Of a DNA stretch of 57,102 bases, positions 1 through 57,102 are shown in pieces. The notes beneath the pieces were generated by a model. The model made no database searches and was not told where the DNA came from. It saw nothing but the letters and a program-made list of their open reading frames with translations. The stretch's first letter is position 1. The number at the start of each line of letters is the position of its first letter. Both the position numbers and the translations under genes were made by a program. This DNA comes from an uncultured Acidobacteriota bacterium (lineage in GTDB: Bacteria > Acidobacteriota > CAIWXX01): assembly GCA_903916735.1 (NCBI GenBank), contig CAIWXX010000128.1, forward strand, positions 1 through 57,102, read 5' to 3'.

Positions 1-1
1 G

Positions 2-317
2 GGATCGCACAAACAGCCGAGTAAAAGGAACATTTATATTTCTTCCATCAGCGCTTGGGAGGTTGCCATTCTTGTCTCAAGGGGCAGGCTGAAACTGACT
101 ATGCCCGCCAATGATTGGGTTGCCGCTTCTGAAGCTCTGCCATTCTTTGATTTTGTGCCCGTCAGCAACAGTATTGCCATGAAGTCAGTCCAATTGCCTG
201 ATTCTCTACACAATGACCCTGCGGATCGCATAATCAGTGGCTTTATCCTTGGGTGCTGTTTTGGTTACGAAAAACGAAAAAATCAGGAATTACGCGCATG
301 TCAAGACGGTATGGTAG
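2..317 (+). pseudogene. VapC-like PIN-domain toxin, 5'-truncated by window edge and frameshifted
   Basis: An open frame runs from base 2 through ISAWEVAILVSRGRLKL, then LPDSLHNDPADRII, the typical second half of a VapC-family PIN ribonuclease (ISxWEVA...GRL...LP..HxDPADRxI). After about base 245 the family ending LGAVLVTKNEKIRNY...W-stop continues in the +1 frame and stops at 315-317, so a small indel near 240-250 has broken the gene. The N-terminal acidic residue lies outside the window. No antitoxin is visible. An R1 repeat begins four bases after the stop. Read as a dead or programmed-frameshift toxin remnant; the motif match is clear but only half of the domain is visible. Confidence 0.7.
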
Positions 318-320
318 GAC

Positions 321-516
321 CGAAATCCGCGGATAAGGGATTACGGCCAGCCATCAGATAGTATCGATAGACCCGGCATGGCGGTTCGGCAGGAGCCTCG
401 CCCTTCCAATCCATCGATCAAGATATCCTACGGAATGAGAGGGCGAACGTCCTCGCGAGCCGTCTAGCCATGGCTCAGAAACATTTCAAGATGCACGCGC
501 TTAGCCGCGGATCGGG
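321..516. repeat. R1 dispersed element, near full-length copy (about 196 bp)
   Basis: It starts CGAAATCCGCGGATAA and ends TTAGCCGCGGATCGGG, so the ends form an imperfect inverted repeat around ATCCGCG. It aligns end to end with the element at 20539-20747: shared left 60 bases (including CCATCAGATAGT.TCGATAGACC), a shared middle with CGGCAGGAGCCTCGCCC and CTCGCGAGCCGT, and a shared right end. No clean target duplication is visible here; GGAC occurs on both sides but overlaps the end. It is non-coding. Confidence 0.8.
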
Positions 517-1016
517 GACGTTGAGGCTTTTGCGGTGCGGGGGAAGGCCTGGCCGCCAAAGGTTTCGCAGGGCGCCAAGAAGCTCTTCCCCAAGGAATCT
601 CTCATGGTACACAACTGCCTGGGAGCGCGCGCATCTTGCACGCCATTAAAAGGGCCTTCCTTGGCGGCCGATTAAGGCCGCCGAGACGGCGGCGGTCCCA
701 GCTCAAAAGCTCTTCTCCAGGATAGAAACGCAGCTCCTGTCACGAAAGCGGCTTTCCTGGCAAAAGGTGGAACATATAATCGGGTGCATAACAGTTCTGT
801 GGGTACTGACTGTACTCAGGCCAGAGCTTCATATTGGACGATCCCGGAACGCGAATCCATCAACCATAATCGTAGCCGTCGACGTCTGCGACTACGGGGA
901 TTGAAGCGTTCATCTGCGTGGCAGGCGGCTCACATCCCGACACGCCAAAGTCCGATTACATCCAGAAGCGTTACGCGCCCCTGCGCGGCTGTCCGCTCTC
1001 AGTACTTTAACCCATA
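517..1016. other. Non-coding stretch with strong overlapping hairpins
   Basis: No convincing gene. A 10-bp stem with a 6-base loop spans 660-685 (CTTGGCGGCC with GGCCGCCGAG, one G-T pair). It overlaps a perfect 7-bp stem with an AGA loop at 677-693 (GCCGCCG/CGGCGGC), so the two cannot form together. The frame upstream of 1027 stays open back to 784, but its translation is rich in Arg and Ser and resembles no protein, so I treat it as non-coding. Confidence 0.5.
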
Positions 1017-1025
1017 TGGTATAAT
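1017..1025 (+). promoter_or_regulatory. Extended -10 promoter TGgTATAAT of the ATPase-nuclease gene
   Basis: TG-N-TATAAT ends one base before ATG 1027 and seven bases before ATG 1033. Transcription normally starts about 7 bases after the hexamer, which would put the mRNA 5' end at about 1032-1033. There is no Shine-Dalgarno in the available space. The paralogue at 6382 has the same arrangement, and both share GTCCGCT(T)CTC about 27-29 bases upstream of the hexamer. Confidence 0.6.
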
Positions 1026-1026
1026 C

Positions 1027-2625
1027 ATGATCATGGAACGCTTTTTCAATACCGAAGGCCCGGTGCGGGCCGACGATAATTATTGCCTGCCGCCGCTCGG
1101 CAGGCTGGATATCGAGGATCTGCTTGCCCTGATCGACCGCAAACGCTACTTCATCCTCCACGCTCCGCGGCAGACCGGCAAGACCACTTGTCTACTCGCC
1201 CTCATGGAACATCTGAACCAGGAGGGACGATACATTTGCCTGTATTCCAATGTCGAGGCGGCACAAGCAGCGAGGGAAAACGTGAGCGAGGCAATGCGCG
1301 CGATTATTGGCGAGATCGCCAGTAACGCTCGCGACTTTCTAAGCGATACGTTCGCGCACAAGCAAATGACCGGAGTGCTCGAGCAATACGGAGGTTTCGC
1401 CGCGCTGGGTGAGCTATTGAGCAAGTGGGCAGATGCGTCTGCAAAGCCAATTGTTCTGATTCTCGACGAGATCGATTCGCTCATCGGGGATACGCTTATA
1501 TCGGTGCTGAGGCAACTGCGCACAGGCTATGCGAAGCGCCCGGCACACTTCCCTCAGAGTGTTATCCTCTGTGGAGTGCGCGACGTGAGGGACTACCGGA
1601 TATACTCATCCACCGAGAAGACGCAAATCACCGGCGGCAGCGCGTTCAATATCAAAGCCGAATCGCTGCGGCTCGGCGACTTCATTCGCGATGAGATGGC
1701 TGCCCTCTATGCGCAGCATACCGCGGAAACCGGACAGAAGTTCGATGATGATGCGATCGAGCTTGCGTGGAACCTTACGCAGGGCCAGCCATGGCTCGTC
1801 AACGCGCTTGCATATCGAGCGTGCTTCAAGATGAAAGCAGGCCGGGACCGGTCGAAGCCCATTACAGCAGCAATGATCTTGGAAGCAAAAGAGGCGATGA
1901 TCGTGGATCGCGTTACGCACCTCGATCAGCTCGCCGACAAGCTTAAGGAACCACGAGTACAGCGAGTAATCGAGCCCATGCTCAAAGGCATCGATCTAGA
2001 CAAGCCTCCATCGGAGACCGACACACAGTACGTCCTGGATCTGGGATTGATACGCCGTGGTCCGAATGGCTACGAAGTAGCCAACCCGATTTACCGCGAG
2101 GTCATTCCGAGGGAGCTGACATACATCGCCCAGGCAAATATCGAAAGCCGAGTCCAGCCTGCCTGGTACATCCGCGCCGACGGCGCCATCGACATGGCCA
2201 AGTTGCTTGGGGCGTTTCAGGAATTCTTCAGGGAGAATGCGGAAGTATGGCTGGAACGGTTCGCTTACAAGGAGGCCGGCCCGCAGTTGCTGATACAGGC
2301 TTTCCTGCAGAGGATCGTGAACGGCGGCGGGTACATAAACCGTGAGTATGGACTTGGCCGCGGCCGCACGGACTTGCTCGTGATCTGGCCGCACGCCGGG
2401 GGCAACCAAAAAGCCGTCATCGAGCTGAAGCTTGTTCACAAGTCAGTCGCCAGGACGATCGCCGAAGGTCTGGTGCAGACAGCCGAGTACATGGACCGGT
2501 GCGGTGTCGAGGACGATGGCCATCTCATAATCTTCGACCGCAGGCGCGGCCGCAGCTGGAGACGGAAGATATTCAGAAAGAAAGCGCGGACAAAGGGACT
2601 CACTATCCAAATCTGGGGAATGTAG
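1027..2625 (+). CDS. AAA-type ATPase fused to PD-(D/E)XK nuclease-like domain
   Basis: A 532-residue cytoplasmic protein. The N-terminal half is a P-loop ATPase of the AAA_35-like type: Walker A APRQTGKTT near residues 42-50 and Walker B PIVLILDEIDSL near 143-154. A middle helical region follows, then a C-terminal PD-(D/E)XK-like core with GRTDLLV and, about 14 residues on, AVIELK (acidic residue plus E-x-K) near 445-470. I chose ATG 1027 because family similarity begins at MERFFNTEGPV (second Met at 1033) and the paralogue at 6382 starts exactly there. Proteins of this type are common in accessory regions and are suspected mobile or defence-related ATPases; the substrate is unknown. It stands alone, with no cognate partner. 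The C-terminal half is what the paralogue partly retains. Confidence 0.8.
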   Translation: MIMERFFNTEGPVRADDNYCLPPLGRLDIEDLLALIDRKRYFILHAPRQTGKTTCLLALMEHLNQEGRYICLYSNVEAAQAARENVSEAMRAIIGEIASNARDFLSDTFAHKQMTGVLEQYGGFAALGELLSKWADASAKPIVLILDEIDSLIGDTLISVLRQLRTGYAKRPAHFPQSVILCGVRDVRDYRIYSSTEKTQITGGSAFNIKAESLRLGDFIRDEMAALYAQHTAETGQKFDDDAIELAWNLTQGQPWLVNALAYRACFKMKAGRDRSKPITAAMILEAKEAMIVDRVTHLDQLADKLKEPRVQRVIEPMLKGIDLDKPPSETDTQYVLDLGLIRRGPNGYEVANPIYREVIPRELTYIAQANIESRVQPAWYIRADGAIDMAKLLGAFQEFFRENAEVWLERFAYKEAGPQLLIQAFLQRIVNGGGYINREYGLGRGRTDLLVIWPHAGGNQKAVIELKLVHKSVARTIAEGLVQTAEYMDRCGVEDDGHLIIFDRRRGRSWRRKIFRKKARTKGLTIQIWGM

Positions 2626-2932
2626 ACGGGAACGCAGCAGTGCCATTTCATGCGCTTTTCCGCGATTATGAAAGCATTATGCCACCGTCATGAACCCGGG
2701 TATTTCGTGGCTTTTGCCGACCCACCTGCATCAGCGGCTCGGCGGAGCCTTGCCCTCCCGGCCTTTGCTTTTGCATGATCCATGATGATCCAGTGACGGA
2801 GCCTCAGGTTTCGTAACCGTTGACAACTACGGCTATGCCGGCGGCAAATCTCCAGCTGTTGGATCAACGCTTGACTGCGAAAAATGAAAAATGAAGACCT
2901 GGCCCCAGCAATGAAGGCGGAACAGGCGAAAC
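2626..2932. other. Intergenic spacer with a GC-rich hairpin related to the R1 core
   Basis: No gene. GGCTCGGCGGAGCC followed by TTGCCCTCCC at about 2734-2758 closely resembles the internal R1 motif GGCTCGGCAGGAGCC-TCGCCCTCCC, suggesting a fragment or a shared hairpin family. The rest is unremarkable. Confidence 0.4.
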
Positions 2933-3916
2933 GTGGAACGTGAAATGGTCATTGGCTTGCTGAGCGTTTTCCTTGGCGCTCTCGGCGCCTTCATGGTTAG
3001 CCGCTTCGGCTGCCGTTTGGGACTGATTGATCGGCCAAACTTGCGCAGTTCCCACTCCCGGGCGACCCCCAAGGGGGCAGGCGTCGGCTTGCTGATGGCC
3101 TTCGTCCTGGTTGGAATTCCGTCTGGATTTCCGTCCCCGATCTGGCTTCCGGCCGCGCTTCTGTCGCTGGTAAGCCTGCTGGGAGATCGCTTCGAGATCT
3201 CACCCAAGGTTCGGCTGGTCATGCAGTTTGCCGCCACTGGCTGGGCCTGCCACTGGCTGTTCGTCCGTTCCGGCCTGATTTCCAATCGGAGCCGGTTGGA
3301 GATCACTTGCTGGCTGCTTTTTGCGGCGTTGTATCTCATGGGCACAGCCAATATCTACAACTTCATGGACGGCATAAACGGCATTGCAGGCATCACGGGA
3401 ATCGTCGCCTTCGGGATATTGGCAGGAGTGGGCTGGGCGCGAGGAGAGCGGCCTGAATGGATTCTGGTTGCACTCGCCATTGCAGCAGCGTGTGGCGGCT
3501 TCCTGCCATGGAATTTTCCGCGCTCGCGGGTATTCATGGGCGACGTGGGAAGCGTCCTTCTGGGGTTCATGTTCGCGGTCTTCGCAGTCTGCTGGTCGCA
3601 AAACCCTGCCGATTTTCTGATGTTCGCTGCATTTCTGTTCCCCTTCTATGCTGATGAGCTTGTGACTCTAGGGACTCGGATACGAAGTGGCGATTCCCTG
3701 ACGAAGCCACATCGGCGGCACATTTATCAAATCCTGGCCAACCAAATGAGACTTCCTCATTGGCGAGTCTCTGTAATATATGGAGTACTTCAACTATCTG
3801 TCGCAACTGCCGCGGTAGTCATCCGGCCTGCGGGATGGATGGCCGAGGTCGCGTTGTTGGGAACGCTATTCGCTGCATTCTGGGTCCTGGCTTCATGGGT
3901 GCAGCGACATGAGTGA
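2933..3916 (+). CDS. WecA/MraY-family undecaprenyl-phosphate sugar-1-phosphate transferase
   Basis: A 327-residue polytopic membrane protein of glycosyltransferase family 4 (WecA, WbpL, MraY superfamily), which transfers a sugar-1-phosphate from a UDP-sugar to undecaprenyl phosphate and so starts a surface-polysaccharide repeat unit. Visible family motifs: LRSSHSRATPKGAGV after the first membrane helix, NIYNFMDGINGIAG, RSRVFMGDVGSVLLGF, and the C-terminal HRRHIYQILANQ cytoplasmic loop. The start is GTG 2933; ATG 2945 with GGAA upstream is an alternative. It is the only initiating transferase in the window and a plausible first enzyme for the polysaccharide locus at 9.5-21.3 kb, although it is not in that operon. 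Its first 32 bases after the start recur at 6049. Confidence 0.85.
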   Translation: MEREMVIGLLSVFLGALGAFMVSRFGCRLGLIDRPNLRSSHSRATPKGAGVGLLMAFVLVGIPSGFPSPIWLPAALLSLVSLLGDRFEISPKVRLVMQFAATGWACHWLFVRSGLISNRSRLEITCWLLFAALYLMGTANIYNFMDGINGIAGITGIVAFGILAGVGWARGERPEWILVALAIAAACGGFLPWNFPRSRVFMGDVGSVLLGFMFAVFAVCWSQNPADFLMFAAFLFPFYADELVTLGTRIRSGDSLTKPHRRHIYQILANQMRLPHWRVSVIYGVLQLSVATAAVVIRPAGWMAEVALLGTLFAAFWVLASWVQRHE

Positions 3917-4161
3917 AGGCGCTCAAGGCCTGGTCAGCATTCCAGCAACTCGATATCCTTCTCCACAGCACGACTGACATCGCACCTCGGGTGTTGGAAT
4001 TGTCCATAGCTTACAACCGTCCGAGTACCTACGACATGGTGTACGCAGCCTTGGCCGAGCATCTCCAAGCTCGATTCTTGACCGGCGACCAGAGATTCGC
4101 CCGAGCTGTAAGTGAGAAACTATCGTGGGTGCTTTCGCCAGCGCAGTGCAGAACCACCTGA
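3913..4161 (+). pseudogene. PIN-domain (VapC-like) C-terminal fragment
   Basis: Overlapping the WecA-like stop by four bases, this 82-codon frame (GTG) carries STYDMVYAALAEHLQARF-LTGDQRFARAV, the second half of a PIN-domain ribonuclease (YDxxYxALAE...LTxDxRF). The N-terminal half with the first catalytic Asp is absent, so it is about 60% of usual VapC length. It could be translated by coupling to the upstream gene, but catalytic activity is unlikely. It belongs to a different PIN subgroup from the fragment at 2-317. Confidence 0.6.
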
Positions 4162-4434
4162 GACACAGCACGCGAAGCGCCCCCGCCCGACAGCAATAGT
4201 TCTGCCTGGATGTCGACCAGTCCAGGCAAACCCGGTGCCTTGCTTGGCGCGGGATACGAGGGCAGCCCAGGAAGGGGCGGCAGAGGCGGTCGGGCTGACG
4301 TGTTTCTTCTGCCGCCACACCGGCGCTTGCATGCCGTGTTCTGTTTGGGACCCAGGGCTCTCACGCATTGGGCTACGCTATTTCGTGCACGAATCTGCTA
4401 TTCTAGCTACAGCCTATGGACCTTGGAGGCAAAG

Positions 4435-4937
4435 GTGGAATTTGTTGACCGCGAAAACGAGCTTGACCTGCTGGGACGCCACCTCGCGCGCGTCCAGGGC
4501 CGGGGATGTTCGTACTGTACGGCCGGCGGCGAATAGGCAAGACGGCTTTGCTGGAGTGGGGGCGATTCGCGGGTTTCCGCACGCTGCTTATCATGTGGGA
4601 ACGCGCTCTACGGTCGTCAAGGAACTGGGCAGGCTATCGGCCGGCTGGGGGTTTCCCCTGTGCTCGTGGAGCAGCCGCTGGGGCGTCGTGCGCAAGGCGC
4701 TCATCGCGTTCCTCGAAGGCCTCACAACGCCGGCACGCCTTGGTCGCCGAGGTGAAATGGTCGAGGTCCAAAGTGAGCGTGAACCTGATTGACCAACTTC
4801 GGTTGCGTGTAGCAAGGGAACCTGCTTTCTCTGACATGACGTGCACATACGCACTGATCAGCATGGCTGGTTTTCGTGGCAAAAGAAGGACGGCCTCAGA
4901 CGAGCGCATCATCGACATCACGGACCTTCGCTGGTAG
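4435..4937 (+). pseudogene. Archaeal-type ATPase (DUF234-like) remnant, frameshifted and internally deleted
   Basis: The GTG at 4435 has a perfect GGAGG five bases upstream and begins EFVDRENELDLLGRHLARVQG, the usual start of Arch_ATPase/DUF234 proteins. A one-base shift near 4500-4506 moves the continuation MFVLYGRRRIGKTALLE (Walker A) to another frame. Most of the ATPase core is missing. The last part, VAEVKWSRSKVSVNLIDQL, resembles the C-terminal EVKW nuclease-like region of the family. Two homologous ends with the roughly 300-residue middle lost show a decayed gene. The intact start signals suggest recent decay. Confidence 0.6.
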
Positions 4938-4966
4938 AGTGAGAGCAATCTGCATCCACGTGTCGA

Positions 4967-5323
4967 TTGAAAGGTTTGAACGGTGAAATTGTGAGGTGTC
5001 CGAATTGCGACTCAACCGACGTCCATCGTGCGCAGCGCCGCAACCTCTACGAGGGACTCGTCATTAGGATGATGCTCTGTGCTCCATACCGGTGTTCGAG
5101 ATGCGGGCTCCGGTTCAGAGCGTTTGCACTTAGGCATGATTCACGTCACAAGAAGCGGCACAGTGGACTGGCCAGCTACATCGGGCTGCACGGCATCGAG
5201 CGGGACGCCTTCAATCGACTGATCCTGGTTTCTTTCGTGGCGCTCCTGCTCATTCTTCTCGTGATTTGGGTCGTTCTGCACCTGTCGACCCCATCGCCAC
5301 TGCCGCAACCACCAGAACCTTAG
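4967..5323 (+). CDS. Zinc-ribbon protein with C-terminal membrane helix
   Basis: A 118-residue protein of unknown function. CPNC near residues 11-14 and CSRCGLRF near 43-50 form a two-knuckle zinc ribbon; the segment between is basic. A single hydrophobic helix (about 85-105, LVSFVALLLILLVIWVV) is followed by a Pro-rich tail, so the zinc ribbon is probably cytoplasmic and membrane-tethered. The start is uncertain: TTG 4967, TTG 4976 (AAAGG just upstream) or GTG 4991. A second copy at 7445-7690 has a nonsense codon and is fused to the secreted protein downstream. Conservation of both cysteine pairs here and loss of a Cys in the second copy suggests this is the functional one. Confidence 0.6.
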   Translation: MKGLNGEIVRCPNCDSTDVHRAQRRNLYEGLVIRMMLCAPYRCSRCGLRFRAFALRHDSRHKKRHSGLASYIGLHGIERDAFNRLILVSFVALLLILLVIWVVLHLSTPSPLPQPPEP

Positions 5324-5389
5324 ATTCTTGCCGGTGGCATTACTCTGCGCCCTGGTCGAAGGCGATTCGGGATTCCGGATTCAAAATCT

Positions 5390-5545
5390 ATGAGGATGAG
5401 ACAGGCGAGCGAACCACCGAATTGGCCTCCGCCCTCCGATGGCGCCGAGCTCCGCCATGGGAGTCTGGCCGGAGTTGTCATTCGCTCTTTCGCGGTGCTC
5501 GGGCTCGCTTTCCTCTGCGGGGCGGTTTTCCGGATGCGCTTCTGA
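5390..5545 (+). pseudogene. Truncated signal-peptide-like fragment
   Basis: A 51-codon frame with SFAVLGLAFLCGAVF as its hydrophobic stretch. The DNA under this stretch resembles the signal-peptide part of the gene at 7532 (VSVLGLTCLCGAS), as if a second copy of that secreted-protein gene once began here. Its last codons overlap the GGFPDA motif of the DUF4143 remnant, so the fragment was probably cut by that junction near 5518. A product is unlikely. Confidence 0.3.
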
Positions 5546-6023
5546 CGTGGGATATGGCGAAATGGCATGCCTGGCAGGAGAACTATTTTCGCACGTTCAC
5601 TGAACGCGACGTGGTCAGGCATAGGCTGAAAATATCCTCGCTCGAGATGCGCCGATTCATGGGTATGCTCGCCCACTCTCATGGAGGCATTCTCAATGCC
5701 TCCTCGCACGGCCGGTCGCTGGGGGAGCCTCTTACCATACCATTCAGCATCCCGGCAGCCGGTTTTATTACTTCCGCACCCATGCGGGAGCGGAAATCGA
5801 CCTGATTGTAGAGCGCGGCGGACAACGGATTGGCTATGAATTCAAATGTGCGTATTCGACGACGGGCAGGGATTGGACGCATCTGAAAGCGGGACTTGCC
5901 GAGGGCGTCATTCAAAAGGGAATTCTTGTCTACCTTGGCGATAAGACCTTTTCGATCAGTGATACAATTTGTGTTGTTCCCGCCGGCTCGCTTCTTTTAG
6001 ATGAAACAGATAGTCAGAGGTGA
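5518..6023 (+). pseudogene. DUF4143-type ATPase, C-terminal remnant with frameshift
   Basis: GGFPDALLTWDMAKWHAW, then YFRTFTERDVVRHRLKI and LAHSHGGILNASSHGRSLG match the DUF4143 half of AAA_14/DUF4143 ATPases. Near 5755 the frame shifts and the family ending continues as FYYFRTHAGAEIDLIVE then GYEFKCAYS to the stop at 6021-6023 (the nuclease-like EIDLIVE...EFK motif). The N-terminal ATPase half and about 30 residues in the middle are missing. It is a dead gene; this is the third ATPase family represented in the region. Confidence 0.65.
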
Positions 6024-6048
6024 CAACTCGTGTGGATGGTCTATGAAT

Positions 6049-6080
6049 GTGAAATGGTCATTGGCTTGCTGAGTGTTTTC
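6049..6080 (+). repeat. 32-bp copy of the WecA-like gene 5' end
   Basis: Bases 6049-6080 match 2940-2971 at 31 of 32 positions (reading frame MVIGLLSVF), then diverge. This is a scrap of the gene at 2933 left by a duplication or rearrangement that also involves the ATPase paralogue 300 bp downstream. Confidence 0.8.
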
Positions 6081-6365
6081 ATTTGATAAAAGAGTGAAGT
6101 TATTTTGCGGATTTCCAACAAAAATGTCGGTAGCCTCAAAAGATGCATGGGAAACCGCTTAGTAGCTTAAGCTGCTTCGGGACAGCGGAAAAATCTCAAA
6201 CCCCGCTATCTCTCCCGCCTGACCGTAACATCAAAATCCCTCACTCACTTCAGATGCGTGGCGAGAATAACCTCGCCACACAGAACGCGATCTCAGAGAT
6301 GCGTCATCGTAGAGGCCGGCGCCAAAAGTGTCTACGCGGCCGTCCGCTTCTCGTTCACATCCATG

Positions 6366-6374
6366 TGATATAAT
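6366..6374 (+). promoter_or_regulatory. Extended -10 promoter TGaTATAAT of the ATPase-nuclease paralogue
   Basis: TG-A-TATAAT is seven bases before ATG 6382, so the expected transcription start falls on or next to the A of the start codon. No Shine-Dalgarno fits; TTAAAAAA precedes the ATG. The arrangement mirrors 1017-1025. Confidence 0.6.
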
Positions 6375-6381
6375 TAAAAAA

Positions 6382-7336
6382 ATGGAACGTTTCTTCAACA
6401 CCGAGGGACCGGTCAACTGCGACAAGCATTATTGTCTGCCCCCGCTGGAACGGATCGATCTGGCGGAGGTCCTCTCGTTGATCGACCGCGAACGCTACTT
6501 CGTGCTGCACGCACCACGGCAAACCGGGAAGACCTCATGCCTGCCAGCTCTTATGGACTATCTGAATCGGGCGGGACGATACAAGTGCTTGTACGCGAAT
6601 GTCGAGAAGGCACAGTCCGCGAGAGAGGATGTCCAGGCAGGCATTCACGCAATTCTCGGCGAGATCGGACTCAGGGCGCGGGATTATTTGGACGAACCGA
6701 CGCTGCTGTCTGGAGTTCCAGAAGCGTTGGATACTTACGGCGCACACGGCGCGCTCGACGGGTTCCTGACGACCTGGGCGCAGAGCAGCCCCAAGCCCAT
6801 CGTTCTGCTTATCGACGAGATCGACTCGCTTGTCGGGGATACCTTAATCGCTGTGCTGCGCCAGCTGCGATCTGGTTACGACAAACGCCCAGCGAGCTTC
6901 CCGCAAAGCGTCGTGCTCTGCGGCGTTCCAGGAGTTCTTTCGCGAGAACTCGGAGATATGGATCGAGCGGTTCGACTACAAGGAGGCAGGCCCGCAACTG
7001 CTCATGCAGGCGTTTCTGCAACGCATCGTAAACAGCGGCGGTCACATCCAACGCGAGTACGGACTCGGGCGCGGGCGAACTGACTTGCTCGTGATCTGGC
7101 CACATGCGGGCGGCAAGCAGAAGGCCGTCATCGAATTGAAGCTTCTTTACAAGTCGCTCGATCGCACCATCGCAGATGGGCTGCAGCAGACAGCCGAATA
7201 CATGGACCGGTGCGGCGCCAATGAAGATGGCCACTTGCTGATCTTCGACCGCGATCACGTGAAATCATGGGACGAGAAGATATTCCGCCGGGATGATGTG
7301 CACGCCGGGCGGAAGATCACTGTCTGGGGGATGTGA
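6382..7336 (+). pseudogene. AAA-ATPase/PD-(D/E)XK paralogue with a 638-bp internal deletion and frameshift
   Basis: Paralogue of 1027-2625. From MERFFNTEGPV through Walker A (APRQTGKTS) and Walker B (PIVLLIDEIDSL) to VVLCGV it follows the intact gene. At 6922-6927 (GGCGTT) it jumps to sequence equivalent to base 2211 of the intact copy, removing the equivalent of 1573-2210 (638 bp, not a multiple of three). The C-terminal nuclease half (FQEFFREN..., GRTDLLV, AVIELK) therefore continues one frame later, to the stop at 7334-7336. The first frame would end near 7083. The C-terminal part could be made from an internal ATG at 7004. As a whole it is broken. Confidence 0.85.
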
Positions 7337-7406
7337 ATCCGCTATTCGTTGAAAAATACTCGGACCGAATCCGCGCCCGGGTCCGCAACACGCGAGCGCG
7401 TTGAGT

Positions 7407-7463
7407 ATGTTGGGCGTTGATCTCGGCGGGACCTTCGTCAGGGGTTGGATGGTGAGCTCGTGA
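7407..7463 (+). pseudogene. ROK-kinase N-terminal scrap
   Basis: An 18-codon frame reading MLGVDLGGTFVRGWMVS then stop. DLGGTxxRG is the phosphate-1 motif at the start of ROK-family sugar kinases and regulators. It runs straight into the zinc-ribbon paralogue (7445 onward, another frame), so only the first 45 or so bases of the kinase gene remain. Short but characteristic. Confidence 0.4.
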
Positions 7464-7519
7464 GGTGTCCGAACTGCGACTCCACCGACGTCCATCGTTC
7501 GCAGCGCCGCGACTTCTAG
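7445..7519 (+). pseudogene. 5' part of zinc-ribbon paralogue, ending at a nonsense codon
   Basis: TTG 7445 opens LDGELVRCPNCDSTDVHRSQ, near-identical to the gene at 4967. The codon that is TAC (Tyr) in the intact copy is TAG here (7517-7519). The same frame continues uninterrupted into the next entry, so one point mutation separates this piece from the 7532 gene. Confidence 0.7.
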
Positions 7520-7531
7520 GAGGGATTCGTC

Positions 7532-9538
7532 ATGCGGATGACGTTTCGCGCCCCGTACAGATGCTCAGGCAGCGGTCTCCGGTTCAGCGCGTTTTCACTT
7601 GGGCATGATTCACTGCACAAGAAGCGGCACAGTGGACTGGCCGGCTACATCAGGTTGCACGGCATCAAGCGGGAAGCCTTCAATCCACTGATCCTCGTTT
7701 CGGTGCTCGGGCTCACCTGCCTCTGCGGAGCATCTGCACCGGTCTCAATCAGCAATCTTGTCCGGGATCCCGGATTCGAGATGGCATTCGCAGGGGTGCC
7801 TGGATGTTGGACCGTCCCGGCAGGTTCCACGTCGATTTGGTGCATCCCCCCCCATGATGGTTCACGCGCTCTGTTCATCCCAGCGCGCGAAGACGAGACC
7901 AACTGGGTGGAACAGAGGATCAATGGGGCTCGAGCCGGTGCGTCCTACCTTTTCAGCTGCTGGGTAAAGAGGACGGTCGTTGACGAAGGGAACTACCCGA
8001 TCTTCCAAGTGCTCGGCTCGGAAGTCGCGGCTAACGACATCTGGGCTCGAAACCAGTGGCGGCAATTCGTATTGGTCATTCCCCGAGCGGGCGATGACTC
8101 TTGCGTCAGAATCTCGGTGCCCGCTGCCACCGAGGGTGGGTACTGCATCGACGATGTTTCGCTGGTCGAGCTCGAAATCTCGTTGGAGAGCCCGCTCGAT
8201 GGTGCAGTCTGCTCGCGCCCGGAGTTCCGTTGGCTCGCGACGGAATGTGACCGGATTCTCACGTTCAGATTGGAGATATCGCGCTCTCCGCGATTCGAGG
8301 CATATGCGACTGGGGTTTTCTCAAACGCAGATCCCGAACCGTACCTGCCGCCTTTCTTTTTGGAGGCAGGTCAGCACTTCTGGCGAGTCCGTGTGCTGCA
8401 CGGTCGGGATGAAGTTGCGCTCAGCGAAACCCGGCGCTTGCGGATGTCGACGCCGTGGTCGGGACGCGAAGCCGGCCTGCAGCCGACTGAGAAGACGTGG
8501 AGTTCACCTTCCTTTCCACTTGGAATCTACACACATGCAGAAGACCTGTCACTTGTACGCGATGCTCAGCTGGACACGATCGTTCTTCAACCTACGGAAG
8601 GCAGTTCGCTCCTGTCTGTTCTTGAGAAATGCCGTCATCATGGACCGAAGATACTGCTGCCTCCAGACTTGCCGGCAGCAGAGCACGGAATGCTATCCCA
8701 AATCGTCACGCGTTACGCGCCATGCCTGGCTGGATGGTATCTGGCCGACGAGCCGGAGGGCCATCAGGCCGCACCAGTAGATCTGATGAAACGGAGGGAG
8801 CAACTCCGTGGCATGATCCACACTCTTCCAGCAGCCATCGCCATACTCCGCCCGTGGCGGGTGAGCGACTACGCAGCGGCTGCCGATATCGTGATGGTTG
8901 ATCCGTACCCCATACCATTCTTCTCCCTGACCCTTCTCAGCCAATGCGTCCGAAGGGCGATCGCAGAAGCGGGCCCTGAGAAGCAGGTGTGGGCGGTCGT
9001 GCAGGCATTCGACTGGAGCCACGCCTATAATGGGCCGGACACCACGATTATCGGCAGGCCGCCGACAGAAGACGAGGTCCGTGCACTCGCGTATCTGGCC
9101 CTGGCCGAGGGTGCTCACGGAATCTTCTTCTATGATCTGGAGCTCGCCAGAAAGTGCGGTCTATGGGAAGGCATCAAGCACGTCACCAGTGATCTCCGCC
9201 GTGACCTCCCCCTATTTGAGAAAGGGTACCGAGTAGAGCTCCCTTTGGCCTCTCAGTGCGAAGGCGATGGTGCCGTCGGTCCGGCCGTGCAGGTGGCGAT
9301 CTGGCGGCTCGATCGTAACGCCAATGACCGCTGGGCCGCCGGACTCTACGCCATCCTTGTCAACACCACTGCTCGAGCAGTGTCGGTTACACTACCATCC
9401 CTGAAAACACTTGAGGACCAATCCAGGACGCTGCCCCTCTCCCCATTCCAGGTGAAGATCGTTCGGGTTCAGGAAACCATATCTCCACCTGCGCTACGGG
9501 CGCACGACCCGTCGGTCATACCGGCGAAGGAGGAGTAG
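7532..9538 (+). CDS. Secreted glycoside-hydrolase-like protein with carbohydrate-binding and FnIII-like domains
   Basis: 668 codons. Residues 1-50 are the remainder of a zinc-ribbon paralogue (CSGSG replaces CSRCG, so the site is lost). At about 51 it changes to a signal-peptide-like stretch, PLILVSVLGLTCLCGASA; a TTG at 7655 giving a charged n-region before this stretch may be the working start. Then come a jelly-roll carbohydrate-binding-like domain (about 75-215, beginning NLVRDPGFE), a FnIII-like domain (about 222-310, FRLEISRSPRF, HFWRVRV), and a TIM-barrel-like domain (about 328-560) with GWYLADEPEGH near 400 (candidate acid/base), DIVMVDPYP and GAHGIFFYDLE. The end is a beta-rich cap. 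It is a likely cell-surface or periplasmic polysaccharide-acting protein; its specificity is unknown. It converges on the polysaccharide operon, overlapping the last gene by 45 bp. Confidence 0.65.
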   Translation: MRMTFRAPYRCSGSGLRFSAFSLGHDSLHKKRHSGLAGYIRLHGIKREAFNPLILVSVLGLTCLCGASAPVSISNLVRDPGFEMAFAGVPGCWTVPAGSTSIWCIPPHDGSRALFIPAREDETNWVEQRINGARAGASYLFSCWVKRTVVDEGNYPIFQVLGSEVAANDIWARNQWRQFVLVIPRAGDDSCVRISVPAATEGGYCIDDVSLVELEISLESPLDGAVCSRPEFRWLATECDRILTFRLEISRSPRFEAYATGVFSNADPEPYLPPFFLEAGQHFWRVRVLHGRDEVALSETRRLRMSTPWSGREAGLQPTEKTWSSPSFPLGIYTHAEDLSLVRDAQLDTIVLQPTEGSSLLSVLEKCRHHGPKILLPPDLPAAEHGMLSQIVTRYAPCLAGWYLADEPEGHQAAPVDLMKRREQLRGMIHTLPAAIAILRPWRVSDYAAAADIVMVDPYPIPFFSLTLLSQCVRRAIAEAGPEKQVWAVVQAFDWSHAYNGPDTTIIGRPPTEDEVRALAYLALAEGAHGIFFYDLELARKCGLWEGIKHVTSDLRRDLPLFEKGYRVELPLASQCEGDGAVGPAVQVAIWRLDRNANDRWAAGLYAILVNTTARAVSVTLPSLKTLEDQSRTLPLSPFQVKIVRVQETISPPALRAHDPSVIPAKEE

Positions 9539-10192
9539 CGCGTCAGGATCAGTCACGTAGGGCGCGAGGGCGGCGAGCGGCTCATCAGTTCGGCGCCACC
9601 AGACCAGGAGCTTGTTGGCTGATCCAGGATTCACGGAAAACGCCCTGGCCACTACTTCCTTGGCGAGTCGTCTGTCCCTTTCATTCAGGGACCAGTACTG
9701 TCCCATCAACACGAGGGCGATTTCGTTGAGCATCGAACGATCATTCGGATCCAGCTGGAGCGCTTCCCGAAATGCCTCCAGGGCCTGCTGCCGCCATGGC
9801 ATGTCAGGGTACTTGTACAACAGCATTGCCCTGCCTAGATCGTAGTACGTTCCCGCTTCCCTGGGTTCCCACTCCGCCGCTATCTCCAAAGGCGGCACAG
9901 CCACATCGAGTAGACGATCCCGCCAGCCGGTATCCCCCTCCTGATGCCTCTTCACGCCTTCTCCCAGGTACAGCTTTCCTTTCGATAGATACATCTCCCA
10001 GGAGGGTGACAGGTCTATCGCCATTTGCAGCAACCGGGCCTGATCCGCAAAGGAGTACGTCTGAAGATGAAGCTCCGATGACGTCTCTGAGAGGTAATAG
10101 AACCATGCGGCCGCGCCCTGCCAGACCTCATACGCGGCAAATGCTACGAGCGAGGCGGAGAGCAGCAGGCTCCGAAGGCGGCTGTTATTCAT
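9494..10192 (-). CDS. TPR-containing membrane-anchored protein, last gene of the polysaccharide operon
   Basis: 232 residues. An N-terminal hydrophobic segment (about 8-32, LLLSASLVAFAAYEVW) acts as a signal anchor. A helical domain with TPR-type pairs follows, clearest at ALEAFREALQLDPNDRSML (about 130-150) and AKEVVARAFSVNPG. It overlaps the upstream phosphatase gene by eight bases, so translation is probably coupled. It resembles TPR proteins that sit beside O-antigen polymerases in exopolysaccharide loci and may scaffold the polymerase. Its 3' end overlaps the convergent gene ending at 9538. Confidence 0.6.
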   Translation of the reverse strand: MNNSRLRSLLLSASLVAFAAYEVWQGAAAWFYYLSETSSELHLQTYSFADQARLLQMAIDLSPSWEMYLSKGKLYLGEGVKRHQEGDTGWRDRLLDVAVPPLEIAAEWEPREAGTYYDLGRAMLLYKYPDMPWRQQALEAFREALQLDPNDRSMLNEIALVLMGQYWSLNERDRRLAKEVVARAFSVNPGSANKLLVWWRRTDEPLAALAPYVTDPDALLLLRRYDRRVVRP

Positions 10193-11003
10193 CCTGAGTG
10201 GGTTCCTCTTCCTTGCGCGATCGAAACAATGACGGAAGCCGTACGCTGAATCGATTCGACGTCTTCACCGGGATTGGATCTCCGATATCCGGCATCGCCT
10301 GGTCTCGCAGAATCGAGTTCGGGGCGTCCACAACCAGGATTCGCGCAATTTCCTCCCCGACGATCTCCGCCGCTGCTGCACGGCCCTTCGAAAGCAGCGG
10401 CTCACGACTGTTGACGCTATGTGCATCGCTGGCGATTACGTGCACCCACTTGTTGCGCAGGAAGTGCTCAACCGATTTTCGCGCCCGATGCCCGAACTGG
10501 CCCGTGATGCTCTGCGCCGTGACTTGAGTTAGAGCCCCGTGACTGATGAGCTCGAAGAGCTCCTCCGGATGCTCCTGAAAAACAGCATTCCGTTCCGGAT
10601 GAGCTATCACCGGCGTGAAGCCCTCAAGCTGTAGCTTGTAGAACATCTCCCCGATCCCCGGCGGGACAGAGCCCTCGGGCAGCTCCACCAGTACGTAGCA
10701 GCTGTTTGCGAGACGCACCTCGGGGCTGCTCTTCACGACATCCACAAGGTTGTGAACGATGAGGATTTCATTTCCCCTGTGGAATCGAAGTCCCGATGAC
10801 TGCGCCTCGCCGACGAACTCGGTGAAGCGAGAGGACAGCAGGTCGAGGTTGTCACCATGACGGGTGACTCTGTAGAGGTGAGGGGTCAGGATGACATCCG
10901 TGATGCCATCCGCGACGGCCCTCTCGCACATCTGCAGAGAAACATCCAGCGATTTTGGCCCGTCATCCCAATCGGGGATGTAGTGAGCGTGGATGTCAAT
11001 CAT
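10185..11003 (-). CDS. CpsB/YwqE-type PHP-fold protein-tyrosine phosphatase
   Basis: 272 residues; cytoplasmic metal-dependent phosphatase of the PHP fold that dephosphorylates the tyrosine-rich tail of polysaccharide co-polymerase kinases. Metal-ligand motifs are in order: DIHAHYIPDWDDG (residues 3-15), TPHLYR, GNEI, AHPERN and SDAH. The usual family start is DxHxHxLPxxDDG. It overlaps the polymerase stop by four bases (ATGA) and lies two genes after the kinase it probably acts on (12442-14676). A CpsB-type phosphatase rather than a Wzb-type low-molecular-weight phosphatase alongside a Wza exporter is a mixed but known combination. Confidence 0.85.
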   Translation of the reverse strand: MIDIHAHYIPDWDDGPKSLDVSLQMCERAVADGITDVILTPHLYRVTRHGDNLDLLSSRFTEFVGEAQSSGLRFHRGNEILIVHNLVDVVKSSPEVRLANSCYVLVELPEGSVPPGIGEMFYKLQLEGFTPVIAHPERNAVFQEHPEELFELISHGALTQVTAQSITGQFGHRARKSVEHFLRNKWVHVIASDAHSVNSREPLLSKGRAAAAEIVGEEIARILVVDAPNSILRDQAMPDIGDPIPVKTSNRFSVRLPSLFRSRKEEEPTQDE

Positions 11004-12340
11004 GTCTCTCTATTCCTCACTGCTGCGAACCCAATCACAAACAGGAACACGAACGTGATCTCGATTGCCGGTATCGAAAGACAGAAGTCCGTCACCCCAT
11101 GAAGATACATCGAGAGAATGCCGGCCAGGCAGCCCGCCCCTAACCCTCGCGCGAAGGGATGATGTCGCGTCTGCCACTCTTTCCACAGCGAGGCCGTCCA
11201 GCCGAGAGCTAACAGGATCCACATTCCGAAGCCCAGCAGGCCGTAGTCCACAGCCGCCTGAACATAGGCGCTATGAGCATACTCATTCCGAAAACCTGTG
11301 TCAGGTGACTCGTAGCGCGTGATCACTGAAGGCAATGCATCTGGGCCTATTCCGATCCATGGGTGATCCTTGACGATACCCATGCAGGCATTCCAAATCG
11401 TGAAGCGAAATTCCAGACTCCGATCCGAGGCAGATTGCGTAAATTTTTTGTACAATGGATCGAAACCGGACCAGAAACCGAGTAGGCAGAGAAGCACCAG
11501 AAATGCTGAGATCCACTTCCGCGACCATCCCTGCCGCCCACTCGCCAGAGCCAGGACGAAAAACGATGCGAGAAGTACGATGAACCCCGTTCGGCATCTG
11601 GAGAAGATGATCCCAAGGGCCATGATCAACGCGGCCAGCATGTATAGAATCGATTTCTGGAAGACATCCTGTCCAAGGAACAAAATTCGTTCCTTCAACG
11701 ATGACTCTTTCGGGAGGCGCCGTGCGCGTGTGGCGATGTACCCAAAGCAGAGTGGCAGCGTCATCTCCAGGTATCCCGAGAAGTGGTCCGGATTCACGAA
11801 GGTCCCGAAAGAGGCACCCGGGTTCCAGGTATTCGGCACACCCAAGATGGCGCTGACGCCCGCAAACCGCTGAGAGAGACCCAACAACGCCTGCATGACC
11901 CCGGACACGATGATCGCGTTTGCAGAGACTGCGAGGTTCCATCGCCCCCTCGAAATGAGGCGGTACGAGGCGAGCGCCGTCAGGGCGAGCTCGGCCAGCC
12001 AGATGAGTGTGTCGAGGGCGGGAGAAGGCAGTAGCTTGAAGACAACGCCTCGTCGCAGAGACAGAGCGAGAGCGTGATGCACGAGAAGGATCGTCGCGAT
12101 GCCGATCAGCGTGAAGTACCGAAGACTCCTTCCGAGCGCATCGGCGGGGGTCGTCCGAGCGCCCCTCTCACTCGACCTAGTCAGCAGAATAAGGGCCGAC
12201 AGAACAACAAGCGAAAGCCTGATGAGATGGAAGGCCCAGCCGTGGGCACCGCCGAATGGAATCGGAACGAGAATGAGCAGCACGGCCAGGACGAAGACAA
12301 GTGGCCAGTCTCCCTTGGGCCGGGCATTCCGATGGCTCAT
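11000..12340 (-). CDS. O-antigen ligase/polymerase family membrane protein (Wzy/WaaL-like)
   Basis: 446 residues with about 10-12 hydrophobic segments. The Wzy_C region is recognisable: GTFVNPDHFSGYLEM (about 178-192), then a periplasmic loop with DHPWIGIGPDALP and EYAHSAYVQAAVDYGLLG (about 340-385), the usual GxG and H signature of the family. It would polymerise or ligate undecaprenol-linked repeat units on the periplasmic face. The start ATG at 12340 lies about 100 bp after the kinase stop. It is coupled downstream to the phosphatase through an ATGA overlap. Confidence 0.8.
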   Translation of the reverse strand: MSHRNARPKGDWPLVFVLAVLLILVPIPFGGAHGWAFHLIRLSLVVLSALILLTRSSERGARTTPADALGRSLRYFTLIGIATILLVHHALALSLRRGVVFKLLPSPALDTLIWLAELALTALASYRLISRGRWNLAVSANAIIVSGVMQALLGLSQRFAGVSAILGVPNTWNPGASFGTFVNPDHFSGYLEMTLPLCFGYIATRARRLPKESSLKERILFLGQDVFQKSILYMLAALIMALGIIFSRCRTGFIVLLASFFVLALASGRQGWSRKWISAFLVLLCLLGFWSGFDPLYKKFTQSASDRSLEFRFTIWNACMGIVKDHPWIGIGPDALPSVITRYESPDTGFRNEYAHSAYVQAAVDYGLLGFGMWILLALGWTASLWKEWQTRHHPFARGLGAGCLAGILSMYLHGVTDFCLSIPAIEITFVFLFVIGFAAVRNRET

Positions 12341-12441
12341 CTGTTACCTTGTCAACCACTCTTCCAGCTGGCTCGCGCGGTGGTGGAGTGCAAGGGGGCG
12401 GGAGGAGTTGCGGCCCTCCGCGCACTGGGCTTCAGCAACTG

Positions 12442-14676
12442 TCAGGATGACTTCCCCTCCTTGTCATGCTGGTAATAGTAGTAGTAGTGGTGCTTGTAAT
12501 AATAGTCGTGTTCTCTGATGTTAATATTGTTGATGACGACTCCAACACTGGACGCCTTGAGCAGATCCATCTTCTCCCTGACTCGCTTGAGAGCATCGCG
12601 AGTGGTCTTTCCACCCCAGACAACCAGGATGAGGCCGTCAGTACGAGGAGCAACGATAAGAGCGTCCGTCACCGCAAGCAGAGGAGGAGCATCGATCAGC
12701 AGGTAGTCGAATTGGTGTCGAAGAATGTTGAGGAGCTCGGTGAGCTTGTTCGAATGAAGCAGCTCCGCCGGGTTAGGTGGAATTGGCCCCGAGTTGATGA
12801 CGCTTAGTCCGGGGATCGGTGTGGTCTTTATCAAATTGACAAGATTGAGCGTTCTGTCGGAGACGCCGTCGTTTGCGGTAAGGTAGGTCGTCAGCCCGTT
12901 GACATTCTTGAACTGGAAAATCCTGTGGAGGCGGGGCTTTCGCAGATCCAGATCAATCACCAAGACCTTTTTGTCTGCCTGAGTCAAAGAAACCGCGATA
13001 TTCACAACTGTCGTGGTCTTGCCCTCCGACGGCAGTGCCGATGTTACGAGGAAGGCTCGCCGGGGCTGGTCCACCGATGACATGAGGAGAGCTGTGCGGA
13101 TGGACCGGTATGCCTCCGATATGTTGGACTGGGGGGCTTTGGCAACGATAAGTTCAATGGATGCAATCTCCGCGACCTTGCCATCGCCTTTCCCGGCGAC
13201 TTTCTGTGAACGAGAGTGACGTCGTGAGTAGTAGCCATAATGATAGCCGTTCTGCGTAGCAGAGCTGAGAGAGGGGATAAGACCAAGAGTCGGAAGAGAG
13301 AGAAGCTTATTGATTTGATCGCTGTCCTTTACAGAGTCGTCGAGATGTTCATACAAGAACGCCAGACCGATGCCGCCAAGCAACCCGAGCAGGAGTGATA
13401 GCAGGATGTTGAGTTTGACCCTCGGGCTGGCCGGAGTCAGAGGAACCTCCGCGCGATCTACGATACGGATATTGGATGTCCGAAGACCTTTCAGGCGTGC
13501 CGAGATTCCGGTTTCGCTTTGACGCGTCAGAAGGGACTCCATGAGCTGCTTCTTGTTGTCGATCTCGACCTTCAAACTGTTGTACTGAATCGCGTCGCTG
13601 TTCAGTTGCCCGGCCTCTGTCTTCATCCCATTGAACATGCTTTCGAGAGACTGTTCCTTCTTGAGAGCAACCTGGTAATCAGCGTAGGCACTGTTCGCGG
13701 TATTCCGGACCTCCTTTTCGACCGCGCGCTTGGCATTGTCGAGCTCCGCGCGTAGAGCGATCATTTCAGGATACTCCGGTTTAAATATCTCGCTTTTCCG
13801 GCGGTACTCACGGTCTAATCGCGCGTACTCCTCCTTCAGTCTCTTGAAGACCTCGTTTCCCGCCACATCCTGAAGAGCGTCTGCGGTAGCACTGCTAATC
13901 TGCTTGTAGGTCGACTCCTTCCGAACACGCTCTATCTGCGCCTCCGTGAGAGCCTTGTTGAGGTCACCCAGTCTCTCAACGACGGTTGTTTCCTTGTCGT
14001 TCAGTGTGACAATGCTTTTCTTCGTCGTATAGTCCTGAAGTTGCCGCTCCTTCTGAGTTATTTCATTGCTAAGGGAATCTATCTGTTCGGACAGGAAAAC
14101 GCTCGCTTGTTCAGTCGCCTCGAACTTGCTCTGAATGTTCGTTTCAATGAACTCATCTGCGAGTGTGTTCACAATCTTGGCGGCGAGATTAGGTTCGTGC
14201 GCATTGAAGCTGACTTTCACGATGCGGGTCTGTCGGACAGGCTCCACTTCGACTCGGTTGGCGAAGTTGTTGAGAACCTCGATCGTTCTTCTTTCATTCG
14301 CCTCCTTGTTCTTTTTCTCCTCTTTCTCCGGCTCGTACCCGAATTCACTGGTCTTGTCCAGTGAGAGCTTCGTGATAACATTCGAAGCAAGGCTGCGGCT
14401 TTGAAGAAGCTTGTACTGAGTCTGGTAGTAGGCATCCTGAGATGAATCGATTGAGAACACGTCTTCAAAGCTCAGAATGTTCCGCTCCTTCTCGATAAGA
14501 AGAGTAGCCGTGGCGCGGTAGGTCCTCGGAATGACAAGGCTGAGAACGGTCCCGACTGTCAGGACGACGGCGAGAAACGAGACGATCACCCAGCGCCGCT
14601 TCCGGATGACGACCCAGTAATCGCGAAGGTCAATTTCGCCGGCTTCGCCCGCTGGTATCTGGTTCCACTCCTTCAT
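12442..14676 (-). CDS. Wzc-type polysaccharide co-polymerase with BY-kinase domain
   Basis: 744 residues. N-terminal Wzz domain with the first membrane helix at about 30-50 and a long periplasmic coiled-coil region; second helix at about 430-450 after the proline-rich VPLTPASPRVK. The cytoplasmic BY-kinase follows: Walker A SALPSEGKTTT (about 545-555), Walker A' VLVIDLDLRKPRLH, Walker B YLLIDAPPLLAVTDA. The C-terminal tail is very rich in tyrosine (DYYYKHHYYYYYQ), the autophosphorylation cluster. It controls chain length and export together with the Wza-like gene upstream in the operon, and is the likely substrate of the phosphatase at 10185. Confidence 0.93.
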   Translation of the reverse strand: MKEWNQIPAGEAGEIDLRDYWVVIRKRRWVIVSFLAVVLTVGTVLSLVIPRTYRATATLLIEKERNILSFEDVFSIDSSQDAYYQTQYKLLQSRSLASNVITKLSLDKTSEFGYEPEKEEKKNKEANERRTIEVLNNFANRVEVEPVRQTRIVKVSFNAHEPNLAAKIVNTLADEFIETNIQSKFEATEQASVFLSEQIDSLSNEITQKERQLQDYTTKKSIVTLNDKETTVVERLGDLNKALTEAQIERVRKESTYKQISSATADALQDVAGNEVFKRLKEEYARLDREYRRKSEIFKPEYPEMIALRAELDNAKRAVEKEVRNTANSAYADYQVALKKEQSLESMFNGMKTEAGQLNSDAIQYNSLKVEIDNKKQLMESLLTRQSETGISARLKGLRTSNIRIVDRAEVPLTPASPRVKLNILLSLLLGLLGGIGLAFLYEHLDDSVKDSDQINKLLSLPTLGLIPSLSSATQNGYHYGYYSRRHSRSQKVAGKGDGKVAEIASIELIVAKAPQSNISEAYRSIRTALLMSSVDQPRRAFLVTSALPSEGKTTTVVNIAVSLTQADKKVLVIDLDLRKPRLHRIFQFKNVNGLTTYLTANDGVSDRTLNLVNLIKTTPIPGLSVINSGPIPPNPAELLHSNKLTELLNILRHQFDYLLIDAPPLLAVTDALIVAPRTDGLILVVWGGKTTRDALKRVREKMDLLKASSVGVVINNINIREHDYYYKHHYYYYYQHDKEGKSS

Positions 14677-14742
14677 CTGCCTAAACCCCGATCCTGTGAG
14701 ATATATCTGGTTTGCATCGCCAGGGTATCCATTGAAGCATGC

Positions 14743-15651
14743 CTAGAACAGGCTCTCTGGGACATATACAACATACCCATCGTCCATTGGAATGTCCGGT
14801 TTCTTGCCCTGTAGAATATCGTCGATATTGACAGTGAATTTCACTTCGTGTCCGGATTTGTCGATCTTCTTGACGGTCACTTTCGACTTGGAAGCTCGAT
14901 CAGTAGTGCCTCCTGCTTGGGCTATCGCCTGAAGGAGCGTGAGCTTCTTCGATTTTCGCACTTCAAGAGCGCCTGGTTTTGTCACTTCTCCAAAAACGTA
15001 TATGTGGATGATCCGATCAATAGGAATATTCATAACGTCGTTTGGGTAGAGAGGCACATTCAGCCTGGGATTCCCTTCTATCATCAGCTCATCGAGATTG
15101 ATGTCCAGGTGAGCCGAGAGGCCGGATTTTGATTCCCGAAGTATGAAAAGCTCTCCACCGGCCAGGTCTGTCAGGCCACCAGCCTGAGAGATCATTTGGA
15201 GGACGGTCTGGCGACCGAGCAGCTCATAGGTGCCAGGGTTCTTGACGGCCCCGATAACAGCGACGCGCTGGCTCTGGTATTCCTTGATAAATACAGTGAC
15301 TTGTGCGTTCTTCAGATATTTCTCTTCTAGCATGGCACTCAGGCGGCTCTCCAGAATCTGCTTCGTCATACCTGCCACGACGACCTCCCCCAGAAGCGGC
15401 AAGGTGATCGAGCCGGACTGGGAAACTCGGACAGTGGAATTCAGTTCATCCAGCCCAAACACCCTGATCTCCAAGAGGTCCTTCGGTCCGATCTTGTATT
15501 CTTCCAAGGAAGCGTGAACTGGAGCCTGGGCGCCGACGTATGAAGACAGTCCGTGCAACAGTAACATCGTCCAGAGGACAGTCGCCACCAGGAAGCGACA
15601 TGCCCCTGGGCTGTTCATATTAACGCGACCGTTTATCATTGTATGCAACAT
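14743..15651 (-). CDS. Wza-type polysaccharide export protein with SLBB domains
   Basis: 302 residues. The signal peptide is contained in SPGACRFLVATVLWTMLL with a cut near GAQA. The Poly_export domain begins EYKIGPKDLLEIRVFG (about 52-67); two SLBB domains follow (VAVIGAVKNPGTYELLG; IYVFGEVTKPGALEV). No lipobox Cys is obvious. Start: ATG 15651 has GGGGGA five bases upstream; ATG 15618, two bases after the previous stop, would start directly at the signal peptide. It would form the outer-membrane/periplasmic export channel that docks on the Wzc-type protein. Confidence 0.9.
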   Translation of the reverse strand: MLHTMINGRVNMNSPGACRFLVATVLWTMLLLHGLSSYVGAQAPVHASLEEYKIGPKDLLEIRVFGLDELNSTVRVSQSGSITLPLLGEVVVAGMTKQILESRLSAMLEEKYLKNAQVTVFIKEYQSQRVAVIGAVKNPGTYELLGRQTVLQMISQAGGLTDLAGGELFILRESKSGLSAHLDINLDELMIEGNPRLNVPLYPNDVMNIPIDRIIHIYVFGEVTKPGALEVRKSKKLTLLQAIAQAGGTTDRASKSKVTVKKIDKSGHEVKFTVNIDDILQGKKPDIPMDDGYVVYVPESLF

Positions 15652-16864
15652 GTATCCCCCAATAGGACCTGTCTTCGTCCGCTCCCACTATGTTGGAACG
15701 GCGAGAAAAGTCCGTGTACGTCAGCCCTAGCTCCCAACGATCCCTGAAGCGGTGGATCGCCCTGGCCGTGTGTATTTTGAAAGTGTCACGGCGGTCGGTA
15801 GTGGAAAAATATGATGGGTATGAGTTTGAACCAATCGAATAATCGTAGTCGAAGCGAAAGTTGCGGAAGAAGTATACCGATCCTCCGCCACCTGCTCTTT
15901 CCTCGATATAATATGGCGTATCAAGCCAAGCGGAGAAGTACGCGTCGCGCGTGTAGAGGCCACGCACGATGTAACGATCGCGAAGTTGACGTGACACGGA
16001 AATATCTCCTGCGATGCCGGAAAATGGCTTTGCTCCGGGATTTGTCGGCTTGAAATCCTTGTAGCCCATCCTGATGCGGCCACGCATGGCGGCGTCAGGG
16101 CTGAATTCGAGACCCGAATAGAGGCCGAAGCTCCGTGTATCTCGTCCGCTGGCCGGATCTGTGAAGTCGTATCCTCTTGCTTCGGCTTCGGCAAAGAGTT
16201 TGGTCTTAGGGAAGAGCTGATAGAAGATCGTGATGGCGCTGGTGCTCTCCCACCGATCCAGAAGATAAAGCTGTGCCTCGCGGGGGTCGACCTCTGTGTA
16301 CTTGAACTCGGCAACAGAGGCGCGCAGCTGGATCGACGTTCGCCGTGCAGTCTGCCAAAGAATCGTGCCCTGTCCTGAGCCCACCTGAACTCTGGCTGGA
16401 AAATCGATCTCACTACTAATCCGCTCATGGGAGATCAGTAGCGACTCAGTGAATTTAATGAGAACACGGTTCATGGCCGCGTACTGGTCGAGCGTCAGTG
16501 CATTGTTCCAGCCTCGTTGTTGCGCCTCCTTCCTGTAGAAGACATACCGCGGTGACTCATAGAAGCTGAACAAGGCCCTGTGGCCAAGTCTGAGCAGGAA
16601 GGTGCCGGCTGGACCGGAAGTGAAGGTGAAATCCTTGACAGGATTCACACTCGTGCCGTAGACGTTGCTATCCATACCCATGTTGGAGATGTACAGTTGT
16701 GGGATGACCTTGAATGGGCCAAGATGCATCGGCACCTCATCATACATGCTCTTCAACATTTCAATTGGATCGGAGCTGTCGGCTCCGAAAACCAGGAGTG
16801 GTCCGGCTGCAAGTACCCATATGGTCAGCATGAGCAGGCGGAGGCACGTGTCTGCGTGAGGCAT
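15620..16864 (-). CDS. Outer-membrane beta-barrel protein of the polysaccharide locus
   Basis: About 414 residues from ATG 16864, which has GGAG eight bases upstream and gives a clean signal peptide (MPHADTCLRLLMLTIW..., cut near VFGA). The frame is open further upstream to 17008 but that part is not signal-like. The rest is alternating polar/hydrophobic beta strands with many aromatics, ending in a strand at the C-terminus, like the outer_membrane_beta-barrel proteins (BBP2_2-like) encoded beside Wza in many exopolysaccharide operons. It is probably an export or anchoring partner. It overlaps the Wza-like gene by 32 bp if the latter starts at 15651. Confidence 0.7.
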   Translation of the reverse strand: MPHADTCLRLLMLTIWVLAAGPLLVFGADSSDPIEMLKSMYDEVPMHLGPFKVIPQLYISNMGMDSNVYGTSVNPVKDFTFTSGPAGTFLLRLGHRALFSFYESPRYVFYRKEAQQRGWNNALTLDQYAAMNRVLIKFTESLLISHERISSEIDFPARVQVGSGQGTILWQTARRTSIQLRASVAEFKYTEVDPREAQLYLLDRWESTSAITIFYQLFPKTKLFAEAEARGYDFTDPASGRDTRSFGLYSGLEFSPDAAMRGRIRMGYKDFKPTNPGAKPFSGIAGDISVSRQLRDRYIVRGLYTRDAYFSAWLDTPYYIEERAGGGGSVYFFRNFRFDYDYSIGSNSYPSYFSTTDRRDTFKIHTARAIHRFRDRWELGLTYTDFSRRSNIVGADEDRSYWGIHVAYNDKRSR

Positions 16865-17090
16865 GCGATCGCTCCAGGAGCGATATGTTAGTCGGGGAGG
16901 GAGAAGTTCCATTATTTCGGGAAGCCTCTTGACCCTGGATTGGAGGCATAAAGACGGTGTGCATAGTCGCGTCGCGACAGACTTGTCACACCTCTGTCTC
17001 TCTCGCATATATCTATTCGAATTGGTATCTGATTCATCAAAGGGGGTGAGAGCCTTGTTTGCTCAGCACTCATCCCCCCTCTCGGACCAT

Positions 17091-17552
17091 CTATTTTGCC
17101 GGGCTTGATGGTGTCTCATCATTCGTGGCGGCGATGACAACGCCTGTGATAACAGCGGCCGTTCCACCGATCAAGAGAAGAAGACCCCCCTTCTTCGAAT
17201 GGCAAAGCGAAAAAGACAGAGTATCCTTTACGCCTGCCTTCAAGCTGATTGGATGGTTGAAGTTGCATTCCTTACCTTCAAACGTCAGACGGACAGCGTA
17301 CTCACCGGCTGGGAGCGATGCGATTGCATACTCACCAACAACATTCGAAGGTTGGCTGGCGAACTCCGCTCCACTGGACTGATTCCGCAGCTTCAGGACG
17401 GCGTTTTTGAGCGGAGTCTTGCCATCCGTGTTGTAGAGGATGCCACTCAGCGAGGCATTATCCGCCGCCATGACGAGGCCTGGCGAAACCACTGCCAGGT
17501 AAACGCTCACTAGGCTTAGAGCGACTACCTTAATTCTGAACTGTCGTAACAT
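17091..17552 (-). CDS. Exported protein with carboxypeptidase-regulatory-like domain and C-terminal membrane segment
   Basis: 153 residues. ATG 17552 is set by a perfect AGGAGG five bases upstream. Signal peptide (FRIKVVALSLVSVYLAVV..., cut near VMAA), then a carboxypeptidase-regulatory/CNA-B-like beta sandwich (LSGILYNTDGKTPLKNAVL, GEYAIASLPAGEYAVRL), then a Gly-rich hydrophobic segment GGLLLLIGGTAAVITGVVI and a short polar tail. It lies between the TPR gene and the barrel gene in the operon. The role is unknown; the end resembles a membrane tether. Confidence 0.65.
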   Translation of the reverse strand: MLRQFRIKVVALSLVSVYLAVVSPGLVMAADNASLSGILYNTDGKTPLKNAVLKLRNQSSGAEFASQPSNVVGEYAIASLPAGEYAVRLTFEGKECNFNHPISLKAGVKDTLSFSLCHSKKGGLLLLIGGTAAVITGVVIAATNDETPSSPAK

Positions 17553-17612
17553 CGGTCCTCCTTTTCTTAAAAGACGGTATCTGGCACACACTTGGTTAGT
17601 CTGGATTCCTTC

Positions 17613-18998
17613 CTATTTCGGGGTAGCTTTAGGCTCAAGAAATTGAGCGCACTTGGTGCAAAGGGCTCGCGCATCCTTATAATTCTGGTCCATATCGAGC
17701 ACGGCTCGGAACGCCACAGACGCCTCCTTGTACTTCTTTTGCTTGTAGTAAATAATACCTATTTCATACTTGACATTGGCGATAGCCGATTTGATTTTCT
17801 CACCCCGCCGAATCACATTCAGAGCCCGCTGTTCATCCCCTGCCCTTATCCACAGGTCGGCGGCACGCACGTAGAGATTGCCGTCTTCGGGCTGAATGGA
17901 GATGGCGGTTTCGATCGTCTTGGCAGCGTCTTCATGCTTCCCCATATCGGCATAGGAATTGCTCAGTGCCAAGAGAATTCGCAGTTCCTTTGGAGCGTAT
18001 CGCATCGCCTCCTTAAGCATCGACGCGCGTCTGGGAGGATGAACTTCATCCATCGCCTTCTGATAAAGCTCTGTTGCTTTTTTCCCCTGCGTACTCAGGT
18101 AGGCGCCGACTTCAGAGACGCGTGGGGCAAGATCTTTGTAGTTCGAGTTAATACGCGTCGCAGCATTGAAGGCTACCTGTGCTTCCGTCATGTCCTTCAA
18201 CTGCGTGTAGCTGATGCCCAGAAGATACCAGACCTCGATTTCATCCGGGATGAGTTTTGCCGCATTCACGAGACTCGTCGCGGCTTCCAGATGCCGGTTC
18301 TCAGCCATCTCCACTCGACCCAGCTCAAGGTAAGCTTTCCCGTTCTTGGGATCCACCTTGATGATGTTTCTCAGCGCATCGCGCGCATCTTTAAAATTTC
18401 GACGTGACATGTGAATTGCAGCGATGTCGAAGTAGTTATGGATGTTGGAAGGATCGGCCTTGATACGCTTCTTGAGTGAAGCGATCTCCAATTCTACATC
18501 CTCGGAGGGCAGGGATGGAGCACTCGGATTGAATGCGGCGCGGGGTGAGGAGGATGCTGCTTGCGTTCGGGTTGCGTCCTGAGCGGCCTTGAAGGCCCTC
18601 AGGACTTCCGGCGGGAATCGTGTCGCTGAGATCAGATTGGGGTCTTTCAAGCTGTTGACGAGTCCCACGTACTTACTCGACTGATCAGGAGCCTTCAGCT
18701 GGCAAAGTATGGCGGCCTCGTAGACGTAACATACCCCCAGCTTGGGTTCGTCGTCCAGCAAACCGAATGCAGCAATTCGCAGACACTCAGCAGCCTCAGC
18801 TAGCGATCCGCTGCGGTACAGCCCAAGACCCTCGTCCAGGAGTTTTAGATAGAAGGGATCAGGACCACCCTCTCCCTCCGCTCCCCGGGCCAACCCCTGC
18901 TGCAGTACCCAGCTGGCCATGGAGAGGAAAACGGGGAGGCTGGTTTTCCGAAGGAAGAAAAACATCCTCTTCGCCACCGTCCTGGATATGATCACCAT
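17613..18998 (-). CDS. Exported TPR-repeat protein (copy with long TPR C-terminus)
   Basis: About 461 residues from ATG 18998. Signal peptide RKTSLPVFLSMASWVLQQG cut near ARGA, an N-terminal helical domain of about 140 residues, then at least six TPR-type units (for example RRNFKDARDALRNIIKVDP, NRHLEAATSLVNAAKLIP, GKHEDAAKTIETAISIQP, KKYKEASVAFRAVLDMD). The first about 165 residues are nearly identical to the gene at 19295-20410; the two then diverge completely. The start is not certain: GGAA is only two bases upstream, and ATG 18965 is an alternative. It is probably a periplasmic scaffold of the export system. Confidence 0.75.
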   Translation of the reverse strand: MVIISRTVAKRMFFFLRKTSLPVFLSMASWVLQQGLARGAEGEGGPDPFYLKLLDEGLGLYRSGSLAEAAECLRIAAFGLLDDEPKLGVCYVYEAAILCQLKAPDQSSKYVGLVNSLKDPNLISATRFPPEVLRAFKAAQDATRTQAASSSPRAAFNPSAPSLPSEDVELEIASLKKRIKADPSNIHNYFDIAAIHMSRRNFKDARDALRNIIKVDPKNGKAYLELGRVEMAENRHLEAATSLVNAAKLIPDEIEVWYLLGISYTQLKDMTEAQVAFNAATRINSNYKDLAPRVSEVGAYLSTQGKKATELYQKAMDEVHPPRRASMLKEAMRYAPKELRILLALSNSYADMGKHEDAAKTIETAISIQPEDGNLYVRAADLWIRAGDEQRALNVIRRGEKIKSAIANVKYEIGIIYYKQKKYKEASVAFRAVLDMDQNYKDARALCTKCAQFLEPKATPK

Positions 18999-19209
18999 AG
19001 TTCCGCACAATGTTTGAGAAGTACAGAGAATGTCAACGAAACACGCTGCATCTTTGCCGCCCCTCGAACGCCACCGTAACAATTTTGCACAATACCTGAG
19101 AGACACAGTAAATGTCAATGAGAGCCATATCAGGCGCCGATCCGCTGGACGTAGGCCTCGTCGATTTCCAGCTCCACGGCACACTACTGATGAGCGTGAC
19201 CCGTAGTAC
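18501..19209. repeat. Duplicated segment, copy 1 (about 710 bp, without R1)
   Basis: It matches 19910-20835 at a constant offset of 1412 bp from 18531 to 19126 with no net indel. At 19126 the offset jumps to 1628 because the other copy carries 216 extra bases. It covers the first about 500 bp of the TPR gene, the upstream spacer and the last 80 bp of the NusG-like gene. Confidence 0.9.
19130..19209 (-). pseudogene. 3'-end fossil of the NusG-like gene
   Basis: It matches the last about 80 bp (LVLRVTLISS...AYVQRIGA, stop) of the gene at 20758-21312, with two extra bases near 19182 that break the frame. It is a by-product of the segmental duplication, not a gene. Confidence 0.85.
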
Positions 19210-19294
19210 TAATTGTCCGATTGCCAAGTGTGAATTGGTGCTACCCCATATTCCAGATGCAGTAGTCAGCCGGAGAGAATCTTGTGAACTGAAA

Positions 19295-20410
19295 TTATCG
19301 TACAGAGTGTTCTATGATTCTTGTAACGATGTCATTGTCCATAATCAGATAAAATGGAGTTTCACCGTTTTTGCTTCCTCGGCGAGACTCGATCCGCTTT
19401 TTGTACTCATCGCAATTCATTGTCAGCATGGATTTTTTATCCGGATTCGCATCATCATTCAACGTAAAAAACGCATCAACCGCCAATTCAAAAGTCCTGA
19501 TCTTTGGATTCACATTCTTGATATAGACGCCGTTTTTCGGACGGCAGCCATGCGGATCAGCGGGATCGCCCCATTTTTCGCAAGCGCCGTCCTTTCTCAT
19601 TTGATTGGTCGCCTCATCTCCCGTGAAAAGCTGGATGTAATCGGCGTCAACATAATTCTTCCCATCCCGCTCAAAAATTTTGGTGATGAAGCCTATGGGG
19701 GTATCCCTTGTTATTGTTATCTGGGGAGTATTTGCCGTTTCGAGCTTATCCTTTTCGGCAACGGAGTCACCGGTGTTGGTGGAGCCGACCGCCTGAGAGA
19801 GAGATTCATCATTGCGCGGTTTCTCGGCGACTCGCTGATCGGCTGGACCTGGCATTGGAATGGTTCCGATCTTCTGGAAGGCTTCCGTTTTACCGGCCCC
19901 CTTTGCAACCTCGGCGGGCGGGAAGAATGGAGCAATCGGATTGAATGCGGCGCGGGGTGAGGAGGATGCTGCTTGGGGCCGGGTTGCGTCCTGAGCGGCC
20001 TTGAAGGCCCTCAGGACTTCCGGCGGGAATCGTGTCGCTGAGATCAGATCGGGGTCTTTCAAGCTGTCGACGAGTCCCACGTACTTCCTCGACTGATCAG
20101 GAGCCTTCATCTGGCAAAGTATGGCGGCCTCATAGACGTAGCATACCCCCAGCTTGGGTTCGTCGTCGAGCAAACCGAATGCAGCGATTCGCAGACATTC
20201 AGCAGCCTCAGCTAGCGATCCGCTGCGGTACAGCCCAAGACCCTCGTCCAGGAGTTTTAGATAGAAGGGATCAGGACCACCCTCTTCCTCCGCCCCCCGG
20301 GCCAACCCCTGCTGCAGCGCCAGGCAGGCCATGGAGAGGAAAACGGGAAGGCTTGTTTTCCGAAGGAAGAGAAACATCCTCTTCGCCACCGTCCTGGATA
20401 TGATCACCAT
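19295..20410 (-). CDS. Exported protein sharing the TPR-gene N-terminus, with a different C-terminal domain
   Basis: About 371 residues from ATG 20410. The signal peptide and helical N-terminal domain (about 1-165) are near-identical to those of the 17613-18998 gene. A Pro/Ala/Lys linker follows. The C-terminal domain of about 135 residues begins TPQITITRDTPIGFITKIFE and contains YVDADYIQLFTGDEA, GVYIKNVNPKIRTFEL and TPFYLIMDNDIVTRIIEH. This last type occurs in exported proteins of several phyla; I do not know its function. It lies directly downstream of the NusG-like gene and its R1 insertion. Confidence 0.7.
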   Translation of the reverse strand: MVIISRTVAKRMFLFLRKTSLPVFLSMACLALQQGLARGAEEEGGPDPFYLKLLDEGLGLYRSGSLAEAAECLRIAAFGLLDDEPKLGVCYVYEAAILCQMKAPDQSRKYVGLVDSLKDPDLISATRFPPEVLRAFKAAQDATRPQAASSSPRAAFNPIAPFFPPAEVAKGAGKTEAFQKIGTIPMPGPADQRVAEKPRNDESLSQAVGSTNTGDSVAEKDKLETANTPQITITRDTPIGFITKIFERDGKNYVDADYIQLFTGDEATNQMRKDGACEKWGDPADPHGCRPKNGVYIKNVNPKIRTFELAVDAFFTLNDDANPDKKSMLTMNCDEYKKRIESRRGSKNGETPFYLIMDNDIVTRIIEHSVR

Positions 20411-20835
20411 AGTTCCGCACAATGTTTGAGAAGTACAGAGAATGTCAACGAAACACATTTCACCTTTGCCGCCCCCGGAACATCACCGCAACAGTTTTAC
20501 ACAATATCTGACAGACACAGCAAATGTCAATGAGAGCCCGAAATCCGCGGATAATGAACGGCGGCAAGCCATCAGATAGTCTCGATAGACCAGGCATGAT
20601 GGCTCGGCAGGAGCCTCGCCCTCCCAAACCACCGATCAGGGGAATGCTTGATATATGGAGGGGACGGCTCGGCATCCTCGCGAGCCGTGTCGCAGAGGCT
20701 CCAAAGCCATTTTGTCGCAATATGCGTGTGCTTACTCGCGGATAGGGGAGAGCCATATCAGGCGCCGATCCGCTGGACGTAGGCCTCGTCTATTTCCAGC
20801 TCCACGCCACTACTGATGAGTGTGACCCGTAGTAC
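19910..20835. repeat. Duplicated segment, copy 2 (contains the R1 insertion)
   Basis: Partner of 18501-19209. Without the 216 bases made of R1 plus one target copy, its length equals that of copy 1 within 1-3 bases. The two direct repeats are separated by about 700 bp of unique sequence (19210-19909). Confidence 0.9.
20539..20747. mobile_element. R1 element, 209 bp, MITE-like, flanked by 7-bp target duplication GAGAGCC
   Basis: The left flank GAGAGCC (20532-20538) is repeated as the right flank (20748-20754). The paralogous site at 19120-19126 has GAGAGCC once with no element between. The ends are imperfect inverted repeats: CGAAATCCGCGGATAA on the left, and TTACTCGCGGATAGGG on the right, whose complement also reads ATCCGCG at the same distance from the end. 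Inside is a perfect 8-bp stem ACGGCTCG/CGAGCCGT (20664-20688) and GGCTC/GAGCC near 20601. There is no open frame, so it must move with the help of a transposase made elsewhere. It separates the NusG-like gene from the rest of its operon. Confidence 0.85.
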
Positions 20836-21312
20836 CAGACGAGATCCGGTTTTTCTCCGGACAAACGTTCCGCGGACCCCCTTCAGCGGTCCCGCGCACA
20901 CGCAGACAGGGGTCCCGGGCTCGTGAACAGCCTGGCAGTAGAGAACCGGCGCAGACTGCAAGGCAATAGCCAGGCTGGTCAGCTCTTCCCTGAGCTGTTC
21001 CTGATTCGACGTGTAGAGAATGCTGGCCACCTTGTTCGATTCCAGCACCTTCGCTTTGATGACAGCGCATGCATCAAAAAATAAATAGCCTGGAAAGAGC
21101 GGTATCTCTGACTCACGAACATGCCGCCCATATACACGACGATTGCGGATCAGAGGCAGGTAGGTATCCACCTTCAGGTGGCCTAGGTACTTGACCAGGG
21201 CTTTCTCCGCGCGGGACCTGGTCCGCGCCACCGCCCACTCCCCGACGCGTGGAATTGGCGCTTTCTCCAAGTAAAGCGCGTCGATCTTGCCTGGAGTGTC
21301 GTCCTTGCTCAT
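20758..21312 (-). CDS. NusG-paralogue transcription antiterminator (RfaH/UpxY/LoaP type), head of polysaccharide operon
   Basis: 184 residues. NGN domain: GEWAVARTRSRAEKALVKYL (about 24-43), LPLIRNRRVYGRHVRESEIP and LFPGYLFF. C-terminal KOW motif: GPLKGVRGTFVRRKTGS (about 144-160). Specialised NusG paralogues of this kind bind RNA polymerase at the start of long polysaccharide operons and suppress termination. It is the first minus-strand gene of an approximately 11.8-kb co-directional series ending at 9494, so it probably acts on its own operon. There is no good Shine-Dalgarno before ATG 21312 (TCTCCT precedes it). Its last 80 bp are duplicated at 19130-19209. Confidence 0.85.
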   Translation of the reverse strand: MSKDDTPGKIDALYLEKAPIPRVGEWAVARTRSRAEKALVKYLGHLKVDTYLPLIRNRRVYGRHVRESEIPLFPGYLFFDACAVIKAKVLESNKVASILYTSNQEQLREELTSLAIALQSAPVLYCQAVHEPGTPVCVCAGPLKGVRGTFVRRKTGSRLVLRVTLISSGVELEIDEAYVQRIGA

Positions 21313-21407
21313 AGGAGATTTATGAACCCTGAACCTTAAACACCATTGTGGCTACAAAACCATACCAGAAGACATGGTCGTGTGTAAATACTCGTACTCC
21401 CACTCAC

Positions 21408-21437
21408 AATCCGCGATTAGGACTCGCGGATTCCGGG
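21408..21437. repeat. Possible end-only remnant of R1 (AATCCGCG...CGCGGATT)
   Basis: A perfect 8-bp inverted repeat, AATCCGCG/CGCGGATT, with a 9-base spacer, followed by CCGGG. The left half resembles the R1 left end and ACTCGCGGAT equals the R1 right end, as if only the two tips remained. It lies in the leader of the NusG-like gene, about 95 bases before its start, so it could also act as a leader hairpin. Confidence 0.4.
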
Positions 21438-21450
21438 TTCAATTAGTGTC

Positions 21451-21620
21451 TTGATTCTCGATCGTGGATTTCTCGACGGCGAGCAGATCGGATGCCTCAA
21501 GACAGACGACACCATCCCAGATGTCAGCATTCTCACTGCACCAACCCGACAACCACTGAATCCACGCAATCAGTTCGCCAACTCAAGCGGACGCACTTCA
21601 GGTGCCAATGCCTTCCCAAC
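21451..21620 (+). pseudogene. Possible DDE-transposase remnant
   Basis: The frame from 21451 reads ILDRGFLDGEQIGCLKTDD, similar to the DRGFxDGxxxxxL motif near the second catalytic Asp of some IS4/IS1634-like transposases. It loses similarity within 25 residues and stops by 21708. There are no terminal repeats. Weak call. The remaining 160 bases to the next gene hold nothing else I recognise. Confidence 0.3.
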
Positions 21621-21752
21621 AGAGCAAACGCGCAACGCTGTCTGGCCAACCCCACTTCGGCAACGGTTTCATCTGCTCAGACATGGCGCAAGGTCCCGGT
21701 GTGTCTGAATCGCAGGCTGAGCGAGCCAAAGAACATGACTTTCATGAACTCA

Positions 21753-21761
21753 TGATACAAT
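21753..21761 (+). promoter_or_regulatory. Extended -10 (TGaTACAAT)
   Basis: TG-A-TACAAT 23 bases before ATG 21784, with GGGAGG at 21775-21780 between. It gives a short leader of about 16 bases. Confidence 0.45.
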
Positions 21762-21783
21762 GTCTTTATTATTTGGGAGGCTG

Positions 21784-22176
21784 ATGGAGATGCAAGTTGA
21801 GATGATACGTCAAGCGTTGGCCCCGCATATTCAATTTGTGGGTGAATACGCAATTATTGAGAAGCCGCGGGGAGACCTTGATACCAACCGGTGTTTGCAG
21901 GACATCGAATCGTATGGGATCACGAGCCATCAGCGATTGATGGAGCGGCTCTTTGTCTGCCGCCAGGGAAACGTCCTCGAACTGGAATCGAAACGACGGG
22001 TCATCCGCCGGAAAAGCTATGGAACGGATGAGAATCGAGATGAAGCCGGGGAGCCGATAGGAAAGCTGCTCAACGGCACGGAAGACTGGGTTGCCGTTGT
22101 CAGCTCAGCCTACGTCACTCAGCCGAAAGGTCCTCATGGCACCGAGAAAAAGGTAGAGTTTTATTCGGCTCACTGA
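21784..22176 (+). CDS. Hypothetical protein, 130 residues
   Basis: ATG 21784 is preceded at three bases by GGGAGG and by an extended -10 box, so it looks like a real expressed gene. The protein is soluble, with no signal peptide or membrane segment. It contains IQFVGEYAIIEKPRGDLDT, SHQRLMERLFVCRQGNVL and KRRVIRRKSYG; the last 40 residues include GTEDWVAVVSSAYVTQP. I do not recognise the family. It converges on the next minus-strand gene with a 7-bp overlap. Confidence 0.45.
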   Translation: MEMQVEMIRQALAPHIQFVGEYAIIEKPRGDLDTNRCLQDIESYGITSHQRLMERLFVCRQGNVLELESKRRVIRRKSYGTDENRDEAGEPIGKLLNGTEDWVAVVSSAYVTQPKGPHGTEKKVEFYSAH

Positions 22177-23069
22177 TCCGCTTCCGGCTTTCGATATTTC
22201 TGTCGAGTCGACATCAGCGAGGCCTTGATGCCCGCTGCCAGCAGAGGCAGCATGATCTCGTGATGGCCGATGATGTTGAATGAATTCCCCTTGTCCAGGT
22301 GCGGACGAAGCAGAACGTTCTCCATGGGGCGATAGTGCGTGATGAAGTCCATGTTCACGCTGGTCATATCGGCGAGTGTGACGCCGCGATTGCGAGCCAG
22401 TGAAACGGCTTTCAGAAAAATTTCGGGCATAATCACCGACGATCCGATATTGAAGAAGATCCCGCCGCCATCGAGTTTTTGAATTTCCTGAGCGATGATG
22501 TGAAAATCCCGAAGTGAACCTTCTCCGATTGCAGCGCCGCTGGCGTTCGGATGCATATGAATCACATCGCAGCCGATGGCCACATGGACGGTTACCGGGA
22601 TTGAGGCAGCCCGAGCTGCTGCCAGGAGGCTATACTTCTTGTGAGGGTAATCGGCTGCATGGATGTGGTCGGCGAAGGCCTTGCCGAGACCTGTCGACGA
22701 ACCGATGCATCGGCGGGCAATGTCATTGAGAATGCGGCCGGTTTCCATCGTCACTCCGAAGGTGCCGTCCTTAATCCCATCTTCAACCCATTCGGATGTT
22801 GCTCCACCATAGGCAATTTCGAAATCATGAATAACCCCGGCCCCGTTCATCGCCAGAGCTGTGACGATTCCATTTTCAATGAGGTCCCGGATGACGGGCT
22901 GAAGGCCGCACTTGATGACATGCGCTCCCATGGCGAAGATGACGGGTCTTTTTCTCTGATGCGCTCGAACAACTCGCCGGATGATTTCACGCAATTCGTC
23001 GGCCTTCTGAACATGCGGCAGAGAATCCACGAACTCTGGAATTGTGAATTTCCTGACAGGCCTCCCCAT
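22170..23069 (-). CDS. Deoxyhypusine-synthase-like Rossmann-fold protein, substrate unknown
   Basis: About 299 residues from ATG 23069 (MGRPVRKFTIPEF). The frame is open upstream to 23192 but that part looks non-coding. Signature stretches: GAHVIKCGLQPVIRDLIENG, AMNGAGVIHDFEIAYGG, TSEWVEDGIKDGTFGVTME, HVAIGCDVIHMHPNASGAA and a Gly-rich GGGIFFNIGSSVIMPEI. Bacterial proteins of this type are sometimes annotated in the deoxyhypusine synthase family, but I do not see the C-terminal catalytic Lys motif, so the reaction is probably different. It follows gmhA in the same direction with a 230-bp gap, or about 106 bp from the longer frame. Confidence 0.5.
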   Translation of the reverse strand: MGRPVRKFTIPEFVDSLPHVQKADELREIIRRVVRAHQRKRPVIFAMGAHVIKCGLQPVIRDLIENGIVTALAMNGAGVIHDFEIAYGGATSEWVEDGIKDGTFGVTMETGRILNDIARRCIGSSTGLGKAFADHIHAADYPHKKYSLLAAARAASIPVTVHVAIGCDVIHMHPNASGAAIGEGSLRDFHIIAQEIQKLDGGGIFFNIGSSVIMPEIFLKAVSLARNRGVTLADMTSVNMDFITHYRPMENVLLRPHLDKGNSFNIIGHHEIMLPLLAAGIKASLMSTRQKYRKPEADQ

Positions 23070-23298
23070 GGCCTTCACAGAAAATTTAAACTTCCTCCGA
23101 GCATAGGGGATGGTATGAAGAGGCCGTTTCGATCCATCTTTTATTGGGGTTTTCACTGTGACCGTACTCCCGCATGACGATGACGTCAGCAATTAACTTC
23201 CAACCGAAATTTAGTCCTGGTCCATTTAGCCCCGCCTTGGTTCGGACGTGGCTCCTCTGCTAATGTTCATCTCTTCTTTTGTTGAATTTGTTCGTTCG

Positions 23299-23874
23299 TT
23301 AGAATCCGGCTTCAACCATCTCGGCGACCAGATGCCCGACGAGGAGATGCATCTCCTGGATTCGTGGCGTGGATATTGAATTGATACGAATCTCAATATC
23401 GGAACATTTGGCTAATTCACCACCGCTCCGGCCGGTCAGCCCGATCGTCAGGATCCTCAGGGATCGCGCGACGTTGAAAGCGGCGCGGACATTTGGGGAG
23501 TTGCCGCTTGTGGAAAGTCCGATAGCGACGTCGCCAGGTTTTCCCAGGGCCTCAATCTGCCTCGAAAAAATGGTTTCAAATCCTATGTCATTGGCGACGG
23601 ATGTCAGTATGGATTGATCTGTCGTGAGCGCCATTGCGGGGAGGGCCACTCTGTCTTTCAGAAACCGGTTGACGAATTCGGCCGCAATATGCTGGGCCTG
23701 GGAACTCGACCCGCCATTACCAAACAACATCACCTTCCCGCCTTTGCGGATTGATGCTTCGATGCGTTGAGCCGCATCGATAATGAGTGAATGGAGCGAA
23801 TCGAATGAATGGAGTAATCCATCGAGTTCACTGACAGCGCGTTCAATCCGTTCGATTTCATTGCTGTTCATCAT
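23299..23874 (-). CDS. gmhA: GmhA-like phosphoheptose isomerase (SIS domain)
   Basis: 191 residues. ATG 23874 follows GAGGAA and overlaps the symporter stop (23871), so translation is coupled. The SIS domain shows GKVMLFGNGGSSSQAQHIA (about 45-63), FVNRFLKDR, ALTTDQSILTSVAND, GLSTSGNSPNV and the C-terminal IQEMHLLVGHLVAEMVE with the expected Glu and His. It converts sedoheptulose 7-phosphate to D-glycero-D-manno-heptose 7-phosphate, the first step of ADP-heptose synthesis for LPS core or other heptose glycans. No other heptose genes are in the window. Confidence 0.88.
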   Translation of the reverse strand: MMNSNEIERIERAVSELDGLLHSFDSLHSLIIDAAQRIEASIRKGGKVMLFGNGGSSSQAQHIAAEFVNRFLKDRVALPAMALTTDQSILTSVANDIGFETIFSRQIEALGKPGDVAIGLSTSGNSPNVRAAFNVARSLRILTIGLTGRSGGELAKCSDIEIRINSISTPRIQEMHLLVGHLVAEMVEAGF

Positions 23875-25331
23875 GATTCCTCTTTTGCGTCTTTCTTTCT
23901 GATGAGCCTCTCCATCCAACTGACGAGAATAGCCATGATCGTTGCCAGCAGGAAGGCCGGCACCAATTCATAAATCAGGCGATCGGAGAGCCCGGTTAGT
24001 TTCCACACGACGGTGACGATGAAGCCTGTTAACATCCCGGCCAGCGCGCCGTAGCGCGTGAGCAGATTTGTCCACAGGGAGAGTAGGAGGACAGGGCCGA
24101 AGGCGGCGCCAAGGCCCGACCATGCAAACAGCACGAACCAAAAAACAACCCTTACATCCTGTGCGGCGATCACGATGGCGGCTGAGCCGAGGAGGAAAAC
24201 CGCGAGACGCCCAGCGAACACCGATGCCCGCCCGGATCGTGCTAGCCCAAAGACTTTTTCGAAGAGATCACGACTGACGGCAGAGGCCGCGACCAGCAAC
24301 TGCGAAGAGACTGTCGACATGATTGCGGAGAGGATCGCTGCAAGCATGATCCCAGCCAGCAGAGGATGCAGCATCTGACGCGACAGCAGCGGGAAGAGCT
24401 GCTCGGGATCTCCCGGCGGGTGCATGAGAGAAGGCATAAGGACGCGGCCGGCGAGCCCGAGCAGGCCGGCGCCATAGAATACAAGCACGCCCCAGACCAT
24501 GGCGATCACCTGCGTCTGACGGACTTTTTCATCGCCGGATGCGGCCATGTACCGGGTCAGAACATGAGGTTGACCCGGATACCCCAATCCGATTCCAACA
24601 AGGCCGACGAGAAAACCGAAAAGAACGAAGCCGACGCGGCCGCCTGTAATCGTCACAAGGTTCGGGTCGATCGCGCCAAGCTGCTGCAGCATATGCGAGT
24701 ACCCGCCGACTTTGGCCATTATGAGCAGTGGCATAAATACCAGAGCGAACACCATCACCATGCCCTGAAAAAAATCGGTCCAGCTGACGGCTCGAAACCC
24801 ACCCATCAGTGTATAAATGACGATGATGACACCGCCGGCGCAGATGCCCTGAAGATAGGTGACACCCAGAATCGCTTGCATGGCTTTTCCGGTGGCTGTC
24901 ATCTGAGCAGCAACATATCCGCTCAATGAGATGAGGATGATTATAATCCCCACGATGCGTAAGAGATGCCCTCTGTCTCCGAAACGATCGGCGATGAAAT
25001 CAGGGATCGTGAGAGAGCCGCGCTTTTCGGATTCACGCCTGAGTCGAGGAGCGAGGCAGTAGAGGTTGATCCAGTAGCCCATCAGGCAGCCGGGTGCATA
25101 CCAGAGCGCCGAGACGCCGAATTGATACACCATCCCGACGGCTCCGAGAACCACCCAGCCGCTCTCCGATGCAGCCGTCGATGAAATGGCTGTGACCCAT
25201 GAGCCAAGCGATCTGCCGGCCAGAAAAAAATCCTCCGGCGATTTGATGAGTCGGCCGGCAGCGAAGCCGATGGCCAGAAGAATTCCCATGTAAATAATGA
25301 CGATCAGCAGGATCAGAAAGTCACCGCTCAT
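23871..25331 (-). CDS. Sodium:solute symporter (SSS family)
   Basis: 486 residues with about 13 membrane helices. SSS signatures: FFLAGRSLGSWVTAISSTAA (about 34-53) and GYPGQPHVLTRYMAA (about 258-272), the latter typical of PutP-like proteins. The substrate is not predictable from sequence. The start ATG 25331 overlaps the end of a 34-residue membrane peptide gene by 11 bases, and the 3' end overlaps gmhA, so all three are probably one transcript. Confidence 0.88.
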   Translation of the reverse strand: MSGDFLILLIVIIYMGILLAIGFAAGRLIKSPEDFFLAGRSLGSWVTAISSTAASESGWVVLGAVGMVYQFGVSALWYAPGCLMGYWINLYCLAPRLRRESEKRGSLTIPDFIADRFGDRGHLLRIVGIIIILISLSGYVAAQMTATGKAMQAILGVTYLQGICAGGVIIVIYTLMGGFRAVSWTDFFQGMVMVFALVFMPLLIMAKVGGYSHMLQQLGAIDPNLVTITGGRVGFVLFGFLVGLVGIGLGYPGQPHVLTRYMAASGDEKVRQTQVIAMVWGVLVFYGAGLLGLAGRVLMPSLMHPPGDPEQLFPLLSRQMLHPLLAGIMLAAILSAIMSTVSSQLLVAASAVSRDLFEKVFGLARSGRASVFAGRLAVFLLGSAAIVIAAQDVRVVFWFVLFAWSGLGAAFGPVLLLSLWTNLLTRYGALAGMLTGFIVTVVWKLTGLSDRLIYELVPAFLLATIMAILVSWMERLIRKKDAKEES

Positions 25332-25425
25332 GACGCTGACTCACAAAATAATAGATAATCGAAACCACTGCGATGACGCTCGGAATCACAATAATGAATA
25401 AGTGAGTTGTCAGTGGGATCTCCAT
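25321..25425 (-). CDS. 34-residue single-helix peptide coupled to the symporter
   Basis: ATG 25425 follows GGAGGGAG (eight-base spacing, the best ribosome binding site in this operon). The peptide is MEIPLTTHLFIIVIPSVIAV plus VSIIYYFVSQRHER: one hydrophobic helix with a basic tail. It ends inside the symporter start (GTCATGAGCGGTGA), an 11-base overlap typical of translational coupling. Small accessory subunits are known for some SSS and NSS transporters. Reality is supported by the binding site, helix and overlap; the function is inferred. Confidence 0.7.
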   Translation of the reverse strand: MEIPLTTHLFIIVIPSVIAVVSIIYYFVSQRHER

Positions 25426-25582
25426 TAATGCTCCCTCCGTTGATCTGAGGCCACATTCTACTACAGCGGTTATGTACATGGGAAGGCGCGGAATTTCTTG
25501 AACCTGCGGTTTTAAAAATCGCCGCTGGAGATTCTTTTCCTGTCGCGACGGCTCTGATGCCGGCGAAATCAGCGTGCCCCCA

Positions 25583-25591
25583 TGATATACT
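25583..25591 (+). promoter_or_regulatory. Extended -10 (TGaTATACT) before the aminotransferase gene
   Basis: TG-A-TATACT 34 bases before ATG 25626. No -35 match is needed with the TG extension. It is in the 200-bp divergent spacer with the symporter operon. Confidence 0.45.
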
Positions 25592-25625
25592 GAACGCCGA
25601 TTCTTGAGAAGGTGGTGTCAGGGCT

Positions 25626-26888
25626 ATGGCATTCGATTGTGAAAAAATTCGTGCGCATTTTCCATCCCTTTCGGAACAAGAACAAGGCCGTGTTCCGGTC
25701 TTTCTTGATAATCCCGCAGGCACGCAGGTTCCTCAAGAGGTGTTCGATGCTGTGCATGAGTATTACTTGAAGAGCAATGCCAACCATGGTGGTGTGTTTC
25801 CGACGAGTATCCGATCTGATGCGATGATCCAGATGGCTCGATCGGCCATGGCGGATCTGATCGGCGCCGCCTCGCCCGATGAAATCATCTTCGGGCCGAA
25901 CATGACCACATTGACCTTTGGCATCAGTCGCGCCATTGGGCGGATTCTGAAGGCCGGCGATGAAATTGTCGTGACTCGACTGGATCATGACGCCAATATC
26001 GCTCCATGGCTTGCCCTTGAGGAGGAGCGAGGAGTCTGTGTCAAGTGGGCCGATATTCATCCGGAAGATTGCACTCTCGACATGACGTCTCTTGAAACCG
26101 CCCTGACACGAAAGACCAAGATCGTCGCCGTCTGCTATGCTTCAAACGCAGTTGGCACGATCAACGATATTCAATGCATCATCAGGCTCGCACATGATGC
26201 CGGCGCGATGGTTTTTGTCGATGCCGTGCAATATGCACCTCACGGTCCGATCGATGTCCGCAGTCTTGAGTGTGACTTCCTCGCATGCTCGGCTTACAAA
26301 TTCTTCGGTCCGCACATCGGTGCGCTGTATGGGCGATACGATTTGCTGGATCGGCTCCCGGCCTACAAAGTGCGTCCTGCGGGTGACCTTCCTCCTGACA
26401 AGTTCGAAACGGGGACTCAAAATCATGAATGTATCGCCGGAACCATCGGCGCATTGAGCTATCTTGAATGGCTTGGCGCCGGGAGCAGTACAGATGCGCC
26501 GGCGAGTCGACGGCAGCGGCTGTTGGCGGCGATGGCTGCAATCAAGGCATATGAACAAAATCTCAGCCGGGCTTTGATTGAAGGGCTCAGGTCAATCCCC
26601 AGCATAAAAATTTGGGGCATCACTGATCTCCAACGCTTGGAACACCGTGTGCCCACGGTGTCCTTTACTCATGCAGTGCACTCGCCATGTGCCATCGCCG
26701 AATATCTGGCAAGCAGGGGCATCTACGTCTGGGATGGAAATTATTACGCACTGGCGATCATGGAACGCCTGCGGCTGCAGGCCGGCGGAGGCATGGTTCG
26801 TATCGGACCCGTCCATTACAATACCGCTGAAGAGGTACAGAGACTGGTCGATATCCTACGGGAAATGCCGGCGGGTCATGGCAAATAG
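25626..26888 (+). CDS. Cysteine-desulfurase-like class V aminotransferase (TIGR01976-like)
   Basis: 420 residues, PLP enzyme of fold type I. It contains FLDNPAGTQVPQEVFDAV (about 27-44), NHGGVFPTS, the cofactor region FGPNMTTLTFGISRAI, RLDHDANIAPW, VDAVQYAPHGPIDV, and the PLP lysine in CSAYKFFGPHIGALYG (about 222-237), then ETGTQNHE. This is the VC1184-type subgroup of cysteine desulfurase-like proteins. There are no SUF or ISC partners nearby, so a role in Fe-S assembly is unproven. AAGGTGG lies upstream at about 10 bases. Confidence 0.8.
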   Translation: MAFDCEKIRAHFPSLSEQEQGRVPVFLDNPAGTQVPQEVFDAVHEYYLKSNANHGGVFPTSIRSDAMIQMARSAMADLIGAASPDEIIFGPNMTTLTFGISRAIGRILKAGDEIVVTRLDHDANIAPWLALEEERGVCVKWADIHPEDCTLDMTSLETALTRKTKIVAVCYASNAVGTINDIQCIIRLAHDAGAMVFVDAVQYAPHGPIDVRSLECDFLACSAYKFFGPHIGALYGRYDLLDRLPAYKVRPAGDLPPDKFETGTQNHECIAGTIGALSYLEWLGAGSSTDAPASRRQRLLAAMAAIKAYEQNLSRALIEGLRSIPSIKIWGITDLQRLEHRVPTVSFTHAVHSPCAIAEYLASRGIYVWDGNYYALAIMERLRLQAGGGMVRIGPVHYNTAEEVQRLVDILREMPAGHGK

Positions 26889-26982
26889 GAGGCATTTCAA
26901 TTTGAGAGAGCAGAAAAAATCAATCTCGAACCAATTTCGAACCTTCTCCGTTTGACTCATTCAACCCCTTGTGCTACTGTCC

Positions 26983-27012
26983 CCCTTTTGTTTGCTGAAA
27001 AAAAGGGCAAAC
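26983..27012 (+). promoter_or_regulatory. metK leader with two mutually exclusive hairpins
   Basis: CCCTTTT (26983-26989) can pair with AAAAGGG (27001-27007). GTTTGC (26990-26995) can pair with GCAAAC (27007-27012). Because each stem lies in the other's loop and the connecting loops are zero bases, only one can form at a time. The second stem ends eight bases before the Shine-Dalgarno AAGGAGG (27020-27026). It does not match a SAM riboswitch class that I can verify by eye. Confidence 0.35.
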
Positions 27013-27030
27013 ACAGTCTAAGGAGGATTC

Positions 27031-28191
27031 ATGGCAAAGGACGGACGGTACTTCTTTACATCGGAATCGGTCACTGAAGGACACCCTGATAAGATCGCAG
27101 ACCAGATCAGTGATGCGATTCTGGATGAGGTGCTCCGGGACGATCCGACGGGGCGCGTCGCTTGCGAAACGCTTGTGACGACAGGTCTAGCATTCATCGC
27201 GGGCGAGATCAGCACGACGACATATGTCGATTTCACCAGAGTCGTCAGGGAAACCATCAAGGACATTGGCTATACTCGCGCCAAGTTCGGATTCGACTAT
27301 GAAACATGCGCCGTTATCAGCGCTGTTCAGGAGCAATCACCTGATATCGCACAGGGTGTCGATACCGGTGGGGCGGGGGATCAGGGCCTTATGTTCGGCT
27401 ATGCTTGCCGTGAGACTCCAGAGCTGATGCCGCTTCCGATCAGTCTTGCCCATAAGCTTTGCATGCGGCTGGGGCAGGTGCGCAAGGAACGCCTGCTTGA
27501 TTACATCCGGCCGGATGGCAAGAGCCAGGTCACAATCGAATATCTAAACGGCAAACCCGTGCGCGTCGATACGGTCGTCATCGCGATCCAACACAGTTCG
27601 ACCGTCGAAACGGCGGAGCTCCGTGAAGACATCACCGACATGGTGATCAACCATGTTATTCCAGCGGATCTGCGCGATGAGAACACTCGCTATTTCATCA
27701 ATCAGACGGGCAAATTCGTCATCGGCGGACCTCATGGAGACACCGGTGTGACGGGCCGCAAGATCATCGTCGACACCTACGGCGGGGTCGGCAGTCATGG
27801 CGGCGGCTGCTTCTCCGGCAAGGATCCGACCAAGGTGGATCGTTCGGCATCGTACATGGCCCGGTACATCGCAAAGAACATTGTCGCTGCCGGCATTGCC
27901 GACAAGCTCGAATTGCAGCTGGCATATGCGATCGGCTATCCCGATCCGGTGTCGATCATGGTGGATACTCTCGGGACAGGCAAGATTGATGAGGACAAGA
28001 TCAAGGAGCTGGTGCGGAGTCACTTCCCACTCACTCCGAAGGGGATCATCGACCACTTGCAACTCCGCAGGCCGATTTTCCGGAAGACAGCTGCGTACGG
28101 TCATTTCGGCCGTCTCGATCCTGATTTCACCTGGGAGAAGACTGATAAAGCCGAGGCGTTGGCTCGCGACGCCGGTCTCTCCAAGAAGTAA
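27031..28191 (+). CDS. metK: S-adenosylmethionine synthetase
   Basis: 386 residues, the normal length. It makes SAM from methionine and ATP. Motifs: [20 protein letters not shown] (residues 8-27, with the ATP-binding His), [12 protein letters not shown] (about 114-125, the conserved loop), [20 protein letters not shown] (about 231-250, the P-loop-like region) and [17 protein letters not shown] (about 256-272). ATG 27031 has AAGGAGG at four bases. It is probably monocistronic; the upstream gene ends 142 bp before and the next gene begins 660 bp after. Confidence 0.97.
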
Positions 28192-28386
28192 GGAGTCACG
28201 CCGCCTACCTTTCATGGATGATCGATTGGGACTCATCTCTGTGAAGGTGAAGTCAGTGCGCGGCGTTACTTCCGTTTGTAATTTTAGTGAAAGGACCCCT
28301 GAAGCACTTAGTGTCTAAACGGCGAAATGTCGACAGGAAATGGCAAGATCTTCGGAACATGCAAGATCCCATCCGAACCTCTTGTG
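28192..28386. other. Spacer after metK
   Basis: No convincing gene. A 34-codon frame at 28214-28318 starts MDDRLGLISVKVKSVRGVTS, but it has no close ribosome binding site and no family I can assign with confidence. Confidence 0.3.
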
Positions 28387-28536
28387 AATGCAGGAAGTAA
28401 GGAAACCAGGAACGAACTGACCATTGCCGGCACACACTACCTTCCGTTCCTGCATTCCTCCATTCCTGGCTTCCTGAGAGGTCTGGAGTCCCTCTGTGGT
28501 GCGGCCACTGTCTTTGGTTCTGGCTCCGCCAGGTTA
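28387..28536. repeat. R2 dispersed repeat, copy A
   Basis: AATGCAGGAA (28387) and its complement TTCCTGCATT (28447) are inverted; further TTCCTG motifs follow. Then GAGAGGT and, exactly 44 bases after its first G (28476), the hairpin CTGGC-TCC-GCCAG (28520-28532) before GTTAGG. Copy B at 39949 has the same order and the same 44-base spacing. Confidence 0.75.
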
Positions 28537-28851
28537 GGGGTCCTCTTATTTATTAGGACGCCGTTGCCGACTAAGCGGCAACTCACTTTCTTTTATGACC
28601 CACAAGGACGCGGTGCCCCAGCAGGGGGGCGCTCGACTTCAGCCTGCTCATGACACCTGTTGTCAACAGCGACACCACCTGTGGTGAGGTAATCCCATCG
28701 ATCGAAGGTTTCTTCACGATTGCATAAGGTTGTATTGGTGCGAGAGAGGTGGATGGAAAAACAAGCCTCATGAAGGAGCTCGTTTTTCAAGTTGCGGCTC
28801 AGTCACGATGGGATAGAATGCGGCGATGTGCGTTTTTTAGGGTGAAGGGAA
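28537..28851. other. Spacer before the Top6A gene with hairpins
   Basis: No gene. There is a perfect 7-bp stem GTTGCCG/CGGCAAC (28563-28582) followed by a T-rich run TCACTTTCTTTT, a weak intrinsic-terminator candidate, and a smaller GTCCT/AGGAC stem just before it. CACCAC-CT-GTGGTG lies near 28673. The next gene has AAGGGAA just before its ATG. Confidence 0.4.
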
Positions 28852-29934
28852 ATGTCAAAGGTCATTACACAGATCAAGCATTCGAGTGACGAGATTTACA
28901 GGAAAATTCTCGCCCGCAAAAAGCCGTCGATGAAATTTCCAGTCAGATCGCTGGCCAATGTGCGGTATCACCCGAGTAAAGGCTTTTTGGAAATAGCGGG
29001 CCAGAAAAAGGAACGGACTCTCACTGTAACAACCGTGAAGACCTTCGCTCAAACTCTGCGCATGATCGCCCTTTCCAAGACGTTAATCGAGACTGATGAT
29101 TTCGCCACAAAGCGAGACGCGTACTATCAGACGAAAAACTGGGATGATGCGAGGTGTCTCGATCAGGTTGAGTCGGACACGATCATGGACGACATCGAAG
29201 CCTTCTTCAGCCTCAACAAGGAGCAGCTCGGATTCCGCCCAGATGATCACGGTGGAAGCGTCGCCGGCGAGTTGGTGGTGGTTGATCATGAGCCGGGAAC
29301 GACTCGGAAGATCGACATTGACTGCACAAAGTTCGGATCGGGTTCCTATGCCATTCCATCCGCCGTCGAACAGCTAGATTTTCGGACTAAGGCGACATTC
29401 ATTCTCGCGATTGAAACATCCGGTATGTTCGAACGTCTCAATTATCACAAGTACTGGCAGAAAGCGGACTGTATCCTGGTGTCGATGAACGGAGTGCCGA
29501 CTCGCGCCGTTCGACGATTCATCCGGCGGATGGCTGATTCCAAGAAAATCCCGGTGTATGTTTTTGTCGACTGCGATCCTTATGGAATCGGGAATATTTA
29601 CCGGACGCTCAAGGTGGGGTCCGGCAACAACGCTCACCTCAACCAATTCTTCTGCGTGCCGCAGGCGCGATTTCTCGGCGTCACACCTCAGGACATCATC
29701 GACTACAAATTGCCGACCCATCCGCTCAAAGAGGTTGATATCAAACGGGCGAAGGACGCCATCAAGAATGATCCATTTTTCCAACATCACAAAACCTGGA
29801 GCTCAGCGCTCGAGAGCCTCATGAAAATGGGCGTCAGGGCCGAACAGCAGGCTCTCGCCAAGCACGGCCTCAACTACGTCATGGAAGAATACCTTCCGGC
29901 CAAACTGAAAAATCCGGAGCACTTTTTGCCCTGA
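28852..29934 (+). CDS. Topoisomerase VI subunit A / Spo11-like protein (orphan)
   Basis: 360 residues. In Top6A/Spo11 the winged-helix domain carries the DNA-cleaving tyrosine and a Toprim domain binds Mg. Here the tyrosine motif is ATKRDAYYQTKN (YY at 91-92; by comparison with Spo11 the second Tyr is catalytic). The Toprim acidic residues are in FILAIETSGMFERL (E188) and VFVDCDPYGIGNIYRTLKVG (D240, D242). LGVTPQDIIDYKLPTHPL is also family-typical. All key residues are present, so cleavage chemistry should be intact. Subunit B (GHKL ATPase), needed for strand passage, is absent from the 28 kb on either side. Top6A is archaeal/eukaryotic in origin and patchy in bacteria. The ribosome binding site AAGGGAA precedes ATG 28852. 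Confidence 0.85.
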   Translation: MSKVITQIKHSSDEIYRKILARKKPSMKFPVRSLANVRYHPSKGFLEIAGQKKERTLTVTTVKTFAQTLRMIALSKTLIETDDFATKRDAYYQTKNWDDARCLDQVESDTIMDDIEAFFSLNKEQLGFRPDDHGGSVAGELVVVDHEPGTTRKIDIDCTKFGSGSYAIPSAVEQLDFRTKATFILAIETSGMFERLNYHKYWQKADCILVSMNGVPTRAVRRFIRRMADSKKIPVYVFVDCDPYGIGNIYRTLKVGSGNNAHLNQFFCVPQARFLGVTPQDIIDYKLPTHPLKEVDIKRAKDAIKNDPFFQHHKTWSSALESLMKMGVRAEQQALAKHGLNYVMEEYLPAKLKNPEHFLP

Positions 29935-30034
29935 CGCACGAGTGCATAGGATGAATCATTATCCGGCGACTTCGAATTTGTAAGACCGTTGATGCGCTCC
30001 GCATTTCAATGTATCGATGCGCAGTAGCAGAGAT

Positions 30035-30057
30035 GCAAAGCCGATGATCGGCTTTGC
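30035..30057. terminator. Perfect 10-bp hairpin between convergent genes
   Basis: GCAAAGCCGA-TGA-TCGGCTTTGC, perfect over ten pairs with a three-base loop, lies between the Top6A gene (+) and the kinase gene (-). No T-tract follows on either side, so it may be a factor-assisted or bidirectional stop, or a repeat. Nothing else is recognised in 29935-30220. Confidence 0.45.
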
Positions 30058-30220
30058 GCCTCGGTGTGAGATCAGGCCGTTGCCGCCAGACCCGCGATGG
30101 TTTGAACCGTCGTCGAATTCAAATCGTTCGAACGTTGCAGATGCATCAGGGATTCAGGGGAAGTGGTGTGTGTGCCTGTCGGCTTGCGTGAATGATGGTT
30201 GACGCCCGGAATAATGAAAG

Positions 30221-33200
30221 TCAAGATTCGATAATTTCTCTGATCTTAAGGGTCAGCGTTTCCGGCGAAAAAGGCTTTTGCAGAAAAGAGCCGCCACTGA
30301 CGATGGAATTCTGTTCCAGAATGGATTCATTGGCGTACCCTGAGAGAAAGAGCACTTTCATGCCGGGGCGCTGGATTGTCATATGACGAGCCAATTCAGG
30401 CCCGCTCATCTGCGGCATAATGATATCGGTCACGAGAAGGTGAATGGGACCTTTGTGCCTCTCACTCATCAGCGTCGCCTCACTCCCGTTCGCGGCGCTC
30501 AGAACATTGTATCCGTGTGTCTGAAGGATTTCCTCGATCAGCGTGCGAACACTGTCTTCGTCTTCGGCAATGAGGATCGTCTCTGATCCACGTGACAGAT
30601 CGCTTCGGTCATCCAGGTTCACACCACTCTCTGCTTTTTCATCCACACGCGGAAGATAAATGCGAAAGGTAGTTCCGATGCCCACCTGACTCTTGAATGA
30701 GATTGTGCCGAGGCTTTGTTTGACGATTCCAAAGACCGTGGAAAGACCGAGTCCGGTGCCTTTGCCCTGTTCTTTGGTCGTGAAAAAGGGTTCGAAAAGG
30801 TGTGATTGAATATCCGTATTCATTCCACACCCCGTATCGCTGACCCCGATCATGACATAGGGGCCGGGTGGAATATCGGAGTGTTCGTGGGCAAATTCCG
30901 CATTCAGGAGGACATTGGTGGTTTCAATTGTCAGCGCTCCGCCCTCTGGCATGGCATCCCGTGCATTGACTGCCAAATTGAGAATGACTTGTTCCAATTG
31001 CCCGGGATCGGCTTTCACAAGGCCGAGGTGTGGATCAAGGAGCGTTCTCAACCGAATATCCTCACCGATCAGGCGCTGAAGAAGTTTGTTCATGTCTATG
31101 ACAGTGGAGTTGAGATCAAGGGTTTTCGGTTGCAGGACTTGTCGACGGCTGAATGCGAGGAGTTGTCGAGTCAGTGACGCGGCTTTGTTTCCGGCTTTCT
31201 CGATCTCCTCAACGTGGCGGCGGAGCGGATCGTGAATGTCCATGCGTGTCAACAGGAATTCGCCATAGCCGGTGATGACGGTCAGGAGATTATTGAAGTC
31301 ATGTGCGATGCCCCCGGCGAGCCGCCCGACCGCTTCCATTTTCTGCGATTGGCGAAGCTGATCTTCCAGTTGTTTATGTTTGGTGATGTCCCTGCCGAAA
31401 CACACAGCCCCGATGGTCTTGCCCTGTGAATAGATTGGAGCCGAATTGACTGAAAGAGAGCGCGTTCCTCCGTCATGTTTTCTGATCTCGACTTCGAACT
31501 GCTGAGGTTCCCCGTTCATGACTTTTTTCAGCAAACCGGAGAGGCGGCCCACATCTTCCTGATTGATAATGAAGGCGAAGGGTTTCCCTAAGAGATCCTG
31601 TATTTTGTAACCACCAATCTCCTCGGCGCGTCTGTTAACAAACATGAAGCGACCTTCGGCATCGACAGTCCAGATCATGTCATTGGAGTGTTCGACGATG
31701 GTTCGATGGAGAGCCTCACTCTCCTTCAACGCCTCCTCAGCTTTCTTGCGATCGCTGACATCGACCTGCAGTGCCATGATGCCGATCACTCGGCCGGATG
31801 CATCATTGAGTGGCGCCATCGACGAGCTGACTGGAAAGCGCATACCGTCACGCTTCTGGCGAATCACCTCCCGGTTCAAGATCCTTTCGCCGTTGAGGAC
31901 TCGTCGCCGAATCGTTTCGTATTCTTCTTTCATTTCGGGTGGAATATGCGGATGAGGCCGGCCGATCACTTCAGACGACTCCCAGCCGAACATCCGCTCC
32001 GCTGCCGGATTCCAGATTCGAATACGTCGCTGCAAATCAGAGGAGATAATGGCCAGCGGCGAGGATTGAACGATCGCCCGAAGCGATTCGGTGGTTTCGC
32101 GAAGGGCTTCTTCGGCTCTCCGGTGCTCAGTGATATCAATACCGGTTCCGATGACGTACTTAACACAACCGGCATCGTCCTGGATCACGGTGTTCGACCA
32201 AGAGATCATGCGTCGTGTCCCATCCCGTGCGACCCAGTTATTTACATGTTTTTTTTCCAGTGCTTCAGAGAGGAGAAATGTGAAAACATGCTGAACCGCT
32301 AGAGCCTCTTCCGGCACCAGGAGACGCTCCCAAAGCAATGTCCCCTTCATTTCCTCAGATGTGTAGCCGGTGGCCACTTCACAGGCACGATTGAATTGAA
32401 CGATGCGTCCTTCGCGATCGAGCACAACCACGAGCGCTCCGACCGTATGCAGAATGGCGGAAATGAAATTGTGTTCCTCGCGCAAAGCCTCTTCCGCCTG
32501 CTTTTGCTGACGCATTTCGCGGGCGATCGCCGAAAAATAACGCGTCTTTCCATCCAGCGAGCTGTGAAGGACACAGACCAGAGAAACAGGCATCCTTTTT
32601 CCATCGCGGCTGATGAACGTGGTCTCGCCACTCCAGACGCCATCTCGGCCGGCAGCCTGCACATATTCAGGTTTTTGTTCTCTGCCGAGATGGGTTGGAT
32701 GGAAATCGTGAATCATCAGCTCGGAGATGTCTTCATCATCGCCGATCCCTAGCATGTGTCTGCCGGCCCTGTTGATATACAGCAATCGACCGTCGGGATC
32801 GATTGTGCCGACGAAATCGGTTGTGGTTTCGATGATCGCGGAGAGCCTCCCATGAGCTTCTTCAATCCGCTTGCGATCGGAAATATCAACCGCAAAGCCA
32901 CGTATCAGCACCGGGTGCCCATCGTCATCCTTTACGATCCTGGCGCTACTATTCAGCCAGATCACACTTCCATCAGCGCGAATCATCCGGTACTCATGTT
33001 CAAAATCGCGCTTCTCAACATATGCACGGCGTCGTATCTCGATCGTCTGCTCCCGGTCTTCCGGATGAATATGGTCCGCCCAGAAATTCGGAATATCAAG
33101 CCAGCACTCAGCAGGATATCCCAGCATCCCCTCGATCCGCCGGGTCACGAAACGGCAGCGCTGTGTCGTTGGGTCAAGTTCAAAAATGATAGCGTTCAGT

Positions 33201-33328
33201 TCGTCGAGGAGTTCAAGATGCTGTTGTTCGGATTCCGGCGGCGGATTTTTCTGACATAGACCGGTCTTCCGGCTGCCACGGCGGGCTTTCGGGAATTTGG
33301 AGCCGGCTATTTTGCCTTGTGATTTCAC
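30221..33328 (-). CDS. Hybrid histidine kinase: five PAS, HisKA, HATPase, receiver
   Basis: 1035 residues from a GTG start, no membrane segment, so a cytoplasmic sensor. Five PAS/PAC units (about 40-150, 160-285, 285-410, 415-535, 540-660), each ending in the DIT/DIS-x-RK type linker. The HisKA box [19 protein letters not shown] (His about 678), HATPase boxes [23 protein letters not shown] and [15 protein letters not shown], then a C-terminal receiver ([14 protein letters not shown]; phospho-Asp in [13 protein letters not shown]). It is probably of the FixL/NtrB-like HDFNN class, with a receiver that feeds back or passes phosphate on. It is monocistronic and divergent from the alpha-2-macroglobulin gene. 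Confidence 0.9.
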
Positions 33329-33567
33329 AGTTCCGAATCAAATGTTGAAATACTAGATTTATTTTATCATTATTGCCGGGGCAATCAAAGAGCAAGAGCG
33401 CGTTGTTGAAATCTTTAATGCCATGTCGGACGTTTTTATGAGAGACGCAGTTTGTGGTACGGTGATAAGCATTGGCCAAGAATGAAACGCATCGGCAAAG
33501 GACCCTGCCTGGTGATTTTCTCTTTCGTAGCCTTAAGGTGACCTATGCTCCAGCATGGAGGATTGCC

Positions 33568-36500
33568 ATGAAGCATCTGAAAAGAACCGCCGTTTTCTTT
33601 TGGTTTCTTCTCGCGATATGTTTTTTCATGGACTCTACAAAAACTTCGATCGCCGATTCATCATTGGATTCAGGGAGTAATGAAATGGATGTCAATCTCC
33701 CGGGTGGATTGTTGTTCCATCTCAGTGAAGGTGCGGAAACCGTTTCAGCGCCGGCGATGTTGGCGGCGACTCCCGCCGAGTCGCTCGCTGATTCCGATGC
33801 CAAGCATGTCTTCGATCGGATGCCGCCGTTCGCTATCGAAGCGGAGCAGAAACCGTTTGCTATGCGAGATGAGTCTCTGCCTCCTCCGCGTCCAGGCAAA
33901 ACGCTGGTCTCTGAATTTCCTCCACCGTCGGAAGCCGAGGCTCTACCGGCATCGGAGACGAATGGAACACTGCAAATTGTACGACATATGCCTGAGGGCG
34001 ATGTCCCCATCGCACCGCACCTCAGCCTGACCTTCTCACAGCCGATGGTTCCAGTGACATCACTGGAAGAATTGACCGCTCAATCAGTTCCTGTAAAACT
34101 CTCGCCTGCGCCGCCGGGAAAATGGCGTTGGGTCGGTACAAAAACGCTTTTATTTGAACCGACTGGCCGTTTTCCGATGTCGACGATTTATCATGTGGAA
34201 GTGCCGGCCGGAACAAAGTCCACGATCGGAGGGATTTTTACAACACCTGTCACATGGAATTTTTCAACGCCACCGGTGCAGCTAACGGCATCCAGCCCCG
34301 TCGTCGGCCCGACTCGACGTGACGTCCTGCTCTTTGCCGCATTCGATCAGAAGATCGATGCCGCCGAAGTCCTGAAAACGGTCCGTGTGCAGTCCGGATC
34401 GAAGTCATATCCGATTCACCTTGCTGCTTCAGATGAGGTTGCATCAGACGTTACGGCGAGTCGCATGGTGAAAGAAGCCGAAGGAGGCCGTTGGTTAGCC
34501 TTTCGCACCGACTCTCTGCTTGCAGCGGATGCGCAGATAAATGTTGTCATTGGTCCAGGGGCGCCATCAGCCGAAGGCCCGCGCACAACGGCAAAGCCGC
34601 TGGCCTGGAGCTTCAGGACATATGGCCCGATGCGAGTCGTCGATCACCGCTGTGGATGGGGAAAAGCCTGCCCTCCGTTCACTCCCTGGCAAATTCAATT
34701 TTCCAACCCGATCGATGCGAAGAAGTTCAGCCCTTCGATGGTGGCGGTACAGCCCAACCTTCCCGGCATGAAAGCAGTCGTCGGCGGCCAATATCTGACA
34801 ATCACCGGGCGCGCCAAAGGGCGTATGACCTATCGGGTGACGCTATCGCCTGACATTCCCGATGAATTTGGTCAAATACTTGGCGCCGGCAGTTCGATGG
34901 CGTTCACGGTCTCTTCCGCGCCGGAGAGTCTGGCAGCTCAAGGCGGGACTCTCGTCATTCTTGATCCTGCCGGCCCTCCGAAATTTCCTGTTTACACAAT
35001 CAATCGGAAATCGCTCAAGGTGAGTCTTTATGCCGTTGAACCACTGCAGTGGGGCGATTATCTCAGATACATGCGAGACGATGCGCGTGGTGATGTTAAG
35101 CGTGATCCGCCAGGGCGCAAAGTATTTGCAAAGACAATCCCAATAGATTCAGTGCCCGATGAACTGACGGAGTCTTTTATTGATTTGACGCCGGCTCTCC
35201 AGGAAGGCCTCGGCCAGGTGGTTCTCATCGTAGAACCCGCCGTGCAACCAAAAGAACGCTGGAGGCGCCAGGTCGTTCGGGTCTGGATCCAGGTCACCAG
35301 GATTGGGCTTGATGCGTTCATCGATAACACGGACCTCTGTGCTTGGGTGTCCTCCCTCAAAGACGGCAGACCTCTCGGCGGTGTCGACATCACACTCCAG
35401 CCGTCAAACACCACTGGAAAAACAAGGCCCGATGGAATGACGACTATTCCCCTTCGCTCCCAAGCCGGCAACATGCTCGTCGCGCGCCTGGGAAAGGACC
35501 TCGCAATTCTTCCTCAAAGCACTTCCTGGTGGGATGAAACCGGAACGTGGATGCGCCGCGAGCCATCCGACGACCTCCGTTGGTTCGTTTTTGATGATCG
35601 AAAAATGTACCGGCCTGGTGAAGAGGTCCGGATCAAAGGATGGATTCGGCAGATCGGAATGCGGAAGGGCGGTGATGTCGACACTATCGGAAGCGATCTG
35701 CCGAGAGTTGTTTCGTACACGCTGTTCGATTCACAGAGAAACACGATCCTTGAAGGAATGCAGCAGATAAATTCCTTAGGCGGCTTCGATTTATCCCTCA
35801 AACTTCCGCCGACGATGAATTTGGGAGAGGCCACTGTCAAACTCGCTCTGACACCTTCACTTCCGAACGTCACCAGCCAGGAGTATCAGCACTCCATACA
35901 GGTTCAGGAATTTCGACGGCCCGAGTATGAGGTTTCAACAAGGCCAAGTGATGGGCCGTATTTTGTTGGTGATTCGGCGACCATAACAGTGTCGGCATCT
36001 TATTACGCCGGAGGCGCTCTGCCCAACGCCGATGTCACATGGAACGTCACTGCCACCAAGGGCCAGTTCACCCCGCCGAATCGCGACGATTTCATTTTCG
36101 GCACATGGAAGCCATGGTGGGATTCATTCGGGCCTGATAGCACAGAGTTGCCACAAGCAAAGCCGTTTGCTGCGCACACAGATTCTTCAGGGAAGCACAC
36201 TCTGCGTATCGATTTTGATTCAGTCAACCCACCGACCCCATCCAGTCTGCAGGCCGAAGCGACGGTGATGGATGTCAACCGTCAAGCGTGGACTGCCTCC
36301 ACGACACTCCTCGTTCATCCATCCACCCTCTATGTTGGAATCAAAAGCGACCGTATGTTTGTTCGGCAGGGCGAGTCGCTGCGAATTGATTCGATTGTGA
36401 CGGATCTGAATGGAAAAGCGACTGAAGGTCGGCAAGTGACGTTGCGCCTGGTTCGCCTTGATTGGGTGCAAGAGGCCGGTGAATGGATCCACAAGGAAGT

Positions 36501-39500
36501 CGACCCACAAGACCATGTGATCACTTCGAGCAAGGATCCGGTACACAGTTCATTTCAACCCAAGGAGGGTGGGACGTATCGATTGACGGCAAGGGTTATG
36601 GATGATGGTGAGCGATACAACCAATCTGAGATGACACTGTGGGTGGCAGGCGGGAAGATGCCGCCAAACCGGAATGTGGAACGGGAAAAAGTCACGCTGG
36701 TTCCGGATAAAAAAGAATATCGAGCCGGTGAAACGGCCGAAATTCTCGTCATGACCCCATTCGCGCCCTGTGATGGCGTATTGACACTGAGGCGTTCCGG
36801 CATTGTCAGAACCGAGCATTTGACGATGCAGGAATCATCCCGGATTGTGAAGGTGAAAATCGAGGAATCCTACACGCCGAATATTCATGTCCAAATAGAT
36901 CTTTCCGGCGCTGAGCCTCGAACCGACGATAACGGAAACGTCGATGCCTCTCTGCCGCCACGACCGGCCTACGCGAGCGGTTCATTGAATCTTGCCGTGC
37001 CGCCGATTGAGCGGTCGCTGGCTTTGTCGATCGCGCCACGAGAATCAAAACTCGAGCCGGGCGGGCAGACGGTTATTGATGCCGAGCTCCATGACGCGGC
37101 AGGAAAGCCTGTTGCAGGAGGTGAGCTGGCGATCGTGGTTGTCGATGAATCCGTCCTTTCGTTGACGGGTTATCGAGTGCCGGATCCTCTTTCATTGTTT
37201 TACACACAGCGGGAAGCCGACGTGCGTGATTACTACTCCCGTGAGCATGTGCTGTTGGCCAGGCCGGATGAAATCCATCTCGAACCCAATGATCTGGCCA
37301 TCGAAAGAGGTGTTGCGGGCGGTATCATGCCGCCGCCGTCGGCTCCGATGGCTGCCGCTCCTATGGAGATGACGAAGATGTCAGAGAGCAGTGTCGGGGC
37401 TGGAGAAGCGGCGCCGCAGCCGATTCGTATGCGAACTGACTTTAACGCTCTTGCATTATTTTCAGCGTCAGTACCGACTGATACGCAAGGCCGTGCACAA
37501 GTCGCGGTTAAGGTTCCCGACAATCTCACGCGATATCGAATAATGGCTGTCGCCGTCGCCGGCCGCAAGCAGTTTGGTTCAGGCGAATCCACAATTACGG
37601 CTCGATTGCCGCTCATGGTGCGCTCGTCTCCACCGCGGTTCCTCAACTTCGGCGATCAGTTCGAGTTACCGATTGTCGTGCAGAATCAGACGGACAAGGC
37701 GATGCCGGTTGATATTGTTGTGCGAGCTTCCAATGCGGTGCTGACGCAGGGCGTGGGCCGGCACGTTTTGGTGCCGGCCAATGACCGTGTAGAAGTCAGA
37801 TTTCCGGCGGCCGCCGTGATGGCCGGCACAGCGCGTTTTCAAATCGGCGCCATTTCGGGCAAGTGGGCGGATGCGAACGAATTTCAGTTCCCTGTCTGGA
37901 CACCAGCCACGGCTGAAGCTTTCGCAACATATGGGCAGATTGACGAAGGGCCGATCGCCCAATCTGTGAAGATTCCAAAAGGCGTTGTTCCGCAATTCGG
38001 TGGGCTCGATGTGACGACCTCTTCAACGGCTCTCCAGGCACTGACAGATGCTGTTTTGTACCTGGTCAGCTATCCCTTCGAGTGCTCAGAACAACTAGCA
38101 TCACGCGTGATGTCAGTGGCTGCGCTGCGCGATGTTCTCACGGCCTTCGATGCGGAAGGAATGCCAAAGCCCGATGAGATGGTCGCCACGATCAAGCGCG
38201 ACATAGAACGACTCCGTGGATTGCAGAACACCGATGGTGGCTTCTCCTTCTGGCGGCGCGGAGATGAATCATGGCCGTATATCAGCATTCATGTCGCACA
38301 TGCACTCGAACGTGCACACTCCAAAGGCTTCGATGTTCCTTCTGAAATGCTCGATCGCTCGTCGACCTATATGAAAGGTATCGAGAAAAAAATCCCATTG
38401 TGGTATCCGGACGAAACACGCTGGAGTCTCATCGCCTATGCGCTGTATGTCCGCAACCGGATGGGCGATAACGATGCCGAACGTGCAAATAAACTCATCA
38501 TGAATGCCGGATTGGAAAAGTTGCCATTGGAAGCCGTTGGATGGCTTCTGCCTGTGTTGACCGGCGATCGTCCTCCGGAAACGGAAGGCGGGCCGATCCG
38601 GCGCCTGCTGAAAGGGCGCTCCGTTGGAACCAATGTTGATGCAATTCGCCGGCTGTTGGCAAACCGCGTTGAAGAGACAGCCGGTGCCGCTCATTTTGTC
38701 ACGTCTTACAGAGACGGTGCATACCTGCTCCTCCATTCGAATCGTCGTACCGATGGAGTGCTGCTGGAAGCCTTAATCGGAGATCAGCCGCAGAATGATA
38801 TCATTCCAAAACTCGTTGCCGGACTTCTGGCTCATCGTACCGCGGGTCATTGGTCGAATACGCAAGAAAATGCTTTCATCTTGCTGGCACTCGATCGCTA
38901 TTTCAACAGCTATGAGAAGGTGACGCCTGACTTTATGGCACAGATCTGGCTGGGCGGACAGTATGCAGGAGGCTATGCGTTCAAAGGGCATACGACAGAA
39001 CGATATCGCGTTGATATTCCGATGAAGACGCTGATTGGCGGCGGCGAATCAACCAGCCTGCTTTTGGCACGAAAAGGGGAGGGGAGACTCTATTACCGAA
39101 TCGGGATGACGTATGCGCCGTCGAATTTGAAATTGCCCCCGGCTGATTATGGCTTCACCGTCGAACGTCGCTATGAGGCCGTCGATAAAAAAAATGATGT
39201 GAATCACGATGCGGATGGTGTCTGGCATATCAAGGCGGGGGCGCGTGTGCGAGTGCTCCTGACGATGGTCGCTCCTGCACGGCGCTACCATGTGGCGTTG
39301 GTGGATCCACTTCCGGCCGGGCTTGAAATAATGAACCCTGAGCTGGCTGTCACAGGCTCCGTACCTTCGGGGCTGTCGAGTGATGTCACTGTGGCCGGAG
39401 GGCCTGGCTTGGGCGGCCCAGAAGGGAAATGGTGGTGGTGGACTCGGCCCTGGTTCGAACATGAAAATATGCGAGATGAACGAGTCGAAGCTTTCACTCC

Positions 39501-39651
39501 GCTCTTGTGGGAAGGCGTTTACACATACTCATATGTGGCTCGCGCAACAACGCCAGGCAACTTCGTCGTGCCGCCTCCCAAGGCAGAAGAGATGTACGCG
39601 CCGGAAACCTTCGGCCGGGGTGCTGGAGATCGCGTGATTGTGGAGGATTGA
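33568..39651 (+). CDS. Bacterial alpha-2-macroglobulin with thioester motif
   Basis: 2027 residues from ATG 33568, chosen for GGAGG upstream and a following signal peptide (MKHLKRTAVFFWFLLAIC...); the frame is open 32 codons further upstream. The Cys in the signal region lacks a proper lipobox (LAIC). There is a series of macroglobulin (MG) domains, a bait-like linker rich in Pro/Met/Ala near 1280-1320, and the thioester CxEQ in YPFECSEQLASR (Cys about 1506) within the complement-like TED domain. It traps proteases covalently in the periplasm. Many bacterial versions pair with a PBP1C gene; none is adjacent here. The gene stands alone between two sensor kinases. Confidence 0.9.
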   Translation: MKHLKRTAVFFWFLLAICFFMDSTKTSIADSSLDSGSNEMDVNLPGGLLFHLSEGAETVSAPAMLAATPAESLADSDAKHVFDRMPPFAIEAEQKPFAMRDESLPPPRPGKTLVSEFPPPSEAEALPASETNGTLQIVRHMPEGDVPIAPHLSLTFSQPMVPVTSLEELTAQSVPVKLSPAPPGKWRWVGTKTLLFEPTGRFPMSTIYHVEVPAGTKSTIGGIFTTPVTWNFSTPPVQLTASSPVVGPTRRDVLLFAAFDQKIDAAEVLKTVRVQSGSKSYPIHLAASDEVASDVTASRMVKEAEGGRWLAFRTDSLLAADAQINVVIGPGAPSAEGPRTTAKPLAWSFRTYGPMRVVDHRCGWGKACPPFTPWQIQFSNPIDAKKFSPSMVAVQPNLPGMKAVVGGQYLTITGRAKGRMTYRVTLSPDIPDEFGQILGAGSSMAFTVSSAPESLAAQGGTLVILDPAGPPKFPVYTINRKSLKVSLYAVEPLQWGDYLRYMRDDARGDVKRDPPGRKVFAKTIPIDSVPDELTESFIDLTPALQEGLGQVVLIVEPAVQPKERWRRQVVRVWIQVTRIGLDAFIDNTDLCAWVSSLKDGRPLGGVDITLQPSNTTGKTRPDGMTTIPLRSQAGNMLVARLGKDLAILPQSTSWWDETGTWMRREPSDDLRWFVFDDRKMYRPGEEVRIKGWIRQIGMRKGGDVDTIGSDLPRVVSYTLFDSQRNTILEGMQQINSLGGFDLSLKLPPTMNLGEATVKLALTPSLPNVTSQEYQHSIQVQEFRRPEYEVSTRPSDGPYFVGDSATITVSASYYAGGALPNADVTWNVTATKGQFTPPNRDDFIFGTWKPWWDSFGPDSTELPQAKPFAAHTDSSGKHTLRIDFDSVNPPTPSSLQAEATVMDVNRQAWTASTTLLVHPSTLYVGIKSDRMFVRQGESLRIDSIVTDLNGKATEGRQVTLRLVRLDWVQEAGEWIHKEVDPQDHVITSSKDPVHSSFQPKEGGTYRLTARVMDDGERYNQSEMTLWVAGGKMPPNRNVEREKVTLVPDKKEYRAGETAEILVMTPFAPCDGVLTLRRSGIVRTEHLTMQESSRIVKVKIEESYTPNIHVQIDLSGAEPRTDDNGNVDASLPPRPAYASGSLNLAVPPIERSLALSIAPRESKLEPGGQTVIDAELHDAAGKPVAGGELAIVVVDESVLSLTGYRVPDPLSLFYTQREADVRDYYSREHVLLARPDEIHLEPNDLAIERGVAGGIMPPPSAPMAAAPMEMTKMSESSVGAGEAAPQPIRMRTDFNALALFSASVPTDTQGRAQVAVKVPDNLTRYRIMAVAVAGRKQFGSGESTITARLPLMVRSSPPRFLNFGDQFELPIVVQNQTDKAMPVDIVVRASNAVLTQGVGRHVLVPANDRVEVRFPAAAVMAGTARFQIGAISGKWADANEFQFPVWTPATAEAFATYGQIDEGPIAQSVKIPKGVVPQFGGLDVTTSSTALQALTDAVLYLVSYPFECSEQLASRVMSVAALRDVLTAFDAEGMPKPDEMVATIKRDIERLRGLQNTDGGFSFWRRGDESWPYISIHVAHALERAHSKGFDVPSEMLDRSSTYMKGIEKKIPLWYPDETRWSLIAYALYVRNRMGDNDAERANKLIMNAGLEKLPLEAVGWLLPVLTGDRPPETEGGPIRRLLKGRSVGTNVDAIRRLLANRVEETAGAAHFVTSYRDGAYLLLHSNRRTDGVLLEALIGDQPQNDIIPKLVAGLLAHRTAGHWSNTQENAFILLALDRYFNSYEKVTPDFMAQIWLGGQYAGGYAFKGHTTERYRVDIPMKTLIGGGESTSLLLARKGEGRLYYRIGMTYAPSNLKLPPADYGFTVERRYEAVDKKNDVNHDADGVWHIKAGARVRVLLTMVAPARRYHVALVDPLPAGLEIMNPELAVTGSVPSGLSSDVTVAGGPGLGGPEGKWWWWTRPWFEHENMRDERVEAFTPLLWEGVYTYSYVARATTPGNFVVPPPKAEEMYAPETFGRGAGDRVIVED

Positions 39652-39948
39652 GACAGAGAAGAACGCCTCTTTCCATCGCCCTGTCGATGCCGACTTTGCT
39701 CATTCCATGCTCATTTCCAACGTTTCAGGTATTCAATGGTTCCACGACTCAATCGTCCATTCCACCTGGAATGACCCCCAACGACTTGTTTTTCGCTATT
39801 GGCCGAAAACAAATCGCAAGGAAGTTCTGTTGCTTGCTGCCAATCTCCGGAAGGATGATTGATTATTGGTGTCTGATCGGTGAAATCCGTGCAAAAAATG
39901 GCGAAAGTTGTGATCAGGCAGAATCGTGAATTCCTCACAGGAAACTTA
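39652..39948. other. Spacer with a possible small ORF
   Basis: Bases 39707-39862 could encode 51 residues (MLISNVSGIQWFHDS...KEVLLLAANLRKDD). The composition looks protein-like, but no ribosome binding site or family is visible. Otherwise nothing. Confidence 0.25.
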
Positions 39949-40090
39949 AGGAATGCAGGAATGGCTTATTAAACCACCGCTGGTCGGAATAAAAATCCGT
40001 TCCTGCTTTCATCTCTTCCTGCATTCCTGAGAGGTTCGGGTGCGATGGTTGTCAAAGCCACCTTGTTTGGTTGCGGCTATGCCGCGTTAG
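39949..40090. repeat. R2 dispersed repeat, copy B
   Basis: A perfect 13-bp inverted pair, AGGAATGCAGGAA (39949-39961) and TTCCTGCATTCCT (40016-40028), then GAGAGGT (40029) and, 44 bases after its first G, the hairpin GCGGC-TAT-GCCGC (40073-40085) before GTTAGG. Relative to copy A, two stem base pairs differ and both are compensated. Confidence 0.75.
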
Positions 40091-40241
40091 GTAAGCCGGC
40101 CAGATTCATTCCACCGCGGCAGGGTTTGGAAAACCCGCGAAAACTTTATGATGAAATGGAAAGCAGCTCTCCGGAATTCATCATTGCGAAGGGGGCAGTG
40201 AATAAGCAATAATCATGTAGGGGCGTTTTACAATATTCCAT

Positions 40242-40484
40242 TCGTTTGTAGGGGATGATTATGCATGTGCCGGGGCCTATTTCGTGACTATTTACGCGCA
40301 AAACCGGGAATGCCTGTTCTGGAATCTGGTGGACTGACAAATGGTGTTGAACAGATACGGCAATATTGTGAATGCATCGTGGGAATGGTTGAATAATCAA
40401 TTCCAATATGTCGATTTGGATACGTGGGTCATTATGCCGAACCATTTATGTGGGATCATTTTGTTGGAAAAGGCGGGGCCATGA
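40242..40484 (+). pseudogene. REP-associated tyrosine transposase (RAYT/Y1) remnant
   Basis: The frame through GAYFVTIYAQNRECLFWNL, a TGA at 40335-40337, then RYGNIVNASWEWLNNQF, VDLDTWVIMPNHLCGIILL and TGA at 40482-40484 is the N-terminal two-thirds of a RAYT/TnpA-REP protein (family: AYFVT..T.NR...F, then LD.YVIMPNHVHGI). The second His of the HUH-like motif is changed (MPNHLCG), and the catalytic Tyr region downstream is missing. It is dead. It lies 150 bp from an R2 repeat whose inverted-palindrome form is what RAYTs act on. Confidence 0.7.
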
Positions 40485-40652
40485 ACAAATCCTATTCCGA
40501 ACACGCATTCGAGACCGCTATGAACACTACCTGACAATGGCAGGCGGTACTGGAAAGGCGAACACGTTCCCGGTCGACTTGATCCAGCCGGTAAACGAGT
40601 TGACTGCCATCCTCATGACCAGCGCCAAAACACTCAGTGCCCGGAGAACAAA

Positions 40653-43600
40653 ATGACACCTCCACCACCATTCCGCATTCGCCACTCATCACTCCTCATT
40701 CTGCTTCTCCTCGCCGCTGGGATGATCTTTGCCTGGTGGACGGTGGCCCGGGCCGACCGCGAGATGCGATCCAACCTGCTTCAGCAGACGCGGCTGGTGG
40801 CGGCAGCGGTGAACATCAAACGGCTTCAGACGCTCTCGGGCACGGAGGCTGACCTGGCAAAACCTGACTACCTGCGGCTCAAGGAACAACTCTCCGCCAT
40901 TTGTTCCGTCACTCCTAAATGCCGATTTGTCTATCTCATGGGACGCAAGGCCGATGGCACAGTGTTTATCTTCGTCGACAGCGAGTCGGCCGGCTCGGAG
41001 AGCTACTCCCCACCCGGGCAAGTTTATGAGGAGGTCCCCGCGGGATATCGCCGCGTGTTCGACACTGGGACTGCGTCCGTCGAAGGCCCGGTCACCGACC
41101 GCTGGGGCGTGTGGGTTTCGGCGCTGGTCCCGATGACCGACCCGCAAACCGCCGCTGTGGCCGCCGTGCTGGGCATGGACATTGACGCCCGGGTCTGGAA
41201 ATGGGATGTTGCCACGAAAGGTATCTTGCCTGTAGTCTCAATACTGATTTCACTTATCGCAGTGGCCGGCATCCTTTTTGCGGTTCGCCGCGTCACTGCA
41301 TCTTCCCAAACGGAGAAAACGAAAGTTGCAGGAGGAGGAAACTTAGAGCAGAAAGAATCAAATGCGATTCGACTTAAATCATATGCTGTAGCTGTTGTAC
41401 TGCTATGGACTTTAATTGTTGCGGCTCTCCTGTGGATTACGGCTAACGAAGCGAGAAAAGAAGTCGGGGATCTGGCGCTCATCGAAGCGCGCGACCTCTA
41501 CAAGAAGTACTTATTCTTGTTGGAACCCGAGTACATGATGCTGGAGTCTCATAGGATGAGAAACTCGGGTACTGGTGTTCATACTCACTCACTAGGATTC
41601 AAGCTGTCCAGCCACGAGGATCCGATGGATTCCGTGGAAACCAAATCCGTTCAGGCTATCAAAACAGGTGCGGGAGAGATAAGTTCCGTCGAGTTGATTG
41701 GCGGGAGACGCGTTTTTCGTTACATGGCCCCGGTAATGATGCGGGAACAATGTCTGAGTTGTCATGCGAACCAAGGGTATAAACCTGGGGACATATGCAG
41801 CGTGGCCAGCGTGTCTGTTCCATTAGAGCCCTACCTCGCGCACAGCCGCTTGAATATCCTATCCCTGTGCATCAAATTCCTTGTATTGTACTTTCTCGGT
41901 CTGATCGGATTGGGGATCGCCTTGCGAAACATCGGGAAACAAGTTGCCCGAAACAAGCAAGCGCAGGCAGCGCTGCAGGCGAGCGAGCAATCATACCACA
42001 ATCAATTCGCTAACAATTCAGTTGTGATGCTGCTGATTGATCTCACGGAGGGAGCGATCATTGACGCCAATGCTGCCGCGCTTAGTTTCTACGGCTATCC
42101 GCGGAAGCGGTTGCTGGCCATGCGTATCACCGATATCAACACACAACAGCCTGCTTCCGAAGTGCTGCAGGCCATGGCATCCATCTCGGAGGGACAGGGC
42201 AAGCAGTTCTACTTCCAACACCGCCTGGCGGATGGTTCGCTGCGGGATGTAGAGGTGTCATCGAGCCGTGTTCAATTTGGCGGGCGCGCCGTTCTGAACT
42301 CAATTATCCATGACATCACCGAGCGCAAGCAGGCGGAGGACTCCCTGCGGGAGAGCGAAGAACGGCTCAAAATACTTGCAGAGCAGAGTCGGACGATCAC
42401 TTGGGAAGTGGACGCCCAAGGGATTTTCACCTATGTCAGCCGTGTGTCCGAGGTTGTTTTGGGCTACCGCCCGGACGAACTGGAGGGCAAGATGCACTTC
42501 TACGACCTGCATCCCGAATCCGGACGCGAGGCGTTCAAAACGGCGGCATTAGCGGTCTTTACGCGGAAGGAATCGTTTCAGAATCTGGAAAACGACGCAC
42601 AAGCCAAAGACGGCCGCATGGTGAGGGTCTCTACCAACGGCGTTCCTCTGCTGAACGCCGACGGAAGCCTGTGGGGCTACCAAGGATCAGACACCGACAT
42701 CACCGCTCAGAAGCAGGCGGAAGAAGCGTTAGCACAGACCTCCGATCGCCTGTTGCTGGCTGCCCGCGCGGGCGGCGTGGGAATCTGGGACTACGACGTT
42801 GTCAACAACCGGCTGGTCTGGGATGACCAGATGTACCGCCTCTACGGAATCACGGCGGATCAGTTCGGCGGTGCGTACGAGGCTTGGAAGGCTGGGCTCC
42901 TCCAGGAAGACCTGGTGCAAGGCGATGCCGAAATCCAGATGGCGCTCCGCGGTGAAAAGGAATTCGATACTGAGTTTCGCGTGGTCTGGCCGGATGGATG
43001 TATCCATAGCATCCGCGCCCTGGCCATGGTGCAGCGCGATGCCTCCGGTCAACCCCTGCACATGATTGGCACCAATTGGGACATCACCGCCCAGAAGCGC
43101 AATGAAGAAGCCCTGCGCGAGAGCGAAGAGCGCTTTCGACAACTGTCGGAGGTCTTTCCTGAAACGATCTTCGAGGCGGATATCTCCGGGCGATTGACCT
43201 ACACCAACGAACACGGGTTCCGCACGTTCGGACTCGCCCCGGCGGACCTGGATCAAGGCATCAGCGTCATCGACCTGATCGCCCCAGCGAATCGGCCGCA
43301 GGTGCTGCAACGCATCCGCGAGCGGCTCGAAGGCCGCACCGGAGGATTCTCGGAGTATCCGGCGCTGCGCAAGGACGGTACTACCTTCGATGCCATGGCC
43401 TTCTCGTCCCCGATCACCCGGCAGGGAAGCATGGTCGGCATTCGCGGGTTCATCCTGGATATTACCCACCGAAAACAGCTTGAAGAAAAACTCAAATCAA
43501 GCGAGTCCAATTTTCGCGCCTTTTTCGAGTCCATGACCGACATGATTATCGTAGGCACGCCGAACGGAAGACTACTCTTCACCAATGCCGCCGTCACACG

Positions 43601-46277
43601 AACGCTGGGCTACAGCGCCGAAGAGCTCACCGCGATGCACGTGCTGGATGTGCATCCGGCGGACAAGCGCCAGGAAGCCGAGGTGATCTTCGCCGCCATG
43701 TTCAAAGGCGAGCGGGAAAGCTGTCCCCTGCCGCTGGCCGCCAAAAGCGGGGCGATCATTCCGGTGGAGACCCGCGTCTGGTTCGGCCAGTGGAACGGTG
43801 AGGATTGCATCTTCGGCATCTCCAAGAATCTGACCGCCGAACAGGATGCGCAGCAGCGTTTCGAGCGGCTGTTTCGCAGCAACCCCACGCTGATGGCGCT
43901 TTCCAGCCTGCCGGAGCGGCGGTTCTCCGATGTCAATGACGCCTTCCTCAAGGCGCTCGGCTATTCCCGAAACGACGTCATCGGAAAAACCACCGAGGAC
44001 TTCGCCATGTTCGTGCATCCAGAACAGCAGGCCGCGCTGGCGGAAAAACTGCAGGCGGATGGTCGCGTCGTTGACTTCGAGCTGCAGGTCCGGCGCAAGG
44101 ACGGGGTGATCCTCGACGGCGTCTTCTCGGGCGAAGTGATCAGCAGCCAGGGGCAGCAGTATTTCCTGACCGTGATGATCGATATCACCCAGCGCAAGCG
44201 GGCGGAGGCAGATCTCCTGGAGACCAACCGCCACCTCAAAGAGGCTACGGCCAGGGCCAACGACCTGGCCCTCCTGGCCGAGATATCCAGCAGGGCCAAA
44301 AGCGAGTTCCTGGCCAACATGAGTCACGAGATCCGTACCCCCATGAACGGGGTGATTGGCATGACCGGGCTCTTGCTGGATACGGAACTGAACGACGAGC
44401 AGCGTCGCTATGCCGAGACCGTTCGTAACAGCGGCGAGTCCCTGCTGGCGCTTTTGAACGACATTCTTGACTTCTCCAAGATCGAGGCGGGCAAACTCCA
44501 GATGGAGACGCTGGACTTTGACCTCCACGCCCTGCTGGACGACTTTGCTGCCATGATGGCCCTGCGTGCCCACGACAAGGGGATCGAGCTCATCTGCGCC
44601 GCCGCGCCGGACGTCCCGTCCTATCTCTCCGGCGACCCCGGCCGCCTGCGCCAGATTCTCACAAACCTGACAGGCAACGCGATAAAGTTCACCGATAAAG
44701 GTGAGATTGCCGTACTGGCAAGCCTAGTTTCGGAAACAGATGACGAAGCAGTGGTTCGCTTTTCGATAAAAGACACAGGCATCGGCATTCCTGGGGACAA
44801 GCAGGCTCTGTTCCAGAAGTTCACCCAGGCGGACGCCTCTACCACGCGCAAGTACGGCGGCACCGGTCTGGGGCTGGCAATTTCAAAGCAATTGGCCGAG
44901 ATGATGGGCGGTGAGATCGGGGTTGAGAGCGAAGAAGGCCAGGGATCGGAGTTCTGGTTCACGGCCCGCTTTGCCCGGCAAGCTGAGCGAGTACACGAAG
45001 TCACCCTGCCGGCAGAGATTCGCGGGGTCCACATCCTGGTGGTGGACGACAACGCCACCAACCGTGAGGTGTTGATGGCCCAGTTTGCGGCATGGGGGGT
45101 GCGTTCTGAAGAGGCCCCGAATGGCCCTACGGCGCTGCAGGCTCTCTATCTGGCCAGAGATGCGGGCGATCCCTTCCAGATAGCCATTCTCGACATGCAG
45201 ATGCCAGGTATGGACGGCGCAGCCCTGGGCCGGGCCATCAAGGTTGATGAAACGTTGAAAGACACCCGATTGATGCTGATGAGTTCTCTTGGTCAGCGGG
45301 GCGACGCCAGGCAGATGGAGGAGATCGGGTTTGCCGCCTACCTGACCAAACCGGCTCGGCGTGAGGAGCTCTTCGGCTGCTTGTCCACTGTGTTGGCCGG
45401 AACCGCCGTGGCCCAGCAGGCAACCCCCATCGTCACGCGCCACACGATCCGCGAGATGCGCCGGGGCGTGTTTCGTATATTGCTGGCCGAAGACAACATT
45501 ACCAACCAGATGGTGGCCATAGGGATGCTGAAAAAGTTTGGCCTGCGGGCCGACGCTGTAGCCAACGGCGCGGAAGCCGTCAAAGCCCTCGAAACCCTCC
45601 CTTACGACTTGGTGCTGATGGATATGCAGATGCCCGTAATGGATGGAATGCAGGCCACACAGCAAATCCGCGATCCAAAAACCGCGGTTCTCAATCACCA
45701 CATTCCCATCATCGCCATGACGGCGCATGCCATGCAGGGCGACCGGGAAAAGTTCCTGAATGCGGGCATGAACGACTACGTTTCCAAACCGGTCTCGCCC
45801 CAGACCCTGGCGGATGCGCTGAACAAATGGTTACCGCAGAATATCGAAGCAAGAAAAGACCAGATACCCGCAAAGGTTCAAGTTCACGCTCTCGGTGAGT
45901 CTGAGCACCGTGCACCCACTACGGCAGGGGAACCGGCGGTGCCAGTGTTCGACGAGCCGGGCATGATGGCCCGCCTGAGCGACGATGGTGATCTGGCACG
46001 CATGCTGATCGAGTGTTTTTTGGGCGATATCCCAAAGCAGATTTCGGCGCTGCGTGGCTACCTGGAAGCTGGCGATGCTTCGAGCGCCGTGCGCCAGGCC
46101 CATACCATCAAGGGTGCGTCCGCCAGCCTGGGCGGCGAGGCCCTGCGTGCGGTGGCTTACGAGATGGAAAAAGCCGGCAAGGGCGGCGACATGGACGCCG
46201 TCAAGGCCCGCATGGCCGACCTGGAAACTCAGTTCGAACGATTGAAGGAGGCGATGACGAAAGAACCGCGAACCTGA
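40653..46277 (+). CDS. Giant hybrid sensor kinase: two periplasmic sensors (one heme-binding DUF3365), six PAS, two receivers, HPt
   Basis: 1874 residues; GGAGA precedes the ATG. First membrane helix about 10-28, a periplasmic sensor (31-185), helix about 190-213; third helix about 243-265, then a Tll0287/DUF3365-type periplasmic domain with the c-heme motif CLSCH (367-371), helix about 397-422. Six PAS units lie between about 435 and 1195. HisKA box [15 protein letters not shown] (His about 1228), HATPase ([27 protein letters not shown]), receiver 1 ([23 protein letters not shown]), receiver 2 ([23 protein letters not shown]) and a C-terminal HPt ([15 protein letters not shown]). It is a complete four-step phosphorelay in one chain, probably sensing redox or a gas through the heme. 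It leads the operon with 46369, 46781 and 47407. Confidence 0.92.
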
Positions 46278-46368
46278 GCAACCAATAAAGGAGAATGATC
46301 ATTGGGTGAGATGAAAGAAATTATGTCAAACCGCCCACAAATGTAAGCAACTACAAAGGGGGAATGCC

Positions 46369-46764
46369 ATGAAGACACTGATTGTTGAAGGCGATTTCAC
46401 CGGCCGCCTTCTCCTGCATGAGATCCTGAAGAGCTACGGCCCATCCCACATCGCAGTCAACGGCAAGGAGGCGGTCGAGGCCATACGTCTTGCCCTGGAG
46501 GCCGGCGAGCCCTACGACATGATCTGCCTGGACATCATGATGCCCGAGATGGACGGTCAGGAAGCGCTCCGACAAATCCGTAGGCAGGAAGAGACCAGGG
46601 GAATCCTGTCATCGAACGGGGCCAAGATCGTGATGACCACGGCGCAGGATGATTCGCACAATGTGATCGCCGCATACCGCAGCCTGTGCGATGCGTACCT
46701 GACCAAGCCCATCGAGAAGACAAAGCTCCTGGATGAGCTGCGCAAACTCCGCCTCATCAAATGA
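46369..46764 (+). CDS. Single-domain response regulator with altered acidic pocket
   Basis: 131 residues, receiver domain only (CheY-like fold). It has the phospho-Asp in MICLDIMMPEMDG (about 48-60) and the Lys in YLTKP. The Mg-binding acidic pair that reads E-D in the next gene (LIAEDDFTSR) reads E-G here (LIVEGDFTGR), so one ligand is lost. GGGGGA precedes the ATG. It is a likely phosphate carrier or decoy for the large kinase upstream. Confidence 0.85.
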   Translation: MKTLIVEGDFTGRLLLHEILKSYGPSHIAVNGKEAVEAIRLALEAGEPYDMICLDIMMPEMDGQEALRQIRRQEETRGILSSNGAKIVMTTAQDDSHNVIAAYRSLCDAYLTKPIEKTKLLDELRKLRLIK

Positions 46765-46780
46765 CAAAGAGACAGCGGCC

Positions 46781-47410
46781 ATGAAAATACTGATTGCGGA
46801 AGACGATTTCACGTCGCGCAGCCTTCTGAAGGCGTTGTTGATCAAGCACGGCCATGACGTGGTTGCGACGGTGAACGGTGCAGAGGCGTGGGAGGCGATG
46901 CAGCGTGCCGATGCGCCTTCAATGGCAATCCTTGACTGGATGATGCCTGAAATGGACGGCCTCGATGTGTGCCGCCGGGTCCGCACCCTGAAAACCGATC
47001 TGCCGCCTCACATCATCATGCTGACGACAAAGGGCGAAAAGGCCGACATCATTGCCGGGCTGGACGCCGGGGCCGACGACTATCTGGCCAAGCCCTTCGA
47101 CCCCGGGGAGCTCCGTGCCCGCATCAAGGTCGGCTGGCGCATGGTCGAGATACGGGACGCGCTGGCAGCCAAGGTCGAAGAACTGCGCCATGCGCTTGAT
47201 CAGATAAAGACCCTGCGCGGCATCATTCCCATCTGCGCGAGCTGCAAGAAGATCCGGGACGATCAGGGCTACTGGAACCAGGTGGAAGTCTATGTCCGTG
47301 ACCACACCGAAGCCGAGTTCAGCCACGGCATGTGCCCGGAATGCATGAAGAAACTGTATCCTGAGTTCCAGCACGACGACGCTGTCAAGAGCGAGGAAAA
47401 AGACCCATGA
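46781..47410 (+). CDS. Response regulator with C-terminal Cys-rich domain
   Basis: 209 residues from ATG 46781. Receiver domain (LIAEDDFTSRSLL; AILDWMMPEMDGLDVC; DDYLAKPFDP) to about 120, a coiled-coil linker (about 125-150), then CASCKKIRDDQGYWNQVE and SHGMCPECMKKLYPE, a four-Cys module common at the ends of bacterial regulators and kinases and presumed to bind metal. No DNA-binding domain. The stop overlaps the next start (ATGA), so the next kinase is co-translated. Confidence 0.88.
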   Translation: MKILIAEDDFTSRSLLKALLIKHGHDVVATVNGAEAWEAMQRADAPSMAILDWMMPEMDGLDVCRRVRTLKTDLPPHIIMLTTKGEKADIIAGLDAGADDYLAKPFDPGELRARIKVGWRMVEIRDALAAKVEELRHALDQIKTLRGIIPICASCKKIRDDQGYWNQVEVYVRDHTEAEFSHGMCPECMKKLYPEFQHDDAVKSEEKDP

Positions 47411-50154
47411 ACCGTGAACCTTTGAACTCCTCGACTCCCTTTGCCGTGGTGGTCAACGACGATGTGACCCAGCTCAACATGCTGTCCGGTCTGGTGCGCA
47501 AGGCGGGCCTGGAACCCCGCGCCTTCACCGGGGCCGAGGCCGCCCTGGCGGATATGTCAGCCTGTGCCGGAACGGCGGACAGGAACCCCGGCACATTGCC
47601 CGCGCTCCTCGTCACCGACCTCTACATGCCGGGCATCGACGGCTGGCGCTTCTGCCGCCTGCTGCGTTCTCCGGAATACGCCGCCTTCAACCAGGTCCCC
47701 ATTCTGGTGGTCTCGGCCACCTTCGCCGGCGACGAGGCCTCCCGCATCGCCGCCGATCTCGGGGCCGAAGTTTTCCTCCCTTCCCCGGTGGAGGGTAAGC
47801 GCTTCGTCGAACAGGTGCAGGCGATTATGAAGGGCCGGCGAACGCGAAATTTACTGCGCGTCCTGATTGTCGAGGACAGCAAGACCCTGGCTGGCATCCT
47901 GAAGAAGGCCTTTGAAACCAACGGCTACCAGGCGGATACGGCGCTCACGGTCCGAGAGGCCGCGGACGCCTTCAAGAAAATCGCTTACGATGTGGCCGTG
48001 CTGGACTATCACCTGCCCGACGGCACTGGCGATGCCCTGCTCGACGAGTTCCATGCGATGCGGTTCGATTGCGCCTGCCTGATGATGACCACCGACCCGG
48101 GTCCGGAGCTGGCCCTGGACTGGATGAAACGGGGCGCAGCCGCCTACCTGCGCAAACCCTTTGAACCGGACTACCTCATCGAGCTCTGCGCCCGCGTTCG
48201 CCGCGAACACGCCCTCATGCGCGTACAGGACCTGCTCGAAGTACGCACCCGCGAACTGCGCGAGAGCGATGCAAGAAATAAAGCCCTATTGAACGCCCTG
48301 CCGGATATGATGTTTTTGTTAAACAATGACGGCGTCTTCCTCGACTATCATGCCCCTTCTGACACCGGCCTCGCGGTCGCGCCAGAGTTCTTTTTGAGAC
48401 GTCATATCCATGACGTTCTTCCTGCAAGTATCGCGGATGTAACAATGTCCCATATAAAGGACATTATTGAGAAAGGAGAGAGTTCGCCTTACGTTTATGA
48501 AGCTGAAATCGCCGGTGAAATCAGGTTCTATGAGAGTCGGATGGTGGCGTGCACTGAAACCAACGTCCTCGCCATTGTTCGCGACATCACCGACCGAAAA
48601 CGGGCCGATGAAAAGCTGCGGGAGAGCGAGGAAAAGTTCTCCAAGGCGTTCCAGACCTCGCCCTATGCCATTACCATCACAGGAGCGGAGGACGGCGCGT
48701 TCGTCGAGGTCAACGACGCATTCACCTCGATGACGGGGGTCACACAGGCAGAAGCCCTCGCCGCCACGTCGGGCGGGCTGATGCTGTGGGTCAATGAGGA
48801 AGATCGAATGCACGTGGTGGCTGCTCTTCGCGCATGCCGGACCGTGGTGGCCCAGGAGTACCTGTTCCGGATGAAGAGCGGTAAGGTCATCACGGGCTTG
48901 TTTTCGGCTCAGACGATCCAGCTAAACAACGAAACCTGCATTCTGTCCAGCATCTTGGACATCACCGAGCGCAAGCGGGTCGTGGGGGAGAAGGCCAAAC
49001 TCGAAGCCCAGCTCCACCAGGCCCAGAAGATGGAATCTGTGGGCCGCCTGGCGGGCGGGGTGGCGCACGACTTTAACAACATGCTGGGGGTGATCCTCGG
49101 ACACGCCGAAATTGCCATGGACCAGATAGACCAGGCCCTACCGATCTATGCCGACCTGGAGGAAATCCGCAAGGCTGCCCATCGCTCAGCCGACCTCACC
49201 CGGCAACTGCTGGCCTTTGCCCGCAAACAGACCGTTGTGCCCAAGGTGCTGGACCTGAACGAGACCATAGAGGGCATGCTCAAGATGCTTGAGCGGCTCA
49301 TCGGCGAGGATATTCATCTCAACTGGCAGCCGAAGGCGGATCTGTGGCCGGTCAAAGTGGACCCTTCCCAGATCGATCAGATCCTGGCCAACCTGCTCGT
49401 CAACGCTCGGGACGCCATCGCCGACACCGGCAGGATAACCATCGAAACCGGAAACATCGCCATCGACGAGGACTATTGCGCCGATCACCCGGGCTTTGTC
49501 CCCGGGGAGTATGTACTGCTTGCCGTCAGCGACGACGGCTGCGGCATGGACAAGGAAACGCTGGCCCACATCTTCGAACCCTTCTTCACGACCAAAGGCG
49601 TCGGCAAAGGAACAGGCCTCGGCCTGGCCACGGTGTACGGCGCCGTCAAGCAGAACAACGGATTCATCGATGTCTATAGTGAACCGGGAAAGGGAACGAC
49701 GTTCACGATCTATCTGCCCCGGCATGCAGGCAGGGCCGCGCAGATGCGGACGGAAGGTGCGGCGGCGGGACCGGCCTTGCGCGGCCACGAAACTGTACTG
49801 CTGGTGGAAGACGAGCCGGCCATACTGAAACTGACCACTGAGATGCTCGAAAGGCAGGGCTACACCGTGCTGGCCGCACCGTCCCCGGGCAAAGCCATCA
49901 GCCTGGTCCGGGAGCACCCCGGCGAGATCCACCTGCTCATGACCGATGTTGTCATGCCTGAAATGAACGGCCGCGACCTGGCCGGAAACCTGCTGTCCAT
50001 CTATCCGCACTTCAAGATTCTATTCATGTCGGGCTACACGGCCAACGTCATTGCCCATCACAGCGTGCTGGATGAAGGAGTGTATTTCATCCAGAAACCT
50101 TTCTCTATGAAAAACCTGGCAGCCAAGGTGCGGGAAGTGTTGGATCAGAAATAA
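47407..50154 (+). CDS. Hybrid kinase: two N-terminal receivers, two PAS, HisKA, HATPase, C-terminal receiver
   Basis: 915 residues, soluble. Receiver 1 (VVNDDVTQLNML; LLVTDLYMPGIDG) about 10-140, receiver 2 (LIVEDSKTLAGIL; VAVLDYHLPDGTGD) about 150-270, PAS about 290-400 and 405-525, HisKA GGVAHDFNNMLGVILGHAE (His about 555), HATPase ([29 protein letters not shown]), receiver 3 (VLLVEDEPAILKL; LLMTDVVMPEMNG). Receiver 1 lacks the normal threonine/lysine context (EVFLPSP in place of a KP motif). It is the last gene of the relay operon. Confidence 0.9.
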   Translation: MNREPLNSSTPFAVVVNDDVTQLNMLSGLVRKAGLEPRAFTGAEAALADMSACAGTADRNPGTLPALLVTDLYMPGIDGWRFCRLLRSPEYAAFNQVPILVVSATFAGDEASRIAADLGAEVFLPSPVEGKRFVEQVQAIMKGRRTRNLLRVLIVEDSKTLAGILKKAFETNGYQADTALTVREAADAFKKIAYDVAVLDYHLPDGTGDALLDEFHAMRFDCACLMMTTDPGPELALDWMKRGAAAYLRKPFEPDYLIELCARVRREHALMRVQDLLEVRTRELRESDARNKALLNALPDMMFLLNNDGVFLDYHAPSDTGLAVAPEFFLRRHIHDVLPASIADVTMSHIKDIIEKGESSPYVYEAEIAGEIRFYESRMVACTETNVLAIVRDITDRKRADEKLRESEEKFSKAFQTSPYAITITGAEDGAFVEVNDAFTSMTGVTQAEALAATSGGLMLWVNEEDRMHVVAALRACRTVVAQEYLFRMKSGKVITGLFSAQTIQLNNETCILSSILDITERKRVVGEKAKLEAQLHQAQKMESVGRLAGGVAHDFNNMLGVILGHAEIAMDQIDQALPIYADLEEIRKAAHRSADLTRQLLAFARKQTVVPKVLDLNETIEGMLKMLERLIGEDIHLNWQPKADLWPVKVDPSQIDQILANLLVNARDAIADTGRITIETGNIAIDEDYCADHPGFVPGEYVLLAVSDDGCGMDKETLAHIFEPFFTTKGVGKGTGLGLATVYGAVKQNNGFIDVYSEPGKGTTFTIYLPRHAGRAAQMRTEGAAAGPALRGHETVLLVEDEPAILKLTTEMLERQGYTVLAAPSPGKAISLVREHPGEIHLLMTDVVMPEMNGRDLAGNLLSIYPHFKILFMSGYTANVIAHHSVLDEGVYFIQKPFSMKNLAAKVREVLDQK

Positions 50155-50572
50155 CAGAATCATTCGATGCCTGCGAGATGCGATCCTGAAAAAGATAAGC
50201 GTGAAAACGGCATAGCAATTTATTGGGGATAGCACCAAGGAAACCAGCCGCAGGTAACATCGCATTTCTTCTTTCCCAGCCGGGAAACGGCGGAATGCTT
50301 TTTGTGCGATGGCTTGCGGCTCGCGCTGATCGATCAGAAGGTGCACACAAAGGAGCCGACCTGGCTCAGGATCGTCGCTCAGGCGAATCAACCGAAAGGA
50401 TGCGTGGCTTGATGTGGAGATCAGCCGCTTTCAGAAAACCAGGGATTCACTCGATCGATCCGGCCCCCTCGCGTGTCGACAAACCAAATTGTGGCACGCA
50501 TTGGTATTAGATGGGAACTCGCGACACATCCAAATACGGCGACGGTCGAGTATGTCCAATTTTCGATTCGCC
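50155..50572. other. Spacer, no recognisable gene
   Basis: Short open frames here have no ribosome binding site and no family resemblance. Confidence 0.4.
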
Positions 50573-50601
50573 TTGACACTTGCCAACCAGTGGTCTACAT
50601 T
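50573..50601 (+). promoter_or_regulatory. Sigma-70-type promoter TTGACA-17-TACATT
   Basis: A perfect -35 (50573-50578), 17-base spacer and near-consensus -10 (50596-50601). The implied start near 50608 gives a leader of about 210 bases before ATG 50820. It is the best full promoter in the window. Confidence 0.65.
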
Positions 50602-50819
50602 TTGTCCTTGTTACACAATCGCCCCCTGCAACATAACTATCCGTCGCACCTTTCTCCACCCGCAGGGACGGAGGATCGCTGTCAATATCGATGCGAATAC
50701 ACTCAATTTACTACGTTCGTGGCATTCGAGCATCCAGAGCAGAAAAGCACAATCCAATATCCTCTCAGGATGGACGTGCTCGATCACAAGATGACCGTCA
50801 TAGACAACAGGAGGCAGGC

Positions 50820-52199
50820 ATGACATGGAACATCAAGATCTGGCAGGCCGCCGCGGCCGGGTCGATTGCGCTATTATTAGTTACTGGGAGCAGCACGCGC
50901 CTGGGCGCGCCAGATGTATCTCCTGTTGAGCAGAGTCCAAATGCCGGCATGGACTCTGCGGGCACATCCTATCTCTGGGACTTTGGCGATGGCTCCACAG
51001 CAGCCAAACGGATCGTGAACCACCAGTACCTCAGGGCAGGCAGCTATGAATGGATCGTCACGGCAACGAAAAATGGGTCGCCCTGCTCGAAAAGCGGGTC
51101 TATCACCATCGGGGCAGTTTCTCCGGATTTCAAGGGTGCGATTGAGTTGGATGGGGATCCCCTGCAAAATGGGATCGTGAAGCCGTTGCTGGGAACCAGC
51201 GGGTCCGAGACCATGGAAGAGACAGGACAATCTCGACCCTCAGACGAGACTGCCATCGGGTGCACGACCACTGTGCCGGCGACGGGGACACTGAACACGA
51301 ATGTTCAATTTGCGGTCACCGTTTCATTCCTAAAACCAGGGGCTCTCATAGAGGCGGACTCGATCGTGGGGAACTTGAGGTACGTGCCGCCGACGGGATC
51401 GAAAGGATTTTTCCAGGGATCGCCGTTGAGCGAGTCGTGCCGCCAGAGTAATGAGGCCAGGTTCACGCACATTTTGAGCCGCGACCTCGCTGTGATGGAG
51501 ACAGAGGTCACCAGGCGGATGTGGTCGAATCTGCGCGCTGCGCAGCCGACGCTTCCTGCGGATCCTTCCTACCGCGGTTGGGGAGCGGAGATGACTCGTC
51601 CGGTGCAGCAAGTGACCTGCCAGGAGTCCGTCTTGTTTGCGAATCTCTTGTCGTTACAGCAAGGACTGACTCGCTGCTACTACACGAACTCCACCAGGGC
51701 CGTGCCCATCAGTCCCTCCAACTACAAGAAGACAGCGAATCCCTACTGCGATTTCAGTGCCTCGGGGTACAGGCTGCCGACAGAGGGGGAGTGGGAGTGG
51801 TTCTGCCGAGCCAAATCGAAAACTCCGTTCTCGGTCCCTGAGCCCCAGTACGGATCCGGGAATTGCGCGTGCGGGAATCTGCCAGCCTTCGACGGCGTGG
51901 CATGGTACTGCGCGACATCGAGGAATCACACTCACCCTGCAGGGGAGAAAATTGCGAATCCTTGGAACCTGAAGGATGTGCACGGCAACGTGTATGAGTG
52001 GTGCTGGGACTGGGCGGAATCATATCCCTCCGGGACTGTGACGGACTATGCCGGCCCAGGCAGCGGGTCGTATCGCGCGGCCCGCGGCGGCAGCTGGCAC
52101 GAAGACTCGCGATACTGCCGGTCGGCCGCGCGGTACAGCGGTGCGCCCGGCGAGCGCTGGAGCGGCTACGGCTTCCGTCTTTGCAGGTCGATACTGTAG
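50820..52199 (+). CDS. Exported PKD-domain protein with sulfatase-modifying-factor (FGE-like) domain
   Basis: 459 residues; AGGAGG is five bases before ATG 50820. Signal peptide (IWQAAAAGSIALLLVTG...), a PKD-like domain with YLWDFGDGSTAA (about 55-66) and YEWIVTATKNG, an interdomain region, then an FGE-sulfatase domain: VMETEVTRRMW, PVQQVTCQE, YRLPTEGEWEWFCRA, NPWNLKDVHGNVYEWCWDW, RAARGGSWHED, and the end GYGFRLCRS. Most relatives are not true formylglycine enzymes; they serve as surface or regulatory modules. The active-site Cys context is not clear, so catalysis is unproven. Confidence 0.8.
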   Translation: MTWNIKIWQAAAAGSIALLLVTGSSTRLGAPDVSPVEQSPNAGMDSAGTSYLWDFGDGSTAAKRIVNHQYLRAGSYEWIVTATKNGSPCSKSGSITIGAVSPDFKGAIELDGDPLQNGIVKPLLGTSGSETMEETGQSRPSDETAIGCTTTVPATGTLNTNVQFAVTVSFLKPGALIEADSIVGNLRYVPPTGSKGFFQGSPLSESCRQSNEARFTHILSRDLAVMETEVTRRMWSNLRAAQPTLPADPSYRGWGAEMTRPVQQVTCQESVLFANLLSLQQGLTRCYYTNSTRAVPISPSNYKKTANPYCDFSASGYRLPTEGEWEWFCRAKSKTPFSVPEPQYGSGNCACGNLPAFDGVAWYCATSRNHTHPAGEKIANPWNLKDVHGNVYEWCWDWAESYPSGTVTDYAGPGSGSYRAARGGSWHEDSRYCRSAARYSGAPGERWSGYGFRLCRSIL

Positions 52200-52573
52200 C
52201 TCCAACCCGAGGCCTCGAACCGACCAGGCGCTTCAGGAATTGATCCACGGGTGGTATTTGGTCAAGACTCGGTGTCTGGGTCAGGCGTAAAATCCTTGTC
52301 TTTCTTGGTTCCTTCACGGGCCATCTTGTGGAGCATCTCTTTCGAGCCGAGGTTGAGTTTCACTTGTCACCCAGGGAGAGGTCATCAACAAGCAATCGAA
52401 CAAATGCAACATCATAAACCCAATGGGGGGAAATTCGCATGTTTTCATCTTTCGATTTGACCAGGAAAGGCCCCAACCGAGCCCGAAGAGGAATGGATCC
52501 AAAGTAGATCGCTTCCATGCGATTAAGCCGGTATTTACGGAACATGACTACTTTCATGCTTAATATCCTTCGC
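52200..52573. other. Spacer with a possible 65-residue minus-strand ORF
   Basis: Bases 52360-52557 on the minus strand could encode a basic protein (MKVVMFRKYRLNRMEAIYFG... ending VRLLVDDLSLGDK). The last part is faintly PilZ-like (DLS motif), but no ribosome binding site is clear. It follows the MBL-fold gene in the same direction. Confidence 0.25.
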
Positions 52574-53176
52574 TCAGACCTGCTGACGCTGCTCACGGAC
52601 ATTGCGATACGATTCCTCCAAGATCTCCTGGCAGCGGCTCAGCAGCGGCTTGTCATGGCCGAAATAGATCGCCTTGACAGGCTTCCTGCTGATATACTTC
52701 AAGGCTTCGATAAAGGCCGGTTCATAGGTGTTGTGGGAAGAATGGATGATTAGCGGGGTATCACCGGCAAAAAGAATGCCCTGCTGCGGGCAATAGATGC
52801 AAATGGAATCACTGCTGTGGCCGGGCGTGAAGATTATCTCGCACAGCTGATCGGCCGCGCGCAATTGAGTGCTCGGTTTGAGGAGATGATCGACCCCATC
52901 GGTATTCGCTGACGCGGCATATACACGTGGTGAGTAGAGTTCCTTCAAACGTGGTATCAGGGCGGCATGATCATAATGGTCGTGGGTGAGGATGATCTGG
53001 TCGAGCTTGCGCTTGCCGACCCCGGTCGAGGCGGCTTCGAGCTTCTCGATGATGGCCTCGTCCCGGCCTGCGTCGATCAGGGTGTTGACATCATCGAGGG
53101 TGTTCCACTCACCGGTCAGGAGATAGACATTGGCCGTATAGATGGAGCTGCCGGCAGACAGGTTGAGAATCTTCAT
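52574..53176 (-). CDS. MBL-fold metallohydrolase
   Basis: 200 residues. Metallo-beta-lactamase fold with HxHxDH as LTHDHYDHAAL (about 64-74), FTPGHSSDSICIY (about 115-127), FAGDTPLI (about 136-143) and YFGHDKPL (about 173-180), giving the full di-metal ligand set. The substrate is unknown; glyoxalase-II-like or lactonase-like hydrolases share this form. It starts inside the upstream CheR-like gene (ATGA, four-base overlap), so the two are co-translated. Confidence 0.85.
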   Translation of the reverse strand: MKILNLSAGSSIYTANVYLLTGEWNTLDDVNTLIDAGRDEAIIEKLEAASTGVGKRKLDQIILTHDHYDHAALIPRLKELYSPRVYAASANTDGVDHLLKPSTQLRAADQLCEIIFTPGHSSDSICIYCPQQGILFAGDTPLIIHSSHNTYEPAFIEALKYISRKPVKAIYFGHDKPLLSRCQEILEESYRNVREQRQQV

Positions 53177-53814
53177 GGCTGGTCTCTTTTGCGGAACAGC
53201 TGGGCATGCGAAACAACTGGTTCGAAGAGATGTTCCATTTCCTTGGGCAGCTTCTGCGTCTGCTCGGTGGCAAAAAAACCACCCGGCCGGAGCGCATCAT
53301 GGAACATGCGCATGACCTTGATGCGATGCTCTTCGTTAAAATGCAGGAGGACATTCTTGCACAGGATCAGGCCAAAATCCTGGCCGATTGGCTTTAATGT
53401 AAGCAGGTCATGCTGCTGGAAGCGCAGTGCGCTGCGCATTTCTTCGCTGATCTGGTACGCTTCACCGCCGTTTTGGGGGGTGAAGTATTTGGCCAGAATC
53501 TCGGGCGGAATGCGCTCGACCTCTACACGGGGGTAGATGGCATTCTTGATGATCGGGCCGAAGAGATTGCTGTTGTCCAGGTCAGTGGCGTAAATAATGA
53601 TATTGCGAAAAAACATATAGCCCATGTTCTCACGCAGCACAATTGCCAGGGTGTAGGGTTCCGGGCCCATGGCGCAGCCGGCGTCCCAGATCGAGACGCG
53701 TTGATAGGTCCTGAGCACAGGCAGGGCGTGGTCGCGGATAAGCTCGATGGTCTGCAAGTCACGAAAAAAATAGGTGAAAGCCAATTTTTTTCCTTTTGTG
53801 CGTATGGTTTTCAA
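53173..53814 (-). CDS. CheR-type methyltransferase without the N-terminal CheR domain
   Basis: 213 residues from a TTG start; CheR is usually about 270-290. The SAM-binding domain is intact: TYFFRD (about 14-19, the T-x-F-F-R motif), WDAGCAMGPEPYTLAIVL (about 43-60), IYATDLDNSN, and LCKNVLLHF in place of CRNVLIYF. The N-terminal four-helix CheR_N domain, which contacts the receptor, is missing. No chemoreceptor genes are nearby, so a non-chemotaxis target is likely. An AT-rich 40-base stretch upstream (53815-53850) is the probable promoter region. Confidence 0.75.
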   Translation of the reverse strand: MKTIRTKGKKLAFTYFFRDLQTIELIRDHALPVLRTYQRVSIWDAGCAMGPEPYTLAIVLRENMGYMFFRNIIIYATDLDNSNLFGPIIKNAIYPRVEVERIPPEILAKYFTPQNGGEAYQISEEMRSALRFQQHDLLTLKPIGQDFGLILCKNVLLHFNEEHRIKVMRMFHDALRPGGFFATEQTQKLPKEMEHLFEPVVSHAQLFRKRDQP

Positions 53815-53972
53815 AACTGATATACAATAAATATAATAAAAAAGCTATTTTGACCGCCCATGATCAGCGGGTAAGGGGCGGATAAATGCTCGGGTTCTGA
53901 GGGTGGGGTTGATATTGTATTGATTTAGTAAATATGCGCGGAAATGGAAGAGAGTGAAGTTTTATCCTGCAA

Positions 53973-53995
53973 TATCAAGACCGTCTTGATACAAT
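53973..53995 (+). promoter_or_regulatory. 19-bp perfect palindrome overlapping an extended -10
   Basis: TATCAAGAC-C-GTCTTGATA (53973-53991) is perfect over nine pairs. Its right arm runs into TGaTACAAT (53987-53995), an extended -10. This is an operator-like layout for a dimeric regulator. The ATG of the transposase fragment is at 54005. Confidence 0.5.
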
Positions 53996-54004
53996 ATATT
54001 TGCT

Positions 54005-54180
54005 ATGAGACCAAAAACACCAGTTCAAGCGAAGACGCCGTTTGACATTGATCCAAAGCCGCTTATGGGGGTTACGACAGCCCGAGCGGGACCATGTGTG
54101 CTGTGAGTCGTGCATATCGAAGTCTGGACATGCAGGATTTGTGTGAGGAGCATCTTCTGCCCAGACCTTCCAGACTGGTT
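54005..54180 (+). pseudogene. IS1380-like transposase N-terminal remnant
   Basis: MRPKTPVQAKTPFDIDPKPL leads to GVTTARAGPCVL and a stop. In another frame CRAYRSLDMQDLCEEHLLPRPS continues the pattern (T-A-x-A-G-x-x-L, then R-x-x-R-S-L) seen at the start of IS1380-family transposases. It is then cut off just before an R1 fragment. No terminal repeats found. Confidence 0.4.
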
Positions 54181-54210
54181 TTCGACACCCTGTTATGCAT
54201 AGTCTCCCAC

Positions 54211-54270
54211 CGAAATCCGGCGATAAGGAATGGCGGCTGCAAGCCATCAGATAGTTTCGATAGACCCGGC
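54211..54270. repeat. R1 truncated copy (left 60 bases)
   Basis: It starts CGAAATCCGGCGATAAGG, keeps GCAAGCCATCAGATAGT and TCGATAGACCCGGC, then stops matching. Only the left end of R1 is present. It ends 24 bases before the next start codon, so it supplies part of the leader of the kinase gene. Confidence 0.8.
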
Positions 54271-54294
54271 CCACATAAAAAATAGGATTATCGA

Positions 54295-55479
54295 ATGAAA
54301 AAATCATCCGGGACAAAAGCGGAATTGCTCGAAGAGATTTCCGCCTTGAAGCAGAAAATCAAAGAACTCGAATACTCGGACTCAGATCGCAAGCAGACCG
54401 CGGAAATGCTGCTGTCAGCAAGCAATTACAACCGCAACCTCATCGAGGTGAGCCTTGACCCTCTCGTCACGATCAGCCATGACGGTAAAATTATGGATGT
54501 AAGCGCATCCACTGAACAGATAACCGGTTGTTCGCGCCTGGACCTGATTGGCACTGATTTCTCGGACTACTTCACCGACCCGGAGAAAGCGCGGGAAGGG
54601 TATCAGAAGGTATTTGTAGAGGGGAAAGTCACTGACTACCCGCTTGCCGTTCGCCATGCCTCCGGCGCGATTACCGAGGTGCTCTATAACGCTTCTGTTT
54701 ACCGCAATGAACAAGGCGAAGTTATCGGTGTTTTCGCCGCCGCCCGCGACATCACCGAGCGCAAGCGTGCCGAGGACAAGCTTCGTGGCGTGCTGGTAGA
54801 GTTGGAACGCTCGAACAAGGATCTGGAGCTGTTCGCTTCCATCGCCTCGCACGATTTGCAGGAGCCGCTTCGGATGGTTGCGAGTTATACACAGCTTCTG
54901 GCGGAGCGTTACGAGGGCCAACTCGATGAGAAGGCCAGGAAATACATCGCCTATGCGGTGGACGGGGCAATCCGAATGCAGCGGCTCGTCAACGATCTTC
55001 TGACCTACTCGCGCGTCGGCACGCACGGCAATCCGATCGAAACCACGGATTCGCATTCCATTCTTGGCGAAGCGATCAGGAACCTGGCCACCACGATCGA
55101 GGAGAGCAAGGCGATCGTCACGAATGAAGAACTCCCGATGGTGCGCGCCGACGCGTCGCAGCTCGTGCAGCTGTTCCAGAATCTCCTCGCGAACGCCATC
55201 AAGTTCCGGGCCGAGAACTTCCCGCACGTCCATGTGTCCGCCCGGGACGAGGGGTGCGAATGGGTCTTTTCCGTCCGCGACAACGGCATCGGGATTGATC
55301 GGCAGTATGCGGATAGGATCTTTGTGATCTTCCAGCGTCTGCACACACGGCAGGAATATCCCGGCACCGGGATCGGTCTGGCGGTGTGCAAACGGATAGT
55401 GGAACGACACGGTGGCAAAATATGGTTTGAGTCCGAGACTGGGAAAGGCTCGACGTTTTTCTTCACAGTCCCAAAATAG
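54295..55479 (+). CDS. PAS sensor histidine kinase (cyanobacterial-phytochrome-like HisKA)
   Basis: 394 residues, soluble. N-terminal coiled coil (about 5-30), one PAS/PAC (about 45-165), HisKA with SIASHDLQEPLRMVASYTQL (His about 184), HATPase (NLLANAIKFRAE, VRDNGIGIDRQYADRIF, GTGIGLAVCKRIVERHGG). The SHDLQEPLR box is that of kinases that pair with Rcp1-type regulators, and such a regulator follows at 55501. AGGA is eight bases before ATG. Confidence 0.9.
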   Translation: MKKSSGTKAELLEEISALKQKIKELEYSDSDRKQTAEMLLSASNYNRNLIEVSLDPLVTISHDGKIMDVSASTEQITGCSRLDLIGTDFSDYFTDPEKAREGYQKVFVEGKVTDYPLAVRHASGAITEVLYNASVYRNEQGEVIGVFAAARDITERKRAEDKLRGVLVELERSNKDLELFASIASHDLQEPLRMVASYTQLLAERYEGQLDEKARKYIAYAVDGAIRMQRLVNDLLTYSRVGTHGNPIETTDSHSILGEAIRNLATTIEESKAIVTNEELPMVRADASQLVQLFQNLLANAIKFRAENFPHVHVSARDEGCEWVFSVRDNGIGIDRQYADRIFVIFQRLHTRQEYPGTGIGLAVCKRIVERHGGKIWFESETGKGSTFFFTVPK

Positions 55480-55500
55480 GAGAAAGGATGTACCAAGACG

Positions 55501-55941
55501 ATGAGTGCAACAACATTCGGAAAACCTGTTGATATTCTACTGGTGGAGGACACACCCGGAGATGTGGATCTTACTCGGGAAGCCCTGGAGAACAGCAAGA
55601 TACGCAACACGCTGAATGTGGCCGTTGACGGTGAGGAGGCGATGGCTTTTTTGCGTGGGACCGGAAAGCACGCGGGGGCCCCGCGTCCGGACCTTATCTT
55701 GCTGGACCTGAACCTGCCCAAGAAGGACGGTCGCGAGGTGCTTGCCGAGATCAAAGCGGACGAAGACTTGAAGCGGATCCCGGTAGTGATCCTGACGACC
55801 TCGCAGGCAGAAGAGGACATTTTCAGGAGTTACAACCTTCACGCCAACTGCTACATCACGAAACCCATTGATCTGCATCAATTCCTCCACGTGGTAAAAG
55901 CCATTGAGAATTTCTGGTTGACCATCGTCAGACTGCCGTGA
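55501..55941 (+). CDS. Rcp1-like single-domain response regulator
   Basis: 146 residues. Receiver only: [18 protein letters not shown] (about 12-29), [20 protein letters not shown] (about 64-83, phospho-Asp in LLDL), [20 protein letters not shown]. The PGD insertion after the acidic pair and the LNLPKKDG motif are typical of Rcp1 partners of phytochrome-like kinases. It is probably the direct partner of the kinase 21 bp upstream. Confidence 0.92.
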
Positions 55942-55955
55942 AATGGCGCCAAGTG

Positions 55956-57102
55956 ATGAGCGAAAGACTGCACGTCTTGATTGTTGAGGACAACCCGGCC
56001 GACGCCGACATGATGCGCATCGCGATGCCGGAAACTGGGCCCATACGATTTCATAGCGAATCCGTGGCGCGGCTTTCCGATGCCCTCGCCCGGCTTGCGA
56101 CCGGCGGAATAGACATTGTATTAACAGATCTCGGGCTTCCCGACAGCCAGGGACTCGCGACCTTTCGGAAGCTGCGCCAAGCGGCGCCAGGACTTGCGAT
56201 CATTGTGCTGACGGGCAACGACGATCAGGAAATGGCCGTAGCCGCGGTACGGGAAGGCGCCCAGGACTTCCTAATCAAGGGTCAGATCAGCGGGAATATG
56301 ATCGTGCGTGCGGTGCGCTACGCCATCGAGCGCAAGCGGGCGGAGGAGGAAATCGCACGCACGCTGTCCCTTCTGGAGTCCACAATGGAGTCCACCGCCG
56401 ATGGGATTATGGTTGCGGACGGCAAAGGCGGGATCACTCTGTTCAATGTGAAATTCAGGGAGATTTGGGGTATTACCGAGGCAATTATCGCTTCCAAAGA
56501 CGATAATGCCGCAATCAGCTTCGTCCTTGATCAACTCAAGGAACCGGAAATCTTCCTTAAAACAGTACGTGATCTGTACGGCGCGCCGGAGAAAATCAGT
56601 TTCGATGTGCTGGAGTTAAAGGATGGCCGAGTGCTCGAGCGATACTCGCAGCCCCAGCGGATTGGCGATTCAGTGATCGGTCGTGTCTGGAGTTTCCGCG
56701 ATGTCACTCAGCGCAAGCAGGCGGAGGCGAAGAAGGCAGCACTCGAGGCCCAGAACCGACAACTCCAGAAGGCCGAAAGCCTAGGCCGCATGGCCGGGGC
56801 AATTGCCCATTACTTCAACAACCAGCTCGGAGTGGTGATTGGGAATCTGGAGTTGGCCATGGTGGAACTGCCTCAAGGGGCGCGGCCATACGAAAACATC
56901 ACCTCGGCCATGGAAGCTTCCAACAAGGCGGCAAAGATGAGCGGTCTGATGCTGACCTACCTCGGGCAATCGTTCGACAAACGTGAGGCAATGGATCTCT
57001 CCGATGCCTGCTTACGGAGCCTGCCCATGCTCCAGGCCGTTATGCCGGAAAACGTGGTCATGGAAACCGATTTGCCCTCCCCCGGGCCGATCATTATGGC
57101 AA
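55956..57102 (+). CDS. Receiver-PAS-histidine kinase, cut by the window end
   Basis: At least 382 codons from ATG 55956, still open at the last base. Receiver (LIVEDNPADADMM; IDIVLTDLGLPDSQG; DFLIKGQI) about 1-125, PAS about 140-255 (ESTADGIMVADGKGGITLFN), then a HisKA box GRMAGAIAHYFNNQLGVVIG. The residue after the phospho-accepting His is Tyr, where the related kinases in this window have Asp (HDFNN). The rest of the kinase is outside the window. It follows the Rcp1-like gene by 14 bases, so three signalling genes form one operon. Confidence 0.85.
   Translation, partial: MSERLHVLIVEDNPADADMMRIAMPETGPIRFHSESVARLSDALARLATGGIDIVLTDLGLPDSQGLATFRKLRQAAPGLAIIVLTGNDDQEMAVAAVREGAQDFLIKGQISGNMIVRAVRYAIERKRAEEEIARTLSLLESTMESTADGIMVADGKGGITLFNVKFREIWGITEAIIASKDDNAAISFVLDQLKEPEIFLKTVRDLYGAPEKISFDVLELKDGRVLERYSQPQRIGDSVIGRVWSFRDVTQRKQAEAKKAALEAQNRQLQKAESLGRMAGAIAHYFNNQLGVVIGNLELAMVELPQGARPYENITSAMEASNKAAKMSGLMLTYLGQSFDKREAMDLSDACLRSLPMLQAVMPENVVMETDLPSPGPIIMA

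Follow-up and report, generated by a model that had tools for sequence, protein, structure and literature searches.

A 211-bp copy of a new Acidobacteriota MITE family located beside its own empty site

Chunjie of Geobacter uraniireducens is a bacterial MITE, reviewed in PMC10969869. The 211-bp element of an uncultured Acidobacteriota bacterium described below resembles it in being short and non-coding, in having inverted ends and a target duplication, and in occurring in tens of mostly intergenic copies; moreover, Chunjie has also been located in an operon, as this element has been. The two differ in sequence, ends, and host, and for the present element no parent transposon has been found. 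Inverted repeats of the Tn3 type begin with GGGG. TIMEs, the Tn3-derived inverted-repeat miniature elements, are about 260 bp long, carry no genes, and are flanked by 5- or 6-bp target duplications (PMC4133298). A duplication length of 5–6 bp is common to TIMEs and to this element, but TIMEs have 38-bp ends of the Tn3 type, while in the element under study the similarity of the ends extends over about 18 bp and the ends begin with CC. Since 38-bp Tn3-type inverted repeats are not present, its identity as a TIME was rejected.

Members of the IS1634 family produce target duplications of 5–6 bp. For the IS1634 copies of Acidiphilium, 6-bp repeats are listed alongside and are worded there as inverted repeats (PMC4549789). 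The duplication length of this family is compatible with that of the MITE, but the IS1634 copies found in these genomes have ends that do not match those of the MITE. As for the REP, REPIN, and BIME sequences, a REP-like palindrome of 24 bp lies within the element and also occurs in another Acidobacteriota genome; REPs, however, lack true ends and target duplications, while this MITE has both.

The window, i.e., the whole stretch of 57,102 nucleotides that was analysed, corresponds to contig C128 in a draft genome of 5.37 Mb (G000, hereafter the own genome). It bears a local duplication whose two arms (Table 1) are 93.2% identical before the insertion point (18497–19126 versus 19906–20538) and 95.6% identical behind it (19120–19209 versus 20748–20835). 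Alignment of the arms bears out the initial annotation in that 216 bases are present in one arm only, the offset changing from 1412 to 1628, and in that the heptamer GAGAGCC is found once in the uninterrupted arm (19120–19126) and twice in the filled one (20532–20538 and 20748–20754). The same annotation held that these offsets fix both ends of the element to the base, which turned out to be wrong: because bases match at the junction, the same 216 bp can be split as 209 + 7, 210 + 6, or 211 + 5. Within 17613–20458, the duplication has placed one and the same N-terminal part before two C-terminal parts that differ, the products being a TPR protein (17613–19184) and a 387-aa ORF without a Pfam match (19295–20458). 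Within its first 8 kb, the window contains further paralogous stretches with 73–84% identity (981–2541/6332–7252 and 4973–5232/7442–7701).

Table 1. Coordinates of the MITE copies, their parts, and the duplication arms in the window.
Feature	Position	Strand	Evidence or remark
Duplication arm with empty site	18497..19209	.	arm alignment
Unoccupied paralogous target site, AGAGC once	19121..19125	.	sequence and arm alignment
Duplication arm with insertion	19906..20835	.	arm alignment
Left target-site duplication AGAGC	20533..20537	.	flank comparison of copies
211-bp MITE copy, consensus orientation CCGAAATCC...GGATAGGGG	20538..20748	+	95.3% identity to family consensus over 1-211
Left terminal inverted repeat (CCGAAATCCGCGGATAAG in the family consensus)	20538..20555	+	87-100% conserved per position, 38 copies
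REP-like palindrome GGAGGGCGAGGCTCCTGCCGAGCC, 24 bp, inside element	20601..20624	-	32 matches in own genome, 47 in G066
Right terminal inverted repeat (CCCCTATCCGCGAGTAAG in the family consensus)	20731..20748	-	38-copy comparison
Right target-site duplication AGAGC	20749..20753	.	flank comparison of copies
Diverged, older MITE copy of this family (198 bp)	320..517	+	76% identity to consensus; lacks an intact target duplication
Fragment of another copy, left end	54210..54270	+	match to family

The choice among the possible cuts is made by the family alignment, which comprises 38 copies and gives an element of 211 bp with a 5-bp duplication. When the flanks of these copies are compared, matching is confined to a single diagonal (−5..−1 versus 0..+4), where it reaches 58–71% against a background of about 25%. 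Perfect duplications of 5 bp were found in 15 of the 38 copies and those of 6 bp (TCGGCC, TTGAAC, TGAGGA, TCATCA, and TGATGA) in five, while shuffled flanks yielded a mean of 0.39 perfect 5-bp matches, with a maximum of three. In about 13 copies, no more than three of the five duplication bases match and there is no perfect 6-bp repeat, as expected for old or rearranged copies. A duplication of 7 bp, proposed earlier together with an element length of 209 bp and expected to recur in the flanks of further copies, is rejected: with the 211-bp ends, none of the 38 copies matches over seven bases. The copy under study has AGAGC as its duplication, and the outer G and C of GAGAGCC are chance matches; the heptamer appears because the element begins with C and ends in G, bases equal to those adjoining the site. 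Thus, the proposal of a MITE-like family with a 7-bp duplication was right as to a non-coding mobile family beside its own empty site, but not as to the length of the duplication or of the element.

The ends are imperfect 18-bp inverted repeats (CCGAAATCCGCGGATAAG and CCCCTATCCGCGAGTAAG) whose common parts are CC, ATCCGCG, and TAAG; the likeness between them ceases at about position 18. The inverted ATCCGCG noticed initially is real but belongs to a longer repeat. Between the ends there is no conserved reading frame, every frame having stops in some or all copies, and the length of the copies varies freely from 205 to 215 bp. Both strands fold more stably than shuffled sequences (z = −2.9 and −3.1), which is expected, since the element is full of inverted repeats. 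The palindrome GGAGGGCGAGGCTCCTGCCGAGCC occurs 32 times in the own genome, all but about two of these occurrences being within MITE copies, and once in the related genome G001; of the 47 matches in G066, the other Acidobacteriota genome mentioned above, some stand free as inverted pairs with a spacing of about 100 bp (for example, at C26:26515–26661). Such a distribution points to a REP-type palindrome captured by the MITE.

A search of the own genome with the element revealed 48 matching stretches in about 40 loci, well beyond what chance would produce, and loci found through the end motif alone bring the family to more than 40 members. As the initial annotation had anticipated, the element is multi-copy, with shared ends and with target duplications at many copies. 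The mean pairwise identity of the 22 full-length copies compared is 93%, and most full copies are 93–98% identical to the 211-bp consensus. A second, shorter form (about 146 bp) lacks positions 73–125; the family further includes three copies with a divergent second half (loci L029–L031) and diverged copies and fragments. The family thus unites shared terminal inverted repeats, a target-site duplication, and the absence of coding sequence with short, dispersed, multi-copy members (211 and 146 bp), as is characteristic of MITEs. Twelve unpaired matches of the end motif in the own genome proved to be either copies that are truncated or small repeats of other kinds; at six of these sites, the ORFs disclosed no transposon framed by such ends. 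The loci L066 (near 3581) and L072 (near 2408) both carry ATCCGCGGATAAGAAA-GCTCATCCAG and may represent one more repeat family that has this end motif.

Insertions are mostly outside genes. When the flanks were joined in silico, the insertion point fell into a stop-free frame of more than 150 aa in 20% of copies, compared with 75% of controls taken at other positions in the same flanks (p = 6e-12). The studied copy comes immediately after the stop codon of a gene with a NusG domain (20758–21312, minus strand, PF02357), and the gene on its other side, with a start near 20458, is on the same strand. A constant association with nusG-like genes, which would have spoken against mobility, was not observed across the copies.

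Outside the own genome, a DNA search of 99 genomes (the own genome and relatives) gave matches in two others, and these in the REP-like core only; an exact scan for the element core found nothing in GTDB contigs or IMG/VR, and plasmid and phage collections contained no match to the element. The end motif ATCCGCG-NN-TAAG has 76 matches in the own genome and 72 in G001 (versus 0 for the reversed motif), while 58 other relatives have 0 to 5 each, within the range of the reversed control. G001 is Acidobacteria bacterium NC_groundwater_627_Ag_B-0.1um_62_56 (JACPPM01), the nearest sampled relative, which represents the only other sampled genus of the same bacterial family. There, the motif is part of another MITE, which is 285–300 bp long and has an additional 166-bp form. 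It resembles the MITE of the own genome in the end motif, in the duplications of 5–6 bp (among 14 elements, perfect 5-bp in ten and perfect 6-bp in two), and in the host family, but its interior is unrelated and each of its ends is a complete palindrome of about 31–33 bp (CCTGAATCCGCGCGTAAGACGCGCGGATTCAGG and CCCAAATCCGCGGCTTAGCCGCGGATTTGGG). Since two unrelated interiors share ends and duplication length, the data suggest that one type of mobilising enzyme stands behind both MITEs in this bacterial family.

An autonomous transposon with the same ends, which the initial annotation proposed to look for, was not found in either draft genome among the transposase families searched (IS1380, DDE_Tnp_1, IS1634, and Tn3); MITEs usually have such a relative, although their definition does not demand one. 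IS1380 is absent from both genomes, none of the 11 DDE_Tnp_1 loci carries MITE ends, and Tn3 is represented in the own genome by just two transposase fragments, neither with these ends. IS1634 has left relics (eight matches in the own genome and three in G001), but none of its loci carries the MITE ends, and copies among them end in CTAGCGCATGTTTGCA or CTAGCCCRACTTCCGCA. Decayed IS1634 copies lie at G000:C8:12135–13340, C70:44718–45429, and G001:C8:4165–5412; compared with the G001 copy, to which it is 80% identical in DNA, the C70 copy lacks about 490 bp of the interior, and the right ends are CTAGCCCGACTTCCGCA. Judging by the duplication length, the best guess for the mobilising enzyme is an IS1634-like transposase, which is a lead and not an identification because the IS1634 ends found here differ from those of the MITE. 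In both drafts, several contigs terminate within repeats, and the autonomous partner may be lost or lie in an assembly gap.

All this makes it very probable that the 211 bp are a MITE copy which was mobilised in trans by a DDE transposase, generated a 5-bp (in other copies sometimes 6-bp) duplication, and was inserted after the local duplication. The enzyme would recognise ends of the type CC-N3-ATCCGCG-N2-TAAG and make a staggered cut of 5 bp, sometimes 6 bp, in the intergenic target that separates the nusG-like gene from its neighbour, after which gap repair would duplicate AGAGC; the insertion would be later than the duplication of the arms. The reverse order, in which the element is the older and the 19120 arm lost it precisely along with one copy of the target, would leave an identical site if excision removed one AGAGC; furthermore, the event is not sharply dated by the divergence of the arms (about 7%) and of the copy from the consensus (about 5%). 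Yet the 19120 arm retains neither a scar nor a partial remnant, and with DDE elements precise excision is much rarer than insertion; it is accordingly the less likely course and, in our estimation, an improbable one.

The REP-like palindrome and the stable folding of both strands (z about −3) could also evoke an element of the REP/BIME type whose movement depends on a Y1 (RAYT-like) transposase instead of a DDE enzyme, the more so as the own genome has 16 loci of Y1 transposase (PF01797). Y1 enzymes are not known to duplicate their target, and exact 5- or 6-bp duplications at 20 of the 38 copies argue against this mode of movement, which we hold to be very improbable. No REP-type palindrome of the GGAGGGCGAGGCTCCTGCCGAGCC kind lies near the Y1 loci, and one MITE fragment adjoins a Y1 gene (C182), probably by accident, the other Y1 loci having none. 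The Y1 loci lie on C136, C178, C182, C87, C36, C121, C51 (ends), and other contigs of G000, and several are cut at contig ends, as if the assembly were broken by a Y1 element present in multiple copies. That the element is a structured RNA or a cis-regulatory element tied to the neighbouring genes might be supposed from its strong hairpin and its position between two genes of the same strand; nevertheless, its presence at about 40 unrelated loci in dispersed copies with target duplications, its absence from the paralogous site, and the lack of any Rfam family match in the window at the gathering score render such a role scarcely credible.

The MITE copy thus cleanly documents an insertion with the empty site next to it. 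Its family is new, although the kind of element is well known, and is now defined in Acidobacteriota, which helps repeat masking and the finding of the missing transposase. It is conceivable, though rather unlikely, that the ends CC-N3-ATCCGCG-N2-TAAG mark a whole MITE superfamily of one Acidobacteriota family, served by a transposase of an undescribed type, and that in this genus the interior of the MITE captured and amplified a pair of REP palindromes.
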